Positions 1 through 64,000 of a stretch of 64,000 nt of DNA are shown piece by piece. Both the position numbers and the translations under genes were made by a program. The notes under the pieces were generated by a model. It did not search any database and was not told the DNA's origin. It saw only the letters and a list, made by a program, of their open reading frames with translations. Position 1 is the first letter of the stretch; the number at the start of each line of letters is the position of its first letter. Origin of the DNA: Sulfurimonas marina (GTDB taxonomy: Bacteria; Campylobacterota; Campylobacteria; Campylobacterales; Sulfurimonadaceae); NCBI RefSeq assembly GCF_014905095.1, contig NZ_CP041165.1:1-64000 (forward strand), in the 5' to 3' direction.

Positions 1-22
1 TAATCACATAGAACTTTTTTAC

Positions 23-108
23 TTATTCACATCCATTTAACCCTATTTTATGGATCAAAAAGATACTATTCACATATAATTAGAGATAAGCGAGTTAAAT
101 GTGAATAT
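23..108. promoter_or_regulatory. oriC1: DnaA boxes upstream of and overlapping the dnaA start
   Basis: Three matches to the Campylobacterota DnaA box are visible: TTATTCACA at 23-31, CTATTCACA at 66-74, and TGTGAATAT (reverse strand ATATTCACA) at 100-108. The third overlaps the GTG start codon of dnaA, so DnaA bound there could block its own translation start or promoter. Bipartite origins flanking dnaA are known in Helicobacter and relatives. Function here is inferred from box sequence and position. Confidence 0.7.
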
Positions 109-1411
109 TGGTCAAGAGGTCTTAGAAGAGCTCAAAAATGAGATAACTGAACTGGAATATAACAGATATATCAGACATCTGGATTACGATCTGAAAAAAT
201 CTTCAAGTGATCTTGCGGTGTATTATGCACAAAATGCACTTGTAGTGAATTGGATCAAAAATAAATATACAGATAAGTTGGCCCATCTCTTTGAAATTAA
301 AACAGGAAACAAAGTAACTGTAAGCATTACACTAAAGTCTGCCAAAACTACAAAAAAGGCCAAAACAACGGCAAAAGAGGTAGCAAAAACAAGTTCATTG
401 CTTAACCCATCTTATTCATTTGACAATTTTATGGTCGGAGGATCAAACCAGTTTGCCTACGCAGCTATTAAAAGTGTAAGTGAAAACCCAGGGAAAGTGT
501 ACAATCCGGTATTTATCTACGGGGGTGTTGGACTTGGGAAAACCCACCTTATGCAAGCTGCGGGTAACGTTTTACAAAATACGGGAAAAGTTGTTATCTA
601 CGCTACGGTTGAACAGTTCTTAAATGATTTTATCCGCCATGTGAAAAACAAAACTATGGACAGATTTCAAGAAAAATACCGTAAATGTGATGTACTACTG
701 ATCGATGATATTCAGTTTCTTTCAAACAAAGAGGGGATCCAAGAGGAGTTCTTCCACACCTTTGAAGCACTTAAAGGGACAGGAAAGCAGATCATCCTTA
801 CTGCCGATAAGCACCCTAAAAAGATAGGTGGCCTTGAAGCACGTCTGCAAAGCCGTTTTGAATGGGGACTTGTTGCCGATATTCAACCGCCTGAACTAGA
901 GACGAAAATTGCGATTATTAAGAAAAAATGTGAGATCAATAAAGTAAAACTCTCAGATGAGATCGTAAACTATATAGCTACTGTTATTGAGAGTAATGTG
1001 CGTGAGATCGAGGGAATCCTCTCAAAACTTCATGCTTATTCACAACTGATGCATGTTGATATAGATATCGAGTTTACTAAAAACGTTCTCAAAGATCAGA
1101 TCAAAGAGAATCGTCAAAACCTTACTATGGATACGATTACAAACGTTGTTGCAAAAGATCTCAACATAAAACCGAGTGAGATCCGCAGCAAAGGGCGTAG
1201 TAAAAACATTGTATACGCTAGACGTATCAGTATCTATATCTGTCGTGAACTTACACAAAGTACGATGCCTCAGCTTGCTCAGTACTTCGGTATGAAAGAT
1301 CACACGGCTATTTCACATACGATCAAAAAGATCAACGACTTAATAGAAAAAGATGAAGATTTCAAAGTAAAAATAGATGAACTTACAAATAAACTTTCAT
1401 CTTCTTCGTAG
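101..1411 (+). CDS. dnaA: Chromosomal replication initiator protein DnaA
   Basis: AAA+ ATPase that binds DnaA boxes and opens the origin. The 436-residue length is normal. An N-terminal DnaB/partner-binding domain is followed by a charged Lys/Thr-rich linker (about residues 85-100). The AAA+ core has Walker A GGVGLGKTH near residue 141 and Walker B LLIDDIQF near 199. The C-terminal DNA-binding domain carries the DnaA signature DHTAISHTIKKI near residue 400. The start is GTG, inside a DnaA box. The gene is flanked on both sides by DnaA-box clusters, which fits autoregulation and a bipartite origin. Identification is secure. Confidence 0.98.
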   Translation: MNIGQEVLEELKNEITELEYNRYIRHLDYDLKKSSSDLAVYYAQNALVVNWIKNKYTDKLAHLFEIKTGNKVTVSITLKSAKTTKKAKTTAKEVAKTSSLLNPSYSFDNFMVGGSNQFAYAAIKSVSENPGKVYNPVFIYGGVGLGKTHLMQAAGNVLQNTGKVVIYATVEQFLNDFIRHVKNKTMDRFQEKYRKCDVLLIDDIQFLSNKEGIQEEFFHTFEALKGTGKQIILTADKHPKKIGGLEARLQSRFEWGLVADIQPPELETKIAIIKKKCEINKVKLSDEIVNYIATVIESNVREIEGILSKLHAYSQLMHVDIDIEFTKNVLKDQIKENRQNLTMDTITNVVAKDLNIKPSEIRSKGRSKNIVYARRISIYICRELTQSTMPQLAQYFGMKDHTAISHTIKKINDLIEKDEDFKVKIDELTNKLSSSS

Positions 1412-1440
1412 TTTTGAGAAAAAAAAGATATAATTGTAAA

Positions 1441-1571
1441 AGTGAATAGATGTGAATGAATAAAAGAATCTCATCACATCTAAAAAGTACTAGTATTTAG
1501 CGGTTTAGAGTCTATTTTCACATATTCACTATCACCTACTACTAGCTACTAAAAATTATAAAATATATAGG
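1441..1571. promoter_or_regulatory. oriC2: DnaA boxes, DnaA-trio-like repeat and AT-rich unwinding region
   Basis: The dnaA-dnaN gap holds TGTGAATGA (reverse of TCATTCACA) at 1451-1459, weaker box-like sites at 1441-1449, 1514-1522 and 1522-1530, and then CTACTACTAGCTACTA at 1536-1551. This runs into the AT-rich stretch AAAATTATAAAATATATA. On the complementary strand the repeat reads as five TAG triplets with one interrupting C. That is the arrangement described for the DnaA-trio element of B. subtilis (box, short GC-richer spacer, trios, AT-rich DNA). It is the likely duplex-opening site. Confidence 0.7.
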
Positions 1572-1580
1572 GAAATTCAT

Positions 1581-2648
1581 ATGAAAATTACTATATCAAA
1601 ATCTATACTTGAAAATATACTTATTCATGCTGGACCGTTCTTAGAAAAAAAAGATACTTCACAGATCACTTCTCATGTATTTTTAAATGCTAGTAATAAT
1701 CAACTAACTCTAAAAGCAACAGACTATGAAATAGGTTTTTTAGTAACTGTAAATGATATAAATATCGAACAAGAGGGAAGTGTAACTTCCAACGGTAAGA
1801 AGTTCTTAGATATCGTTAGAATTTTAAAAGACGGAAACATCGATCTTGAAGTTAGAAACGGTATGCTTCATATTGAACAAGGGAGCTCTAAATTCAAATT
1901 ACCAACATTTTCACATGAAGATTTTCCTGAGTTTCCATCATATGAAAATAAATCACGTATCTCTATTGAATCACACACATTAATAGAATCACTAAAAAAG
2001 ATCACACCTGCAATTGATACAAACAATCCGAAGTTTGAACTAAACGGTGCTCTTATAGATATTCAAAACGATGCTATTAATTTTGCTTCAACAGATACAA
2101 GAAGATTAGCTGTTGTAAATATAGCAAACAACAACGATCACCAACTCTCGATCATTATCCCTAAAAAAGCGATCGTAGAGATCCAAAAATTGTTCTTTGA
2201 CAATATAGAACTTTACTATGATGAAACAAACTTAATTATCCATTCAAACCAGTATACATTCTTTACAAAACTGATTAACGGAAAATTCCCTGAATATTCA
2301 AGAATTATCCCTAAAGAGACTAAATATAATCTTCTTTTACCAAAAGCAAATATGATCGACTCAATTAAACAGATCACAACAATCTCTACAGATGTAAAAA
2401 TAACATTTGCTAGCGATACTATCACTTTCGAATCTTTAAGTGATGACAATATTGAAGCTAAAACTGAGATCTCGATCTCTACAGGTTTTAGTGAACCATT
2501 CTCAGTAGCGATCAACTCAAGATATCTACTTGACTTTTTAAATTCAATCAACTCTTCAGAATTTACAATGAAATTAAACGAAGGTAATCTACCGTTTATT
2601 TTAAGTGATGAAAATTTTATAACAGTAGTAATGCCGATCGTTATATAA
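1581..2648 (+). CDS. dnaN: DNA polymerase III sliding clamp, beta subunit
   Basis: Ring-shaped processivity clamp that tethers DNA polymerase III to DNA. The 355-residue length and position directly after dnaA and oriC2 are standard. The protein shows the three-domain clamp pattern: an N-terminal module starting MKITISKSILENIL, middle SIESHTLIESLKKITPAIDTN, and the typical C-terminus ending in the VVMPI strand. A weak ribosome binding site, AGGGAAAT, precedes the ATG. It is followed after 9 bases by a DUF3943 envelope gene that may be co-transcribed. Confidence 0.97.
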   Translation: MKITISKSILENILIHAGPFLEKKDTSQITSHVFLNASNNQLTLKATDYEIGFLVTVNDINIEQEGSVTSNGKKFLDIVRILKDGNIDLEVRNGMLHIEQGSSKFKLPTFSHEDFPEFPSYENKSRISIESHTLIESLKKITPAIDTNNPKFELNGALIDIQNDAINFASTDTRRLAVVNIANNNDHQLSIIIPKKAIVEIQKLFFDNIELYYDETNLIIHSNQYTFFTKLINGKFPEYSRIIPKETKYNLLLPKANMIDSIKQITTISTDVKITFASDTITFESLSDDNIEAKTEISISTGFSEPFSVAINSRYLLDFLNSINSSEFTMKLNEGNLPFILSDENFITVVMPIVI

Positions 2649-2657
2649 ACAGTTTCA

Positions 2658-3518
2658 ATGACTAAATACCTTCTGCTTACGCTACTTCTCCATATATCCC
2701 TGTATGGAAGTAAGCAGATAGATCTTAATAATCCAAATATATACAAAGAGATCAATCTCTATAAAAACAACTCTTTACTTAATCCAAATTATCAACTTCT
2801 AAATATACAAACAGATTACGATCCAAATAATATTAATGTGAATAATCTTTTAACACAACCACAAAGAGATCTGGTGGAAGGTACTTTTTATACTCAGATT
2901 TTAATGATTGGTACTGTCGGATTACTTTACGTTATGCCTGAATCTGTTTCTAAATGGGATAAAAATGCACTCGAAGAGAAATCTCTTGGAGATCGATGGA
3001 AAGATCATGTCAAAGCAGGTCCTGTATGGGATAAAGACGATTTTGCAATCAACTATATAGGTCATCCGGTTTCAGGTGCCTGGTACTATACAATGGCGAG
3101 AGGTTATGGTATTTCACCAGAAGGCTCTTTTTTATATTCGGCATTTCTTTCAACTGTTGTCTGGGAGTATGGTTATGAAGCATTTGCAGAGATCCCTTCT
3201 TGGCAGGACCTTTTTTCTACACCTATTATCGGATCACTTATGGGAGAAGGTTTTTACTATTTAGAAAAAAAGATTGATCGTAACGAAGGAAAAGTTTTAA
3301 ACTCTGAAACATTAGGAGATATTAGCTATTTTCTTTTAAATCCTATAGGAAATATATCTAATGGATTGAGTAATTTTTTTGATCTTCATACAACTTTGAG
3401 AATTGAAACTTATCAACCAAGGTACTCTATGGAGCAACAATATATTTATATCTATCAAGAAAAACCAATTGTTACAAGGGATCAAGATTTTGGTCTGATA
3501 CTTACTATAGAGTTTTAA
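2658..3518 (+). CDS. DUF3943 family envelope protein
   Basis: A 286-residue protein of unknown function. It has a short hydrophobic N-terminus (residues 3-16), probably a signal sequence, and a central block with the DUF3943 pattern: NYIGHPVSGAWYY, then WEYGYEAFAEIPSWQDL and TPIIGSLMGEGFY. It ends in Phe, as outer-membrane proteins often do. It lies 9 bases after dnaN and its stop overlaps by 4 bases the stop of the convergent LpxR-like gene. Family members are predicted to be in the outer membrane. No enzymatic role is claimed. Confidence 0.75.
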   Translation: MTKYLLLTLLLHISLYGSKQIDLNNPNIYKEINLYKNNSLLNPNYQLLNIQTDYDPNNINVNNLLTQPQRDLVEGTFYTQILMIGTVGLLYVMPESVSKWDKNALEEKSLGDRWKDHVKAGPVWDKDDFAINYIGHPVSGAWYYTMARGYGISPEGSFLYSAFLSTVVWEYGYEAFAEIPSWQDLFSTPIIGSLMGEGFYYLEKKIDRNEGKVLNSETLGDISYFLLNPIGNISNGLSNFFDLHTTLRIETYQPRYSMEQQYIYIYQEKPIVTRDQDFGLILTIEF

Positions 3519-4471
3519 AAGTTATAAGAGATAACTAATGATCCGTAGTTAGGAATTCTATTTTGAGTTTTAAATTGATGTGAAAGATGTTTTCTTAAAT
3601 AGTCTATGCTAAGATGCCCATAATTTACAGATACTCCGTATCCAACTTCTGCAACAAATATATTTTTATCAACATTATGTGAATCTAAAAATGTATTACC
3701 GTCTAAAAATATATCTCTTGCAATTAAATTTGCTTTGAATGAAAGGTTTAAACAATAACTCCAAGCGTTTTTATATTGTCTATTTGGATCAAGGGGTATT
3801 TTGTTGGCATTTGTATTATCAATCTGAGTTGAACCGTAATCTTTCGGTATATCACCCCATCTGTACAATCCCGCTACAAAAACTTTTGTAGAAGCGTTAC
3901 CAAGTTCAAATCCGTACTCCGGTATAAAGACACTTTTATTTGAAAGTTCCATATACTCTTTATATCCGTAATTTATTTGAATAACAAGTTCATTCTTAAG
4001 CTGGTTATCCCAACCTTCAGGTACGTCAGAACCTATATTAGCGTGGATCACCTCTTGTACCCTGTCCATATTTGTAGATGGACCTAACATTCCTAATTGA
4101 AAAACTAAAGATTTTAAAGTTTTGTTATAAGATTGATAAAGACCCGATTTAAAATACATATAACCGGCATAAGGGCGATCGTTAAGTATTAAATTTTGAT
4201 TTTTTAAATCTTCAGGGGTATATATCTGATGTGCATATGAAAATGAGATGTAATTGTCTTGAAGTTTGTAATCGGTAAAAGGGATATGAAGCAATGAATT
4301 ATTAAGATCTTTTCTGTAAAAAAGTATTGATATCTCAGACCCGTAAGTATAATCATTATCACCTCGAAAATCTGAATCATTTTCTGTTGTAAAAGTAATA
4401 TTTTTTACTTCTAATGTTTCAGAAAAAAGAGAAGAGATCAATAAAATCAATAATATTATCTTATTTAACAT
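3515..4471 (-). CDS. LpxR-like lipid A deacylase family outer-membrane protein (DUF2219)
   Basis: A 318-residue beta-barrel protein with an N-terminal signal peptide (residues 1-18) and C-terminal Phe. It carries the family landmarks FTTENDSD, DNDYTYGSEIS, LNDRPYAGYMYF, and the GPSTNMDRVQEVIH...VPEGWDNQL block. In Salmonella and Helicobacter LpxR removes the 3'-acyloxyacyl group of lipid A, using acidic and His residues in these blocks. Here the END and VIH elements are present. Remodelling of lipid A is therefore a reasonable inference, but substrate is unproven. The gene is monocistronic and transcribed toward the DUF3943 gene. Confidence 0.8.
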   Translation of the reverse strand: MLNKIILLILLISSLFSETLEVKNITFTTENDSDFRGDNDYTYGSEISILFYRKDLNNSLLHIPFTDYKLQDNYISFSYAHQIYTPEDLKNQNLILNDRPYAGYMYFKSGLYQSYNKTLKSLVFQLGMLGPSTNMDRVQEVIHANIGSDVPEGWDNQLKNELVIQINYGYKEYMELSNKSVFIPEYGFELGNASTKVFVAGLYRWGDIPKDYGSTQIDNTNANKIPLDPNRQYKNAWSYCLNLSFKANLIARDIFLDGNTFLDSHNVDKNIFVAEVGYGVSVNYGHLSIDYLRKHLSHQFKTQNRIPNYGSLVISYNF

Positions 4472-4581
4472 GCTATGAGTATATGTTTATTTTACTTATA
4501 AATAGCTATAAATCTAATTTTTATATTTTTTTGGATAAAATATCTACAATTATGCTAATTTAGCTATTTTGGAGTGTATAA

Positions 4582-6899
<2,318 letters not shown>

Positions 6900-6900
<1 letters not shown>

Positions 6901-8294
6901 TGCTATTACCACGAACAAAAGAGAGGGAATACCGTTTTAAGTTAGCGCTGAGAATGGGATTACCTATCTTTGCGCTTATTGTTGCGTTTATTTCACATAC
7001 ACTAGTTACAAATTATAATACTTTAGAATCTTCATTTTATATTGAAGCTATATTACTGTTAGTATTTAGTATCTATTTTATTTTTTACCTTATATATAAC
7101 GGTTTTAATGTAAAAATTACTGATGATATAACAGGAACGTTTGCACGTGAATATCTTTATAAGTATTTAGAAGCACAAATAAAGTCCAAAAAAAACTACA
7201 CCTTAATATTGATAAGTATCGATAATCTCAATGATATAAACAATCTTTACGGGATCAAAAATGGAGATAAAGTGCTCCATGAAGTAGCAGAATGGATTGC
7301 TGCATATTTGAGAAGTGAAGGGATAGAAGGGTATCCTATAGGGCATCTTAAAGGTGGTGATTTTATCATTGGCCTCGATGGTTCAAAAGAAGATTTTTCA
7401 ACATTGTTGGATCTTATGTGTTTAAAGGCAAGTGAGCTCAAAGTAGGTGATATCGAGGTAAAGATCTCAGGTGCAATCAGTGATACAAACTATTCTAAAA
7501 AACTTGATTATTTAATTGAAAATCTTTTAGGAATACAAGAGAGTATTAGAGGTTCTAAAGAGCATTCAAAAGATGAAAATATAGATCCAAATGAATTGGA
7601 ACTATCAGTAATTCAAGCAATTACAAACTGTGATTTAATTATAAGTTCGCAAGACGTAATTGGTAAAGATGAGAGTTTTAAAGAGTATTTTGTAAAATTA
7701 AAAGGGTTAAATCAAAAACCTGTTTTTCCAAAAACATATATAAAGATTATTAACAAGTTAGGGCTTGGTGTTGAGTTTGATCTGAGGGTTTTTGAACATC
7801 TGGTTTCTGTTTATAATCAAGAGGAAAAAATTGCTATCAATATCTTTCCTACATCGCTTAGAAACGAGAACTTTTTAACTAAAGTCAAAGAGATTATGAG
7901 AGATAAGAAAAATTTAAAAGTTATATTTGTTTTATATGAGATGGAGTATTACTCACATACAAGCAGATATAACGCAATTATCGAATCTTTAAAAGAGTAT
8001 AATATCTCTATAGGGATCGACAGAATAGGTTCAATTCATACAAGCTTTTTATATTTGAGAGAGCTTGATATAGATTATATACGATTTGATACCTACTATT
8101 CACGTCTTGATAAATTAGAAAAAAACAGAAATATCATAGATGGTTTTAACGCAATGGCTCATGAACATGGTGTTAAAAGTTGGATAAAAAATATTGAAGA
8201 GAAAGATGGATATAATTTAGCTAAAGAATTAAATATAGATTTTATTCAAGGCAGGTATCTATCTGAAGTTAAAAAATTTTATGAAAAAGATTAG
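6900..8294 (+). CDS. Membrane protein with degenerate GGDEF and EAL domains
   Basis: A 464-residue protein with two membrane segments (about residues 17-36 and 44-67), a GGDEF-like domain (75-200) and an EAL-like domain (about 205-464). The GGDEF site reads KGGDF and the EAL signature is absent. Positions that normally read DDFG and DYIKID read DRIGS and DYIRFD, although the late QGR/QGY element survives. Catalysis of cyclic di-GMP synthesis or breakdown is therefore unlikely. A receptor or scaffold role is inferred. Its ATG overlaps the gyrB stop and it is followed by queF, suggesting one transcript. Confidence 0.75.
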
Positions 8295-8303
8295 GAGAGA
8301 TTT

Positions 8304-8690
8304 ATGAAATACGGTGAAAAAGAGATACGTGAATTTGATGTAGAAAAAGATCTGGAGATCTGGCCAAATGAAAATAAAAAAGAGTATCTTATAAAAGTGA
8401 CTTTGCCTGAGTTTATGGCTCTTTGTCCAAGAAGCGGTTACCCGGACTTTGCAACAATCTATGTTGAGTATACACCTGATGAATATGTAGTTGAATTAAA
8501 AGCATTAAAACTTTATATAAATTCATTTATGGGACGATATGTTTCACACGAAAATTCAGCGAATGAAATTTATGATACAATATATAATAAAATTAAACCG
8601 AAGTATTTAAAATTGACTGCAGACTTTAAGCCTAGAGGAAATGTTCATACAGTTATCGAGATCGATAGCTCTAAAATAACAAAGGAATGA
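8304..8690 (+). CDS. queF: NADPH-dependent 7-cyano-7-deazaguanine reductase (QueF, short type)
   Basis: Reduces preQ0 to preQ1 in queuosine biosynthesis, in the cytoplasm. The 128-residue length fits the unimodular YkvM-type QueF (tunnelling fold). The catalytic pair is visible: Cys41 in LCPRSGYPDFATI and Asp48, with the seven-residue spacing of the Bacillus enzyme. The substrate/NADPH motif ELKALKLYINSFMGRYVSHE follows, and FKPRGNVHTVIEI closes the domain. A good RBS, AGGAGAG, precedes the ATG. It lies between two genes on the same strand with gaps of 9 and 3 bases. Confidence 0.93.
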   Translation: MKYGEKEIREFDVEKDLEIWPNENKKEYLIKVTLPEFMALCPRSGYPDFATIYVEYTPDEYVVELKALKLYINSFMGRYVSHENSANEIYDTIYNKIKPKYLKLTADFKPRGNVHTVIEIDSSKITKE

Positions 8691-8693
8691 GTT

Positions 8694-9164
8694 ATGTTTG
8701 GTAAGATTCTTGGAAATAAATCTAATGACATAGAAGAAGGAACAGAGATAGATCCAAATATTGTCGAAAGAGTTTCCAAAATGAATCTTAGCGATATGAG
8801 ACTATATGTCAATAATAAAATTACAGGATTTGAAATCAGCGTGGAGGGATTACACGAAGTACTCAAACGACTGATAAATCCTATCAATGATAAGGGTGAA
8901 TATTATCTGAAAAAAGATGATATGGATTCCAAAAAAAAGAAAGCTTTTGAATTAATATTATTAATTTCAAAATCTAAAAAGATCTCTTTAGGAAGTATAG
9001 AACTTATTGATAAGTTTTTAGAAGTGTATAAAGAGATTATAGATGATTATGATGACAGATATAAAGAGATATATCATTCACGCTTTAGAAAAGCAGTAGA
9101 AACGGCGATCATCAATATGCAAACTATTTCACAAGTAAATAAAAAACTAGATGTATTAAAATAA
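8694..9164 (+). CDS. Conserved hypothetical protein
   Basis: A 156-residue soluble, strongly charged and probably all-helical protein. It has no signal peptide, membrane segment or catalytic motif that I recognise. The run GEYYLKKDDMDSKKKKAF is notably basic. It starts 3 bases after queF with an AAAGGA Shine-Dalgarno, so it belongs to the gyrB-GGDEF/EAL-queF transcription unit. Its 3' end overlaps the convergent cca gene by 9 bases. Function unknown. Confidence 0.7.
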   Translation: MFGKILGNKSNDIEEGTEIDPNIVERVSKMNLSDMRLYVNNKITGFEISVEGLHEVLKRLINPINDKGEYYLKKDDMDSKKKKAFELILLISKSKKISLGSIELIDKFLEVYKEIIDDYDDRYKEIYHSRFRKAVETAIINMQTISQVNKKLDVLK

Positions 9165-10301
9165 AAACCGACTTATCTGTTGTTGGTATTTCTCCTCTAA
9201 AATTTTTGAAAATTCTACAGAGGGTTGCAGACCCTGTGCTATTAAATCTTTCCCTTTTATTTTCGGCTCTATATTATTTATGAGATCTTGATAGTTTTTC
9301 ATCTCAATAGTTTGCAGATAATCATGTAGTAACTCCAGATCAAGCCTCATAGCCAAAGTATAACTCGGTGATTGTAAAAAGGTGTGCAGATTAAAGATTT
9401 TATGTAAAATCTCTTTATCGTTTGTGAGACGTTCTAAAAAAGAGTTACGATCCTCAGCACTAAACTTTGATGTCAGCAGTGTTAGCATTGTTATAAAAGC
9501 CTCTTTCTTTTTCACTTGGTGTGTAACAGTTTTATATCTGTCCAACAAAGAGAGAGTGTAATTGAAATCCTCCTCTGAAAGATTATGAAACTCCTGAAAA
9601 ATTTGAAACAGTCCCATCTCTTTCATTAAAAGAAAACCGCTGGAGGGCTTTTTAGATTTTAAAAGCAGTTTTTCTATCTCTGCAACAATCCGCTCTTTTG
9701 AGAGATAGAGAAGCTGATCGTTTTGTATCATCTCTTGACACAGTTGCAGTAATTTCTGATCCATTGAAAGTTCAAATCGTGATGCAAACTGTACAGCCCG
9801 AAGTACACGTAGGGGATCCTCTCCAAATTTATCTAGATCGACGGCTCTAAGTTCTTTGTTTTGCAGATCTTCTATCCCTCCAAATGGATCAAGCAGTTTG
9901 TTTGTTATAACATCGTAACCTATCGCATTGATCGTAAAATCACGTCTGCTTGTTGCTGTTTTAAAATCTAGATGGGAGTCTGCTGTGATCTTAAAGCCTT
10001 TATGACCTTTGGCAATTTTACTGTCAATTCGGGGAAGAGAGAAGTCGAGATCGAGTTCATCTATGTTGAGTTTTATAACACTAAACGATTTTCCAACCTC
10101 GTTGATGTTTCCAAAAGGGGAAAGGAGCACCTCTAAATGATCAATATTATCTACGTCATAGAGTTCAATATCTATATCTTTGGAATCTATTTGAAGCAAA
10201 GAATCCCGTATATATCCGCCGATAATTACAGGCTTTATGCCGTAGCTATTTAATTTTTCGAAGATTTGCTCTAAAATAACAGGATATTGAACTTTTTTCA
10301 T
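9156..10301 (-). CDS. cca: CCA tRNA nucleotidyltransferase / poly(A) polymerase family
   Basis: Class II nucleotidyltransferase of 381 residues that adds or repairs the 3' CCA of tRNAs. The head domain has GGYIRD (GG at residues 28-29) and the metal-binding pair D42/D44 in DIDIELY. The FKITADSH, RRDFTINAIGYD and DPFGGIEDL segments match the family, as does RVLRAVQFASRFEL. No HD hydrolase domain is seen. The annotated tRNA in this window encodes its own CCA, so this enzyme may mainly repair tails, as in E. coli. CCA-adding versus poly(A) activity cannot be separated from sequence alone. Confidence 0.88.
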   Translation of the reverse strand: MKKVQYPVILEQIFEKLNSYGIKPVIIGGYIRDSLLQIDSKDIDIELYDVDNIDHLEVLLSPFGNINEVGKSFSVIKLNIDELDLDFSLPRIDSKIAKGHKGFKITADSHLDFKTATSRRDFTINAIGYDVITNKLLDPFGGIEDLQNKELRAVDLDKFGEDPLRVLRAVQFASRFELSMDQKLLQLCQEMIQNDQLLYLSKERIVAEIEKLLLKSKKPSSGFLLMKEMGLFQIFQEFHNLSEEDFNYTLSLLDRYKTVTHQVKKKEAFITMLTLLTSKFSAEDRNSFLERLTNDKEILHKIFNLHTFLQSPSYTLAMRLDLELLHDYLQTIEMKNYQDLINNIEPKIKGKDLIAQGLQPSVEFSKILEEKYQQQISRFLF

Positions 10302-10431
10302 GGGTCACTTTCGATCTGTTTTATGCTTTGATTTTTAAAAGAAAGAGTAAAAACTATTTACTTCTGTGGTCTGTAAAAGAAATTTTGAGTTCATTTTCTG
10401 AACAATTGTAACATATTTTTACGAGTATATA

Positions 10432-10450
10432 ACCTAAATTTAGGTATAAT
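10432..10450 (+). promoter_or_regulatory. typA promoter -10 box overlapped by a 14-bp perfect palindrome
   Basis: TATAAT at 10445-10450 is followed by the typA start at 10485. The perfect palindrome ACCTAAATTTAGGT occupies 10432-10445 and shares the first T of the -10 box. A protein bound there would block RNA polymerase, so this is a candidate operator. Palindrome and box are seen directly; regulation is inferred. Confidence 0.55.
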
Positions 10451-10484
10451 CGCGGAAAATTTTTCCAAAACGAGGAAACCCCTA

Positions 10485-12293
10485 ATGCAAAAGATTAGAA
10501 ATATTGCAGTTATTGCACACGTTGACCACGGTAAAACTACTTTGGTTGATGGTTTACTAGAGCAATCTGGTACATTCGGTACTCATGAACAACATGATGA
10601 AAGAGCGATGGATAGCAACGCTTTAGAAAAAGAGCGTGGTATTACGATTCTTTCTAAAAATACAGCTATCAGATATAAAGACCATAAAATTAACATTATC
10701 GATACTCCGGGCCACGCCGACTTTGGTGGTGAGGTTGAGCGTGTACTTAAAATGGTTGATGGTGTTTTAGTACTTGTTGATGCATACGAAGGTGTTATGC
10801 CTCAAACTAAGTTCGTTGTTAAGAAAATGTTAGCACTTGGTAAAAAACCAATCGTTGTTATCAATAAAATCGATAAACCTTCAGCTGAGCCTGAGCGTGT
10901 TGTAGATGAGATGTTTGACCTTTTCTCAGATATGGATGCAACTGATGATCAACTAGACTTCCCAATTATCTACGCTGCAGCTCGTGATGGAATCGCTAAA
11001 CTTGATATGGAAGAGCCAGACGGTAACTTCGAGTGTGTTTTCGAAACTATCGTAAATGAAATTCCTGAGCCAGAAGGTAGTGCAGAAAACGATTTCCAAG
11101 CGCAAGTATTTACACTTGACTACGATAACTATGTTGGAAAGATCGGTATCAGCCGTATCTTCAACGGTACAGTTAACAAAGGTGATCAAGTAGCTCTTGC
11201 AAAAGCTGACGGTGAGATCGTAAAAGGACGTATTACGAAACTTATTGGTTTCCACGGACTAAACCGTATGGAGATTGATCAAGCTGAAGCTGGTGATATC
11301 GTTGCATTTGCAGGTATGGAAACAGTTGACGTTGGAGATACTGTTTGTGATGCTAACAATCCGGTTGCACTTGATCCTATGCACATCGAAGAGCCGACAC
11401 TTACTGTTGTATATGCGGTAAATGATTCTCCACTTGCAGGTCAAGAGGGTAAACATGTTACTTCAAATAAACTAAAAGACAGACTTGAAGCTGAGATGCG
11501 TACAAACGTTGCGATGAAACTTGAAGTTATCGGTGAGGGTAAATTTAAAGTAAGCGGACGTGGTGAGCTTCAAATTACAGTACTTGCTGAAAATATGAGA
11601 CGTGAAGGGTATGAGTTTAGTATCTCTCGTCCGGAAGTTATCGTTAAAGAGATTGAAGGTGTTAAATGTGAGCCTTTCGAGCACTTAGTTATTGACGTTC
11701 CTGAAGATCTTTCTGGTACTGTAATTGAGCGTCTTGGTAAACGTAAAGCTGAGATGAAATCAATGGTACCAATGGGTTCAGGTTTCCAAAGAATCGAGTT
11801 TGAGATCCCTGCTCGTGCACTAATTGGTTTCCGTGGACAATTCTTAACAGATACAAAAGGTGAGGGTGTAATGAACCACTCTTTCTTAGAGTTCCGTCCA
11901 TATAGTGGTGGTGTTGAATCTCGTTCTTACGGTGCACTTATCTCTATGGAGAATGGTGAAGCATTAGCATATTCATTATTTAACCTTCAAGATCGTGGTG
12001 TTCTTTTCATTACTCCTCAAACAAAAGTATATGAGGGTATGATCGTTGGTGAGCATGCAAGAAACAATGACCTTGTTGTTAATGCGATCAAAGGTAAAGC
12101 ACAGTCAAACGTTCGTTCATCTGGTGCTGATGAAGCTATCAAACTTGTTCCACCACGTGATATGTCACTAGAGCGTGCTTTAGAGTGGATCGAAGATGAT
12201 GAACTTCTTGAAGTTACACCTGAAAACATCCGTATCCGTAAAAAATTCTTAACAGAAGCGGAACGTCGTAGAGAGTCTAGAAAGACTAAATAA
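10485..12293 (+). CDS. typA: Ribosome-associated GTPase TypA/BipA
   Basis: Translational GTPase of the EF-G/LepA superfamily, 602 residues, that binds ribosomes under stress or during low-temperature assembly. The G domain starts [18 protein letters not shown], then [18 protein letters not shown] (switch region), [15 protein letters not shown] and NKIDKP. The middle and C-terminal domains include [18 protein letters not shown] and the BipA-specific basic tail ending near RRRESRKTK. The start is preceded by CGAGGAAA. Base and codon use look like those of a highly expressed gene. The gene stands alone behind its own promoter. Confidence 0.97.
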
Positions 12294-12380
12294 ACTTTTT
12301 TACGTATCTTCTCTAATAAAATTGGAGGAGATACCGATCTATGTTATACTTTATCCCATAAAATTGTAGAGGGGGAACGT

Positions 12381-12632
12381 ATGGATACTTTAATCTATCT
12401 AGGTCCACTTGTATTATTAGCAGTTCTTGCATTTAATTTCTATCAACATAATCATCCAAAATTAGCAATTTTAGCAATTTTAATAGGTATATACATCGTA
12501 TATTCTCACGAAACAGGTCATACTGCAACCGAATTTAGAGATGAAGTTATGAAGTCTGTTGAGGAAGAAGCCGATACTATCGCGAAAGACTACAGGTATG
12601 ATGGGGAAAAAATTACTAAGCCTTTGAAATAA
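12381..12632 (+). CDS. Small two-helix membrane protein
   Basis: An 83-residue protein with two hydrophobic segments (about residues 4-20 and 27-43) and an acidic, amphipathic C-terminal tail containing EFRDEVMKSVEEEADTIAKD. The RBS GAGGGGG is strong. The tail probably lies in the cytoplasm and may form a helix, but no family is recognised. It lies between typA and nrdB in a gap bounded by promoter-like and hairpin sequences. Function unknown. Confidence 0.65.
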   Translation: MDTLIYLGPLVLLAVLAFNFYQHNHPKLAILAILIGIYIVYSHETGHTATEFRDEVMKSVEEEADTIAKDYRYDGEKITKPLK

Positions 12633-12657
12633 AATTTATTTAAATGCAATTTCTATT

Positions 12658-12693
12658 TTATCTTGAAATATTAAAAGCGATATTTCGAGATAA
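12658..12693. promoter_or_regulatory. 14-bp stem hairpin between the small membrane protein gene and nrdB
   Basis: TTATCTTGAAATAT (12658-12671) pairs with ATATTTCGAGATAA (12680-12693) at 13 of 14 positions, around an 8-base loop. The sequence after it (TCTTCTCTTAT) is T-rich but not a clean T run. It could be a weak terminator of the upstream gene or an element of the nrdB control region. Confidence 0.45.
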
Positions 12694-12730
12694 TCTTCTC
12701 TTATAAATCCACAAATTTTTTCTTTTTTTA

Positions 12731-12772
12731 AAAGCTATATTTTAAACTTACAAAGCTATAATTTTAAACTTT
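12731..12772 (+). repeat. Tandem direct repeat upstream of nrdB
   Basis: AAAGCTATATTTTAAACTTA (12731-12750) is repeated as AAAGCTATAATTTTAAACTT plus T (12752-12772), differing by one inserted A and one T. The units are about two helical turns apart and end 21 bases before the nrdB ATG. They do not match the NrdR box as I know it. Paired binding sites for another regulator, or overlapping promoters, are possible. Confidence 0.55.
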
Positions 12773-12793
12773 ATAAAGTTGGAGTAGGTCATT

Positions 12794-13816
12794 ATGGACA
12801 GAAAAAAGATATATAATCCAGAATCAAAAGAGAATGTCAACGATAGAAAAATCTTTGGCGGTAATCCAACAGGAATTTTTGAGTTAAATAACATCAAATA
12901 TCAGTGGGCGTACAATCTTTGGGAGATGATGTTAAATAATACATGGTTCCCTAAAGAGGTAGATATGACTAAAGATGTGAATGATTACAAAAATCTTACA
13001 TCTTCGGAAAAAACTGCTTACGACAGAGCACTTTCACAGCTGATTTTTATGGATTCATTACAAACAAACAATCTTATTGATAACATCAACCCATATGTAA
13101 CATCACCGGAGATCAATCTTATTTTAGTGCGTCAATCTTTTGAAGAGGCACTGCATTCACAAAGTTATGCGGTTATGGTTGATTCGATCTCTACGAACTC
13201 TGTTGAGATCTACGAATTATGGCGTAGAGATATGATGTTAAAGCATAAAAATGATGCTATCGCAGGTGTATACCAAGAGCTTGCTAAAAATCCTAGTGAG
13301 ACAAACTTTGTAAAAGCGTGTTTTGCAAACCAGATCTTAGAGGGTATCTATTTTTACAGCGGTTTTACATATATCTATACACTTGCACGTTCAGGAAAAA
13401 TGTTAGGTTCAGCGCAAATGATCCGTTTCATCCAGCGTGATGAAGTTACACACCTGGTACTATTCCAAAATCTTATCAATACACTCAGAAAAGAGCGTCC
13501 TGACCTTTTCACTGATGCTTTAAAAGCAGAAGTTATTGAGATGTTTAAACAAGCGGTAGAGCTTGAAGTACAATGGGGACAGTATATTACTCAAGGACAG
13601 ATCTTAGGTCTTACGGATGCTATCGTTGAGCAGTATATTAAATATCTGGCTGATGATAGACTAACATCGGTTGGATTTGAAAAACTTTACAATGTTGAAA
13701 ATCCGATCAAATGGGTAAACGACTTTGCAAAATTTAACGATCAAAAAACAAACTTTTTTGAAGGTAATGTGACAAACTACTCTAAAGGTAGTTTGACATT
13801 TGACGACGACTTTTAA
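12794..13816 (+). CDS. nrdB: Class Ia ribonucleotide reductase, beta subunit (R2)
   Basis: Radical-generating subunit that partners NrdA for dNTP synthesis, 340 residues. All diiron ligands can be read: D87, E118, H121, E183, E217 and H220. The radical tyrosine is Y125 in HSQSYAVM. The first four sit at a constant offset of +3 from E. coli D84, E115, H118 and Y122, so the subunit should be a conventional tyrosyl-radical enzyme. The acidic C-terminus TFDDDF is the expected NrdA-docking tail. The nrdA partner is not in this window. A GGAG ribosome binding site precedes the ATG; the upstream tandem repeat may regulate it. Confidence 0.95.
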
Positions 13817-13819
13817 AAA

Positions 13820-14545
13820 GTGAAAATAGAAAATCTCGTTACACTCTCACTAAAAACTACCTCTGATTATGAAAAGAATCTAGAGGAGTTTTTAACTACT
13901 ATTGACGGAGTTGAAGAAAACTCCCTCATAATAGCTCCAGAGGTTTGTCTAAGCGGTTTTGATTACGAAAATCTAGACAAATTGACAGAACTCTCATCAC
14001 ACTTTAGCACACTGATCCAAAAACACTCACAAAACAAGATTGTTATACTAACAATGTTAGAGCGTATAGATGGAAAAGTTTATAATATGGCTAAAGTTTT
14101 TGCGGATGGGAGTTTAGTTCATCAAAGGGCAAAAGCACGACTTTTTAAGCTTGGTGATGAGCATAAGTATATGCAAGAGGGTGATGATAACGATATAGAG
14201 ATCTTTGAGATCGCAGGGGTGAAGATCGCACTGCTTATTTGTTTTGAGCTTCGTTTTAAAGAACTCTGGCAAAAAACAGAGGGTGCCGACATTATAGTAA
14301 TCCCTGCTTGGTGGGGAAAATCTCGAAGCGAGCATTTTAGAGCACTGACACAAACGTTAGCGATTATCAATCAGTGTTATGTTTGTGCGAGTGATTCAGC
14401 TAATGATGAGTGCAGTGTTTTAAGCGGGATTATCACGCCGCAGGGAATAGAGAGTCGAAACGGGAATACACCTTGCTTAACGCAGGAGTATAAGAAAAAA
14501 GAGATCTCGGTTATGAGAAGATATTTGGATGTAGGGATAAAATAG
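13820..14545 (+). CDS. Carbon-nitrogen hydrolase (nitrilase superfamily)
   Basis: A 241-residue cytoplasmic amidase-like protein. The Glu-Lys-Cys catalytic triad is visible: Glu in IIAPEVCLSGF (near residue 41), Lys in QRAKARLFK (near 105) and Cys in ALLICFELRF (near 140). The substrate is unknown; relatives include Nit-type omega-amidases and deaminated-glutathione amidases. The start is GTG, only 3 bases after nrdB, with AAAAAG as a poor RBS, implying translation from the nrdB transcript. The next gene follows immediately, so nrdB, this gene and pcm appear to be one operon. Confidence 0.85.
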   Translation: MKIENLVTLSLKTTSDYEKNLEEFLTTIDGVEENSLIIAPEVCLSGFDYENLDKLTELSSHFSTLIQKHSQNKIVILTMLERIDGKVYNMAKVFADGSLVHQRAKARLFKLGDEHKYMQEGDDNDIEIFEIAGVKIALLICFELRFKELWQKTEGADIIVIPAWWGKSRSEHFRALTQTLAIINQCYVCASDSANDECSVLSGIITPQGIESRNGNTPCLTQEYKKKEISVMRRYLDVGIK

Positions 14546-15190
14546 TTGGATAGGATAAAAGCGACAAAAACGGCAAAGTTGGCTCAGGATTGTGAAGCAA
14601 AAATGGGTGGTTTAGATGAGTATGTGAAAAAAGCGATAGCATTAACGGACAGAGAGGCTTTTGTTCCAATGGGCTTTAGACATAATGCATATAAATTGGA
14701 TGCATTACCGATAGGTTCAAACCAGTATATAAGTTCACCTCTTACAGTTGCCAAGATGACTGAATATTTGATCCCAAGAGGAGCAGACAGAGTTTTAGAA
14801 GTTGGTTGTGGCAGCGGGTATCAAGCGGCTGTACTCTCTCATCTTTTCCGTGGAGTTTTTACGATTGAGAGAATTGAAAGTTTAATACTTGAAGCAAAAA
14901 AAAGATTTCGCGATCTTGGACTTAACAATATCCATACACGTACCGATGACGGACAAAACGGATGGATCCAGTATGCTCCGTACGATCGTATTCTTTTCTC
15001 AGCCACTGCAAAAGAGATTCCCGCAAAACTTTTTGATCAGCTTGCAGATGAGGGGATCTTAGTAGCTCCTATAGAGCAAGCAGACGGTAAACAGGTCATT
15101 ACCCGTTTTATGAAAAGGGGAGATCGCATCATCGAAGAGGAGCTTGAAGATTGTGATTTTGTACCTATTTTGGATGGTGTTGTAAAATAG
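14546..15190 (+). CDS. pcm: Protein-L-isoaspartate O-methyltransferase
   Basis: S-adenosylmethionine-dependent repair enzyme that methylates isoaspartyl residues in damaged proteins. It has 214 residues, the family's usual length. The motifs are REAFVPMGF, the Ser-containing substrate loop SNQYISSPLTVAKM, the SAM-binding VLEVGCGSGYQAAVLS and the later IQYAPYDRILFSATAKEIP. The start is TTG directly abutting the previous stop codon (TAG TTG), so translation is likely coupled to the upstream amidase gene. Confidence 0.9.
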   Translation: MDRIKATKTAKLAQDCEAKMGGLDEYVKKAIALTDREAFVPMGFRHNAYKLDALPIGSNQYISSPLTVAKMTEYLIPRGADRVLEVGCGSGYQAAVLSHLFRGVFTIERIESLILEAKKRFRDLGLNNIHTRTDDGQNGWIQYAPYDRILFSATAKEIPAKLFDQLADEGILVAPIEQADGKQVITRFMKRGDRIIEEELEDCDFVPILDGVVK

Positions 15191-15225
15191 ATCTAAAGAA
15201 ATTTGGATTATAAGAAGGAAGCATT

Positions 15226-16833
15226 TTGCCTAAAGAGCATACTTTTGATCAAGAGATTTATGAAATATTTTTGGATCAGCTTGAAGATGAATCTGTAGAG
15301 ATCCAAAATTGTCTTGATTCACTTGAAAAGAATCAAGAATATAAAGATTGTATCAATAAGCTTTTTAGAATTTTTCATAGTCTTAAAGCCAACAGCGGCT
15401 ATTTTCATTTTTATGAACTTGAAAAATTAGCTGCAAAAGTTGAAAGCGTTTTAAATGCGTTAAGAGAGAGTGTACCTCCACTTTCAAAAAATGTGCACGA
15501 TTGGCTAAAAAATGTTTTTACTCAGTACTTTAAATGGATTGAAGAGTTACAAAGTGGTGCAAAAGAACTGAGTAAAATCAAGCAGAATCTTCTGAATGAA
15601 GTGCATATTTGTGAAGCGGTTGAGAATGATCCTTTATCACTTTTAAAGAAGTATAAACTTTACTATTTTCATGATAAAAAACAAGTTTCTGATAAGCTGA
15701 TATCTTTTTTAGAACGTTATACGAGAGAAGTGGTTCTCTGTGATGATTTAGAACAGTTTCGCGAACTTATCCAAGAAAAGCCTGGGGAACTTTGTATTAT
15801 AGATACCAAAAATAAATCTATTCAGGCACTTAGAATTTTATATAAGTATGCACCTAGAACAGCTTTAATTGTTTTATTGAATAAAACAGATACCACTACC
15901 CGTAAAAAATTGATGATTCAAGGGGTACATCATCTGATTACTTACCCTATCCGTCCCGATGAATTAAAACGTGAATTGATTACTGTAACAGAGTCTCATT
16001 TTGGTGAGAGAAAGTTTGTGATTGCTAACAAAGAGATTGAAAACTTTGTTTTGGGTTTACAAGCATTTCCAAATTCCATTCGTAATATACAGAGTATTTG
16101 TAATAGTGATGAAGCTTCAATCAAAGATCTGATACAAGCGGTTAAACAAGATCCTGTCATTGCCGGTATTGTTATGCAGGAAGTAAAGAATCCTCTTTAT
16201 AATTTACCCGAAATTAAAACGATAGATAAAGCGGTTTCATTACTTGGAAAGAAATATCTTAATGCTATTGTTTTAAAGCAGCTACATAAAAACTTTGACT
16301 TTAGTGATTTAGAGGTGTATAAGATCTCATACAAACAGTTTTCGGATGTAGCTACAAAGCGTTATCTTTTGATGTTGAAATGGTATTCGAAAGTTTCCAT
16401 ATCGGCCTTAGCAACTCTATCAACAGCTGCTATTCTTGGGAATTTAGGACAGTTATTGATAGCAAAAGAGCTGAAAAAAAATAAAAAGGATGGTGTATTT
16501 AAAATATTTTTAGAGCACTCTCCTATTGAATATGCAGAACAAAAAGTGATACATACCACAACGGCAAGGGTAAGCAGTAATATTCTGAGTTTTTGGAATC
16601 TTGACAGGGATATTGTAGATTCAGTACGATTCAGTGATAATCCACAACATGCCCCTGTTGAAGTATACGATCTGGCACTCGCGAACCATGTAGTTTTTTA
16701 TCTTATAGGACTTGATGGAAAAATAAATCCTACAATTCCTAAAAAAATGGAACAACTTCTTGTTAAGCAAGGGCTTAATGTAGAAACACTCCAAAATGCC
16801 CTTAACTCCGTGATCGAACTTTCACAAGGATAA
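15226..16833 (+). CDS. Hpt - receiver-like - HDOD signalling protein
   Basis: A 535-residue cytoplasmic protein with three regions. Residues 1-130 form a histidine phosphotransfer domain with the active site H51 in IFHSLKANSGYF. Residues 145-260 look like a receiver domain: D193 in LCIID fits the phosphoacceptor, but the conserved Lys before the final Pro is Y240 (ITYPI), so it is partly degenerate. Residues 265-480 match an HDOD domain. The start is TTG behind a strong AAGGAAG. Hpt plus HDOD in one chain suggests a link between a phosphorelay and HDOD output, but the partner is unknown. Confidence 0.75.
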   Translation: MPKEHTFDQEIYEIFLDQLEDESVEIQNCLDSLEKNQEYKDCINKLFRIFHSLKANSGYFHFYELEKLAAKVESVLNALRESVPPLSKNVHDWLKNVFTQYFKWIEELQSGAKELSKIKQNLLNEVHICEAVENDPLSLLKKYKLYYFHDKKQVSDKLISFLERYTREVVLCDDLEQFRELIQEKPGELCIIDTKNKSIQALRILYKYAPRTALIVLLNKTDTTTRKKLMIQGVHHLITYPIRPDELKRELITVTESHFGERKFVIANKEIENFVLGLQAFPNSIRNIQSICNSDEASIKDLIQAVKQDPVIAGIVMQEVKNPLYNLPEIKTIDKAVSLLGKKYLNAIVLKQLHKNFDFSDLEVYKISYKQFSDVATKRYLLMLKWYSKVSISALATLSTAAILGNLGQLLIAKELKKNKKDGVFKIFLEHSPIEYAEQKVIHTTTARVSSNILSFWNLDRDIVDSVRFSDNPQHAPVEVYDLALANHVVFYLIGLDGKINPTIPKKMEQLLVKQGLNVETLQNALNSVIELSQG

Positions 16834-16883
16834 ATAAGCTTTTTTATAGTAAAATAAATTATTCATGTTATAGGATACGAGAG

Positions 16884-17717
16884 ATGGAAGAGATTTACGG
16901 CATAAGATACACAAAACCTGAGGTAGTACTGCTGCAAGATACAGGTATAGGTGTTGCAGAAACAGCTGCACGTACATGTTATGATAGCTTTGAAAACAGT
17001 GAAAATGATGTTATTAAATCTATCCGTAACATTTTGCCCGATGAATCTATGACGAGTGAATTAAACAGCATAGATGAATCGCAACTCTTAGACGATCTTG
17101 CGTGGACTTATTTTCACCACTCTATCTTAGAACATGCAAACCTTTCATACTTGGTAAGAGGGACGAGTCGTGGTGTTCTGCAGGAGCATGCACGTCACAG
17201 ACTTCAAGCAATCAGTGTGAGAAGTACACGCTACACTATGAGTAGTATTATCAATGCATTTGTAGCCTCTCTGCAAGGTGGCGGCAAAGAGTTTTTTATA
17301 CAAAAAATACTCTCTTTCGATATGTTTGTAACAGCAGATGAAGATTATAACGCTTTAGAGATCTCGGGAATGTATGAGAAGCTTCTATATCAATCAAAAA
17401 AAGTGGAAGATTTTTATGCTATTTCGGTTGCTAAAAGCTCTTTAGGCTATTTAGAGGAGTTTGCAGGTGATTCACAGAAGCTTTATGAAGCACTCGAAGC
17501 TGGAAAGAAAAAGCGTAATGTGGGTGATGCATTTAAGCATATCATCTCAGACAACGTAAAAGTAGATATGGTAGTTACGTTCAATCTTAGAAGTTTAAAA
17601 AACTATTTTGCTCTAAGAGACAGCGGTGCTGCATATTTTCAGATCAGATGGCTGGCTGAGGCGATGAAGGCTGCTACTCCAAAGAAATATCTTGATCTTA
17701 TCGTAAAAAACAAATAG
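16884..17717 (+). CDS. thyX: FAD-dependent thymidylate synthase ThyX
   Basis: Makes dTMP from dUMP using methylenetetrahydrofolate and FAD/NADPH, replacing ThyA. The 277-residue protein carries the ThyX signature RHRX7S as R104-H105-R106 to S114. It also has the preceding LEHANLSYLVRGTSR and EHARH elements and the C-terminal NLRSLKNYFALRDSGAAYFQIRWL-type region that binds dUMP and flavin. An AGGATACGAGAG Shine-Dalgarno region precedes the ATG. ThyX use is typical of Campylobacterota. A small lipoprotein gene follows after 8 bases. Confidence 0.96.
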   Translation: MEEIYGIRYTKPEVVLLQDTGIGVAETAARTCYDSFENSENDVIKSIRNILPDESMTSELNSIDESQLLDDLAWTYFHHSILEHANLSYLVRGTSRGVLQEHARHRLQAISVRSTRYTMSSIINAFVASLQGGGKEFFIQKILSFDMFVTADEDYNALEISGMYEKLLYQSKKVEDFYAISVAKSSLGYLEEFAGDSQKLYEALEAGKKKRNVGDAFKHIISDNVKVDMVVTFNLRSLKNYFALRDSGAAYFQIRWLAEAMKAATPKKYLDLIVKNK

Positions 17718-17725
17718 GAATATAT

Positions 17726-17944
17726 ATGTATAAATTACTCATTCTCTCGTTGCTGGTTTTTAGTGGATGTTCCCATTTTAGAATAACAGGCACTATGTGT
17801 GATAATATCAATACTCAAGGGGGCGAAATGCCTGAAGAGTGTAGAGCGTACGATGAAAAGAAAGCTGACAAGGCTTTCAATAAAGTTACAGAAGATAAAA
17901 AAGTATCAAACAAAGATCTAGAGTTTGATAAAGAAGAGGAGTAA
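17726..17944 (+). CDS. Small lipoprotein
   Basis: A 72-residue protein with an N-terminal signal and lipobox, VFSGC, giving a lipidated Cys15. Mature residues are polar and rich in Asp, Glu and Lys, with two further cysteines in the GTMCDNINTQGGEMPEEC segment. No domain is recognised. It starts 8 bases after thyX and ends 2 bases before the PhnA-like gene, so the three are probably co-transcribed. The lysine/glutamate tail is probably disordered in the periplasm. Confidence 0.7.
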   Translation: MYKLLILSLLVFSGCSHFRITGTMCDNINTQGGEMPEECRAYDEKKADKAFNKVTEDKKVSNKDLEFDKEEE

Positions 17945-17946
17945 AA

Positions 17947-18477
17947 ATGGCAAGAAGTGAAGTATGTGAATTATGTGGAAGTGCTGAAGGTGTAGAGTTA
18001 ATCGAACTACCGGTAAGTGACGGGAGTGAAGAGCAAAGCATCTATGTATGTTCTACATGTAAATCTCAAATTGAGAGCGGTGAGCTTGATGAGACACATT
18101 TTAACTGTCTAAACGACTCTATGTGGAGTGAAACACCGGCAGTAAAAGTGATGAGCTACATCCTACTAAACAAACTTGGTCGTCAAGATATGGTAGATAT
18201 GATGTATCTTGAAGAGGATGAACTAAAATTAGCTGAACAAGCGATTAATGCAGAAGCTAACAAACTTGTTTACAAAGATTGTAACGGTGTTGAACTTCAT
18301 GCGGGTGACAGCATTGTGATTATGAAAGATTTAGAGGTTAAAGGTGCTGGATTTACTGCAAAACGCGGTACTACGGTTACTAGAATTTCACTTGCTCCAA
18401 ACGATCCGACACATATCGAAGGTCGTGTAAACGGAACAAAAATCTTCTTAAAAACAGAGTTTATTAAAAAAGCGTAG
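17947..18477 (+). CDS. PhnA family zinc-ribbon protein
   Basis: A 176-residue cytoplasmic protein. An N-terminal zinc ribbon has CELC and CSTC pairs about 27 residues apart. The C-terminal PhnA domain (about residues 105-176) includes KDCNGVELHAGDSIVIMKDLEVKG and the ending KTEFIKKA. Despite the historic name alkylphosphonate uptake protein, the family has no proven phosphonate role here and no phosphonate genes are near. It is preceded by a close RBS (AAGAAGAGGAGTAAA) that overlaps the previous stop codon. Confidence 0.85.
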   Translation: MARSEVCELCGSAEGVELIELPVSDGSEEQSIYVCSTCKSQIESGELDETHFNCLNDSMWSETPAVKVMSYILLNKLGRQDMVDMMYLEEDELKLAEQAINAEANKLVYKDCNGVELHAGDSIVIMKDLEVKGAGFTAKRGTTVTRISLAPNDPTHIEGRVNGTKIFLKTEFIKKA

Positions 18478-18559
18478 TTTTTACTCTTGCCGTTAGGCAA
18501 AGCTTTAGTGAAAGGAATTTTTGCAGAAGCTTGCTTTTGTAAAAAGGAGACATATAGCA

Positions 18560-19627
18560 ATGAAGCTTACAGACAGATTTTATAAGATCGACAAAGATTT
18601 TAGAAATCCCTATGCAAGAGACAGAGATAGGATTATCCACTCTGGCTCTTTTAGAAAACTTGAATACAAAACGCAGGTCTTTTTAAATCACGAGGGTGAT
18701 TTTTTTAGAACGCGCCTTACACACTCAATCGAGGTCTCACAAATAGCTCGATCAATCACCTCAGAACTCGGTCTCAATGAATCTTTGGCAGAAGCTATAG
18801 CACTGGCTCACGATCTCGGTCATACCCCTTTTGGTCACATCGGCGGCGATACTTTAGATGAGTGTTTAAAAGCTGACGGTTTTAAAAATGGGTTTGAGCA
18901 CAATTTCCAAAGTTTTCGCGTTGTTACCAAGCTGGAGAAACGTTATAGATCTTTTGACGGGCTTAACCTTACCTTTGCAACTTTAGAGGGGATTTTAAAA
19001 CACTCTTACCCTTATAGAAAATCATTTATCCCTCCAGTAGTAGATGAGTATTTTGATCTTGAACGTCATCCGACATATGAGGCGATGATCGTTGATCGTG
19101 CCGATGAGATCGCTTACATTAGTCACGATATTGATGATGGAGTTCATTCCGGATTGATTACGTTTGAAGATCTCAAAGAGAGTGAGCTGGTATGTGAGAT
19201 TTTGGATAAAGTTGCTTCAGAGGGTGTTGGCAGTGAAAATGACGAGATGTTCCGTTACCGTTTCAGCTCCCATATGATCAATCACTTAGTTTATTCGTTG
19301 TTGGAGTACTCAGAAAAAAGAGTAGAGGACAAAGAGGAGTTTCCTATCGGTTACGATAAGGAGCTTGAGACTAAAATCAAGAAGCTGAAAAAACTCCTTT
19401 TTACTAAAATGTACCAGCATAAAAATATAGTTCGAAAGATGTATGCAGGTGCTCAGGCGATTAAAGGGCTCTATAAAGGTTTAATGGAAGAGGAAAAGAT
19501 GCTTCCGGAATTTCACTACAAACAGCTTGAACAAAGAGATAAACATAGAGTTATAGCCGACTATATTGCAAGTATGAGTGACCGTTACGCACTTAACTTT
19601 TATAATGAGATGTACGGGAAAATTTAA
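18560..19627 (+). CDS. dgt: dGTPase-like HD-domain deoxynucleotide triphosphohydrolase
   Basis: Predicted to hydrolyse dNTPs to deoxynucleosides and triphosphate. The protein is 355 residues from the ATG at 18560, which I prefer because AAAAAGGAGA lies 9 bases before it. An in-frame upstream start at 18521 would add 13 residues that do not resemble the family. Motifs are NPYARDRDRIIHSGSFRKL at the N-terminus, the first metal His in RLTHSIEVSQIAR, HD in AHDLGHTPFGHIGG, and a later Asp in DEIAYISHDIDDG. It is close to the shorter bacterial dGTPase-like group rather than E. coli Dgt. Confidence 0.88.
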   Translation: MKLTDRFYKIDKDFRNPYARDRDRIIHSGSFRKLEYKTQVFLNHEGDFFRTRLTHSIEVSQIARSITSELGLNESLAEAIALAHDLGHTPFGHIGGDTLDECLKADGFKNGFEHNFQSFRVVTKLEKRYRSFDGLNLTFATLEGILKHSYPYRKSFIPPVVDEYFDLERHPTYEAMIVDRADEIAYISHDIDDGVHSGLITFEDLKESELVCEILDKVASEGVGSENDEMFRYRFSSHMINHLVYSLLEYSEKRVEDKEEFPIGYDKELETKIKKLKKLLFTKMYQHKNIVRKMYAGAQAIKGLYKGLMEEEKMLPEFHYKQLEQRDKHRVIADYIASMSDRYALNFYNEMYGKI

Positions 19628-19642
19628 CAAGAAAGTGATTGT

Positions 19643-20008
19643 ATGGAAGAGTTGTCATTAAAAACTAAAAAACAGATTGTACTATCTAGAGTAATATATG
19701 ATTATATCATCAATGGCTTGGCAGATGCACTTGAGAGTTTATCAGAGCAGGAGATGCAGCTTTTAGTGATGAGAATTAATATTCAGGCGATTGCACATGC
19801 CATCGACATTGCCAACGAAGAAGAGATCAGAGATTTTAATTACTGTTTCGATCAGTTGGGTGTAAAGTTTGAGACTCCAGTACCATTATCTCAGGTTGAG
19901 TTTTCACCGACATTTGTTGATGCTCATATAGATGACATACGTTCTGAACTTGGTTCTGAATTTGAGGATATGGTGACATATTTACAAAAGATGGAAACGA
20001 CGATTTAG
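19643..20008 (+). CDS. Conserved hypothetical helical protein
   Basis: A 121-residue acidic, largely helical soluble protein starting MEELSLKTKKQIVL. No catalytic or binding motif is recognised. The RBS is weak (AGAAAGTGA). It follows the dGTPase-like gene by 15 bases and is followed after 1 base by another small gene, so the three are likely co-transcribed. Function unknown. Confidence 0.6.
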   Translation: MEELSLKTKKQIVLSRVIYDYIINGLADALESLSEQEMQLLVMRINIQAIAHAIDIANEEEIRDFNYCFDQLGVKFETPVPLSQVEFSPTFVDAHIDDIRSELGSEFEDMVTYLQKMETTI

Positions 20009-20009
20009 A

Positions 20010-20222
20010 ATGTTTATAGAGTATGAAATAGCTAAGAAAAATGGAGCTCAAGACTTAGATAATTACTACGAATATAAGGGTGTTGATTATCTTATTTTAT
20101 CTACAAATGCAAAACTTCAAATAAATGATGAATGGGTAGATGCTGTTTTGTATACAAATTCAAGTAATATCTATTTTATGAGAGAGAAAACTGAGTTTTT
20201 TACAAAGTTTACTAAAAAATAA
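20010..20222 (+). CDS. Hypothetical small protein
   Basis: A 70-residue soluble protein beginning MFIEYEIAKKNG and ending in basic residues. No motif is recognised and there is no signal peptide. It starts one base after the stop of the previous gene, suggesting coupled translation, and its 3' end overlaps by 11 bases the convergent outer-membrane protein gene. A compact beta-rich fold is plausible from alternating hydrophobic residues (VDYLILSTNAKLQI) but this is only inference. Confidence 0.55.
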   Translation: MFIEYEIAKKNGAQDLDNYYEYKGVDYLILSTNAKLQINDEWVDAVLYTNSSNIYFMREKTEFFTKFTKK

Positions 20223-21000
20223 ATACTACACTTCCTCGTAAACCAAATCCTTTAGCAGAGTTATCCGTTGTTTTATACCAGTATTTTGGCACTAAAGAGA
20301 AGCTTAGTGTTTGTCCATTTATTTGTGTCACTTTAGAGATAAAAGCTGAACTAACACCTGTATCCTCTTCATTTTTAAGATCAAAAGTGTGCTCGAGCTG
20401 TACTCCGAGAGTCCATCCTCCAGGGATGTTTTTTGAAACTACAGGATTAACAAAAGCCGAAGAGATATCTGTACGGTTTTTATCCCCTGCAAAAGATTTG
20501 ATGTAGTTTGCAAGGAGGACCAAGTTGTATGATCCCTCTTGTTGTATCAAAACAGCAGATGGTCCAACACCCCATTTTTCTCCACCTAAAAGTTCATCTG
20601 TAGCTGTTGGTAAAAGAAATACAGGCCCTACACCCCAGATAAGCCCACCATTACTTTTGTTTGGTGAGAGGAAGAATGTTTGTACAGTATCTCCAAGACC
20701 GCTTTGAGAACCTGAAACCACATCTTTTTGATCCATTACGGAAAATATAGTCCTTGAGATCAGATTCCAGTCATCACTCAATTCAAAAGGGAGTACTGGC
20801 TGAATGTTCAGTGTGGTTCGCACCCCTTTTTCGTTTGGACCGATATTTCGATCGTAATTAAATTGAAAGGGTATACTGATGAGTGAAGCGACAGGGTTGG
20901 CAAGCTTTTTGGCAAGATCATCAGAGCTATGTTCGGCAAAAGCAGCCATAGGCAAGCTCACGCTTAAAATCAAAGAGCTGATATATTTTTTTAACCCCAC
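20212..21000 (-). CDS. Putative outer-membrane beta-barrel (transporter-like) protein
   Basis: A 262-residue protein with a signal peptide cleaved near AAFAEH (residue 22) and a C-terminal Phe typical of outer-membrane barrels. Repeated alternating strands such as WNLISRTIFSVMD and GQTLSFSLVPKYWY support a barrel. It resembles the widespread transporter / neuromedin U-like family, whose substrates are unknown. It lies 5 bases after the Ntn amidase gene on the same strand, so the two probably form an operon and may act together in the envelope. Confidence 0.7.
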   Translation of the reverse strand: MGLKKYISSLILSVSLPMAAFAEHSSDDLAKKLANPVASLISIPFQFNYDRNIGPNEKGVRTTLNIQPVLPFELSDDWNLISRTIFSVMDQKDVVSGSQSGLGDTVQTFFLSPNKSNGGLIWGVGPVFLLPTATDELLGGEKWGVGPSAVLIQQEGSYNLVLLANYIKSFAGDKNRTDISSAFVNPVVSKNIPGGWTLGVQLEHTFDLKNEEDTGVSSAFISKVTQINGQTLSFSLVPKYWYKTTDNSAKGFGLRGSVVFIF

Positions 21001-21005
21001 AGTAA

Positions 21006-22094
21006 CTATCTTTTCGGTGTCAGATCTTCGATTGTTTCGTGTTTTGGCAGATCTATTTGGAGGATTTTTTTCTCTTTTGGATCGATCTCATGAAGATCGA
21101 TCATCTTGATTCTTCTGCTGTAGTAGTTGTGGATATAATATTTTAGATTTTTCAGATCTGCAACAACGGTTGCTTGCGTGATCTCATCTACCTTTTTGCC
21201 TTTATTCATCGCAGCTACAGAGCCTTTTGGGATATCGAACTGATTGAGAATGTGAAACGCTTCAAACATAGCTTCATTTGCATTTTTCATTGGCGGAGCC
21301 GATTGTGAGTAGAAAGCCGCACGCACAAATCGTGATGGTGGTGTAAAGTCTCCAGGGATACCTCCTAAACCTGAACCTTCACCAAGTTGGCTAAAAGTTA
21401 TATCTTCAATCTTTACAGGTGGAACATTTACAGGACTAAGGTAGATATAGTTTCTAAGGTTAGTCATGTGCCAGTCAAAGGTTGGAGAGTTTGCCATCAC
21501 ACCTAAAGGGTTATCATAGACCTTCAAGGTATCATCGACTGGCTCAATCACGATAGACGCTCCCGTTTTATCTGTTACGATCCAATGAAACGGCGGGACA
21601 ATCCCTCCCCACTCTTTCATTTTTGCACCTGATAGTTTAAGATCTTTTAGTGCAGCTTTCACTTCATCAAGTGTTGCAAATTGCGTGAGGATAAAGTTTA
21701 CAAAATTTATCGGAGCGACAACCTTTCCATCATCAGCTTTAGTTACTTTTGGATATTTTGCATAGTCCGGAAAATAAAATCCCCCTGCATGTAAACCAGC
21801 TTCATTGATTCCATCAAGAGCTTCTGCACTTCCATGTGTGTTAACCCCTGCTACGGCATATTTGGTAGTCCAGCTTTTCGGTTTTGCTCCATCTATTTTT
21901 CCACCATTCATAGCTATCCCTTTTGGGATCACGATAAGACGAATATCAAGCGGCACTCCAAACTCACCAGTACGTCCATAGACAACACTTTTATCTTCGG
22001 CTTTGAGGCATATCCCTGTACATGCATCCACATTCGGGCTAAAACTAAGTGCTGCTACGGTAGCAAGTGAAAGTAGAAACTGTTTTATTTTCAT
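21006..22094 (-). CDS. Periplasmic Ntn hydrolase of the choloylglycine hydrolase / penicillin V acylase family
   Basis: A 362-residue linear-amide C-N hydrolase. The signal peptide (residues 1-24) ends at VDA, so cleavage leaves Cys25 (CTGIC) as the N-terminal nucleophile of the mature enzyme. The YGRTGEFG segment supplies the expected Arg region. Downstream family elements include NEAGLHAGGFYFP, VTDKTGASIVIEP and VMANSPTFDWH. Gram-negative members cleave acyl-homoserine lactones or penicillin V, others bile salts. The substrate here is unknown. It is first in a two-gene minus-strand operon with an outer-membrane protein. Confidence 0.87.
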   Translation of the reverse strand: MKIKQFLLSLATVAALSFSPNVDACTGICLKAEDKSVVYGRTGEFGVPLDIRLIVIPKGIAMNGGKIDGAKPKSWTTKYAVAGVNTHGSAEALDGINEAGLHAGGFYFPDYAKYPKVTKADDGKVVAPINFVNFILTQFATLDEVKAALKDLKLSGAKMKEWGGIVPPFHWIVTDKTGASIVIEPVDDTLKVYDNPLGVMANSPTFDWHMTNLRNYIYLSPVNVPPVKIEDITFSQLGEGSGLGGIPGDFTPPSRFVRAAFYSQSAPPMKNANEAMFEAFHILNQFDIPKGSVAAMNKGKKVDEITQATVVADLKNLKYYIHNYYSRRIKMIDLHEIDPKEKKILQIDLPKHETIEDLTPKR

Positions 22095-22208
22095 CTGTTG
22101 TCCTGTATTTGAAAAATTTAGACTATTGTAACAACTTTTCTTTACATCTAAATAAATATAAATAAATTTTTTCTGTGATATTATTCATTTGATAAAATTG
22201 AAGGCTGT

Positions 22209-22820
22209 ATGATGAATAACAAATTTAAAATCGGTGTTTTACTATTTCCACAATTTGAACTACTTGATGTTTTTGGACCTCTTGAGATGTATGGGACACG
22301 TCCCGAAGTGTTTGAGATCTGTATGGTTTCCCAAAATATAGGGAGTGTTGTAAGTAAACAAGGTCCAAAAGTAGTTGCAGAGTATGATTTTAATAGCAGT
22401 GGTTATGATATTATAATGATCCCAGGCGGTATGGGGACACGTAAAGAGGTAGAGAACCAAAAGATACTTGAATGGATCCAGATACAGTCAAAAGATGCAA
22501 AGTATATCACATCCATTTGTACAGGAAGTGCTTTAATGGCAAAATCAGGCTTACTTAACGGAGTACATGCAACAACAAACAAAAGAGCTTTTAATTGGGT
22601 GGTTTCTCAAGGTTCGAAAGTACTCTGGAAAAAAGAAGCTCGTTGGGTTGAAGATGGCAGATACTTTACATCTTCAGGTATTTCAGCAGGTATGGATATG
22701 ACACTTGGACTTATAAGTAAAATATTGGGTACACAAGAAGCTTTAGCGATTGCAAATGAAGTTGAGTATGAATGGCACAGTGATCCGAGTTGGGATCCGT
22801 TTGCTAAACTATATGGTTGA
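22209..22820 (+). CDS. DJ-1/PfpI family protein, isonitrile hydratase-like
   Basis: A 203-residue cytoplasmic protein of the class I glutamine amidotransferase-like fold. The nucleophile-elbow cysteine is Cys104 in SICTGSALMA, followed by Thr105. Asp20 in ELLDVFGPLE fits the third catalytic position. These keep the spacing of Asp17/Cys101/Thr102 reported for Pseudomonas isonitrile hydratase. The start may be either of two adjacent ATG codons, with a GAAGG ribosome binding site. It stands alone and is divergent from the Ntn hydrolase. The physiological substrate is not known. Confidence 0.82.
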   Translation: MMNNKFKIGVLLFPQFELLDVFGPLEMYGTRPEVFEICMVSQNIGSVVSKQGPKVVAEYDFNSSGYDIIMIPGGMGTRKEVENQKILEWIQIQSKDAKYITSICTGSALMAKSGLLNGVHATTNKRAFNWVVSQGSKVLWKKEARWVEDGRYFTSSGISAGMDMTLGLISKILGTQEALAIANEVEYEWHSDPSWDPFAKLYG

Positions 22821-22874
22821 ATTTTTAGAGGTTTTTGAAGTAAAGAGTGAGAGCAAGCCCCAAAGGGCTAAACT

Positions 22875-23087
22875 CTACAGGCGTGATTCGTAACGTCTCA
22901 TCATATAAAGACGTTTAAGCATTTTCTTACGAGATGCAATTTTGAATTTTTTACGCTTTTCAGTTTCTGTTTCGTGGAAACGGCGAGCACGAGCTTCTGT
23001 AACTATTAAGTTACGGTCAGTCTGCTTCTTGAAACGTCTGTAAGCTGCATCAAAATTATCATCTTGGCGTAGTACGATACCTGGCAT
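22875..23087 (-). CDS. rpsU: 30S ribosomal protein S21
   Basis: A 70-residue basic protein starting [21 protein letters not shown] and containing the S21 pattern [20 protein letters not shown] with a basic C-terminus. S21 binds the small subunit near the anti-Shine-Dalgarno and helps mRNA selection. The region just downstream (22858-22871) contains the short inverted repeat AGCCCCAAAGGGCT, which lacks a T run. Confidence 0.95.
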
Positions 23088-23155
23088 ATCACATCACCCA
23101 CTTTCTGTATAAAATTTGAACTGGAATTATAGCGAAAAAAAGGCTAAAAGACAAA

Positions 23156-23557
23156 CTAGTTCTTACAATCAAGCGTATAGATCGAAAAAATATAGTTCAT
23201 ATAGGGTTCACTTCTCTTTGTCAAATCTTGCAAGGAATACATATCTAAAATATATCCTGTTATATCGGTTGTACTTGTTGCCGTTGCGATTGCAGGGGTT
23301 TGTGAGAGTGTTGAAGCGGTGTTAACTATACACTGTTTTCCCGCTTGAAGCGTATAGAGCAGCTCCTCTTGATTATCTTCTGTTTGTTTTGTTAGTTTTA
23401 TCTCTCCCGAGGTTAAAAACAAAACACTGTCACAAACATCACCCTGATTAAATAGAAGTGTATCTGCAGGTGCTTCTACTGGATGGAGTCTCATTTTTAA
23501 AAAGTCTTTGGCAGGTTGTTCCAGTTTGTCGTAAAACTCAAATACCGACATATCCAT
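23156..23557 (-). CDS. Cyclic nucleotide-binding domain protein without a DNA-binding domain
   Basis: A 133-residue single-domain protein with the cNMP-binding fold: LHPVEAPADTLLFNQGD, CDSVLFLTSGEIKLTKQ and a C-terminal VNTASTLSQTPAIATATS segment. There is no helix-turn-helix, so unlike Crp/Fnr it cannot bind DNA directly. Key phosphate-binding Arg is not evident, so ligand binding is uncertain. It is transcribed away from the metal permease gene at 23661. It may act through protein contacts; a role is not proven. Confidence 0.75.
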   Translation of the reverse strand: MDMSVFEFYDKLEQPAKDFLKMRLHPVEAPADTLLFNQGDVCDSVLFLTSGEIKLTKQTEDNQEELLYTLQAGKQCIVNTASTLSQTPAIATATSTTDITGYILDMYSLQDLTKRSEPYMNYIFSIYTLDCKN

Positions 23558-23660
23558 AAATAGATCCTTTATTAGTTTTTTGAATGATTAAATTAATATA
23601 TTTTCAAACTAGATTGCTATAATATGGGATTTTAGCATAAAATTTTAAAGGTTTTTCGCG

Positions 23661-24710
23661 ATGGAGTTTTTCACACTGTTTTTTAGCACACTATTTGATC
23701 TGAGTAATGAGATGGCTCCATACATTCTGTTTGGGCTTATATTTGCAGGGATTTTACACGAAATGGTACCAGATACCATAGTAAAAAATCATCTGGGGCA
23801 TAACTCATTTTTCTCAGTGATAAAAGCGGCACTGTTTGGGATCCCGTTGCCAGTATGCTCATGCGGTGTTATCCCTTTGGCTGCAGGACTGAAAAAAAGC
23901 GGAGCAAGTAACGGTTCGGTGCTTTCATTTTTGATCTCGACACCGATCACGGGCGTTGATTCGATTCTTGCAACTTACGGAATGTTTGGTTGGGCATTTA
24001 CAATTTATAGAGTGATAACTTCCGTGATTATCTCTATAATTGCCGGAGTTATAGCAAATTTCTATACAAAAAAAGAGATCGCAAAACAAGAAACTCTGGA
24101 GAGTGAGAGTTGTTGCAGCGGTGGAAGTTGCTGTTCCTCTTCTTCTTGTAGCAGCGAGGGTAAAAAGTTTTCTTTTAAAGGTGTGTTTCGATACGCCTTT
24201 GTCACACTTTTAGGAGATATTGCATCACCATTATTGATAGGACTTTTACTAGGTGCTTTGATCACAGTAGCTATTCCTGAAAACCTGAGTGAGATACTAC
24301 TGACATATTCTTGGCTTTCATACATCATAGTGATCTTAATCGCAGTCCCTATGTATGTTTGTGCAACCGCATCGTTACCGATCGCAGCAGGATTAATGTT
24401 AGCAGGTGTATCACCGGGTGCAGCATTTGTGTTTTTAAGTGCAGGTCCAGCGACAAATACGGTGACAATAGGTGTAGTAAAAGAGATGTTGGGGAAAACA
24501 ACACTGGCTATCTATCTTGGAACTATAGTAGTTGGATCTGTAGTATTTGGAATCGGTTTAGATTATATTTTAGAGGGTGTAGATATTAAAGAGATGATCC
24601 ATCTCGATGAAGAAGCGGGAACTATAGAGATAGGTTCGAGTATCGTGTTATGGGCTTTTGTATTGTATTTTACTTTTAAGCCCATAATCACTCGAAAAAC
24701 AGTTAGTTAA
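23661..24710 (+). CDS. SO_0444-type permease with Cys-rich loop (probable Cu/Zn efflux)
   Basis: A 349-residue inner-membrane permease of the DUF318/ArsP-like superfamily with about eight hydrophobic segments. The first half carries the conserved GIPLPVCSCGVIPLAAGL (Cys near residues 66-69). The central loop (about residues 149-165) is extremely Cys/Ser-rich, with CCSGGSCC and a further Cys, which looks like a cytoplasmic metal-binding patch. The second half has MYVCATASLPIAAGLMLAG. Family members export copper or zinc. TATAAT occurs in the upstream gap. Its end overlaps the convergent DUF945 gene by 8 bases. Confidence 0.85.
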   Translation: MEFFTLFFSTLFDLSNEMAPYILFGLIFAGILHEMVPDTIVKNHLGHNSFFSVIKAALFGIPLPVCSCGVIPLAAGLKKSGASNGSVLSFLISTPITGVDSILATYGMFGWAFTIYRVITSVIISIIAGVIANFYTKKEIAKQETLESESCCSGGSCCSSSSCSSEGKKFSFKGVFRYAFVTLLGDIASPLLIGLLLGALITVAIPENLSEILLTYSWLSYIIVILIAVPMYVCATASLPIAAGLMLAGVSPGAAFVFLSAGPATNTVTIGVVKEMLGKTTLAIYLGTIVVGSVVFGIGLDYILEGVDIKEMIHLDEEAGTIEIGSSIVLWAFVLYFTFKPIITRKTVS

Positions 24711-25584
24711 CTGTTATATCGAAGTTAAGTGTTTTTAGCGTATTTTCTTTTGTAAATCTTCTTGAGAGTTTGTTAAAACTGATTGGTTCTTCCGGTTCCA
24801 TAGAGAATTCGATAGACTCAGGGTCTTTAACAAATTCTGCGATAGCAGTTAACATTTTTACTTCAAGTTCCTGTTCCCTTTTTTCAGCTCTTTGGATATC
24901 TCTGTTTAAATTATTTAAGATCTTCTCTTTAAACTGCTCTGCATCTTTTCCGGATCTTTTTGCATTATAAGTAACTAGTGTATCTACAAGAGAATCATCT
25001 TTATATCTCAGAGATGATTTTCCAAGTTTTGCATAGTTAAATCCCATTGCCGCATTTGCTACGGAGTTTACATTATGAAACTGTGTAGTTAACGATAGTG
25101 CACCCATATCTTCAACATCAAAAGATAAGTTTTCAAGACTTAATACTTTTGCCTCTTTATCGAAGTTGTAATTGAGTGCAAAGTTTGTAATAAACTCATC
25201 CTTTTTTAGTGAATCTAGTGCTCTGTATAAACTTCTGTCAACCATTTTAAGTGCATTAGCGTCATTGTGCATACCGTTGATCTCAACATCAAGGTATTCA
25301 GGTACTTCATTTTCCGTATCTATATCGTTGATTACAATCTCATCAATTTTAAAACTCTCTTTATCAGATATTTTCATCTCAATACCTTCTATATGTGTTG
25401 AAAAACCAATTAGATCAACAGATACGTCGTAAGAGATTTTATCTTTTGGTATCCCCAGGCTACTGATCGTTTTATCGATTTTCTCTTCTGCTGCATTTGC
25501 CGCTATTGTTTTAAAGGCAATAACTCCCCCGACAGCTACTGCTACAATTCCCAGTCTAATCACTTGAATAGGTATTTGACTCAT
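24703..25584 (-). CDS. DUF945/YdgA-like exported or membrane-anchored protein
   Basis: A 293-residue protein with a single N-terminal hydrophobic segment (about residues 8-28), probably a membrane anchor, and a large periplasmic part with repeated beta-strand pattern. It resembles the DUF945 group, with short alternating segments such as LSLENLSFDVEDMG. No catalytic residues are recognised. It is convergent with the Cu/Zn permease and overlaps it by 8 bases, but no functional link is claimed. Confidence 0.55.
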   Translation of the reverse strand: MSQIPIQVIRLGIVAVAVGGVIAFKTIAANAAEEKIDKTISSLGIPKDKISYDVSVDLIGFSTHIEGIEMKISDKESFKIDEIVINDIDTENEVPEYLDVEINGMHNDANALKMVDRSLYRALDSLKKDEFITNFALNYNFDKEAKVLSLENLSFDVEDMGALSLTTQFHNVNSVANAAMGFNYAKLGKSSLRYKDDSLVDTLVTYNAKRSGKDAEQFKEKILNNLNRDIQRAEKREQELEVKMLTAIAEFVKDPESIEFSMEPEEPISFNKLSRRFTKENTLKTLNFDITVN

Positions 25585-25728
25585 TTTATCCCTTTTTTAT
25601 TAAGTTCGCACAAATTTTAGCAGTAGAAAAATTAATAATTGTTTATATATAGTTGAAATATCACAATTTTAGTTATTTAGAAAAATAAAAAAAGGGGTAA
25701 CCATATAAGATTTTAAAACTGTTTTGAC

Positions 25729-25734
25729 TATAAT
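25729..25734 (+). promoter_or_regulatory. dnaG promoter -10 box, predicted leaderless transcript
   Basis: TATAAT ends 6 bases before the dnaG ATG (25741), so transcription is expected to start at or within one base of the start codon. No Shine-Dalgarno is present between them. Leaderless mRNAs are known in Campylobacterota transcriptomes, so this is plausible but depends on the start choice. Confidence 0.5.
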
Positions 25735-25740
25735 TCTTTT

Positions 25741-27405
25741 ATGATTTCCCAAGATTCCATAGAAGCCTTAAAGGCACGACTTGATGTTGTTGATGTTGTC
25801 GGTAACTATGTCGAATTGAAAAAAGCCGGGGCTAACTTTAAAGCGCCGTGCCCTTTCCACGATGAAAAAACAGCTTCGTTTGTAGTAAGCCCTGCAAAAC
25901 AGATCTACCACTGTTTCGGGTGTGGAGCCGGTGGGGACAGTATTAAGTTTGTTATGGAGTATGAAAAGCTTACCTATCCCGAAGCGATAGAGAAATTAGC
26001 TTCAAACTATAACTTTACACTTACATATACAGATAGCAAAAACAACAAACCCCGCTCACAGTTGATGGAAAAACTCAACGAGTGGTACCAAAATCTTCTT
26101 TCACACAATCAGACTGCTATGAGCTATCTGCATGAGCGTGGAATTTATGAGAGCAGTATCGAGAAATTTGGTCTTGGATATGCTCCAAAATCTCACGAGA
26201 CTATCAATTATCTACAGTCACAACAGTTTAATATGCGTGAAGCGATAGAGTTTGGAGTAGTGGGTCACGATCAAGAGCGTCGTCAAACCTTTGCACGTTT
26301 TATCGAGCGTATCACTTTCCCGATCCACTCGGCTAACGGAAGTATTGTAGGTTTTGGCGGACGTACGATCACGGGACACAGCGCAAAGTATGTGAACTCT
26401 CCTGAGACCAAGTACTTCAACAAATCCCGTCTTTTATACGCTTATAATGTTGCAAAGCAGGCGATCTATAAAAAAGCTGAGATCATTATTACAGAGGGAT
26501 ACCTAGATGTAATAATGCTGCATCAAGCAGGATTTGACAATGCCGTAGCTACTCTTGGAACGGCTTTGACAAATGAACACCTTCCTCTTTTACGTAAAGG
26601 TACACCTCGTGTTATTATGGCTTATGACGGTGATAAAGCTGGACGTGCAGCGGCACTCAAAGCGAGTAAACTTTTAAGTGCTGCAGGATTTAACGGCGGC
26701 GTTGTAGTTTTTGAAGGGGGGCTTGATCCGGCAGACATGGTAAAAGAGGGTCGTGTGAATGAACTCTCAAATATTTTCCACGCTCCAAAACCGTTTATTG
26801 AGTTTGTTTTGGATGAACTGCTCTCACTTTACGATCTTAAAGATCCAAAAGCGAAAGAGAGTTGTATGGCCGAGGGTGTTTCTTACTTAAAAACACTTTC
26901 ACCTATTTTACAAGAGGAGTATAAAACATACCTGGCTTCCCGTCTAGGAGGACTTGGGGTATCCCCTTCGCTTGTAAAGATAACAAACCAAACAAATAGT
27001 TCCCAAAAAGAGTTAGTACAAAAAAATACCCATAGAGATATGTGGGAGCTTTCACTTATTAAAACCATTATAGAGAGACCTGAATTTATAGAGAGTGTTT
27101 TAGATGTGATCGAGCCTTCGATGTTGCAGTTTCATTCACGTGAATTCTCTTTGGCGTTAGAGAATAAAACAGATGCACCCGAATTGATGGCTATCTTGGT
27201 TGATGAGAAGATCATCTCTTTACACACTGCCGAGGAGCTTAACTCTGAGTTAATCACCTTTTTAACAAGATATTATGACAGGGAACTTAAAAAGATCAAT
27301 ACCGCTTCAAATATCTCTTTTGAGCAAAAAGCATTTTATATCCGAAAATACCGCGGGAAAATAGCACAACTTAAACGTGGACAACTGGTCAGGTTTGAAG
27401 CTTAA
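25741..27405 (+). CDS. dnaG: DNA primase DnaG
   Basis: Synthesises RNA primers for replication. The protein has 554 residues. The N-terminal CHC2 zinc finger is CPFHDEKTASF...YHCFGCG. The RNA polymerase domain follows (SRLLYAYNVAKQAI), then the TOPRIM motifs ITEGYLDVIMLHQ and MAYDGDKAGRAAALKA. A C-terminal DnaB-interaction region ends the protein. The start ATG has no Shine-Dalgarno and sits 6 bases after a TATAAT box. Family identity is certain; the start is slightly uncertain for that reason. Confidence 0.96.
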   Translation: MISQDSIEALKARLDVVDVVGNYVELKKAGANFKAPCPFHDEKTASFVVSPAKQIYHCFGCGAGGDSIKFVMEYEKLTYPEAIEKLASNYNFTLTYTDSKNNKPRSQLMEKLNEWYQNLLSHNQTAMSYLHERGIYESSIEKFGLGYAPKSHETINYLQSQQFNMREAIEFGVVGHDQERRQTFARFIERITFPIHSANGSIVGFGGRTITGHSAKYVNSPETKYFNKSRLLYAYNVAKQAIYKKAEIIITEGYLDVIMLHQAGFDNAVATLGTALTNEHLPLLRKGTPRVIMAYDGDKAGRAAALKASKLLSAAGFNGGVVVFEGGLDPADMVKEGRVNELSNIFHAPKPFIEFVLDELLSLYDLKDPKAKESCMAEGVSYLKTLSPILQEEYKTYLASRLGGLGVSPSLVKITNQTNSSQKELVQKNTHRDMWELSLIKTIIERPEFIESVLDVIEPSMLQFHSREFSLALENKTDAPELMAILVDEKIISLHTAEELNSELITFLTRYYDRELKKINTASNISFEQKAFYIRKYRGKIAQLKRGQLVRFEA

Positions 27406-27513
27406 TTACTTTTTTTTATAATAGTGTAACTTTCTTGTGATAAAATTTCAAAAATTTTTTAGGTAAACAGTGTCTTTAAAAAAGATACCCATGTGCCTTC
27501 ACAAGGAAGAAAT

Positions 27514-28491
27514 ATGAAAGCTATAGCTTTATTTAGTGGTGGATTAGACTCTACTTTGGCGATGAAACTTATTATCGATCAAGGTATAGATGTACTTGCG
27601 ATCAATATCGCAACAGGTTTTGGTAGTACAAAAGACAGACGTGAACATATGGAAAATATGTGTCGTCAAGTTGGTGCAGAATTTAAGATCGTAGATATTC
27701 AAGACGAGTATCTTCAAGATGTACTGTTTGATCCGAAATACGGTTATGGAAAACATTTCAATCCTTGTATAGATTGTCACGCAAAAATGTTTGAAGTGGC
27801 AAAAAGAATTATGAAAGATGAGGGTGCATCGTTTTTAATCAGCGGTGAGGTTTTAGGACAACGCCCGATGTCTCAAAACAAAGATGCTCTGCAAACTGTT
27901 TTAAACGAGTCTAACTGTGACGGTTTATTGCTTCGTCCAATGTCAGCAAAACGTTTAGCACCTACGATCCCAGAGACTGAAGGGTGGGTTGATCGTGAAA
28001 AACTTGAAGATATCATGGGAAGAAGCCGTGATCGTCAAATGGAGTTAGCTAAAGAGATCGGACTTACTGATTTTGAATCTCCGGGCGGCGGATGTCTTTT
28101 AACGGATGAAAACTTCGGGAAAAAGATGTGGGACTTCATCAAATACGATAAATTCGAGAAGCAAGATATCCCTGTTATGAAACACGGACGCCATTTCAGA
28201 CTTGAAAACGGTGCAAAACTTGTAATTGGTCGTGATAAAGATGAAAATGCATTCTTGCAAGAGATCGAAAATGATAAATTTTACCACATCAGAACTGTTG
28301 GGATTCCCGGACCTCATGCACTTCTTAGTAAAAATGCAACACCAGAAGATAAAGAGCTTGCAACTCGCGGAATTTTAACGTATTGTAAAGCAAAAGCGGG
28401 GGAAAACTATACACTCTCTTTTGATGGCGAAGAGGTAACAGCGACGCCTTTAGAGTCACGAGAAATAATGAAACCTTTTTCTATAATGTAA
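27514..28491 (+). CDS. PP-loop ATPase, MnmA/ThiI-like, probable tRNA thiolation enzyme
   Basis: A 325-residue cytoplasmic protein. The start ATG at 27514 is preferred because AAGGAAGA lies 5-6 bases before it; an in-frame GTG 21 bases earlier would add seven poor residues. The N-terminal PP-loop is ALFSGGLDSTLA. Then come FNPCIDCHAKM, resembling the NPC..C of MnmA, and SPGGGCLLTD. The C-terminal region (about 230-325) resembles an NFACT-R/DUF814-like RNA-associated domain. A sulfur-transfer reaction on tRNA is the best guess; the exact position modified is unknown. Confidence 0.7.
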   Translation: MKAIALFSGGLDSTLAMKLIIDQGIDVLAINIATGFGSTKDRREHMENMCRQVGAEFKIVDIQDEYLQDVLFDPKYGYGKHFNPCIDCHAKMFEVAKRIMKDEGASFLISGEVLGQRPMSQNKDALQTVLNESNCDGLLLRPMSAKRLAPTIPETEGWVDREKLEDIMGRSRDRQMELAKEIGLTDFESPGGGCLLTDENFGKKMWDFIKYDKFEKQDIPVMKHGRHFRLENGAKLVIGRDKDENAFLQEIENDKFYHIRTVGIPGPHALLSKNATPEDKELATRGILTYCKAKAGENYTLSFDGEEVTATPLESREIMKPFSIM

Positions 28492-28538
28492 GATATTGTG
28501 ATATACTAGTCTTATCTTAAAAAATAAGGGTTAGATAG

Positions 28539-28937
28539 ATGGCAGGTGTACACTTCTCATTTGATAATTTTAAACAGTTAGTTGAGTTAAATATAGGGAT
28601 TGCAGATAGATTAGATGAAAATCGTGCTGAGCGTTTTACTATACTCTATTGCGATTTTTCATCGATTGCGCCAGAGGTGGTAAACAGCTCTTTGCAAACT
28701 GTACTACGTACATCTGACGCAGTAGTTAATAAAGGGAACGATTATTATTGTGTACTTCCTTATACGGATCAATACGGTGCCGTAAGCGTAAGAGAAATTT
28801 TTGAAGAGTTTTTCGATAAGTCGGTAGCATCAACTACGGTAAGTTATCCAGCTGATGGAGAAAATGTTAAAGAGCTTTTTGAGAGTTTGAAAGAGAATGG
28901 AAAGACTCGATTAAAAAAAGATCTGCAACTTATCTAG
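28539..28937 (+). CDS. Small GGDEF-fold-like protein, no active site
   Basis: A 132-residue soluble protein starting MAGVHFSFDNFKQLVELNIG. The segment RFTILYCDFSSIAPEV, then LRTSDAVVNKGNDYYCVLPYTD, is arranged like the strand-helix pattern of a GGDEF domain, but the signature motif is absent. It cannot be called a diguanylate cyclase. RBS AAGGG precedes the ATG. It is convergent with a small exported-protein gene. A regulatory or binding role is possible; function unknown. Confidence 0.55.
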   Translation: MAGVHFSFDNFKQLVELNIGIADRLDENRAERFTILYCDFSSIAPEVVNSSLQTVLRTSDAVVNKGNDYYCVLPYTDQYGAVSVREIFEEFFDKSVASTTVSYPADGENVKELFESLKENGKTRLKKDLQLI

Positions 28938-28938
28938 A

Positions 28939-29175
28939 TTAGTTCTCTTTTGTTTGATTGGTTTCAAACTTATACTCTTTTGATCTTTTATAAAAAGAGA
29001 TAGCTTCGGCTATCTCCTGCTGTCTGTAAAGTTTTTTATCGCATACCATTCTGCATTTTATTTTCGGATTATTCATCGCTTCTTTATTTTCCGGCGATAA
29101 AGTAGAGTCATAGATCCTCTCTCCCAACAATAGTACCGGCATAAAAAATAGTAAAAATTTTATCATTACAACCAC
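28939..29175 (-). CDS. Small exported protein with a CxxxC pair
   Basis: A 78-residue protein (75 from the third Met) with an N-terminal signal-like segment FLLFFMPVLLLG and a polar C-terminal region. Two cysteines occur in KCRMVCDK, a CxxxC arrangement that could form a disulfide or bind metal. It is not a recognised family. It lies immediately upstream of, and divergent from, the fliK operon, with a 1-base gap to the convergent gene on the other side. Confidence 0.5.
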   Translation of the reverse strand: MVVMIKFLLFFMPVLLLGERIYDSTLSPENKEAMNNPKIKCRMVCDKKLYRQQEIAEAISFYKRSKEYKFETNQTKEN

Positions 29176-29206
29176 ATCGACCTATAAAGTTACAACTTAA
29201 GTATTT

Positions 29207-29222
29207 TGGAACACTAAATGCT
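29207..29222 (+). promoter_or_regulatory. Sigma-54 (RpoN) promoter of the fliK-flgD-hook operon
   Basis: TGGAACACTAAATGCT has the invariant GG and GC dinucleotides at the sigma-54 spacing (consensus TGGCAC-N5-TTGCW). fliK starts at 29259, 37 bases later, with RBS GGAGAG. Middle flagellar genes in Campylobacterota are controlled by RpoN and the FlgS/FlgR pair, so this fits. Confidence 0.75.
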
Positions 29223-29258
29223 ATATTTTATCTAAATTCCCATAAATGGAGAGAGATA

Positions 29259-30740
29259 ATGATAGCTTTAACACTCAAAAGTGATCCAAAAACAGAATCA
29301 TCACTTCCTTTAGCTTCAAAAGAGGCAACAGCGTCTACTCTCTCTTTTGCCTCATTTTTAGATGGGTTAGGGGAGCAAAAAGGTGATCTGAAGTTAGCGC
29401 AAAACGGTGCGTTAGTTTTATCACTTCAAGAAAATGCAACTGATGAGAAGCCAAAAGATACAAAAACAGCTTCATCCTCAATACTCTCTTTACTGCAAGG
29501 TGAGGAACTTGAAACCATCAAAGAGGATCTCAAAACTTTAGAGTTAAATCCGCAGATAACTAAAGATAAAACAGTTTCTGAGCTTAAAGTGCTTATTCAA
29601 GAAGCGAAGCAATATCTGAAAAATAAGATTACTAGTTTAGAAGGGTTTAAAAAGAGTGAGATCGCATCTCTGCCAAAAACACTTAAAGGGCTTACTCAAG
29701 TAGCTCAGAAGTTTGGAATTGATGTTTCAAAAATAACACTTGAAGAGGTGAAACAGAGTGTTAAAACTATTGAAACTACTGAAGTTTCCGAGAGTATAAA
29801 AACAAAAGCAGAACCAAAACTAAAAGAAGATCCGAAAGTTTCGACAAAACCTGCTGTAGCTAGAGATATAAAAACTACACAAAAAAGTGTAAAAAATGAG
29901 AGTGATGACGCTGTTGATACTATACAAGTTAAAGAACAAGCGAAAGAACAGGTAAAAACTGAACAGACAGCCGCAAAACAAACACCGCTCTTTAAAGCAC
30001 AAACAAAAGTTATGGAATTAAGTACACAACAGATTGTTGCCGCTAAAGTAACTACAGAGGTTGAGAAGCCGCAAAAACAGAAGAGTGAAAATACTTTAGA
30101 GCTTTTACTCCGTGGTCAAAAGGCTATACAAAAAGATACGTCACTCACTGCAGATTTTTCGGTTGCAACAGCAAAAGTGATAGCACCTACTGCTAAAACA
30201 GATGCTCAACAAAATTTAGAGAGTCTGCTTAACGGTGAAAGCGCATCAGAATCACATCATACAAAAACAGATTCGCTTAATGTGAATAAAGCGGATAGTT
30301 TTGAAGTAAAACTAAATGAAGCGAAACAGATGATCAAATATCTTTCACAAGACGTGAAACAGGCTATTGAAGATTATAAAGCTCCTTTTACAAGGGTAAA
30401 GGTACAGCTAAACCCTCAAAAACTGGGTGAAGTTGATCTTACGGTTGTTCAGCGTGGAAAAAATCTCCATATCAATCTAAGTTCAAATAATGCCGCAATA
30501 AATACCCTAGCTATGAATGCAAATGATCTCAAAATACAGTTAAACAATACTGGAATACAAAATGCTTCATTGAACTTTAGTAATACGTCGCAGGGTGATC
30601 AAAGTGGTGCAGGCTCTAATGCTCACCAGCAACAACAAAACCGTCAAAATGCACAAGAAGAGTACGGTTATTTTCAAGTTGAGGAAACAAATGAAGAGAT
30701 TGTAAGCTCTCTCGAGATAGTTGTTCCTCACTATGCATAA
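29259..30740 (+). CDS. fliK: Flagellar hook-length control protein FliK
   Basis: Molecular ruler secreted through the flagellar export apparatus; it switches export from hook to filament subunits. The 493-residue protein has a long low-complexity, Lys/Glu/Thr/Ala-rich N-terminal region (residues 1-340) and a conserved C-terminal Flg_hook domain with VKVQLNPQKLGEVDLTVVQ (about 390-410). A Gln/Asn-rich stretch, HQQQQNRQNAQEE, precedes the C-terminus. The RBS is GGAGAG. It is first in an operon with flgD and a hook protein under a sigma-54 promoter. Confidence 0.9.
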   Translation: MIALTLKSDPKTESSLPLASKEATASTLSFASFLDGLGEQKGDLKLAQNGALVLSLQENATDEKPKDTKTASSSILSLLQGEELETIKEDLKTLELNPQITKDKTVSELKVLIQEAKQYLKNKITSLEGFKKSEIASLPKTLKGLTQVAQKFGIDVSKITLEEVKQSVKTIETTEVSESIKTKAEPKLKEDPKVSTKPAVARDIKTTQKSVKNESDDAVDTIQVKEQAKEQVKTEQTAAKQTPLFKAQTKVMELSTQQIVAAKVTTEVEKPQKQKSENTLELLLRGQKAIQKDTSLTADFSVATAKVIAPTAKTDAQQNLESLLNGESASESHHTKTDSLNVNKADSFEVKLNEAKQMIKYLSQDVKQAIEDYKAPFTRVKVQLNPQKLGEVDLTVVQRGKNLHINLSSNNAAINTLAMNANDLKIQLNNTGIQNASLNFSNTSQGDQSGAGSNAHQQQQNRQNAQEEYGYFQVEETNEEIVSSLEIVVPHYA

Positions 30741-30750
30741 AGGATAAGTT

Positions 30751-31452
30751 ATGGCAATTAATGCTTATGGAGAAAATGTAGCAACATACGGAACGGTTAC
30801 AGATACAACTTCGACTGTAGAGGATAAAACGGCACTTGGTAAAGACGATTTTATGAAACTGCTTTTAATTCAGTTGCAGTATCAAGATCCGACTGAACCT
30901 ATGGATACAGAAAAGATCTTAACGCAAACTTCGCAATTAGCAGCACTAGAAGCTTCAGACAATACAAAAACAGCTCTAGAAAACCTAACAAACTCTTTAG
31001 GAAGTTCACAGCAGTTTTCTACAATTGCAGCAATCGGAAAAAGAGCAGATCTTGGAAGTGATGCAATTGCACATGATGAGGGCTCAACATCAACTTTTGA
31101 GCTTTACTTTCCGGAAGATGCATATACGGGGACTATAGAGATCTCTGATTCAGAAGGAAATGTTGTTGCAACAATGAACCTTCAAGATCAAACAGATGCC
31201 AACGGTGATCCTGTTGACACACATACAGAGGGTGTATGGCAGTTTACTTGGGACGGAAAAGATGATCAAGACAATGCCGTGGCAAGTGGTATTTATCATG
31301 TAAATGCTTCGTATCAAAATGAAGCAAGCCAGACAAATACGACAAGAGTTGGAGCATATCCTATTGAATCTGTTCGTTTTGACAGTGGAACTACATATGT
31401 AAAACTTGGTTCAAGCTATGTGCCTCTTGATAATGTAGTGGAAGTTTACTAG
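30751..31452 (+). CDS. flgD: Flagellar hook assembly (capping) protein FlgD
   Basis: Scaffold that caps the growing hook and promotes FlgE assembly. The protein has 233 residues. The N-terminal part has the family motif LGKDDFMKLLLIQLQYQDP and TEKILTQTSQLAALEA. The C-terminal part is the FlgD Ig-like/Tudor region with WDGKDDQDNAVASGIYHV. It follows fliK by 10 bases and precedes the hook-like protein by 13 bases, so the three are co-transcribed. Confidence 0.95.
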   Translation: MAINAYGENVATYGTVTDTTSTVEDKTALGKDDFMKLLLIQLQYQDPTEPMDTEKILTQTSQLAALEASDNTKTALENLTNSLGSSQQFSTIAAIGKRADLGSDAIAHDEGSTSTFELYFPEDAYTGTIEISDSEGNVVATMNLQDQTDANGDPVDTHTEGVWQFTWDGKDDQDNAVASGIYHVNASYQNEASQTNTTRVGAYPIESVRFDSGTTYVKLGSSYVPLDNVVEVY

Positions 31453-31465
31453 GAGGGTCGTTCCT

Positions 31466-32728
31466 ATGATGACGCAAGCATTTTATACAGGTATCTCCGG
31501 TCTTAAAAACTACTCTTCAGGAATAGATGTAGTTTCTAACAATATCGCAAATATCTCTACTGTGGGTTACCGTGCATACAATTCAGAGTATGCTTCACTT
31601 TTTGAAGAATCACTGCAAAGTGCATCGGCAGGTATTTCAGCATCATCTGTTGGAAACGGTGTAAGAATGCAGGCGACTGCAATGTCAACAGAACAGGGGA
31701 CTTTAGCGCTTTCAGAACGTAGTACCGATTTGGCAATACTGGGTGAAGGTTGGTTCGGTGTTCGAGGGGATGGCGATGTTGTATATACAAGAGACGGAAG
31801 TTTCAATATAGATGCAAATGCCGATCTCGTTACAAATGACGGTCTTCATGTTCTTGGAACAATGGGCGGTAATTTTGATGAAAACAATGTTTTGACAGAG
31901 GTACTTACAGAAGTAAAACTCGGTGATGAAAATACAGTAGAAAAACTTCGTTTTCCAAGAACACTTACGTATCCGCCGGAACCGACAACTGAGGCAAAGT
32001 TTTTTGCAAATGTGGGTGCGGGATATGAAACGATCACTGTAAGTGCCAATGTTGTTGATGCACAAAACAATAGAAATCTATTACGTTTAGAGATGACAAA
32101 AAAAGAGATACAAACTCCTCCAGGGACTCAGTATGACATAACAGCAACAATTAGAAGTGCTGACGGTACGATAGAGTATGCTTCAGAAGCAGGAGACCTG
32201 TTCTTTGATGATACGGGTGCCTTTGCATCAAGTACGATTACAACTATAGACAATAACGGTACACCGGTTGCGATCAATTTAGGGAGCGGATATGACGGAC
32301 TTTTCTCTGTAGATGTTCCTGAAGTAGCACCTGGATCAAGCTTGGCAGACGGAACTATAGGTGGAGATCTGCAAGGGTATTCAATCTCTCAAGAGGGTGA
32401 TGTTTTTGCTACTTTTACTAATGGTAAACAAAGTAGTGTAGGTAAACTGGCTGTTTTTCATTTTGCAAATGAACAAGGACTTAATAGAATCAGTGGAACG
32501 AGATTTGAAGAGAGTGCAAACAGTGGTCAAGCATTTTTTTATAAAGATGCAAACGGGGATAACTTTATAGGTACAAATATTCAAAACTATCGTTTAGAGA
32601 GTTCTAACTACGATATGGCTGCCGGTTTAACGGAGCTAATAATTCTGCAACGTGCGTATGATGCAAACTCAAAATCTGTAACAACGGCTGATCAAATGAT
32701 GCAAAAAGCCCTGCAGATGGATGCTTAG
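31466..32728 (+). CDS. Flagellar hook/basal-body protein of the FlgE/F/G family
   Basis: A 420-residue secreted axial protein. It has the N-terminal rod/hook motif YSSGIDVVSNNIANISTVGYRA and the C-terminal heptad motif LTELIILQRAYDANSKSVTTAD. The central domain is shorter than in the second hook protein at 32817. It could be the hook protein FlgE or a hook-proximal variant. Two ATGs are adjacent at the start, preceded by GGAGGG, so the true start may be either Met. It is last in the sigma-54 operon. Confidence 0.85.
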   Translation: MMTQAFYTGISGLKNYSSGIDVVSNNIANISTVGYRAYNSEYASLFEESLQSASAGISASSVGNGVRMQATAMSTEQGTLALSERSTDLAILGEGWFGVRGDGDVVYTRDGSFNIDANADLVTNDGLHVLGTMGGNFDENNVLTEVLTEVKLGDENTVEKLRFPRTLTYPPEPTTEAKFFANVGAGYETITVSANVVDAQNNRNLLRLEMTKKEIQTPPGTQYDITATIRSADGTIEYASEAGDLFFDDTGAFASSTITTIDNNGTPVAINLGSGYDGLFSVDVPEVAPGSSLADGTIGGDLQGYSISQEGDVFATFTNGKQSSVGKLAVFHFANEQGLNRISGTRFEESANSGQAFFYKDANGDNFIGTNIQNYRLESSNYDMAAGLTELIILQRAYDANSKSVTTADQMMQKALQMDA

Positions 32729-32745
32729 TCTTCATAAATAAAAGT

Positions 32746-32761
32746 TGGCACACTTTATGCT
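32746..32761 (+). promoter_or_regulatory. Sigma-54 (RpoN) promoter of flgE
   Basis: TGGCACACTTTATGCT matches the sigma-54 consensus TGGCAC-N5-TTGCW at every invariant position. It lies between the two hook-type genes, 55 bases before the flgE ATG. FlgE thus probably has a private promoter besides any read-through. Confidence 0.82.
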
Positions 32762-32816
32762 TTAACTCCTTTACTAACTCTATCTTTATTAGAAGGTAGA
32801 CTATAAAGGATTTGAT

Positions 32817-34934
32817 ATGTTGAAATCACTTTTCTCTGGTGTATCAGGACTACAATCCCATCAAGTTGCGATGGACGTTGAGTCTAATAATATCGCCAAT
32901 GTTAATACAGTCGGTTTTAAGTACTCTCGTGCAAACTTTTCTGACCTTTTAGCACAAACGAAAGCTATCGCAACAGCTCCGCAAGGGCAGCTCGGTGGTA
33001 AAAACCCTGTGCAGGTAGGACTTGGATCAACAGTAAATTCTATGACAAGAATTTTTGCTCAGGGTTCTGTACAAAACTCCGATAAAAATACCGATGTTGC
33101 TATTCAAGGTGACGGATTTTTTATTATCTCTCCGGATGGCGGGAATACTTACAAGTATACGCGTGCAGGGGACTTCAAATTTGATGCGGGTGGAAACTTT
33201 GTTGATAACAACGGTTTTATCGCTCAAGGTTGGCTGCGTGATCCGGTAACAGGAACAGTAGATTCAACTGCACCGATCGAAAATATCAACATCCCGCCTG
33301 GACTTACAACTCCGGCAAATGCAACACAAGAGGTTGTATTAAAAGCAAACCTTAACTCTGGTCCTTTAGTAGAGAGTTTCTCTCCTGCGTATGAAGTTCC
33401 AAGTGGTGCCCCTGTTGCTCCGTTTACAACAGCACTACCTGCAGTTGATGACAATGGTTTTCCGATTGAATCAGGTGATGTGGGTGTAATGTTCAATGAA
33501 GTTGGAGAGGCATTCTCACTTCAAAACGGACAAGGTGTTTGGGCCTCTTTTAGAGAATCAACTGTAACAAGTGGAGCAGTAACAGGTGGTTTAGCAGCTG
33601 ATAGTGCGGAGAGTATTACATTTGATCTTGATGATGGAAGTACAAAAACTGTAAACTTCACGTTTTTAGCAGGTAACACTGCTGCACAAAATGCTGCTAT
33701 TGAAGCATCTGCGATCAACTCTATCTCAACAGTAACTGGGATCACAGCATCTGTAAATGCGTTGGATCAAGTTGTATTGGTAAATGATAATGCTTCGGGT
33801 TCAGCTTCACACAATATTAGTGTAAATGCTGTAAGTAGTGGAAATACTGGTCTTGCTGCGGGTGATGCGGATCAGAGTGCTTGGAGATATACATACAATG
33901 CAGCAGGTCCAACTACTGCTGCTGGTGCAGATAAAGAGTTCAATACTATTGCATCACTTCGTGAAGCGTTAGAGAATCAGGCAAATGCAGAACCGGGTGC
34001 TGCTGGTATTGAAGTTAGTGTAAACGATCAAGGTAAATTAGAACTTACAAATACTAATGCCGCAAGTTACAATGTTAACTTGAAAATGACAGGAGTATCT
34101 GGAGGCGGTGTAACAGAAAATGTACGCTTTACAAGAAATATGGAAGCGATGAATACTGTACTTCAAGCAGGTACGGCAGGGAAATCATTTTCTCAAGCGT
34201 TTAACGCGGCAACACACTCAAGTTCTATCGATGTATTTGATTCTCTTGGTTCAAAACACACACTCAGAATGGAGTTTAGAAAAATAAGTCTTGATGCTGC
34301 AACAGGTAGTGAATGGGCAGTAACTATTACGGTTCCTGAACCGGCTACGATCGATACGGTAGCACCTACATTTGAGAAAAAAGGTTCTATCAGATTTAAC
34401 AATGACGGATCACTGGCAACATATTCACCGCCAAATATCTCATTTACGGCGAACAACGGTTCAGCTCCGGATCAGCAGATTAACCTCTCTTTCGGTACTG
34501 GAAATATGTTTGACGGTATGACATCTTTTGACAGTGTTTCATCAACGTCTGGGATCTCTCAAGACGGTTATACGGGTGGTGACTTAGTTGGTATTAGAAT
34601 CGATCAATCGGGTACGTTAATCGGTTCATTCTCAAATGGTCGTTCATTCGGTCTTGCACAAATTGCAATGGCGAAGTTTACAAATAACGAAGGTCTTTCA
34701 ACTGAGGGTGGAAATGTATTTATCCAAACAGCCAACTCAGGGGATCCGATCATCGGTACTGCGGCAACTGCAGGGCGTGGATTTATCCAGTCTGCTGCGT
34801 TAGAGGCATCAAACGTTGACCTCTCTAGGGCATTGACACAGTTAATCATTGTACAACGTGGTTTCCAGGCAAATGGTAAAACGATTACAACATCGGATCA
34901 ACTTCTTCAGACACTTATAGGGTTGAAAAACTAA
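32817..34934 (+). CDS. flgE: Flagellar hook protein FlgE, large form
   Basis: The 705-residue hook subunit forms the universal joint outside the cell. The N-terminal motif is SGLQSHQVAMDVESNNIANV and the C-terminal motif LTQLIIVQRGFQANGKTITTSD. The central domain (about residues 190-560) is large and Ala/Ser/Thr/Gly-rich, as in other Campylobacterota hooks, which are longer than the enteric protein of about 400 residues. A perfect sigma-54 promoter is upstream, and the RBS is AAAGGA. Confidence 0.93.
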   Translation: MLKSLFSGVSGLQSHQVAMDVESNNIANVNTVGFKYSRANFSDLLAQTKAIATAPQGQLGGKNPVQVGLGSTVNSMTRIFAQGSVQNSDKNTDVAIQGDGFFIISPDGGNTYKYTRAGDFKFDAGGNFVDNNGFIAQGWLRDPVTGTVDSTAPIENINIPPGLTTPANATQEVVLKANLNSGPLVESFSPAYEVPSGAPVAPFTTALPAVDDNGFPIESGDVGVMFNEVGEAFSLQNGQGVWASFRESTVTSGAVTGGLAADSAESITFDLDDGSTKTVNFTFLAGNTAAQNAAIEASAINSISTVTGITASVNALDQVVLVNDNASGSASHNISVNAVSSGNTGLAAGDADQSAWRYTYNAAGPTTAAGADKEFNTIASLREALENQANAEPGAAGIEVSVNDQGKLELTNTNAASYNVNLKMTGVSGGGVTENVRFTRNMEAMNTVLQAGTAGKSFSQAFNAATHSSSIDVFDSLGSKHTLRMEFRKISLDAATGSEWAVTITVPEPATIDTVAPTFEKKGSIRFNNDGSLATYSPPNISFTANNGSAPDQQINLSFGTGNMFDGMTSFDSVSSTSGISQDGYTGGDLVGIRIDQSGTLIGSFSNGRSFGLAQIAMAKFTNNEGLSTEGGNVFIQTANSGDPIIGTAATAGRGFIQSAALEASNVDLSRALTQLIIVQRGFQANGKTITTSDQLLQTLIGLKN

Positions 34935-34989
34935 TTTTTAATCCTATTTTGCTATAATCTCTTTATTAAAAAATGAAGAGGTTATATCG

Positions 34990-36153
34990 ATGCAATTCTC
35001 CGCTCCACTTAAATCAAACTCAAAAAAAATCATGTTGCTAGGTTCAGGTGAACTTGGTAAAGAAGTTATTATCGAAGCACAACGTTTAGGACTTGAAACT
35101 ATCGCAGTAGATAAGTATGAAAATGCTCCTGCTCATCAAGTAGCACATAGAAGTTATGTTGTAGATATGCAAAACAAAGATGCTCTTTTAGAGATTATCT
35201 ATCGTGAAAAACCACACTACATCCTACCTGAGATCGAAGCTCTTTCAATTGATGCTCTTTTTGAAGCAGAAGATAAAGGTTACAACGTTATTCCAAATGC
35301 TAATGCTGTTTCAAAAACAATGAACAGAAAAAACATTAGAACTTTTGCTGCTGAAACATTAGGTCTTAAAACAGGTCCATACAAGTTTGTGACAACTGAA
35401 GAGGGTTTAATGGGTGCAGCACGTGAATTAGGTTTCCCATGTGTTATCAAGCCTGTAATGAGTTCAAGCGGTCATGGTCAGTCAATTGCAAGATCAGAAG
35501 CTGATATTCCAAACTCTTGGGATATGGCAAAAGAGGCACGTGGAGATGCGAGTGAGTTAATTGTTGAAGCGTTTGTTGATTTTGACTATGAGATCACGAT
35601 GCTTACTGCTCGTAACGGTAAAGAGACAGTATTTTGTGAGCCTATCGGGCATGAGCAAAGAGACGGTGACTATGTTTTCTCTTGGCAGCCGATGGAGATG
35701 AGTGAAGTTGCAAAACAAAAAGCACAGCAGATCGCAAAAGAGATCACAGATGGTCTTGGCGGTCAAGGGCTTTTTGGAGTAGAGCTGTTTGTAAAAGGTG
35801 ATGAGGTGTATTTCTCAGAAGTAAGCCCGCGTCCACACGATACCGGTATGGTTACACTTATCACTCAGTCTCAGAGTGAATTTGCACTTCATTTACGTGC
35901 AGTACTTGGTCTTCCTTTAGGTTTTACTTTCTACGGCGACGGTGCAAGTGCGGCTTATAAAACAAACTTACATAACTACGCACCTGTAATTAGTGTAGAT
36001 GATTCTCTATTCTCTGACAACTCTTATGTAAGAGTATTTGGTAAACCTGAAGCCCATAAAGGGCGTCGTTTAGCTGTTGCTTTAGTGTATGACAAAGTAG
36101 ATGCTGCACTAGAAAAAGCACGTGAATTGATTGAGAAAGTAAAAGACAACTAA
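34990..36153 (+). CDS. purT: Formate-dependent phosphoribosylglycinamide formyltransferase PurT
   Basis: ATP-grasp enzyme that makes formyl-GAR directly from formate, ATP and GAR in purine synthesis. The protein has 387 residues. The N-terminal GAR-binding region includes [20 protein letters not shown] and [14 protein letters not shown]. The ATP-grasp core includes [16 protein letters not shown], and the C-terminal active region includes [24 protein letters not shown] box lies near 34955 and GAAGAGG precedes the ATG. The stop codon overlaps the start of the next gene (TAATG). Confidence 0.95.
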
Positions 36154-37076
36154 TGAAAATAGTTCTTCTTGATACGATCACATTTGGAGATACGGATTTA
36201 AGTGGATTTGAGCAGTTTGGTGACGTAATTACTTATGCAAAAACTGCACCCGAGCATACGCAAGAGAGAGTAGTTGATGCCGATGTAATCGTAACTAACA
36301 AAGTTGTAATCACAAAAGAGATCATGCAAGAATGCAAGAGTTTAAAACTCATTTGTGTAGCAGCAACGGGGATGAACAATGTCAATCTTGAAGCTGCTGC
36401 AGAGCTTGGAATTGCCGTTAAGAATGTTGCAGGATATTCGACAGATTCTGTAATCCAGCACACTTTTTCAATGCTATTTTATCTGATGGGGCATTCACGT
36501 TATTATGATGAGAGTATTAAAGATGGTACTTACTCAAACAGCGGTGTTTTTACAGATGTTAGCCGTCCTTTTTTTGAAGTAAAAGGGAAAAAGTGGGGTA
36601 TCATAGGGCTTGGTGAAATTGGTCGCGGAGTTGCAAAAGTAGCAAGTTGTTTCGGTGCTGATGTTTGTTACTACTCAACAAGTGGGAAAAACAACAATTC
36701 TGAGTACAAAAGTGTTGATCTAAACACACTTTTAAGCAGTTGTGACATTGTTACGATCCATGCACCTTTAAATGAGCAGACAAACAACCTTTTAGATTAT
36801 AAAGAGTTGAGTTCTTGTAAAGAGGGTGCGATCGTTTTAAATCTCGGTCGCGGCGGGATCATCAATGAAGATGCGGTTGCAAAACTTGTTGACGAAAAGA
36901 ATCTTTATTTCGGTCTTGATGTGTTTGTAAAAGAACCTTTACCGAGTGAATCACCGCTTTTAAGTGTGAATAACAAAGAGCGCCTTTACATGACTCCTCA
37001 CATAGCTTGGACATCTGTTGAAGCAAGAGATGAGCTGATTGCGGGTGTGATCACAAACATTAAAGAGAGTATCTAA
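36153..37076 (+). CDS. D-2-hydroxyacid dehydrogenase (HprA/SerA family)
   Basis: A 307-residue NAD(P)-dependent oxidoreductase. The nucleotide-binding loop is GIIGLGEIGRGVAK. The catalytic Arg is in NLGRGGIINEDAV, the Glu in the following LDVFVKEP, and the His in MTPHIAW. It resembles hydroxypyruvate/glyoxylate reductases and glycerate dehydrogenase more than PGDH, because the regulatory ACT domain is missing. It is translationally coupled to purT (TAATG), so a shared transcript is likely. The specific acid is unknown. Confidence 0.85.
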   Translation: MKIVLLDTITFGDTDLSGFEQFGDVITYAKTAPEHTQERVVDADVIVTNKVVITKEIMQECKSLKLICVAATGMNNVNLEAAAELGIAVKNVAGYSTDSVIQHTFSMLFYLMGHSRYYDESIKDGTYSNSGVFTDVSRPFFEVKGKKWGIIGLGEIGRGVAKVASCFGADVCYYSTSGKNNNSEYKSVDLNTLLSSCDIVTIHAPLNEQTNNLLDYKELSSCKEGAIVLNLGRGGIINEDAVAKLVDEKNLYFGLDVFVKEPLPSESPLLSVNNKERLYMTPHIAWTSVEARDELIAGVITNIKESI

Positions 37077-37084
37077 AGTTTTTT

Positions 37085-37486
37085 ATGGCTGAACTCTCTT
37101 TAGCCTTAGCTGCATTTTTTGCAGCGACAATTCTTCCTTTTTCTTCCGAAGCTGCTTTTTTAGTAGCGCTTTCAAATGGAATGCCGATTGCAAATGCTTT
37201 ATTATCTGCCTCAATAGGCAACATTCTTGCTATTATCGTAAACTATTATCTTGGAGTTTTTCTTTATGAAAAAACAAAAGCGAAACTTTTTAGATCGAAG
37301 ATAGGAAAAAGATCATATAGTTTTGGGCATAAGTATGGCTATTTTGCATTATTGCTTTCCTGGTTACCGATAGTTGGTGATCCGCTTACTTTAGTTGCAG
37401 GACTTGTCAGGTTAAAGTTTGTTTGGTTTGTTATAATTGCAGGGAGTTTGAGGGTTTTGCGTTATTATTTTTTGACGTTTTTGTAG
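37085..37486 (+). CDS. YqaA family membrane protein
   Basis: A 133-residue inner-membrane protein of the small DedA-like YqaA group. Three or four hydrophobic segments are visible: ALAAFFAATILPFSSEAAFLVAL at the N-terminus, the region around residues 43-55, ALLLSWLPIVGDPLTLVAGLVRL (about 88-110), and a final helix. The WLPIVGDPLT element is diagnostic. Function is unknown. It follows the dehydrogenase gene by 8 bases and is followed by a strong nested inverted repeat. Confidence 0.85.
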   Translation: MAELSLALAAFFAATILPFSSEAAFLVALSNGMPIANALLSASIGNILAIIVNYYLGVFLYEKTKAKLFRSKIGKRSYSFGHKYGYFALLLSWLPIVGDPLTLVAGLVRLKFVWFVIIAGSLRVLRYYFLTFL

Positions 37487-37505
37487 GCTTTCTAATTTTT
37501 CTTGG

Positions 37506-37580
37506 GTACTTTTAGAATTTTGTTTACGAGGACGAATCCTCGCTACGCTCTGAGCCTCTAGAACAAATTTCTAAAAGTAC
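37506..37580. repeat. Nested inverted repeat element (75 bp)
   Basis: The 20-base arms 37506-37525 and 37561-37580 are inverted copies with 18 of 20 matches, starting GTACTTTTAGAA. Between them CGAGGA and TCCTCG (37527-37542) form a perfect 6-bp hairpin with a CGAA loop. It lies between the YqaA stop and the next operon and lacks a T run, so it is not a classic terminator. Its role is unknown. Confidence 0.6.
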
Positions 37581-37624
37581 AGAAAATATTTGTAAAAATC
37601 ATAACTATTGAAAAGGTGTACGGG

Positions 37625-39136
37625 ATGAAAACCGATGTATTGATTATTGGAGCGGGTGGAGCAGGTCTGATGGCTGCAATCGCCGCAAAAGAAGAGGGTG
37701 TTGATGTCTTGGTGCTTACAAAAGAGTATCCAACACGTTCTCAAACCTGTATGGCTCAAGGCGGGATGAATGCTGCCCTTGGTAATGTAGCTGAAGACAG
37801 TGTAGAAGATCACATACAGAACACACTCAAATCTGCCCACGGTGAAGCGGATGAAGAGTCTATCCGTTTTATGTGTTCAGAAGCTATCAATGCTGTTGAA
37901 TATCTTGATAGTATCGGTGTATGTTTTTCACGTACAGGTGATGGCAAGATAGCTCAAAGAAGACTTGGTGGAGCATCTGCACCCCGTGCATGTTATGCAC
38001 AGGATTATACGGGTTTAAAAATTCTTCATACTTTATATGATCGAGCGAATGCTTTAGGGATTGAGTTTGTGAATGACACCTTTTTATTAGAGGTGTTAAA
38101 AGATGAAGATGGAAATGCCTGCGGTGCAAAAGTGTTAGATATCCGTAGCGGTGAATTAAAAACATATATCGCAAAAACGGTTATTTTAGCAACGGGCGGT
38201 TATTCACGCATCTATGACAAATACTCGACAAACTCGACAGCTTCAAGCGGTGATGGGATTGCAGCGGCACTTCGTGCGGGTGCAAAGTTAAAAGATATGG
38301 AGTTTGTACAGTTTCATCCGACGGGTCTGAAAAACTCTTCTATCCTCATTAGTGAATCGGCTCGCGGCGAGGGCGGTTACCTGTTAAACTCTAAAGGGGA
38401 GCGTTTTACCGATGAATTGGCACCTCGTGATCAAGTGAGTCGTGCTATTGATGAGCAGATCAAAAAAGGGGAGGATATTTTCTTAGATATTCGCCACCTT
38501 GGAGAGAGCTTTATAGACGAGGGTCTACCACAAGAGAGAAAGCTGGCAAAACTGTATGAAAATGTTGATCCGGTGCATGACCTTATCCCTATAAAACCTG
38601 TAGCTCACTATACAATGGGCGGTATTGCTGTTGATAACAGATCACAAACCAATGTTGAGAGACTCTATGCATGTGGAGAGTGTGCAAACCATAATGTACA
38701 CGGTGCAAACCGTTTAGGCGGTAACTCACTTTTAGAGATCGTAGTGTTTGGGCGTGAAGCAGGACGCAATGCAGCAACAAAGGCAAAAGAGGTGGCAAGT
38801 TTATCGGTACCTGCACACACTGAATGCTTTTTAGAAAAAGAGTTTAGCAATACTGTTGATTTTTATAAGTACAAAGAGAAGATCGGAAATCTGCTTTATA
38901 ACAAAGTGGGTATTGTGAGAAAAAAATCTGAGCTCAAAGATGCGTTGGAGGAGCTGGAGATGATCAAATCACTTCTGCCGCAAATGGGTTGGAGTGATAC
39001 TTCTGCTGTTTATAATACTAACAAACAAGAGTTCTTAGAGTTTAGAAACATTGTTGAAGTAAGTGAAGTTGTAATTCAAAGTGCTCTTGGCAGAGATGAA
39101 AGTTGCGGTGCACACTATATGGAGGCGCAGTCATGA
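37625..39136 (+). CDS. Succinate dehydrogenase/fumarate reductase-type flavoprotein, non-covalent FAD
   Basis: A 503-residue flavoprotein starting at ATG 37625; an in-frame GTG 9 bases earlier is less likely. The dinucleotide fold is DVLIIGAGGAGLMAA. In the segment RSQTCMAQGG, Gln40 occupies the place of the His that binds FAD covalently in SdhA/FrdA, so FAD is probably non-covalent. Substrate-binding FHPTGL, RGEGG, the Arg in PRDQVSRAI and HYTMGGI are present. It overlaps the Fe-S subunit start by 4 bases. It may act as fumarate reductase, succinate dehydrogenase or aspartate oxidase-like enzyme; the direction is unknown. Confidence 0.85.
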   Translation: MKTDVLIIGAGGAGLMAAIAAKEEGVDVLVLTKEYPTRSQTCMAQGGMNAALGNVAEDSVEDHIQNTLKSAHGEADEESIRFMCSEAINAVEYLDSIGVCFSRTGDGKIAQRRLGGASAPRACYAQDYTGLKILHTLYDRANALGIEFVNDTFLLEVLKDEDGNACGAKVLDIRSGELKTYIAKTVILATGGYSRIYDKYSTNSTASSGDGIAAALRAGAKLKDMEFVQFHPTGLKNSSILISESARGEGGYLLNSKGERFTDELAPRDQVSRAIDEQIKKGEDIFLDIRHLGESFIDEGLPQERKLAKLYENVDPVHDLIPIKPVAHYTMGGIAVDNRSQTNVERLYACGECANHNVHGANRLGGNSLLEIVVFGREAGRNAATKAKEVASLSVPAHTECFLEKEFSNTVDFYKYKEKIGNLLYNKVGIVRKKSELKDALEELEMIKSLLPQMGWSDTSAVYNTNKQEFLEFRNIVEVSEVVIQSALGRDESCGAHYMEAQS

Positions 39137-39849
39137 AAATAACGGTTAAAAGAGACTCTGCATTTGAGATTTACGAGCTTGAAGATGGAGCATACACACT
39201 TCTAGAAGCATTGAACAAGATTAAACGTGAGCTCGATAATACACTCAGCTTTTCAAGCGGATGCCGAAGCAGCGTGTGTGGAAGCTGTGCGATGCGTGTG
39301 AATGAAAAAGAGGTATTGGCGTGTTCATACAAAGTGCAAGAGGGTGACTTGATTGAACCGCTTAACAATATGCCTGTAATCCGCGATCTTGTTGTAGATA
39401 TGGACAAGTCGTATGAGATGAACGTAAAAGCAAAAGCGTGGATCAAAACTATAAACAGTGAAGCTGTTTTAGATCATGAAGCAGAGAAGATCAATGAGGT
39501 GCAAAGTGATTGTATCTTATGCGGTTCATGTTATTCATCTTGCCCGGTATATGCCGTAAACGGTGAGTTCTTAGGACCGTTTTCACTCACAAGAGTTTGG
39601 AAGTATGTAAGTGACAAACGTGAAAATGACGCTGCGGAGAAGATCGATACTATTCAGACAAACGGGATCTGGGATTGTACACTTTGTAATAACTGTACAG
39701 TTGTATGTCCGCAAAATATCTCATCTAAGGCCGACATAGAAAAACTGAGAGTGCGATCAAGCATGTTTGGTTACAGCGATCCTAATTTCGGATCGTTTGG
39801 CGGTGGATTTGATGGAGGATTCGGGTTTGACGGAAGCCCTAGTTTCTAG
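39133..39849 (+). CDS. Iron-sulfur subunit, [2Fe-2S] plus two [4Fe-4S] sites, Gly/Phe-rich tail
   Basis: A 238-residue SdhB/FrdB-like protein; the ATG at 39133 has GGAGGCG before it. The N-terminal plant-type ferredoxin site is CRSSVCGSCAMRV, then a later Cys. The C-terminal ferredoxin domain has CILCGSCYSSCP and CTLCNNCTVVCP. In true SdhB/FrdB the second site is a [3Fe-4S] centre with Val where Cys stands here, so two [4Fe-4S] clusters are expected, as in thiol:fumarate reductase and MfrB types. The tail is rich in Gly and Phe (residues 219-238). The stop codon lies inside a terminator. Confidence 0.85.
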   Translation: MKITVKRDSAFEIYELEDGAYTLLEALNKIKRELDNTLSFSSGCRSSVCGSCAMRVNEKEVLACSYKVQEGDLIEPLNNMPVIRDLVVDMDKSYEMNVKAKAWIKTINSEAVLDHEAEKINEVQSDCILCGSCYSSCPVYAVNGEFLGPFSLTRVWKYVSDKRENDAAEKIDTIQTNGIWDCTLCNNCTVVCPQNISSKADIEKLRVRSSMFGYSDPNFGSFGGGFDGGFGFDGSPSF

Positions 39850-39859
39850 GGCTTTTTTT
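39835..39859 (+). terminator. Rho-independent terminator overlapping the Fe-S subunit stop
   Basis: AGCCCTAG (39835-39842) pairs perfectly with CTAGGGCT (39846-39853) around a TTT loop and is followed by a run of seven T. The TAG stop at 39847-39849 is inside the right arm. Confidence 0.9.
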
Positions 39860-39860
39860 G

Positions 39861-40289
39861 TTACTCTACAGTAACAGTTACTGGAGCCGGTGTCTCCATG
39901 ATCGGATCTGAACCAAAACGGTTTTGACCGACACTTCCTTGTAAAACAGTGAGTATAAGGAACCAGATCCAACCGATAACAGGTATGATCTGTATGAGCT
40001 GCCACCAGCCGCTTTTATCTATATCATGCATTCTTCTTGCTGCTAAAGCCAGAAAAGGGATAAACGAAGCTAATGTGAAAATAGTTCCAAACAGTCCTGC
40101 AGAGTATACTACATAGTCTATTTCAGAACCTATCAGACCATCTAATAAACCGACTAAGAAAGATATAATAAAGTAAAACAGTACAAAAAACCAATACTCT
40201 TGCCTTCTTGCTCTGCCGTCAAAGTTAGCATAGTTCTTTCTATAGATATCTATAAAATACTTGATGAAGTACTCTTTAACTTGATCCAT
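39861..40289 (-). CDS. DUF805 family inner-membrane protein
   Basis: A 142-residue protein with the DUF805 N-terminal pattern FDGRARRQEYWFFVLFYF (about residues 23-40), followed by two to three hydrophobic helices. The segment LAARRMHDIDKSGWWQLI (80-97) is the second signature, and a final helix contains IIPVIGWIWFLILTVL. The C-terminus is a short Pro/Val/Thr-rich tail. The function of this family is unknown. It is convergent with the Fe-S gene across the terminator. Confidence 0.9.
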   Translation of the reverse strand: MDQVKEYFIKYFIDIYRKNYANFDGRARRQEYWFFVLFYFIISFLVGLLDGLIGSEIDYVVYSAGLFGTIFTLASFIPFLALAARRMHDIDKSGWWQLIQIIPVIGWIWFLILTVLQGSVGQNRFGSDPIMETPAPVTVTVE

Positions 40290-40471
40290 TTTCTATCCTT
40301 TTCTAACAAAATATACTTATTTATAGCATAATGACTATCTATGATCTTACAATTTTGTAACTATTTATAAAAAAAACTTATACAGTTACGGAATGTAACA
40401 AAAATTAATCAACTCCAGAGCTTAAGCTAACAAACATTATATGTTATAATTAACATAAAAAAAGGTTAGTG

Positions 40472-40969
40472 ATGGCAAAAGAGCATTCATTTGATATAAC
40501 GGCAAAAGTAGATGTTCAACTTTTTAAAAATGCTATAAATCTCGTAGATCGTGAAGTTGCAAACAGATATGATTTTAAAGGTACGACATACGAAGTTAAT
40601 TATAAAGAGAAAGATAAAGCGTTAGTGTTAGTAGCATCATCGGACAATAAACTTGATGCGCTCAAAGATATAGTAATTGAAAAACTTTTAAAACAGGGAC
40701 TCTCTTCAAAAGTATTAGATGAACTTCGTGTTGAAGATGCAAGCGGAGGTACAAGAAAAGCGACTTACAGAGTTGTTGATTACATCGAGTCTAAAGAGGC
40801 GAAGAAGATTACAGCCGACATCAAAAAAATGAAGTTAAAAGTAAATGCTCAGATCGAGGGTGACAGCATCCGTGTAAAAGCCAAAAATATTGACGATCTC
40901 CAGAAAGTTATGAAGATGGTTCGTGAAGGTGAGTGGGAAGCTCCGTTAAAATTTGAAAATATGAGATAG
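40472..40969 (+). CDS. YajQ family nucleotide-binding protein
   Basis: A 165-residue cytoplasmic protein; the ATG at 40472 is preferred over the GTG just before it because AAAGG lies 6 bases upstream. The family start MAKEHSFDITAKVDVQLFKNAIN and the RYDFKG...D repeats are visible. YajQ proteins have a duplicated ferredoxin-like fold that binds nucleotides or RNA; a Xanthomonas homologue binds cyclic di-GMP. Promoter TATAAT is at 40445-40450. The next gene starts 9 bases downstream, so the pair is likely an operon. Confidence 0.92.
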   Translation: MAKEHSFDITAKVDVQLFKNAINLVDREVANRYDFKGTTYEVNYKEKDKALVLVASSDNKLDALKDIVIEKLLKQGLSSKVLDELRVEDASGGTRKATYRVVDYIESKEAKKITADIKKMKLKVNAQIEGDSIRVKAKNIDDLQKVMKMVREGEWEAPLKFENMR

Positions 40970-40978
40970 GGGATCATA

Positions 40979-41614
40979 ATGAAAAAGATGAGTGTAGAGG
41001 ATGCAGCGACGTTTTTTGGTGTTTCAAAAGAAGCTATTCACAATAGAATCAGACGCGGTTCAATTCAAAGTGTAGTAGAGAACGGCATAAAATTGGTTGT
41101 AGTTGATGAGCAGGCAAAAGCACCACAGAAGAGAGCAACAGCTACAAAGTCTATTAATAATGACAGATACTATAAATACCTTGAAGAACAAAATGCAAAA
41201 CTGCAACAACGTGTAGACACTTTAGAAGGTGAAACAAGAAGTCTGCGTGATCAAAAAGAGCAGATGCTTATAGAAGAGAAAGAAAAGCTGGAGCGTATCT
41301 ATAAAGAGAAAGATGAACAACTCAAAAACATTTTGCATACACTCTCTTCAAAGTTCATGTTAAGTGCAGCACCTTCTGAAGAGCTTGAAGCGATTGAACA
41401 ACATGACGCTTTTGAAGCAGAGATTGAAGAGGAAACTCCAAGTGAACTTATCTCATTGAAAAAATATCTCAAATCTCTTAAGCTATCTGAGAAAAAGATG
41501 ATAAAAACTCTTAAAAAGTTTAAAGAGTTGGAAGATGATAGAATTGTAAGAGTAGGGAAAAAGATCTATATAGATCCACTAAAATATGATTATAGCGATC
41601 TGATCAAGAAGTAA
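40979..41614 (+). CDS. Putative DNA-binding protein with helix-turn-helix and coiled coil
   Basis: A 211-residue protein. The N-terminal MSVEDAATFFGVSKEAIHNRIRRG looks like a MerR/excisionase-like helix-turn-helix (about residues 4-27), followed by a strongly charged coiled coil (about 70-130: NAKLQQRVDTLEGETRSLRD and the next residues). A small basic domain ends the protein. The GATAGGGG ribosome binding site is good and the gene is 9 bases after YajQ. The stop codon lies inside a palindromic terminator shared with the convergent lipoprotein gene. The target DNA is unknown. Confidence 0.65.
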   Translation: MKKMSVEDAATFFGVSKEAIHNRIRRGSIQSVVENGIKLVVVDEQAKAPQKRATATKSINNDRYYKYLEEQNAKLQQRVDTLEGETRSLRDQKEQMLIEEKEKLERIYKEKDEQLKNILHTLSSKFMLSAAPSEELEAIEQHDAFEAEIEEETPSELISLKKYLKSLKLSEKKMIKTLKKFKELEDDRIVRVGKKIYIDPLKYDYSDLIKK

Positions 41615-41626
41615 GTATTACTTCTT
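41604..41626. terminator. Bidirectional palindromic terminator between convergent genes
   Basis: CAAGAAGTAA (41604-41613) and TTACTTCTTG (41617-41626) form a perfect 10-bp stem with a GTA loop. Both the TAA stop of the plus-strand gene and the TTA stop of the minus-strand gene lie within it. T-rich DNA follows on the plus side. A role as a terminator is inferred. Confidence 0.6.
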
Positions 41627-42037
41627 GTTCTTATTGAAAACCTCTTGCATAATGCTTTGTTGCATTAAAGTCTCCATAAATGCTGTATCTAGCTCTACAT
41701 AAAATTGATCTGAATCCTGTTCATCTAACTGTACCGTATAACTTATCTCCATAGTTTGATCAGTATCAAACAGTGCTTCAGCTTTACAACTTCTAAGTTT
41801 TACCGTTTCATCATATGCAACAGCTCTGAATGAAGAGAGTTCAACCATAGCTTTTGGTAAAGATTTTGTAAAACCCGCTAAGAAAAGGTTATTTGAGTTT
41901 TGTGCATTGTCTAAGATATTTGTATAAACTTGCTTCACTGTATCTTGAACATCTTCGTTTGAACATTTTGGTGCATTATCGCTAAAACATCCACTCATAA
42001 ACAGGGCTAGTAAAACCGTTGGTATAAAAATTTTCAT
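41618..42037 (-). CDS. Putative lipoprotein, unknown function
   Basis: A 139-residue exported protein with a signal peptide and lipobox LFMSGC (Cys17). Mature residues include two more cysteines (KCSNEDV and RSCKAEA) that could form a disulfide, followed by an acidic central part and a helical C-terminus. No family is recognised. It is convergent with the DNA-binding protein, sharing a terminator-like palindrome. It is next to the DUF1538-PII gene upstream (32 bases), which it may follow on one transcript. Confidence 0.65.
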   Translation of the reverse strand: MKIFIPTVLLALFMSGCFSDNAPKCSNEDVQDTVKQVYTNILDNAQNSNNLFLAGFTKSLPKAMVELSSFRAVAYDETVKLRSCKAEALFDTDQTMEISYTVQLDEQDSDQFYVELDTAFMETLMQQSIMQEVFNKNKK

Positions 42038-42069
42038 TCTTGCTTCCTTTTTTTTATTGTATCAAAAAA

Positions 42070-44004
42070 CTAGAGATCATCTTGTTTTAAAGAGATCCCT
42101 TTCATATGGGAGATAGGGTAGGAGAAAGCGATTCCCGCTCCCGAACCTACAAGATCAAGCTCCTCCATAATCGATTTTATAATATCATCCACTTTTTTTG
42201 TCGGTGTGATAAACATCAAGTTAGAGTCTGTATTTTCACTGTGAAGACGGTTGTAAAAGTTCTCCATTTTCTCTAGACCCATACCGTGAGCACTCATAAT
42301 AGTTACACCTCTTGCACCCGCATTACGAGCAGCTTGCAGTGCTTGTTCCGTTTTATTTGTCGGAACTATAACGTGTACCGCTGAGAAAGGGATATCGTAA
42401 GATTGACGTTTATCCGTCCCTTGAATACTTACAGTAGAAAGACCCATATTGTTTGCATCTTCTAAAGCGTGACGAAGTTCATTAATATGGATACGCTCCT
42501 TTTCACGCTCCCCGCGAATACCCATCTGTTCCGTTACAAAACCGTACAGCATAACCGTGATCATAGGAAAGAGTGATGCAAATGCGATCAGTCCGAAACC
42601 ATCGATCAGCGGATCACGCCCTTCAATGTTTGTTGCCAGTCCAAGACCAAGGGCTGCAACAAGCGGTACCGTTACCGTTGAAGTTGTAACCCCGCCGCTA
42701 TCGTATGCTACAGGGATAATATATTTTGGTGAGAGGAAAGTAAGAACTATAACAAACAGGTATCCGGCCATAATGTAGTAGACAATTTCACCGCCGACAA
42801 CGATTCTGTATGCCCCTAAAGAGATACCGATCGCAACTCCGATTGCAACAAACACACGTAAAGCGTAGTCATTTATTTTCCCGTCACTAATCTCTTTTGC
42901 TTTTCTTGCAATTGCCGTAAGTGATGGCTCTGCCATAGTTGTAGAAAAACCGATCAATGCTCCAAACGAGTAGATAATAACGTTGTTGTCATATCTTGTA
43001 AGTTCCAGTGCCATAGTTTCACCAACTGAGAAAAGACCCATCTCAAGACCGACGATGAAAGCATCAAGACCTATAATTACAAGCCCAAAACCGATGATAA
43101 CCTCTTTGAGATTATCAATAGGTTTTTTGAGGATCGCATACTGGAAAAACAGAATAACTGCTAAGATTGGCAGAACATCTATCATCACCCCTATGAGACC
43201 TTTAAGGACATCCAGGATTTTAAAGTTGTATTGTGTAGCAACGGTTGCAGCAGCATCAGTAATCGGTGCGATTGTAGGGATCTGAGTAACGGAATCTACA
43301 AACTGATACACTACGATTCCGTAAAACTGTACAAAGATCATAGGTGTAAGTGATGCAAATGCGATCAGCCCAAATCCGTCTAGTACTGGGTTTCTTCCCT
43401 TTATGTTTGAAGCAAGACCAATCCCAAGAGCTGCAACAAGAGGCACTGTTACCGTAGAAGTTGTAACACCTCCAAGGTCGTATGCAAGTCCTACGATCTC
43501 AGCAGGTGAAAAAGCAGTTGCCGCAACTACCAGAATGTAACCTGAGATGATGTAGTAGTGGATCGGATGCCCTTTGATAATTCTCCAAACACCAAGTACG
43601 ATCGCAAAACCGACAGAAAATGCCACTACCATTCTAAGGGTCGTAGCATCAATACGTCCGTCACTGATTGAGGCCGCTTTTTGGGCGATAACGATAAGAG
43701 CAGGTTCTGCAACAGTAGTACCAAAGCCGATCATAAAAGCAAAAAGCATGATCCAAAATGTGGAGCCTTTGTTTGCAAACTCACTTGCTAAACCCTCACC
43801 TACAGGGAATATCCCAACTTCAAGTCCAAGTAAAAATACAGCAAGACCTACACCAACAATTGCAAGTCCGATCGTAGTACCTAACCAGTTTTCAGGTACA
43901 CTCTGAATGATTGCAAGTTGAAAAAACATAATCACGAGAATGATAGGTAAAAGGTCTCTAAAAGACTCTTTTAAGAGTTGTAAAAAGGTTGAAAAACTTA
44001 ACAA
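42070..44004 (-). CDS. Duplicated DUF1538 membrane protein fused to a PII-like domain
   Basis: A 644-residue inner-membrane protein built from two similar halves. Each has about six hydrophobic helices and repeats the motifs [20 protein letters not shown] (first) and [20 protein letters not shown] (second), followed by [13 protein letters not shown]-terminal cytoplasmic domain (about residues 500-644) resembles a GlnB/PII-like fold: [14 protein letters not shown] is the expected T-loop/strand region. Such a fusion suggests a transporter gated by a nucleotide or metabolite. The transported substrate is unknown. Confidence 0.78.
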
Positions 44005-44121
44005 ACTATGTCCTATTTAATTTTTTCGTATGATATCTAAAAGAGACAAAGAAAAGATTTAAAACCCATTTTGAGAAAAAGTGTTATAATGGATGTAGAA
44101 AATTATTCTAAAGGATTTATC

Positions 44122-44469
44122 ATGAAAAGTTTCAAACTAATTGCAGTTGCAATGTTATTTGGTTCAATGAGTTTATTTGCCGCTAACTACGGTAATATGA
44201 GTACAGATGAATTGTTAGATCTTAGAGGTACACCTAAAACACAACAAGAGCGTAACCAACTTCATAATGAACTTCAAAATCGTTACCAGACAATGTCTCA
44301 AGAGCAAAAACAACGTTTCAATACTGTACCTGGAAAAGGTATGGGTAAAAGCCAAAACCAAGGTCAAGGTCAAGGAATGGGCAAAGGGATGAAAAAAGGT
44401 ATGGGTAAATGTCAAGGAATGAAAAAAGGTATGGGTCAAGGTCAAGGGATGGGCAAAGGTAGAATGTAA
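44122..44469 (+). CDS. DUF1104-like periplasmic protein with Met/Gly/Lys/Gln-rich tail
   Basis: A 115-residue exported protein. I use the ATG at 44122 because AAAGGA precedes it and a TATAAT box lies at 44085-44090, so an upstream in-frame start at 44071 would precede the transcript. Signal peptide: about residues 1-19, cleaved near LFAAN. Then comes a DUF1104-like segment with NYGNMSTDELLDLRGTPKT. The last 43 residues are almost only Gly, Met, Lys and Gln with one Cys, e.g. GQGMGKGMKKGMGKCQGM. A metal-chelating or polyanion-binding role is possible but unproven. Confidence 0.7.
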   Translation: MKSFKLIAVAMLFGSMSLFAANYGNMSTDELLDLRGTPKTQQERNQLHNELQNRYQTMSQEQKQRFNTVPGKGMGKSQNQGQGQGMGKGMKKGMGKCQGMKKGMGQGQGMGKGRM

Positions 44470-44540
44470 AACTTCTACCCCTCTCTTTTTTTAAGTCACT
44501 TTTGGGCTACATAACTGTACAATGCGCTTTCTACTACAGT

Positions 44541-44628
44541 GGACAGTTGGCCGAGTGGTCGAAGGCGCTCGCCTGGAACGCGAGTATAGGGCAACCTATC
44601 GTGGGTTCGAATCCCACATTGTCCACCA
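44541..44628 (+). tRNA. tRNA-Ser(GGA)
   Basis: A 7-bp acceptor stem pairs GGACAGT (44541-44547) with ATTGTCC (44618-44624). The anticodon loop CTGGAAC is flanked by CTCGC and GCGAG, giving anticodon GGA. The variable arm (TATAGGGCAACCTATC-type) is long, as in serine tRNAs, and the T arm is GTGGGTTCGAATCCCAC. The discriminator base is A (44625), followed by an encoded CCA. A TACAAT box is upstream at 44518-44523. Confidence 0.93.
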
Positions 44629-44636
44629 TTTATTAA

Positions 44637-44897
44637 TCAAATCACTTCCATATCCAAAACAAAATTTATTACTTTCTCTTCAGCCATTTCACACGGTTTT
44701 AAAAGCGGTTTGTCAATGTTGTAATAGTTGAGACTTATAAAATCGTTGTCTCCAAGCTCTTTGGCATAGAGTTTTATAAGCTTGCCATCTAGTTGTGTTT
44801 GTTTTGAAAGCAGATAACGTTTGTTATTGTAAAACACGTCATAACTCCCGTCTGATAGTTCCAAAAGTTTCGCATGAAACACTTCTCTTTTATCCAT
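44637..44897 (-). CDS. Conserved hypothetical small protein
   Basis: An 86-residue soluble protein starting MDKREVFHAKLLELSDGSYDVFYNNKRYLLSK. It has no signal peptide and no motif that I recognise; alternating hydrophobic residues suggest a small beta-rich fold. It ends 8 bases after the tRNA-Ser on the opposite strand, so read-through from the tRNA would run antisense to it. Function unknown. Confidence 0.55.
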   Translation of the reverse strand: MDKREVFHAKLLELSDGSYDVFYNNKRYLLSKQTQLDGKLIKLYAKELGDNDFISLNYYNIDKPLLKPCEMAEEKVINFVLDMEVI

Positions 44898-45081
44898 TAC
44901 TACTCTTTATTAGTTTAATTTATATGTAGAGAAATTATATATAAATTATTAAGTTACGAGTTACCAAAATGTACTCAATTTGCTTCTTTTTCGCAATCAA
45001 ACAGAAATATCCATGAAATATTTGGCAGTTACCATTCCGACAAGAATCTGAAAAGATCGATAATTTTAGGAGAATGACAAT

Positions 45082-46995
45082 ATGAAAAAGCGTACAATCT
45101 TAAGTGCTTTAACGGCGGCTTTTTTAGCAGTTTCTTTTGCTGCGTGCAATAGTAGCGAAGATGGTGTTGATGGAATTAATGGTACTGATGGTGTTGACGG
45201 TCAGAGTGCAGGTTTTATAAAGTGGGAATTTGAAGAGCTTAGTGCACCAGTAACGGATGCAGAGAAAACTTCTATTCGTACAGCTACGAAGATCACAAAC
45301 AATGCAGACGGGATCACAGACACTATAGGTTTTACAAAACTTATGGCTACGACAGATACAGACAACGGTGAAACGTTCGGTTTATTAAAAGATCATAATG
45401 ATGTAGCTATGACATTTACTGATGGAAGTCCATATATCTGTAACGGTACAAATGCAGGACTTGGTTCAGGGCTTGATCACTCATCTATTTTAGAAAAAGA
45501 TGGTCGTATCTTTATGGTATCTCAGTTTGAATGTGAAGTGGGTGCTATGTATGGTATGGAGTTAGAGCAAAATGCTACGACAGGTGCACTTGCAGTTAAA
45601 AAAGATTCTCTTCAATATATCAGTCAAAAAGAGGGTTACGGTGGTTGGGTACACTGTGCTGGTGTAACTACACCTTGGAACTCACACTTAGGGAGTGAAG
45701 AGTATGAACCAAATGCTCGTGCTGTAGAGGCTGATCTTAATACTACAACAATGTTAACTGGTAACAAGTACTATGATGAGGTTACAAAATACTACTGGCA
45801 AGATGAAAACAATGCTAATGCAACTAACAATAACAACCCTTATTTCTATGGTTGGATCCCTGAAGTTACAGTAAGCGGTGCTGCAGCTACACCGGCATTT
45901 GCTTATACAAAACACTTTAGTATGGGACGTGCAGCTTGGGAGTTGGCATATGTAATGCCTGATGAAAAAACTGCTTACCTTTCAGATGACGGTACAAACG
46001 TTGGTTTTTATATGTATGTAGCAGATACTGCAAAAGATCTAAGCGCAGGTACACTTTACGCTGCTAAATGGATCCAAACTTCAAACGTTGGTGCAGGTGC
46101 GGCAGACCTTATGTGGATCAAACTTGGACATACAACAGATGCAGAGATCAAAACTATCGTTGCAACTGAACCTAACTTTAGCGATATCTTCAACGTTGAA
46201 ACACCAAATGTTGACGATACTTGTCCAACTGCGGGCTTCTCATTTGTAAATACGGCAATGGGTAAAGAGTGTCTTCAAGTAAAAGCTGGACAAGAAACAG
46301 CAGCAGCATACTTAGAAACTCGCCGTTATGCAGCTATGAAAGGTGCAACTACTGAGTTCCGTAAAGAGGAAGGGATCACTTTTAACCCAGATAACTCTAC
46401 TGTTTATGTAGCGATGAGTCAAGTTGCTAAAGGGATGGCAGATACTGTAGGTGATGTACAGCTTTCTGAAAATAAATGTGGTGCTGTATATGGTTTAGAT
46501 GTTTACGGTTCAGCTGAAACAGCTTACGATTCACTTCAAAACGTAATCAACAGTGACTATGTAGTGAAAAACATGCATTCGGTTGTTGAAGGTTCTCCTG
46601 CCGTTTATCCTGCAGGTTCTGCATATGAGAGCTATACATGTTCTGTAAACGGGATCGCAAATCCTGATAACGTAACATACCTAGAGGGTGAAAACATCTT
46701 AGCGATCGGTGAAGATACAAGTATGCATCCAAATGACTTTGTATGGAGTTTCGATACAACTTCAAATGAATTAACTCGTATTGTTTCTACACCGTACGGT
46801 TCTGAAACAACTTCACCATTTTGGTATAAAGATATCAACGGTTGGGGATACTTAAGTTTAGTAACACAACACCCATTCGGTGAGACAAGTACTAGTGATG
46901 TTGAAAACTCTTTAACACCGACAGATACTGAATCTTCTATCGGAGTTGTAGGGCCGTTTGACTTTACACTTGGTGATTCTAAAGGTTCACGTTAA
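45082..46995 (+). CDS. PhoX-like (DUF839) lipoprotein with a short collagen-like linker
   Basis: A 637-residue exported protein. The signal peptide ends in the lipobox SFAAC (Cys22), so it is probably a lipoprotein. That is unusual, because PhoX alkaline phosphatases usually use Tat signals. Immediately after it comes a collagen-like GXX run, DGVDGINGTDGVDGQ. The PhoX core is recognisable by GWVHCAGVTTPWNSHLGSEEY (quoted as blocks WVHCAGVTTPW and LGSEE), and FRKEEGITFNPDNSTVYVA. A phosphatase activity is inferred only from the family. Two further lipoprotein genes follow on the same strand. Confidence 0.78.
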   Translation: MKKRTILSALTAAFLAVSFAACNSSEDGVDGINGTDGVDGQSAGFIKWEFEELSAPVTDAEKTSIRTATKITNNADGITDTIGFTKLMATTDTDNGETFGLLKDHNDVAMTFTDGSPYICNGTNAGLGSGLDHSSILEKDGRIFMVSQFECEVGAMYGMELEQNATTGALAVKKDSLQYISQKEGYGGWVHCAGVTTPWNSHLGSEEYEPNARAVEADLNTTTMLTGNKYYDEVTKYYWQDENNANATNNNNPYFYGWIPEVTVSGAAATPAFAYTKHFSMGRAAWELAYVMPDEKTAYLSDDGTNVGFYMYVADTAKDLSAGTLYAAKWIQTSNVGAGAADLMWIKLGHTTDAEIKTIVATEPNFSDIFNVETPNVDDTCPTAGFSFVNTAMGKECLQVKAGQETAAAYLETRRYAAMKGATTEFRKEEGITFNPDNSTVYVAMSQVAKGMADTVGDVQLSENKCGAVYGLDVYGSAETAYDSLQNVINSDYVVKNMHSVVEGSPAVYPAGSAYESYTCSVNGIANPDNVTYLEGENILAIGEDTSMHPNDFVWSFDTTSNELTRIVSTPYGSETTSPFWYKDINGWGYLSLVTQHPFGETSTSDVENSLTPTDTESSIGVVGPFDFTLGDSKGSR

Positions 46996-47064
46996 ATTTT
47001 CGAGAGAGGGTTGTAAGACCTTCTCTCCATTAAAATATTTTAGAATGTTTTTGTGGAGAGAATG

Positions 47065-48831
47065 ATGGTAAAAAAGTATATAAATATAGGTTTGTTTTGT
47101 TGTTTGGCAATGTTTGCAGAGGGTTGCGGTACGCAAGAAGATCTTCAAAGTGATCAAAATATCTCTCAAGTGGAGCAGATAGAGCAAAACAGCAGTGTTT
47201 CGTATCGTGTAGCAGCTCAGGAGCTTACAATAACAACAGCTTCAAGCGTACTCAATAAAGCAGCCTATGTATCTTCTCAGTGCTATACAAAAACCGTAGA
47301 TGAGAATAATGTAGCACACAATCCCTGTTTCTCTTGCCACATAAACTCTGAAGAGCCTAACTACATAGATGATCCAGACTTACAAGAGAGTTATGCTTTT
47401 AGTGAATATACGGTGACAAACCGCTGGACAAACCTTTTTAAAGATCGTACACAACAAGTGGCTAATATTACAGATGATGCGATACTTAGTTATGTTAGAC
47501 AAAGCAACTATTTTGATGAGAATAATAGTATTGTTTTAAATGAGATCTTAGCGAGTGTTCCAAATGAGTGGGACTATAACAGTGACGGTATCTGGAGCGG
47601 TTACAAACCTGACTGTTATTTCAACTTTGATGGTGAAGGTTTTGATCAAACACCACAGAACAGCTATACAGGCTGGAGAGCTTTTGCATACTATCCGTTT
47701 CTTGGGACATTTTGGCCGACAAACGGTTCGATGGATGATGTGCTGATCCGTCTGCCGAAGGTGATGCGTGAAGATAAAAACGGAGCGTTTGATCTTAATG
47801 TGTATAAGATCAATTTAGCTGTTGTAGAGTCTTTGATCAAGAAAAATCCCGTAAAGATAGAGAGTGTGGATGAAACGATTTACGGGGTTGACCTTAACAA
47901 TAATGGAGTTTTAGATGTGGCAGATGAGGTGGCATACAACTGGGTAGCGCCCAAGTACGATTTTGCAACAAAAAAATATACCAATTTCTCTATGCATTAT
48001 GTGGGAGCGGCGAAAGAGGCTTTAATTGAGAACACGCTTCATATCGCTCCGGGACTTTATCCTGAAGGGACGGAGTTTTTACACAGTGTGAGATACATGG
48101 ATGTGCAAGATAACAACTCCCTTACTATGGCTCCGAGGATGAAAGAGTTGCGATACAGCAAAAAAACAGCATGGAATACCTATCCTGAACTTAACAATGC
48201 AACAAAAGCTGAGATAAAAGAGAAAGAGGCCTTTCCAGATAGACTACGAACAATCAGCGGTGATGCCGAACATGGTCTGAGAAACGGTTTGGGATGGATT
48301 TATCAAGGATTTATAGAAGATAAAAAAGGTTATCTACGCCCGCAGACTTATGAGGAGACACTTTTTTGTATAGGGTGTCACTCAGGGATTGGTGCAACGG
48401 TGGACAGCTCTTTTGTCTTTTCAAGAAAACTGGATGAGGCACAGGGTGTAAAAAGCTGGTACCATTGGAGCCAAAAAGCTCTAGAGGGGATAAAAGAGCC
48501 GAAATTAAGTGACGGTAGATATGAGTATGAACTTTATCTGCAAGCTAACGGTGCAGGGGATGAGTTTAGGGACAACGATGAACTTCAAGAGAAGTTTTTT
48601 GATATAAACGGCTCACTTAAATCTGAAGAGATGCAAAAAGTCCGTAACGACATCAGTTATCTTCTTATCCCCTCTATAGATCGTGCTTTAGAGTTAAATA
48701 AAGCGTATAAGGTGATTGTAGAGGAGCAAAGCTTCATCTACGGGCGTGATGCTCATATAAAACCTGTAGAAAATGTTCACAAAGAGGTAGAGGCACTTAC
48801 TCCGACAAAAGTGACGGTGATTCGAAAATAG
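47065..48831 (+). CDS. Two-CxxCH lipoprotein, probable c-type heme protein
   Basis: A 588-residue exported protein. I start at ATG 47065 because GGAG lies 6 bases upstream; an earlier GTG at 47053 overlaps it. The lipobox is FAEGC. Two heme c attachment motifs are seen: CFSCH near residue 90 and CIGCH near 440. Two calcium-binding-like loops also occur: DYNSDGIWSG and DLNNNGVLDVADE. I recognise no named family. It lies between the PhoX-like and Cti genes, so an envelope partner of either is the best inference. Confidence 0.72.
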   Translation: MVKKYINIGLFCCLAMFAEGCGTQEDLQSDQNISQVEQIEQNSSVSYRVAAQELTITTASSVLNKAAYVSSQCYTKTVDENNVAHNPCFSCHINSEEPNYIDDPDLQESYAFSEYTVTNRWTNLFKDRTQQVANITDDAILSYVRQSNYFDENNSIVLNEILASVPNEWDYNSDGIWSGYKPDCYFNFDGEGFDQTPQNSYTGWRAFAYYPFLGTFWPTNGSMDDVLIRLPKVMREDKNGAFDLNVYKINLAVVESLIKKNPVKIESVDETIYGVDLNNNGVLDVADEVAYNWVAPKYDFATKKYTNFSMHYVGAAKEALIENTLHIAPGLYPEGTEFLHSVRYMDVQDNNSLTMAPRMKELRYSKKTAWNTYPELNNATKAEIKEKEAFPDRLRTISGDAEHGLRNGLGWIYQGFIEDKKGYLRPQTYEETLFCIGCHSGIGATVDSSFVFSRKLDEAQGVKSWYHWSQKALEGIKEPKLSDGRYEYELYLQANGAGDEFRDNDELQEKFFDINGSLKSEEMQKVRNDISYLLIPSIDRALELNKAYKVIVEEQSFIYGRDAHIKPVENVHKEVEALTPTKVTVIRK

Positions 48832-48901
48832 AAAAATATAAGCGGTAGATTCAAATATGCTACTATATCGTTTTCAATAATTGCAGCTGGTAGGAGCGTA
48901 T

Positions 48902-51268
48902 TTGCACATTTATCGTATAGTTTTTTTATTTGCACTTTTTTTAAGTGGATGTTCACTGCCGCAAGTTGCCCCCGTAAAAGTTGGGCAGCAGCAAAAAGAT
49001 GTATCTTTTAGCGAAGATGTCAAACCTATTTTAGATAAGCGTTGTGTCGTTTGTCACTCTTGTTATAACTCTCCGTGCCAAGCGAAGTTGAGTTCATTTG
49101 CAGGGATCGATCGAGGGGGTTCTAAGATCGAGGTGTACAATGCAACAAGACTCTCTCCCCAAACACCGACAAGACTTTTCATTGATGCAAAAAACACGCA
49201 AGAGTGGCATACAAAAGGGTTTTTCTCTTTAACGCAAAATCTTGAAGATACCAACGGAACTTCTAACGATTCGATTATGTTGCATCTTCTGCATAACAAA
49301 CAAACAAATCCGGATGTTATAGGGGACTACGATCCGGAGCACGATACATTGATGTGTCCAAAAGATAAAGAGGAATTAAGCAAGTATCTTTATGAAAAGC
49401 CTAATCACGGCATGCCTTACGGGTTTCCAGCTTTAAAACAAAGAGAATATATAACTTTGGCATCGTGGCTTTTTCAAGGGGCAAAAGATGATCACAACAG
49501 TGCCGTGCAAGTTTCAAAAAATGCCCAAAAAGAGATAGAAAAGTGGGAAAAGTTTTTGAATGCACAAGACCCAAAACATCAGATGAGTGCAAGATACCTC
49601 TATGAGCATCTCTACCTTGCACATATCTATTTTTCGAGTGCAAAAGGGGAGTTTTTTGAGTTGGTGCGTTCCTATACGCCTGCTCCGCAGCCGACCGACA
49701 TCATTCCGACACTTCGCCCTTTTGATGACCCGCAGGTGGAGAAGTTTTACTATAGATTTCGTAAGATAGAGTCGACTATTGTTCATAAAACACATATGAT
49801 TATGAAGTTTGACGATACTGTATTAGCAAGATATAACGAGCTTTTTATGGAACCAGAGTGGAGAGAAAAACCCCATACAATCTCTTACGATACAAAGATT
49901 AGTGCGAATCCTTTTATAGCCTACAAGCAGATTCCCGCATCTTCAAGATATCAGTTTTTACTCGATAACTCGAAATTTATTGTTATGACGTTTATCCGCG
50001 GTCCTGTTTGTCGCGGGCAGATGGCACTGAATGTTATACACGATCACTTCTGGGTAATGTTTCGCGATCCGAAGTTTGATATAGCGGTAATTGATCCTGA
50101 GTTTATAGATACGCAGGTTCAAAATCTTAGCTTGCCGATCGAGAATGTTGATCATGACTTGTTAAAAACTTTCAGTGATGAGTACAGGGAGCGTTACGAG
50201 CACTATTATCAGGCGAAAAAAGAGAGAACAACACAACTCTTTAATGGCGGGTATCCGATCGAGTCTATCTACAAAGGTGTAAAAAGTTCAGACTCTCCGA
50301 TATTAACTGTATATAGACATTTTGATTCTGCTTCTGTAAGCCGCGGCGTATTAGGGGAAGAGCCTCGTACGATGTGGGTGATCGACTATGCACAGTTTGA
50401 AAGATTGTATTATGCTTTAGTTGCGGGGTACGATGTATTTGGCAATGTATCGCATCAGACAAACATAAGACGCTATATGGACTTTTTACGTATGGAGGGT
50501 GAAGCAAACTTTTTAGAGTACATGCCTCAAAAGAAACGTTTATCTATAATGGAGTCATGGTATATCAATGATGAGAGTGTTGTTGATGATGCGAAATATG
50601 TTGCAATAGAAAAATTGAACAATAAGATCGTTTATAAAACTGATGATTACAAACATGAATTTATAGAAAAGATAGTAAACCAATATCTTCCAAAAGATTT
50701 AAATATAACATTTGATCGCATGAACTATAAAACAAAAGCAGAGATGAAAACACTTACAATGCCAAAAGATTATAAAACCGCTTTTGACTATATTCAGGCT
50801 ACTCGGGCATTGACTTTACCTGGAAGCGGTTTTGTCCGTTTTATGACTGACAGGGGTGCAAATAATATGTTGCTGCGCATAGAGATGGAAGATGGAACAT
50901 TTATAACGAAAAACCTGGTCATTAACCGTTGGCACGATAACGTAAACTCTCTGTTTATGGAGGAGAGTATGCTTGATCCGAGTAAAGACACTATGGATTT
51001 TTTAGATAGTTTCATAGGCTCATATCCTAACGTTTTTATAGATGTGAAGTTTTCACAACTGCCGGAGTTTTTAAATCTTATGAAAAATACGACGGGGACT
51101 TTAAAAGACTTACAGAAGTTTCAAAAGTATTTTATTAGCAGATCCGATCCGAGGTTTTGGGAGTATTACGACTGGTTCCAAAAGGAGTTCGATCGCCAAA
51201 ACGGTGTAGAAGCAGGGTTATACGATCTTAACAGATACGCAAGAACACCTTGGCAAAAGAGCCATTAA
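48902..51268 (+). CDS. cti: Fatty acid cis/trans isomerase (Cti), lipoprotein form
   Basis: A 788-residue periplasmic enzyme that converts cis-unsaturated membrane fatty acids to trans, stiffening the membrane under solvent or heat stress in Pseudomonas and Vibrio. The start is TTG at 48902, 5 bases after AGGAG; an upstream TTG at 48881 has no RBS. Signal peptide with lipobox LFLSGC. The heme c motif and its surroundings read CVVCHSCYNSPCQAKL, matching known Cti proteins. It is third in the lipoprotein block and convergent with the Crp/Fnr gene. Confidence 0.92.
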   Translation: MHIYRIVFLFALFLSGCSLPQVAPVKVGQQQKDVSFSEDVKPILDKRCVVCHSCYNSPCQAKLSSFAGIDRGGSKIEVYNATRLSPQTPTRLFIDAKNTQEWHTKGFFSLTQNLEDTNGTSNDSIMLHLLHNKQTNPDVIGDYDPEHDTLMCPKDKEELSKYLYEKPNHGMPYGFPALKQREYITLASWLFQGAKDDHNSAVQVSKNAQKEIEKWEKFLNAQDPKHQMSARYLYEHLYLAHIYFSSAKGEFFELVRSYTPAPQPTDIIPTLRPFDDPQVEKFYYRFRKIESTIVHKTHMIMKFDDTVLARYNELFMEPEWREKPHTISYDTKISANPFIAYKQIPASSRYQFLLDNSKFIVMTFIRGPVCRGQMALNVIHDHFWVMFRDPKFDIAVIDPEFIDTQVQNLSLPIENVDHDLLKTFSDEYRERYEHYYQAKKERTTQLFNGGYPIESIYKGVKSSDSPILTVYRHFDSASVSRGVLGEEPRTMWVIDYAQFERLYYALVAGYDVFGNVSHQTNIRRYMDFLRMEGEANFLEYMPQKKRLSIMESWYINDESVVDDAKYVAIEKLNNKIVYKTDDYKHEFIEKIVNQYLPKDLNITFDRMNYKTKAEMKTLTMPKDYKTAFDYIQATRALTLPGSGFVRFMTDRGANNMLLRIEMEDGTFITKNLVINRWHDNVNSLFMEESMLDPSKDTMDFLDSFIGSYPNVFIDVKFSQLPEFLNLMKNTTGTLKDLQKFQKYFISRSDPRFWEYYDWFQKEFDRQNGVEAGLYDLNRYARTPWQKSH

Positions 51269-51906
51269 GGGTAGAGAAGCATCTCCAACTTTTTTTGATT
51301 CAAAAGGTTGTTGTTTTCATCCAGGATCTCAAGATCTTTAAGTTTACGAAGCGTTCTTGAGAGTGTTTCGGGTGTAATGTTGAGTATGTTTGCTATGTCA
51401 ATCTTTTTGTGAGTTTGGAAGATATCTTTGTGTTCGTCGATCAATGAACACACTTTTGCAGTCGCATCAAAAACCAGGTTTCTGTTGATCGATTTTTCCA
51501 GACCCTTGATCTTATGTGTAAGAGATTTAATGATGTGCCAGGAGAGCTGTGGTATCTCTTCAATTAGTTTTAAAAAATTCTCTTTATCTATAACAGCAAC
51601 GAATGTGTTATCTTTTTGTGCAGATGCAGTGGCTGGAAAAGGGGTATTTTCAATAGTAGCCATCTCAGCTACCATTGTGGGTTCTATAAAATGGTGCAGT
51701 ACAACTTCATTTGCTTTGGCATTGGTTTTGTAGAGTTTTAACTCCCCCTCTAGTAAAATATAAAATGAATCGGCTCCTTCACCTTCATAAAAAAGTATCT
51801 CACCTTTTTGCAGCTTTTTGACAAGAGTCATAGACTCTATAGCTTTTATCTCGTCATCATTGAGGGAGTTAAATAGATATAAATCTTTTAATTTTTTTGC
51901 ATACAT
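51265..51906 (-). CDS. Crp/Fnr family transcription regulator
   Basis: A 213-residue regulator. The cNMP-binding fold occupies about residues 15-125 (LQKGEILFYEGEGADSFYILLEGEL and the ENTPFPATASAQ region). The C-terminal winged helix includes IANILNITPETLSRTLRKLK (about 170-190). The four-cysteine Fe-S ligands of FNR are missing, so it does not sense oxygen that way; NO, redox or nucleotide sensing is possible. Its start lies 22 bases from a perfect FNR-type palindrome shared with the bacteriohemerythrin gene. Autoregulation is likely. Confidence 0.85.
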   Translation of the reverse strand: MYAKKLKDLYLFNSLNDDEIKAIESMTLVKKLQKGEILFYEGEGADSFYILLEGELKLYKTNAKANEVVLHHFIEPTMVAEMATIENTPFPATASAQKDNTFVAVIDKENFLKLIEEIPQLSWHIIKSLTHKIKGLEKSINRNLVFDATAKVCSLIDEHKDIFQTHKKIDIANILNITPETLSRTLRKLKDLEILDENNNLLNQKKLEMLLYP

Positions 51907-51928
51907 AGTTTAATTATAGCAAGATTAC

Positions 51929-51942
51929 TTGATCTATATCAA
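51929..51942. promoter_or_regulatory. FNR/Crp-type operator in the divergent promoter
   Basis: TTGATCTATATCAA matches the consensus TTGAT-N4-ATCAA exactly and is perfectly dyad-symmetric. It lies between the Crp/Fnr-type gene (start 51906) and the bacteriohemerythrin gene (start 52000). A regulator bound here could control both. Confidence 0.75.
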
Positions 51943-51999
51943 TCGCTATCTTCCCCTTTTTTACTACAATAAAGAAAAATTTTTAAAAGGGTATCTACG

Positions 52000-52440
52000 A
52001 TGTTGATTGATATAAAAAGTATGCCTTTGGTTGCTATGGAGTTTATGAATGAAACCCATACAAAAGATGTGGAGATTATTAATGAACTGTTTGCACTTGT
52101 GTTAGCGTATGAGGCCTCACCCACTTTAGAGAATAAAAAAAGAGTAGATGAACTTTACGGTGATTGGTTTGCACATACCATTGAACATTTCCGCGCCGAA
52201 GAGGTGATGATGCAAGAGAAAAGATTTCCTCCCTATCCTATGCATAAAGGGGAACATGAAAAAGCTCTTAGACTAATGGATGAGGTGTTTCGTGAGTGGC
52301 AGAGAGATCAAGATATAAATATTTTAAAAAAGTATATGACCGAGCATCTTGTACCATGGCTGACAAACCATATAAATACGATGGATACTGTCACTGCAAG
52401 GTTTTTTCAATCAGAAACAACTCCATGTGCAATGCACTAG
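52000..52440 (+). CDS. Bacteriohemerythrin
   Basis: A 146-residue four-helix-bundle protein with a non-heme diiron O2-binding site. Ligands can be placed as H20, H63, E67, H82, H86, H124 and D129, in segments NETH, EHFRAEE, MHKGEH and NHINTMD. The spacings match known hemerythrins from H63 onward. It probably buffers or senses oxygen in the cytoplasm. A ribosome binding site (AAAAGGG) and a perfect FNR-type palindrome are upstream. It is divergent from the Crp/Fnr-like regulator, suggesting O2- or NO-linked control. Confidence 0.93.
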   Translation: MLIDIKSMPLVAMEFMNETHTKDVEIINELFALVLAYEASPTLENKKRVDELYGDWFAHTIEHFRAEEVMMQEKRFPPYPMHKGEHEKALRLMDEVFREWQRDQDINILKKYMTEHLVPWLTNHINTMDTVTARFFQSETTPCAMH

Positions 52441-52464
52441 AGTTGTGATAGATAAATCTAAATA

Positions 52465-53181
52465 TTATCTCCCCTCTATTAGCCGATCTTCGATCTCATA
52501 AGCGATCTCATCAATGACGTTTGTTACCTTATCGTAAAACACTTTGTCAAAGTAGCTATCGTTGATTGCTTCACTCGGTGCGAGGTTGTTTAGAATTGAG
52601 TGTTCGATAAAATGAGCCATTGTATTGACACCCACTACCATCCCGCTTGTGCCTATAACAACTAACAAAGAACAATCTTGTATCTCTTTATCCAGTGTCT
52701 CATACTGTGGTGCCATCTCTCCAAACATAACAATGTAAGGACGTACCTGATCGCTTCCACATGCTACACATTTTCCCCCGTTTACTTCTGAGAGTTTGTT
52801 ATACCCTATATCGTAGATATGATTGCACGATTCACACTCCACTTTTGTGAGTTCCCCATGGAGATGGACGAGATTATCGGGTTCAATACCCGCTTTTTCA
52901 AAAAGGTTGTCCACATTTTGTGTGATTATGGCTAGATCATCTTTATATCTGTTTTTGAGATGGGCTAAAACTTTATGGGCATGATTAGGCTCTTTATCTG
53001 AAAGTTCTGTTCTTCTTTTGTCGTAAAATTCAATAGTTTGTTCTCTGTTACTTATAAGACATCCTGCCGTACAGATATCATCTACAGAGTATTGGGCCCA
53101 GAGCCCGTCACTCTCTCTAAAGGTAGATAGACCGCTTTCAGCACTAATTCCTGCTCCGCTTAAAACAACAACTTTAGCCAT
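52465..53181 (-). CDS. NAD-dependent protein deacylase, Sir2 family
   Basis: A 238-residue sirtuin. The NAD fold is VVVLSGAGISAESGLSTFR; the NAD/substrate loop is TQNVDNLFEKAG; the catalytic His is in LVHLHGEL. A Cys4 zinc site is CESC and CVAC. FYDKRRTEL contains the Tyr-x-x-Arg pair that gives class III sirtuins (SIRT5/CobB) preference for succinyl/malonyl lysine. It probably acts in the cytoplasm on acyl-lysine proteins. It is divergent from the small protein at 53247. Confidence 0.92.
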   Translation of the reverse strand: MAKVVVLSGAGISAESGLSTFRESDGLWAQYSVDDICTAGCLISNREQTIEFYDKRRTELSDKEPNHAHKVLAHLKNRYKDDLAIITQNVDNLFEKAGIEPDNLVHLHGELTKVECESCNHIYDIGYNKLSEVNGGKCVACGSDQVRPYIVMFGEMAPQYETLDKEIQDCSLLVVIGTSGMVVGVNTMAHFIEHSILNNLAPSEAINDSYFDKVFYDKVTNVIDEIAYEIEDRLIEGR

Positions 53182-53246
53182 AATATCTCCTTTTAATTTA
53201 TGAGCTATTATAATGGTAGTAAGTTTAAACGATGTTAAGGTTTGAG

Positions 53247-53687
53247 ATGGATCTAGTTTTTATTATAAAGTCATTGATCGGATTGGTACTTTTGTTGGGA
53301 ATTTTAGTCGCACTTTTGCTCTATAGACCAAATAAGAAAAAGGGAAATGAGGCTGGAGAGGGAACTAAAAAAGATAGTGATTATACACTTGAAGAGTTAT
53401 ACTCAATTATTAAAGATAAACACTCTACAACTAAAAAATTGAAATGGGCACTCGATATAGTTATTAGATACCATGGAGAGATCCCGCCTAAAAACGGGGT
53501 TCAATTGGATGAAGATTTTTATAAATATTCTGAAATCCTGCTTCGAATATGCCAGCATCCAAATACTAAAAAAGAGTTGATTTTAGAGTTTGACAAAGCG
53601 TTAAGAGAGTTAAATCCACAGTACAAAAAAGAGATTAACGACTTTTTGACAAGAGGACTCAACGCTAGAGATATAGCATCCTCTTAA
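53247..53687 (+). CDS. Membrane-anchored hypothetical protein
   Basis: A 146-residue protein with one N-terminal membrane helix (FIIKSLIGLVLLLGILVALLL, about residues 4-24) and a soluble, charged, helical domain. The ATG at 53247 is preferred because TTAAGG lies 6 bases upstream; an earlier ATG at 53232 lacks an RBS. The soluble part includes TLEELYSIIKDKHSTTKKLK. No family is recognised. It is convergent with the radical SAM gene with only a 1-base gap. Confidence 0.65.
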   Translation: MDLVFIIKSLIGLVLLLGILVALLLYRPNKKKGNEAGEGTKKDSDYTLEELYSIIKDKHSTTKKLKWALDIVIRYHGEIPPKNGVQLDEDFYKYSEILLRICQHPNTKKELILEFDKALRELNPQYKKEINDFLTRGLNARDIASS

Positions 53688-53688
53688 T

Positions 53689-55185
53689 TTATTGCTGTCT
53701 TTTATTAAATCCCGATGTACCGAGTTTTGAGTCAATCGTAAAACCTTCACTATATGGTTTGAGGTAGTTTGGAACTGCTCTTCCTTTGAGTTTCATCATA
53801 TCACTTAACATACTTTTTGCAACAACTTCAGGAGTAAGTTTTTTGACATCCGTCAGATATGTAAACAGTAGTTCCCCCTGTCTTTGAAGCGAGATTTTAT
53901 AAGTTGAATCGGTTTGTTCATATACCCATAAACTAAATGCATAAAAGTTTGTAAAAACACTTTCATCTTTCCATAACAGTTCAACAGAGTTTTTAAAGTT
54001 TCCACTGTTGTGTAAAATATCCCAAAAACGTGCAAAGCGTTTCATTTTTTGGATCTCTTTAAATGAGAGCTGGTTATTTTTGAGAATATCATATGGCGGG
54101 ATATCGCTATAAACCATTCCAAAAGTTTCATCATGTCTGTCGATATAGGTCCCTGAGAGCTTCTTGAGTATTCCTATTTGAATTTCACATGAGCTCATAG
54201 CTTTGAGTTGATCAAGGTTTTTTCCGAAACTCTTCAAAGATTCACCCGGTAAGCCGACAATTAAATCAAGATGGATATGTGCAGAGGTCTCATTTTCCAA
54301 AAAGGCGATGTTCTCTTTGATCTTATCAATTTTAAGCTGTCTTGATATATTGTTGGCTATCTCCGTATTGAGTGTTTGAATACCAATTTCGAGCTGCAGT
54401 GCACCGTGGGGGAACGATTTTATCTTCTCTCTAAGTGAAGCTGGAAAATGATCGGGAATCACTTCAAAGTGTGCAAAGTAAGGCGGCTCTTTTTCTAAAA
54501 AGAAATCAAGCACCATATTTGCCGCTTTCATATTGAGGTTGAATGTACGATCGACAAATTTAAAGTTTCTCGCACCTCTTTTCCAAAGAGTCTCAAACTC
54601 CTCCAACACTTTTTCAAGATTAAAAGCACGTACTTTTTCATCCATTGAAGAGAGACAAAATTCACACTCAAAAGGGCATCCGCGTGAGATCTCTACATAG
54701 ATATAACGGTTTTGGATATCTTCGTCGGTGTAGTATTTGTAGGGAAGTTCCAACTCTTTTAGTTTCGGAGCCGAGAGGGGTGTAATTCTCTCGTGAGCAT
54801 TATTTTCAACAATATTTTTACAAAGCTCGTAAAATGCAACATCGCCTTCCCCTTTGATGATAAAATCGGCATCACTAAAGTCTACACGAAAAGGCTCGTA
54901 ACTCACCTCTGGACCGCCGAGGACTATTTTTGTCTCAGGGGAGACTCTTTTGATGATGTGAATAAGTTCGTGAATCTGTGAGGCATTCCAGATGTAGACA
55001 CCAAGTCCCAAGATATTGGGTTTTTCATCCAGAATTTTCTCAGCTACGCTTTGCATAGCATCGTTTATAGAAAACTCCATAATCGTTGTATCGTTTTGAA
55101 GCTCTTGCATATTTGCATAAAGATAGCGAAGTGCCAAAGATGTATGTGTATATCTGGAGTTAAGGGTTGAGAGTACTATTTTCAT
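53689..55185 (-). CDS. B12-binding-type radical SAM protein (DUF4080-like)
   Basis: A 498-residue cytoplasmic protein. The N-terminal part (about residues 1-140) resembles a cobalamin-binding (Rossmann) domain with NILGLGVYIWNASQ and ILGGPEVSYEPF. The radical SAM core has the Fe-S motif CPFECEFC (CxxxCxxC) near residue 170. A DUF4080-like C-terminal region follows. Such enzymes usually do methyl transfer or other radical chemistry; the substrate is unknown. Its RBS (TAGGAAC) lies inside the long structured repeat just upstream, 55188-55456, which may control translation. Confidence 0.85.
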   Translation of the reverse strand: MKIVLSTLNSRYTHTSLALRYLYANMQELQNDTTIMEFSINDAMQSVAEKILDEKPNILGLGVYIWNASQIHELIHIIKRVSPETKIVLGGPEVSYEPFRVDFSDADFIIKGEGDVAFYELCKNIVENNAHERITPLSAPKLKELELPYKYYTDEDIQNRYIYVEISRGCPFECEFCLSSMDEKVRAFNLEKVLEEFETLWKRGARNFKFVDRTFNLNMKAANMVLDFFLEKEPPYFAHFEVIPDHFPASLREKIKSFPHGALQLEIGIQTLNTEIANNISRQLKIDKIKENIAFLENETSAHIHLDLIVGLPGESLKSFGKNLDQLKAMSSCEIQIGILKKLSGTYIDRHDETFGMVYSDIPPYDILKNNQLSFKEIQKMKRFARFWDILHNSGNFKNSVELLWKDESVFTNFYAFSLWVYEQTDSTYKISLQRQGELLFTYLTDVKKLTPEVVAKSMLSDMMKLKGRAVPNYLKPYSEGFTIDSKLGTSGFNKRQQ

Positions 55186-55187
55186 AA

Positions 55188-55456
55188 AAGTTCCTATCCC
55201 AAAGATAACCCAACTTTCAGCGACAAGAGAAGTGTTCTAGTTCAAGGCAAATTTTTGCAGGACTAGTTTTGTCTAATGCAAAAAAATTTAACGATGAAAT
55301 AGGATACTTCTCTTATCGCCCGAAGGGAGTTGTAGAACTATACCTACTAGTGCGTTAAAAACCCTTGAAGCTACTAGTAGCTCCTACGGATTTTTGCCTA
55401 ATATTAAGCATAGTTTTACAACTCTGAAAATTTGGTTATCTTTGGGATAGGAACTT
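55188..55456. other. Large symmetric nested-hairpin element, possible structured 5' leader
   Basis: Outer arms 55188-55220 and 55424-55456 are inverted copies, 31 of 33 matches, including 23 in a row. Inside, 55221-55233 pairs with 55306-55318 (12 of 13) and 55327-55341 pairs with 55410-55424 (14 of 15), giving two hairpin domains of 98 nt each. CCCGAAGGG at 55319-55327 can form a third small hairpin between them. On the minus strand the terminal arm contains TAGGAAC, the RBS of the radical SAM gene (ATG at 55185). A -10-like TATTAT lies at 55465-55470. No coding sequence is seen. Confidence 0.65.
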
Positions 55457-55464
55457 GAAAGTCT

Positions 55465-55470
55465 ATAATA
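55465..55470 (-). promoter_or_regulatory. Possible -10 box (TATTAT) of the radical SAM gene
   Basis: On the minus strand the TATTAT hexamer differs from TATAAT at one base. A start 6-8 bases downstream would be at about 55457-55459, directly at the first base of the outer stem of the structured element. No -35 is evident, as is usual in this phylum. Confidence 0.45.
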
Positions 55471-55479
55471 AAAAGGGAA

Positions 55480-55520
55480 AAATCAGCCAAGAGGTAAAAA
55501 GGGAAAAACTCGGCTGATTT
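55480..55520 (-). terminator. Hairpin downstream of the chemoreceptor gene, probable terminator
   Basis: AAATCAGCC (55480-55488) pairs with GGCTGATTT (55512-55520) across a 23-base loop. On the minus strand, T-rich DNA (TTTCCCTTTTTATT) follows the stem. It lies 110 bases past the stop of the chemoreceptor gene (55630). The loop is long, so this is a moderate call. The remaining gap 55521-55629 shows AT-rich DNA and nothing else that I can assign. Confidence 0.5.
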
Positions 55521-55629
55521 AAATATTTTATAGGAGTATATATTTTCTCTCGCATATGAAAGGGGGAAACATATTTGAGATGAAAAATTATATTAATTAT
55601 AAGTAAATGCTAAGTAAATAGGGATAGTC

Positions 55630-57078
55630 TTACGTAGCTTTGCCTTTTACCGATGATGATGCGATTTCAGTTAACATCTCAAAGAGTTTAACTGATGCAT
55701 CTTCCATAGTCTCGAAGTTCTCTATGATCTTCTCTGGATTACCCATTTTGAAAAGACCGTCTTCTTTGATAATATCCATATTTTTAAATACCATATTATG
55801 TACCTGAGCATGAATAGGGTCCATCTCTTTAAATGTTCTAAGATGCCCAAATCTCTCTTCTCCAAATCCTGTATACCATTTCCCCATACGGCACGATTTA
55901 TGATCTGCAAATTCAGCATTTTTATCGTTTTGTAAAACAGTTGAGTATGCTTTAGATTTAAAAAGGATGTGATCAACTTTTACTAATGTTGTAAAGAGGC
56001 GGTTTTGGATTTCATATGCTGTATCTGAAGAGCGTTCTGCCATAGAGTTTAGATCTGAGAATGTACCTTCAAAAGCGTGAATAACATCATTTGATTCTTG
56101 TGCAATTGAGCTGATTTGATCAGAATTGCTACGCATATCGTTTGCTTCTTGCTGGAGTGTCGAGATATTTATCTCGATTTCAGTTGTCGCTTTTTGTGTG
56201 CGCTCTGCAAGTTTTCTTACCTCGTCGGCAACAACTGCAAAGCCACGTCCATGTTCACCCGCACGTGCCGCTTCGATTGCAGCATTAAGTGCAAGTAGAT
56301 TTGTTTGATCAGCAATATCTTTGATAAGTCCTAAAACTTCTGATATTTCACGTGTACGCCCTTCAAGAGAGATGATACCCTCGTGAGAAGATGATATAAG
56401 TGTTATGAGTTGTTCTAAACGCTCACCTATCTCTTTAACACTATTGAGACTGTTTTGAGATTGTTGGGCAGTCTCATGTGCAACCGTTGCGATATCGTTT
56501 GCACTCCCTGAAGTTTGTGAAAGATCGGTTTGGATCACTGTCAGACCCCCTTCGATTCCTCCACCTGATTTTGAAAAGCTGTCGGTTAGATCTCCTAAGA
56601 TCCTTTTTTCATGCCCTTGTGCAACAGAGTTTAGGGCAGTGTTTAGTTTTTCCTCTGTTGATTTAAAAATTCCATGAAGACCATAAGGGAAAGTTACTCT
56701 GTAGTTTTTACCGACAGAAGCGTGTTCTATAGAAGCTCTGGCATCCCTCATAAAAGCTTCTACTTGATCAAGTACATCGTTAAGTGCCCATGCGAAACTT
56801 GATTCAAACGAGTTGTCCTCAGGGATATGGGTAATACGTCCGTTAAGTTTTCCTTCTGCTGCTTCTAAAAGTACTTTATGTGCATCTGTAATAAGTCTAT
56901 TGTTTTTTGTACACCCTTTACTCGCTGCAGGAACAAAAAGGGCCAAAAGTGTTATAAACAGTGCAATCCCTCCTGCTATATATTCACCTATGATCAGTGT
57001 ATAGAGTGTAATGGCGATAAGTGTGACAAATAAAAGAGTGCTCTGTTTACTGCTGAATAGTTGTAATAAATTCGTCAT
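55630..57078 (-). CDS. Methyl-accepting chemotaxis protein with C-terminal CZB zinc-binding domain
   Basis: A 482-residue receptor with two closely spaced membrane helices (about residues 13-52), no periplasmic sensor domain, a cytoplasmic linker, and the signalling tip [20 protein letters not shown] with [20 protein letters not shown]. The C-terminal CZB domain has candidate zinc ligands H370, C396, H423 and H427. CZB receptors sense zinc or oxidants such as hypochlorite. The gene start overlaps the end of the PAS gene by 32 bases, suggesting the two proteins are made and act together. Confidence 0.9.
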
Positions 57079-57532
57079 ACGAAATACCTTTGTCGTTAAG
57101 TGTTTGTTCTAAAAAACGGATACTAGCATCCATACCCTGAGATTTTTCGATCGATAACATCTCTTTATAAAGAGGTTTAATGATCTCTAGAGCAGAAGCT
57201 TTTGGCTTACGTCTAACTGAGAGATAACCGATGGTATTGCCGTTGCTGTCAAATGAAGGGGTAACATTAGTAAAAACCCAGTAATCGTTTTTGTTTTTTG
57301 TTTGGTTAATCACAAATGCAAAGATCTCTTCTTTGTTTTGAATTTTGTTCCAAAGAAGTTTAAAGACTGCTTTTGGCATAGAGGGGTGTCTGATAATATT
57401 GTGAGATTTCCCAAGTAACTCCTCTTCACTATACTCACCCATCTCCATAAAAATTCTGTTAACGTAGGTGATGATACCTTTTGTATCTGTTTTTGAAACG
57501 ATAAAATCGTTTTCATTTAGATGCTTTTCCAT
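57047..57532 (-). CDS. Aer-like single PAS domain protein, CetB type
   Basis: A 161-residue soluble PAS protein. The Aer-like region [20 protein letters not shown] followed by the [13 protein letters not shown] strand matches FAD-binding PAS domains of energy-taxis receptors. A C-terminal helix follows. It has no transmitter or output domain, so it should work through a partner. It overlaps the following chemoreceptor gene by 32 bases on the same strand, like CetB-CetA of Campylobacter jejuni. Energy or redox taxis is inferred. Confidence 0.82.
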
Positions 57533-57626
57533 AAATATTTCCCTTAAAAAAAGGAGTGAAGTATATATAAAAAATTATTATAAAAAGATTATTTTGTGAT
57601 AAATTAGTGTTTTTTGGGAAATTTGT

Positions 57627-57632
57627 TATACT
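57627..57632 (+). promoter_or_regulatory. Extended -10 promoter of the MFS gene, predicted leaderless
   Basis: TGTTATACT at 57624-57632 is an extended -10. It ends 6 bases before the ATG (57639). No Shine-Dalgarno is present, so the transcript would start at or next to the start codon. The spacing is the same as at dnaG. Confidence 0.5.
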
Positions 57633-57638
57633 TCCGTC

Positions 57639-58745
57639 ATGTCAATATTTTTAGCAATATTTTATTATTTTTATTTTTCCATTATCGGTGTTTATGTGAT
57701 ATTTATCCCCAAGGTGCTCTCAAGTATCGGCTATAGTGCCAGCGAAATAGGGATTTTACTCGGAGCTGCTCCGCTTGTACGTTTTATACTCCCTTTCCTG
57801 TTTATCAAGGGATTGAAATTAGATGCAAAAATGTTTAATCTCTCCCTCGTTATTTTGGTAATTGCATCTTTGTGTTTTTATCTCTCAGTTGAGAATTTTT
57901 ACCAGCTTCTGCTTTCAAACATTTTTTTAGGGATAGGACTTAGTCTGGTACTCCCCTATGTGGAGGTGATTTCACTTGAAAATATAGGGAAACAGCGTTA
58001 CGGAAAAGTACGATTGTTCGGCTCTATCGGTTTTATAGTTGTAGCCCTTGTTCTTGCAAAGTTTTTAAGTGCACCCGTTGTTGCCCTTAATTTTTTACTG
58101 ACACTTACATGGATAACAGCTGTTTGTGCTTTTATTATCGGAGGGCGTTACAAACAAAAGAGTGAGCAGGAGAAAACAAAAGAGCCAAAAACAATGTCAA
58201 TTCTTGGCGATATCTATCTCTGGGGCGGACTTATTTTAATGCAGATAAGTTTCGGTTCTTTTTACAACTTCTTTACGATCTATGAAACAGATCACGGCGT
58301 GAGTCTGGATATGACCGTATATCTTTGGAGCTTTGGTGTGCTTGTCGAGATCGTGATGCTTTTTAGTCAGGGAAAACTCTTAGCAAACAGTTCACTTTTA
58401 AACCTGATCCGATTAAGTGTTTTTGCTTCGGCATTTCGATGGTTTTTAGTGTTTGTCTATCCTGAAAATCTTGTAATTCTATTTTTCTCCCAATCACTTC
58501 ATGCACTCTCTTTTGCACTGTTTCATTCTGCTACGATCAGTTATCTGTATCAGATCTATCATAATAAACAACTCTCACAACAGTTCTTTATGGGACTTAC
58601 ATATGGGCTAGGGGGTGTGAGCGGTGCAGTTATAGCAGGATATATATATGAGTATTATCCAAGCTGGCTATTTTTAAGTTCAAGTGTTTTTGCGCTGATT
58701 GGTTTTGTAATGTTGATGCGTTATAAGCATAGGCATGAAGCCTAA
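57639..58745 (+). CDS. Major facilitator transporter, HcaT/nucleoside-H+ symporter-like
   Basis: A 368-residue inner-membrane protein with about 12 helices, beginning MSIFLAIFYYFYFSIIGVYVIFIPKVLSS with the family's SIGYSASEIGILLGAAPLVRF segment. The EVISLENIGKQRYGKVRLFGSIGF region is typical of the 3-phenylpropionate (HcaT) group. The cargo is unknown. There is no Shine-Dalgarno and an extended -10 box ends 6 bases before the ATG, so the message may be leaderless. It ends 5 bases before the convergent DUF481 gene. Confidence 0.85.
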   Translation: MSIFLAIFYYFYFSIIGVYVIFIPKVLSSIGYSASEIGILLGAAPLVRFILPFLFIKGLKLDAKMFNLSLVILVIASLCFYLSVENFYQLLLSNIFLGIGLSLVLPYVEVISLENIGKQRYGKVRLFGSIGFIVVALVLAKFLSAPVVALNFLLTLTWITAVCAFIIGGRYKQKSEQEKTKEPKTMSILGDIYLWGGLILMQISFGSFYNFFTIYETDHGVSLDMTVYLWSFGVLVEIVMLFSQGKLLANSSLLNLIRLSVFASAFRWFLVFVYPENLVILFFSQSLHALSFALFHSATISYLYQIYHNKQLSQQFFMGLTYGLGGVSGAVIAGYIYEYYPSWLFLSSSVFALIGFVMLMRYKHRHEA

Positions 58746-58750
58746 GCTCT

Positions 58751-59545
58751 TTAGTAGTCTAGAATAAGATTAACTGCAAAAGTTCTGTCTGTTTTTTGCT
58801 TTCCATCAGCAGGTAAGTTTACATAATCAACTTTATAGCTGATACCGGCAGAGAAGATACTGTTGATCTTGTTATTGATTGCACTCTTTGAATAGATGAA
58901 GTATTTGTCACCCTGTTCAAATGAACCTCTAAAGCTCAGTTCTTGTTTGAACTTTAACGTCTCCAGGATTTTCCAGTCATATACACCTTTAATTCTGTAC
59001 GATGCATAGTCATCTTTGTAAGCAGGGACACTAATGTGATCTTTTACTACACCGTCGTAAGGGTATGCTAGTTGCGTCCCTAGAGCATCTACCCATACAT
59101 CTTCATATTGATCTACAGAGTATAAAATATTCCCCTCTAAACTTAGTTTATGAGCCTCTTGATCGATCGCTTTATATTTTGCACCCGGACCTGTATAGAA
59201 TTGGTATCTGAAACCTGAGAACTTGTCCGATTTAAAACCAACAAGATAATTAAGCGAGAATCTTTCCGAGAATTTATACCCGTAATCTAGCTCCGCCGTA
59301 TATTTGTTTTTTGTTTCAACATTTTTATCTGTTGCATACTGACCGTCAAACTCAAATGTAACTACATTTTTTGTCCACTCTTTTTTGATGTCTAGTTCAA
59401 AGTTAAAGGCTTCCGTTTCTGTATTTCCGCTTGTTTGCACATATCCCAGTTCACTATGCGCTTTTAACGGTTTTTCTGTTGTTTGAACATCAGCTCCAAA
59501 TGTCAAAGATGCAAGTGCAGCTAAACCTACTACTATTTTTTTCAT
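58751..59545 (-). CDS. DUF481 family outer-membrane protein (YdiY-like)
   Basis: A 264-residue exported protein with a signal peptide cleaved near LTFGADV (residue 19) and a C-terminal LILDY strand. Repeated alternating strands such as FNFELDIKKEWTKNVVTFEFDGQYAT and RFSLNYLVGFKSDKFSGFRY form a barrel-like pattern typical of DUF481. The function of this family is unknown; it may be a small-molecule pore. It follows the MscS-type gene by 12 bases on the same strand, so the two may be an operon. Confidence 0.85.
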   Translation of the reverse strand: MKKIVVGLAALASLTFGADVQTTEKPLKAHSELGYVQTSGNTETEAFNFELDIKKEWTKNVVTFEFDGQYATDKNVETKNKYTAELDYGYKFSERFSLNYLVGFKSDKFSGFRYQFYTGPGAKYKAIDQEAHKLSLEGNILYSVDQYEDVWVDALGTQLAYPYDGVVKDHISVPAYKDDYASYRIKGVYDWKILETLKFKQELSFRGSFEQGDKYFIYSKSAINNKINSIFSAGISYKVDYVNLPADGKQKTDRTFAVNLILDY

Positions 59546-59557
59546 TTATTTCCTTTT

Positions 59558-60376
59558 TTAATTTTGTTCTTGTTTCATATGGACATCCATTTGCGGATAA
59601 GGAATTGAGATCCCTTTTTCATCAAATGTCAGTTTTACTTTCTCTATTGTGTCAAATCGAACATCCCAGTAGTGTGAAGTTTCCACCCATGCACGAGTGG
59701 TGAAGTTTACACTGCTATCTCCCAGTTCACTAACTGCTACAAAAGGTTCCGGGTCTTTTAATATACGCTCATCTGCATTTAAAATATCAAGAAGGGTCTG
59801 TTTTGCCAGACGCAGATCATCATCGTATCCTATACCGAAAGTAAGGTCAACTCTTCTTTTATCTTTTTGTGAATAGTTGATAATATTTCCAGCGATGATT
59901 TTAGCGTTTGGCACGATGATAGTTCTGTTGTCAATTGGGGAGATAATAGTTGAAAACATTGTGATATCATCAACCGTACCTGTAGCTCCGCCCGCTTCGA
60001 TAAAGTCGCCGATTTTAAAAGGTCTGAAGATAATGATAAGTACGGCTGCTCCGACATTTGCCAAAGAGCCTTGCAGAGCTAAACCTACAGCCAGCGAGGC
60101 AGCACCAAATACTGCGATAAACGATGTAGTATTGACTCCAAGTGCGTTAAGTGATGCAAGTATAACCATCGCAAGCAGTGAAAAATAGACTAAGCTCTCT
60201 GTAAATTCAGATAAAGTGACATCAACTTTCGCTTTAGTCATCATAGTTTTTATGACTATAGAGAGTTTTTTAGATACCCATTTACCGATGATAAATATGG
60301 CAAGAGCAGCAAGAATTTTTAGTCCGTATTCACTAAGATATACGAGTGCAAGATCAGCATATTTGTTAAAGTCCAT
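59558..60376 (-). CDS. MscS-family mechanosensitive channel
   Basis: A 272-residue inner-membrane channel that opens on osmotic downshock. It has three membrane segments: about residues 19-35 (LKILAALAIFIIGKWVSKKL), 60-80 and the pore-lining TM3 (SLAVGLALQGSLANVGAAVLIIIFRPF, Ala/Gly-rich). The following FKIGDFIEAGG and VPNAKIIAGNIINYS are the beta-domain hallmarks. It is preceded by GGAGGTTTC. The DUF481 gene follows after 12 bases. Confidence 0.94.
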   Translation of the reverse strand: MDFNKYADLALVYLSEYGLKILAALAIFIIGKWVSKKLSIVIKTMMTKAKVDVTLSEFTESLVYFSLLAMVILASLNALGVNTTSFIAVFGAASLAVGLALQGSLANVGAAVLIIIFRPFKIGDFIEAGGATGTVDDITMFSTIISPIDNRTIIVPNAKIIAGNIINYSQKDKRRVDLTFGIGYDDDLRLAKQTLLDILNADERILKDPEPFVAVSELGDSSVNFTTRAWVETSHYWDVRFDTIEKVKLTFDEKGISIPYPQMDVHMKQEQN

Positions 60377-60404
60377 TATGGAAACCTCCGTTTAGTTTCC
60401 TAAA

Positions 60405-60737
60405 TTATATAACAATATTATGTCCAAGCAGTGTTTTTTGCTTATTTTCCAGGTATCTTGCAAGTTTGTGGTAAGAGTTTTTATACTCTGAGTTTATTCT
60501 GTAAAGGTTTTGTCGGTATTTTAAATAATTTGCCCATACTCTTTTACTTTGAGGGATTCTTCCACGTTTAATAAGCTCAAAACTCACCGCTGCATTGATA
60601 AAACCTTTGAGAAGTTCAATTTCACTGCATTTTTCAAAACGTCTTGGAAACCATACCTCTTCAAGTGCTTCATGTGCATCATAGAAACGGTTTTGTTCTA
60701 TAAGCTTTACAAATTCTTCTATTTTTTTATTTATCAT
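60405..60737 (-). CDS. DUF309 family protein
   Basis: A 110-residue helical protein. The signature is FYDAHEALEEVWFPRR (about residues 18-33) with a following LKGFINAAVSFELIKRGR, characteristic of DUF309. Its His/Glu pairs may bind metal, but no enzymatic function has been shown. The start overlaps the end of the upstream rhodanese gene by 11 bases, so the two are translationally coupled. Confidence 0.85.
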   Translation of the reverse strand: MINKKIEEFVKLIEQNRFYDAHEALEEVWFPRRFEKCSEIELLKGFINAAVSFELIKRGRIPQSKRVWANYLKYRQNLYRINSEYKNSYHKLARYLENKQKTLLGHNIVI

Positions 60738-61056
60738 CTTGTTCCGTTTGATCTAGTAATTGCATATTTACACGCCAGTATCCACGTCCGCCTTTGAGTG
60801 ATACACAGTTGTAGTCTGGAAACTTCTCTTTATATTCGCTGAGTCTCTCTTTTGTTGCCTTACCCGTATCGCAGTAAAAAACAAATACACTCCCTTTTGG
60901 GTACTTTTTCATCTCATAAGGGTTGTAGGTAATTGTATCTGCTTTATCGATCGGAGAAAGTATAGTATCTACTAAAACTACGTCGATACCCTCTTTTGCA
61001 AGGTCTCTTTTATTTCTTAAGAACTCCTCTTGAGTCCATTCTTCTTTTATTTCCAT
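60727..61056 (-). CDS. Rhodanese-like domain protein
   Basis: A 109-residue single rhodanese domain. The active-site loop is FYCDTGKATK with the sulfur-carrying Cys62; VLVDTILSPIDKAD is the upstream CH2A-like strand and NCVSLKGGRGYWR a late strand-helix element. It could transfer sulfane sulfur or sense redox state. It is divergent from the helicase gene at 61149, with TATAAT-type sequence between, and overlaps the DUF309 gene by 11 bases. Confidence 0.85.
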   Translation of the reverse strand: MEIKEEWTQEEFLRNKRDLAKEGIDVVLVDTILSPIDKADTITYNPYEMKKYPKGSVFVFYCDTGKATKERLSEYKEKFPDYNCVSLKGGRGYWRVNMQLLDQTEQDDK

Positions 61057-61148
61057 GGGTGCATTATAAAAGGATATTACTTAATTTTAGAGTATAATGA
61101 TAAAAAGATACTACATATTAAAACGAAATTAAAGAAAAGACCTTTTTA

Positions 61149-63947
61149 ATGGCAAAAAAAAATAAAAAAAATACCAAAATCAACCAACGCATAAGAAAAT
61201 ATTTTGATGATGATCCTTTCGATATAGGGATTGAGAGAGTTGAATCTAAAACATTAAGCGAGCTCTTTGGAGCACTTGGAATCTATGATATTGAACACAA
61301 TCGCGATTTGATGATCAAAACACTTCGTATGATCTGGTCAGAAGCTGACAGTGAGATACGTCGCGATATTTTGCACTTCTTTGAGAATGAGGGGATTATC
61401 TACAAAGGGGATAAAGTCAGTGAACAACACCACTTTGATCGTGATGCGAAGATAGAAGCACTGCTGAGTGAGCTTGATGTAACCCCTGAAGAAGCGACGC
61501 GATTGCGTGAAGCATTCTCTACAATCAGAAGTAAAAAAATTACTATAGAGAAGATGGAATCAAAACTGCGCCATATCCGTTTTGAGATCAAAAAAGAGGT
61601 GTTGGAGAAAGAGCTTGAAGGTTTTTTCGATATTGACGACAGTCTGGAGTTTAATGCCTCTCTCAAGTACAAGATCTACGATCAACAGTTTCATAAAATT
61701 CTCACACTCAATACAAAGCCTTACTCTTATGAGTATATAGAGACAGAGCCGTTTGAAGCTATTGTTGAAAAGATAGGGGCCGATAAAGTAGAGATCGTAA
61801 AAGCAAAACAACAAAGTATTGAGAAGTTTATAGCTTCGATCAAAGACCCGCACCAATATTTAACACACGAAGAGATCGTAAACTCGCTGCGTTCATCTCC
61901 GCCAAAAACAATGTTGAGTTATCCGCTTATAACACCTAAAGTGCTGCGAAAAATTATCAATCAAAAGATAGATGCAAAAGCGATCGATATCCACGATGAA
62001 GAGCTGTTGATCGAAGTTGTCCAGAGCTTGGAGCTACCAAACTCTCAAAGAGTTGTGGAGTACAATTTAGACCTTCACGTAGAGTTAAACGGTGTACTAG
62101 AAGAGATCTGGAACGCACGCGGTTTTAATTTCGATCAAATTTTAAATGAGTATAAAAGTGAGTTTGAGAAAGCTTTTCTTGAAGAGCTTGAAGCACTTGT
62201 AGCTGAATGTGCTTCATATGCAAATCTGTTAAATTACGAAAAAGAGGAGATCTACAATAAGGTTTATGACTTTTTACTCGATCAGCTCGGGATTCATCTA
62301 ACTATTACACCGAAGATCTACAGAAAAACCGTTCGCAGGTTCCTCTACTCTATTCAAGAGGAGTTGATTAAAAAGCAACGTCAAGAACTTCTGGCACGTA
62401 CGATTCGTGATTTTAAAAATCTTTTCCCGATTGCACGTGACATGAAAAGAAAGCTTACTTTACACATAGGACCTACAAACAGCGGGAAAACATATACTGC
62501 TATGCAAAGATTAAAAGATGCAGATACGGGATATTATCTAGCACCTCTTAGACTTTTAGCGCTGGAGGGGTATGAGAATTTAAATTCTATGGGAGTTGAT
62601 TGCTCGCTTATTACGGGTGAGGAGCAGCTTATTAACGATGAAGCAACCCATATCAGCTCAACCATAGAGATGATGAACTTTGATGTTGATGTTGATGTAT
62701 GTGTGATTGATGAGGTACAGATGATCGATGATAGAGATCGTGGCTGGGCATGGGCAAATGCGATTATCGGTGCTCCGGCAAAAGAGATCATTATGACCGG
62801 TTCAGTCAACGCAAAAGAAGCAGTTATTGCACTTGCCGAGTATCTGGGTGAAGAGTTAGAGATTATTGAGTTTGAGAGAAAAAATCCGCTTGAAGTGTTA
62901 GATCATCCTGTCCATATAGAAGATATAAAACCTTCTACGGCGGTAGTCGCTTTTAGTAGAAAAGATGTACTCAAGCTCAAACAAAGACTTTCAAAAACTT
63001 TTAGCGTAAGTGTTGTTTACGGAAACCTCTCTCCTGAGGTTAGGCGCGAAGAGGCAAGAAGATTCCGCGAGGGTGAGACGCAGGTATTGGTTGCAACTGA
63101 TGCGATTGCAATGGGGATGAATCTGCCGATCAAGACTATTTTATTCTCTAAAGCAGATAAGTTTGACGGGATCATTCAACGCGATCTTTTCCCTTCAGAG
63201 ATCCATCAGATCTCGGGACGTGCAGGAAGATACGGTCTTGAAGAGAAAGGATACGTGGGGGCTTTAAATAAAGAGACCCTCAAAGTGATTAAGAAAAACT
63301 TTCATAAAGAGGCCAGAAAAATAGCCACGCCGTTTAAAGTGATGGCAAATCTGGAGCATATTAAACTGGTAAGCTCAATCCTGGAAGAGAATTCACTCGA
63401 AGAGATTTTAAACTTCTTTATCAAAAACATGGAGTTTAGCGGACCATTTTATGCGGCAAGTTTGGATGATATGCTTGAGGCCTCAAAGATAGTTGACAGT
63501 TACAATCTTGATATTGCGACAAAGTATCATTTGGCGTGTGCACCGCTTACTCTGAAATCGCCTTATATCATTACGGCTTACGAGACCTATATTCATGCTT
63601 TAGAGAAGCAGGAACTGGTACATTACCAGCGTCCGAAACTAAACGGTGATTTTGCTCAAACATCTCAAGAGCTGTTGATGGCAGAAGATATGGTTAAAGA
63701 GATCTCATTGTATCTGTGGCTGAGCTACCGTTTTAGTGATTATTTCGTAGATGTCGACAAAGCGACGGAATCAAGATATATTTTAAACCGCTATATAGAA
63801 AAGACTCTTCAAAAAACAGAGCTTTCACAAACGTGTAAGTTATGCAGTGCGGTATTGCCGACCAATTCAAAATATAATATTTGTGAAAAGTGTTTTAGAA
63901 AGAACTATACGAGAAGGGGTACGGGTGGGAGACGACCTAGAAGCTGA
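61149..63947 (+). CDS. SUV3-like DEAD/DEAH-box RNA helicase with C-terminal zinc-finger-like tail
   Basis: A 932-residue superfamily 2 helicase. A long N-terminal region (residues 1-430) has no named domain. The core has Walker A GPTNSGKT near residue 441, the DEVQ box near 520, MTGSV, and the late motif HQISGRAGRYG (about residues 685-695). This is the Suv3 type associated with the mitochondrial degradosome. The C-terminus has CKLCSAVLP and CEKCFRK (about 896-920), a putative zinc ribbon, and a basic GTGGRRPRS end. Probable RNA turnover role. Confidence 0.88.
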   Translation: MAKKNKKNTKINQRIRKYFDDDPFDIGIERVESKTLSELFGALGIYDIEHNRDLMIKTLRMIWSEADSEIRRDILHFFENEGIIYKGDKVSEQHHFDRDAKIEALLSELDVTPEEATRLREAFSTIRSKKITIEKMESKLRHIRFEIKKEVLEKELEGFFDIDDSLEFNASLKYKIYDQQFHKILTLNTKPYSYEYIETEPFEAIVEKIGADKVEIVKAKQQSIEKFIASIKDPHQYLTHEEIVNSLRSSPPKTMLSYPLITPKVLRKIINQKIDAKAIDIHDEELLIEVVQSLELPNSQRVVEYNLDLHVELNGVLEEIWNARGFNFDQILNEYKSEFEKAFLEELEALVAECASYANLLNYEKEEIYNKVYDFLLDQLGIHLTITPKIYRKTVRRFLYSIQEELIKKQRQELLARTIRDFKNLFPIARDMKRKLTLHIGPTNSGKTYTAMQRLKDADTGYYLAPLRLLALEGYENLNSMGVDCSLITGEEQLINDEATHISSTIEMMNFDVDVDVCVIDEVQMIDDRDRGWAWANAIIGAPAKEIIMTGSVNAKEAVIALAEYLGEELEIIEFERKNPLEVLDHPVHIEDIKPSTAVVAFSRKDVLKLKQRLSKTFSVSVVYGNLSPEVRREEARRFREGETQVLVATDAIAMGMNLPIKTILFSKADKFDGIIQRDLFPSEIHQISGRAGRYGLEEKGYVGALNKETLKVIKKNFHKEARKIATPFKVMANLEHIKLVSSILEENSLEEILNFFIKNMEFSGPFYAASLDDMLEASKIVDSYNLDIATKYHLACAPLTLKSPYIITAYETYIHALEKQELVHYQRPKLNGDFAQTSQELLMAEDMVKEISLYLWLSYRFSDYFVDVDKATESRYILNRYIEKTLQKTELSQTCKLCSAVLPTNSKYNICEKCFRKNYTRRGTGGRRPRS

Positions 63948-64000
63948 TTAGCTTCTAAATTCGTCGATCGTAGTTTGAAGTTTTGTTGCAACTTCCACTA
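63948..64000 (-). CDS. C-terminal fragment of a gene cut by the window edge
   Basis: The minus strand encodes VEVATKLQTTIDEFRS followed by TAA, abutting the stop of the helicase gene. The reading frame is open to the window end. Too short to name; a helical C-terminus is all that can be said. Confidence 0.45.
   Translation of the reverse strand, partial: VEVATKLQTTIDEFRS

Follow-up and report, generated by a model that had tools for sequence, protein, structure and literature searches.

Sequence comparisons place a nested hairpin of Sulfurimonas marina in a Campylobacterota family of non-coding mini-transposons

Several described families of small repeats share features with the element analyzed here. 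The repeat unit of pneumococcus (RUP) is a small intergenic palindrome that targets TA and has terminal inverted repeats (TIRs) in common with an IS630 element, by which it is presumably moved (PMC2229807). The Correia or NEMIS elements of Neisseria are TA-flanked MITEs; their folded transcripts are cleaved by RNase III, which alters the expression of neighboring genes (PMC2229807, PMC10969869). ERIC (RU-1) sequences of enterobacteria are imperfect intergenic palindromes that are conserved in several genera and fold as RNA. CIR, known from Caulobacter and Brucella, has a two-armed RNA fold with a linker that is conserved across genera (PMC2229807). REPs and REPINs consist of two inverted structured units with a spacer and are dispersed outside genes.

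Each of these families differs from the nested hairpin that we analyzed in the window, the first 64,000 nucleotides of S. marina contig NZ_CP041165.1. RUP is 107 bp long, has one TIR type, and is confined to one species, and paired inverted inner units are not described for it in PMC2229807. The Neisseria elements differ in sequence and size and have no two-unit cloverleaf; cutting by RNase III is a property of theirs. ERIC measures 127 bp and has one main stem, and exchange of ends is not reported in the ERIC literature examined. CIR lacks an outer end-to-end stem and carries a GANTC motif in place of the AAGGC/AACG loop found here. REPs are tied to Y1 (RAYT) transposases, whereas the ends of the present element match a DDE (IS630) transposon with a TA target. 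Sequence comparison identifies this element as a non-coding mini-transposon, and a search of open-licence papers gave no published description of the Campylobacterota family to which it belongs. We judge that the conserved two-unit fold combined with variable ends is what is new, the IS630-type MITE kind being already known.

Anatomy of the element

The complete palindromic element is 269 nt long and ends exactly where it was first drawn (Table 1). Its minus strand folds at -123.9 kcal/mol, against -58.2 +/- 4.4 in shuffles (z = -15); the plus strand gives z = -12. The original prediction, made from the DNA letters, had proposed 33-base outer arms enclosing two hairpins of exactly 98 nt each and a CCC-GAA-GGG junction, and each of these parts was recovered. 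The arms, 33 nt each, are complementary at 31 of 33 positions (94%), and the inner hairpins measure 100 nt (B, counting its outermost pair) and 98 nt (C). The far arm indeed stops 2 bases short of the ATG at 55185 and contains TAGGAAC. The prediction had recognized no described RNA class in the element, in agreement with Rfam, where no family reached the gathering score; a known Rfam RNA was rejected as an explanation on this ground. It had missed two points, namely, that B and C are diverged inverted copies of each other and that the arrangement recurs in many genomes. The general layout is TIR - unit - CCCnnnGGG - inverted unit - TIR, and the list of open reading frames (ORFs) holds none of 60 aa or more inside the 269 bp.

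Table 1. Coordinates of the element and of the neighboring features in the window
Feature	Position	Strand	Remark
Whole nested-hairpin MITE	55188..55456	.	Full copies elsewhere share the same start and end positions
Outer arm / terminal inverted repeat, class T1 (AAGTTCCTATCCCAAAGATAACC)	55188..55220	.	T1 matches IS630-type TIRs
Structured unit B (P1, internal loop, P2, P3)	55220..55319	+	76.6 bits, model R1
Central CCC-GAA-GGG mini hairpin	55319..55327	.	Between units B and C; recurs across the family
Structured unit C, inverted copy of B	55327..55424	-	93.2 bits, model R1
Second outer arm / terminal inverted repeat	55424..55456	.	
Degenerate TA target-site copy, AA here	55187..55188	.	Most copies elsewhere have TA
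Degenerate TA target-site copy, TG here	55456..55457	.	
SD-like TAGGAAC in element end	55190..55196	-	A few bases before the ATG; occluded by outer-arm pairing
-10-like TATTAT, ancestral promoter element	55465..55470	-	Conserved in relatives without the insertion
B12-binding radical SAM protein (DUF4080), 498 aa, downstream gene	53689..55185	-	Under purifying selection

Distribution, ends, and mobility of the family

A genus-wide search returned matches to the element in 74 of 135 genomes, many of them with multiple copies, and many alignments span exactly 55188 to 55456. The window element is the sole close copy in its own genome. A structural model recovered a second unit there (1484640-1484741, E 1e-7) together with two weaker candidates, one at 936904 and one at 325281, the latter adjoining a partner unit of 48.7 bits. 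Across the phylum, a covariance model detected the unit in 31 of 298 genomes, representing 13 of the 58 genera sampled, and most such loci have another unit in inverted orientation about 105 nt further on. When 84,980 species genomes were scanned by pattern, all loci among the matches listed carried Campylobacterota names. Blastn against phage and plasmid collections gave no match to the window element, and IMG/VR held no exact match to the unit pattern; a phage or plasmid origin was accordingly rejected.

Most ends of the copies elsewhere are flanked by TA. None of the 59 elements with clear surroundings is inside an ORF, and the gene-orientation classes around them are close to those of ordinary gaps; the copies flank unrelated genes in all orientations. 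In the genome of a relative (G018), a 1126-bp insertion sequence (IS) is present in three copies and encodes HTH and DDE_3 (IS630-type) domains in two reading frames. Over 31 bp, its terminal repeat and that of a G018 element match at 97%, and the window copy, though diverged, has ends of the same class. Because this end class matches the TIRs of an autonomous 1.1-kb IS630-type IS in a relative, we classify the element as a MITE. For the family we found TIRs (the arms occur in more than 50 relatives), an autonomous partner, TA at the ends, no transposase gene, dispersed copies, and an empty site, so that membership in the IS630/Tc1-mariner MITEs appears well supported; for the window copy, the same assignment appears well supported by its end class, its unit content, and the empty site. 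Mobility at this site is past, since the TA duplication has been lost and the genome of S. marina gave no hit to a matching transposase.

The same units are accompanied by at least eight unrelated classes of outer arms, examples of which are TAAGTACCT, TAAGTCCTTAG, TAAGTGCCTGACC, TAATACCAATCCC, TAAGTAATAGGGC, TAAGGGCACCTC, TAGACTTCTTGCA, and ATCACCGCACCAA. IS630-type partners were found for two end classes, and their transposases are about 41% identical. The TIR of class T3 resembles those of IS630-type elements in another genome, G127. For T6 ends (AGGGCACCTCTAAAAACCCT), a genus-wide pattern search for an autonomous IS returned element-sized spacings and no clear 1-kb pair, and no transposase is present at L316, the one unpaired T6 locus inspected.

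Some loci depart from the usual layout. At G018:C1:1635131-1635161 and G002:C1:1061658-1061702, terminal repeats stand alone or back to back without an interior; they may be what remained after elements were deleted. T3-class ends also occur on two elements, at G018:C1:1385421-1385707 and 1381449-1381734, that are longer than usual, at about 286 bp. At the G018 loci L073 and L076, a second palindromic repeat with GAACCGGTACTT(C/T)AGTGCCGGC arms adjoins two nested-hairpin elements.

Covariation and strand bias in the conserved unit

The unit of about 98 nt comprises a stem P1 of about 22 bp, an internal loop AAGGC / AACG(A/C)AG, a stem P2 of 8-9 bp, another internal loop, and P3. Within the first loop, AGGC and AAC show no variation across 32 units drawn from many elements, and these residues lie outside the main helices save for one G-C pair. 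An integron-attC-like reading, suggested by the AAC-containing boxes, was set aside, as the invariant bases appear unpaired rather than paired with one another.

Both sides have changed at 33 of the 38 pairs of the fold. Covariation cells number 259 against 73 in shuffles, none of 500 shuffles reaches any of the measures, and the covariation score is 0.648, whereas slid controls do not exceed 0.173. On the AAGGC...AACG strand, with the pairing register picked from Watson-Crick pairs alone, G.T outnumbers A.C by 123:51 in P1 and by 47:1 in P2; the sequences behind both the covariation and the wobble counts are related, and the counts therefore exceed the number of changes that arose independently. 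P2 and P3 repeatedly contain G.T pairs, and columns 43-60 form one in 24 of 32 units. The unit fold thus appears to be under selection, kept across many genera while sequence and ends change. Since the opposite strand would be expected to show the reverse bias, selection appears to act on the AAGGC...AACG strand as a single strand, either RNA or single-stranded DNA (ssDNA), both of which fit the G.T bias. G.T pairs are near neutral in RNA and are mismatches in DNA; their persistence leads us to lean toward RNA, as which the unit probably acts.

The original prediction had named a mobile palindrome as its alternative, and this is supported by the dispersal of copies between genes, by TA at their ends, by terminal repeats that match those of IS630-type elements, and by the empty site in both nearest relatives. 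It had also expected such a palindrome to show scattered copies with no covariation beyond direct sequence identity. The scatter is as anticipated, but the covariation is strong.

The insertion site and competing explanations

The downstream radical SAM gene is present in 56 of 60 genomes of the genus. In most orthologues, a TATG(C/A)TA-like -10 box is conserved about 19 nt before the ATG, so that the native leader is very short; the TATTAT that had been proposed as a -10 in S. marina is its counterpart. In the two nearest relatives, G015 (93% protein identity) and G121 (89%), the matching upstream flank runs straight into the ATG and the element is absent. Excising the element in silico with one 2-bp target copy yields the same 13-nt GACTT-to-ATG stretch as in G121. 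The element is absent from all of the approximately 25 orthologous upstream regions inspected, those of the two closest species included, and among these orthologues only the window species carries it. Comparison of these regions indicates that the element landed between the conserved -10 box and the ATG. The gene shows no decay: its dN/dS against G015 is 0.06, and dN to G121 is about equal with the element (0.081) and without it (0.078). From its position, the element presumably now forms the leader of the gene, transcribed as its 5' UTR, with the last arm hiding the SD-like site.

Similar placements recur in the family. With the start codon taken as the first ATG of the open frame, which leaves some distances uncertain, at least 12 elements belonging to the first two end classes have a start codon 0-8 nt beyond an SD-like end such as GGAGAGGTACTTATG or TAAGGACTTAATATG. 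About a dozen other elements sit on a TAA stop, where the TA target and the first base of the element re-create the stop codon. The window copy is one instance of a common insertion outcome.

On the other side of the insertion, a block of about 110 nt (55476-55591, minus strand) is conserved in 13 aligned species between a chemoreceptor gene and the radical SAM gene. It contains a promoter-like TATAATTAATATAAT, a hairpin with a TTTCCCCCTTT loop, and then a terminator-like hairpin with another C-rich loop. We regard it as a candidate small RNA with two C/U-rich loops and a weak LhrC match.

The main proposal of the original prediction was a leader dedicated to the radical SAM gene, such as a riboswitch or RNA thermosensor. 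Its anatomy stands, in that the ancestral -10 box and the ATG are separated by a very stable fold whose closing stem contains an SD-like site. The dedicated regulatory role is unsupported and was rejected because orthologous upstream regions, those of the closest species among them, lack the element and the other copies lie beside unrelated genes in all orientations. The symmetric palindrome with TA ends and transposon TIRs and the lack of an Rfam match also speak against such a role, which we consider highly improbable. A milder version, in which a mobile copy has been co-opted and now controls translation of this gene by hiding its SD, would draw on the 5' UTR position, on arms still complementary at 31 of 33 positions though the TA copies are lost, and on normal purifying selection on the gene. 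Yet only this species has the element among the orthologues inspected, which makes selection for regulation indistinguishable from tolerance, and the same geometry in many copies at unrelated genes suggests a general outcome of insertion; co-option therefore strikes us as unlikely.

Other alternatives concern what the units do. They might act as ssDNA hairpins that join the two TIRs during transposition or replication, a reading consistent with selection on one strand, with a palindromic design that would juxtapose the ends, and with conservation of the units alongside different TIRs. The autonomous IS with the same TIRs has no units, however, which leaves a role for them in transposition unsupported and also argues that they are more than transposase binding sites, and the recurrent G.T pairs of P2 and P3 would be mismatches in DNA; we give the ssDNA reading some weight, as a minority view. 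It is also conceivable that the covariation is a by-product of palindrome homogenization acting on an unselected fold. Long near-perfect palindromes are prone to template switching and hairpin repair, template-switch repair can mimic covariation, and P1 stems are often perfect. Such repair would nevertheless remove the identical unpaired loop residues that are invariant across elements, and it is not expected to keep a wobble bias as strand-asymmetric as that of P2, making homogenization very unlikely. More tentatively, the units could be the lasting part of the family, a cassette of RNA or ssDNA conserved across an order and able to swap its ends among TA-targeting transposases; a host factor would recognize the fold and render gene-side insertions harmless or useful.

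The account that we favor, and hold to be very probable as a whole, is that of an IS630-moved MITE with a folded unit, inserted between promoter and ATG and presumably now a 269-nt 5' UTR. An IS630-family transposase would act in trans, recognizing TIRs of about 30 bp, targeting TA, and moving the non-autonomous element, which would here have entered the very short leader of a conserved B12/radical SAM gene and left an SD-like site in the closing stem of the transcript. Each strand carries one sense unit, and the unit on the transcribed strand, whichever that is, would function as folded RNA, most likely serving as a processing or insulating hairpin for read-through transcripts. Cutting of MITE transcripts by RNase III is known for Correia elements (PMC10969869). 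Processing or insulation of this kind would make insertions beside genes tolerable and thereby favor persistence of the element, possibly at the price of lowered or conditional translation of the downstream gene.

Element ends that are SD-like and lie before start codons would offer a simple route by which large hairpins come to look like riboswitch-type 5' leaders in genome scans. Most MITEs have conserved ends and a middle that is filler. Here the reverse appears to hold: the middle is kept by compensatory changes over many genera, and the ends are wholly different between subfamilies. The family may thus provide a testable case of a non-coding mobile element that carries a selected structure of its own.
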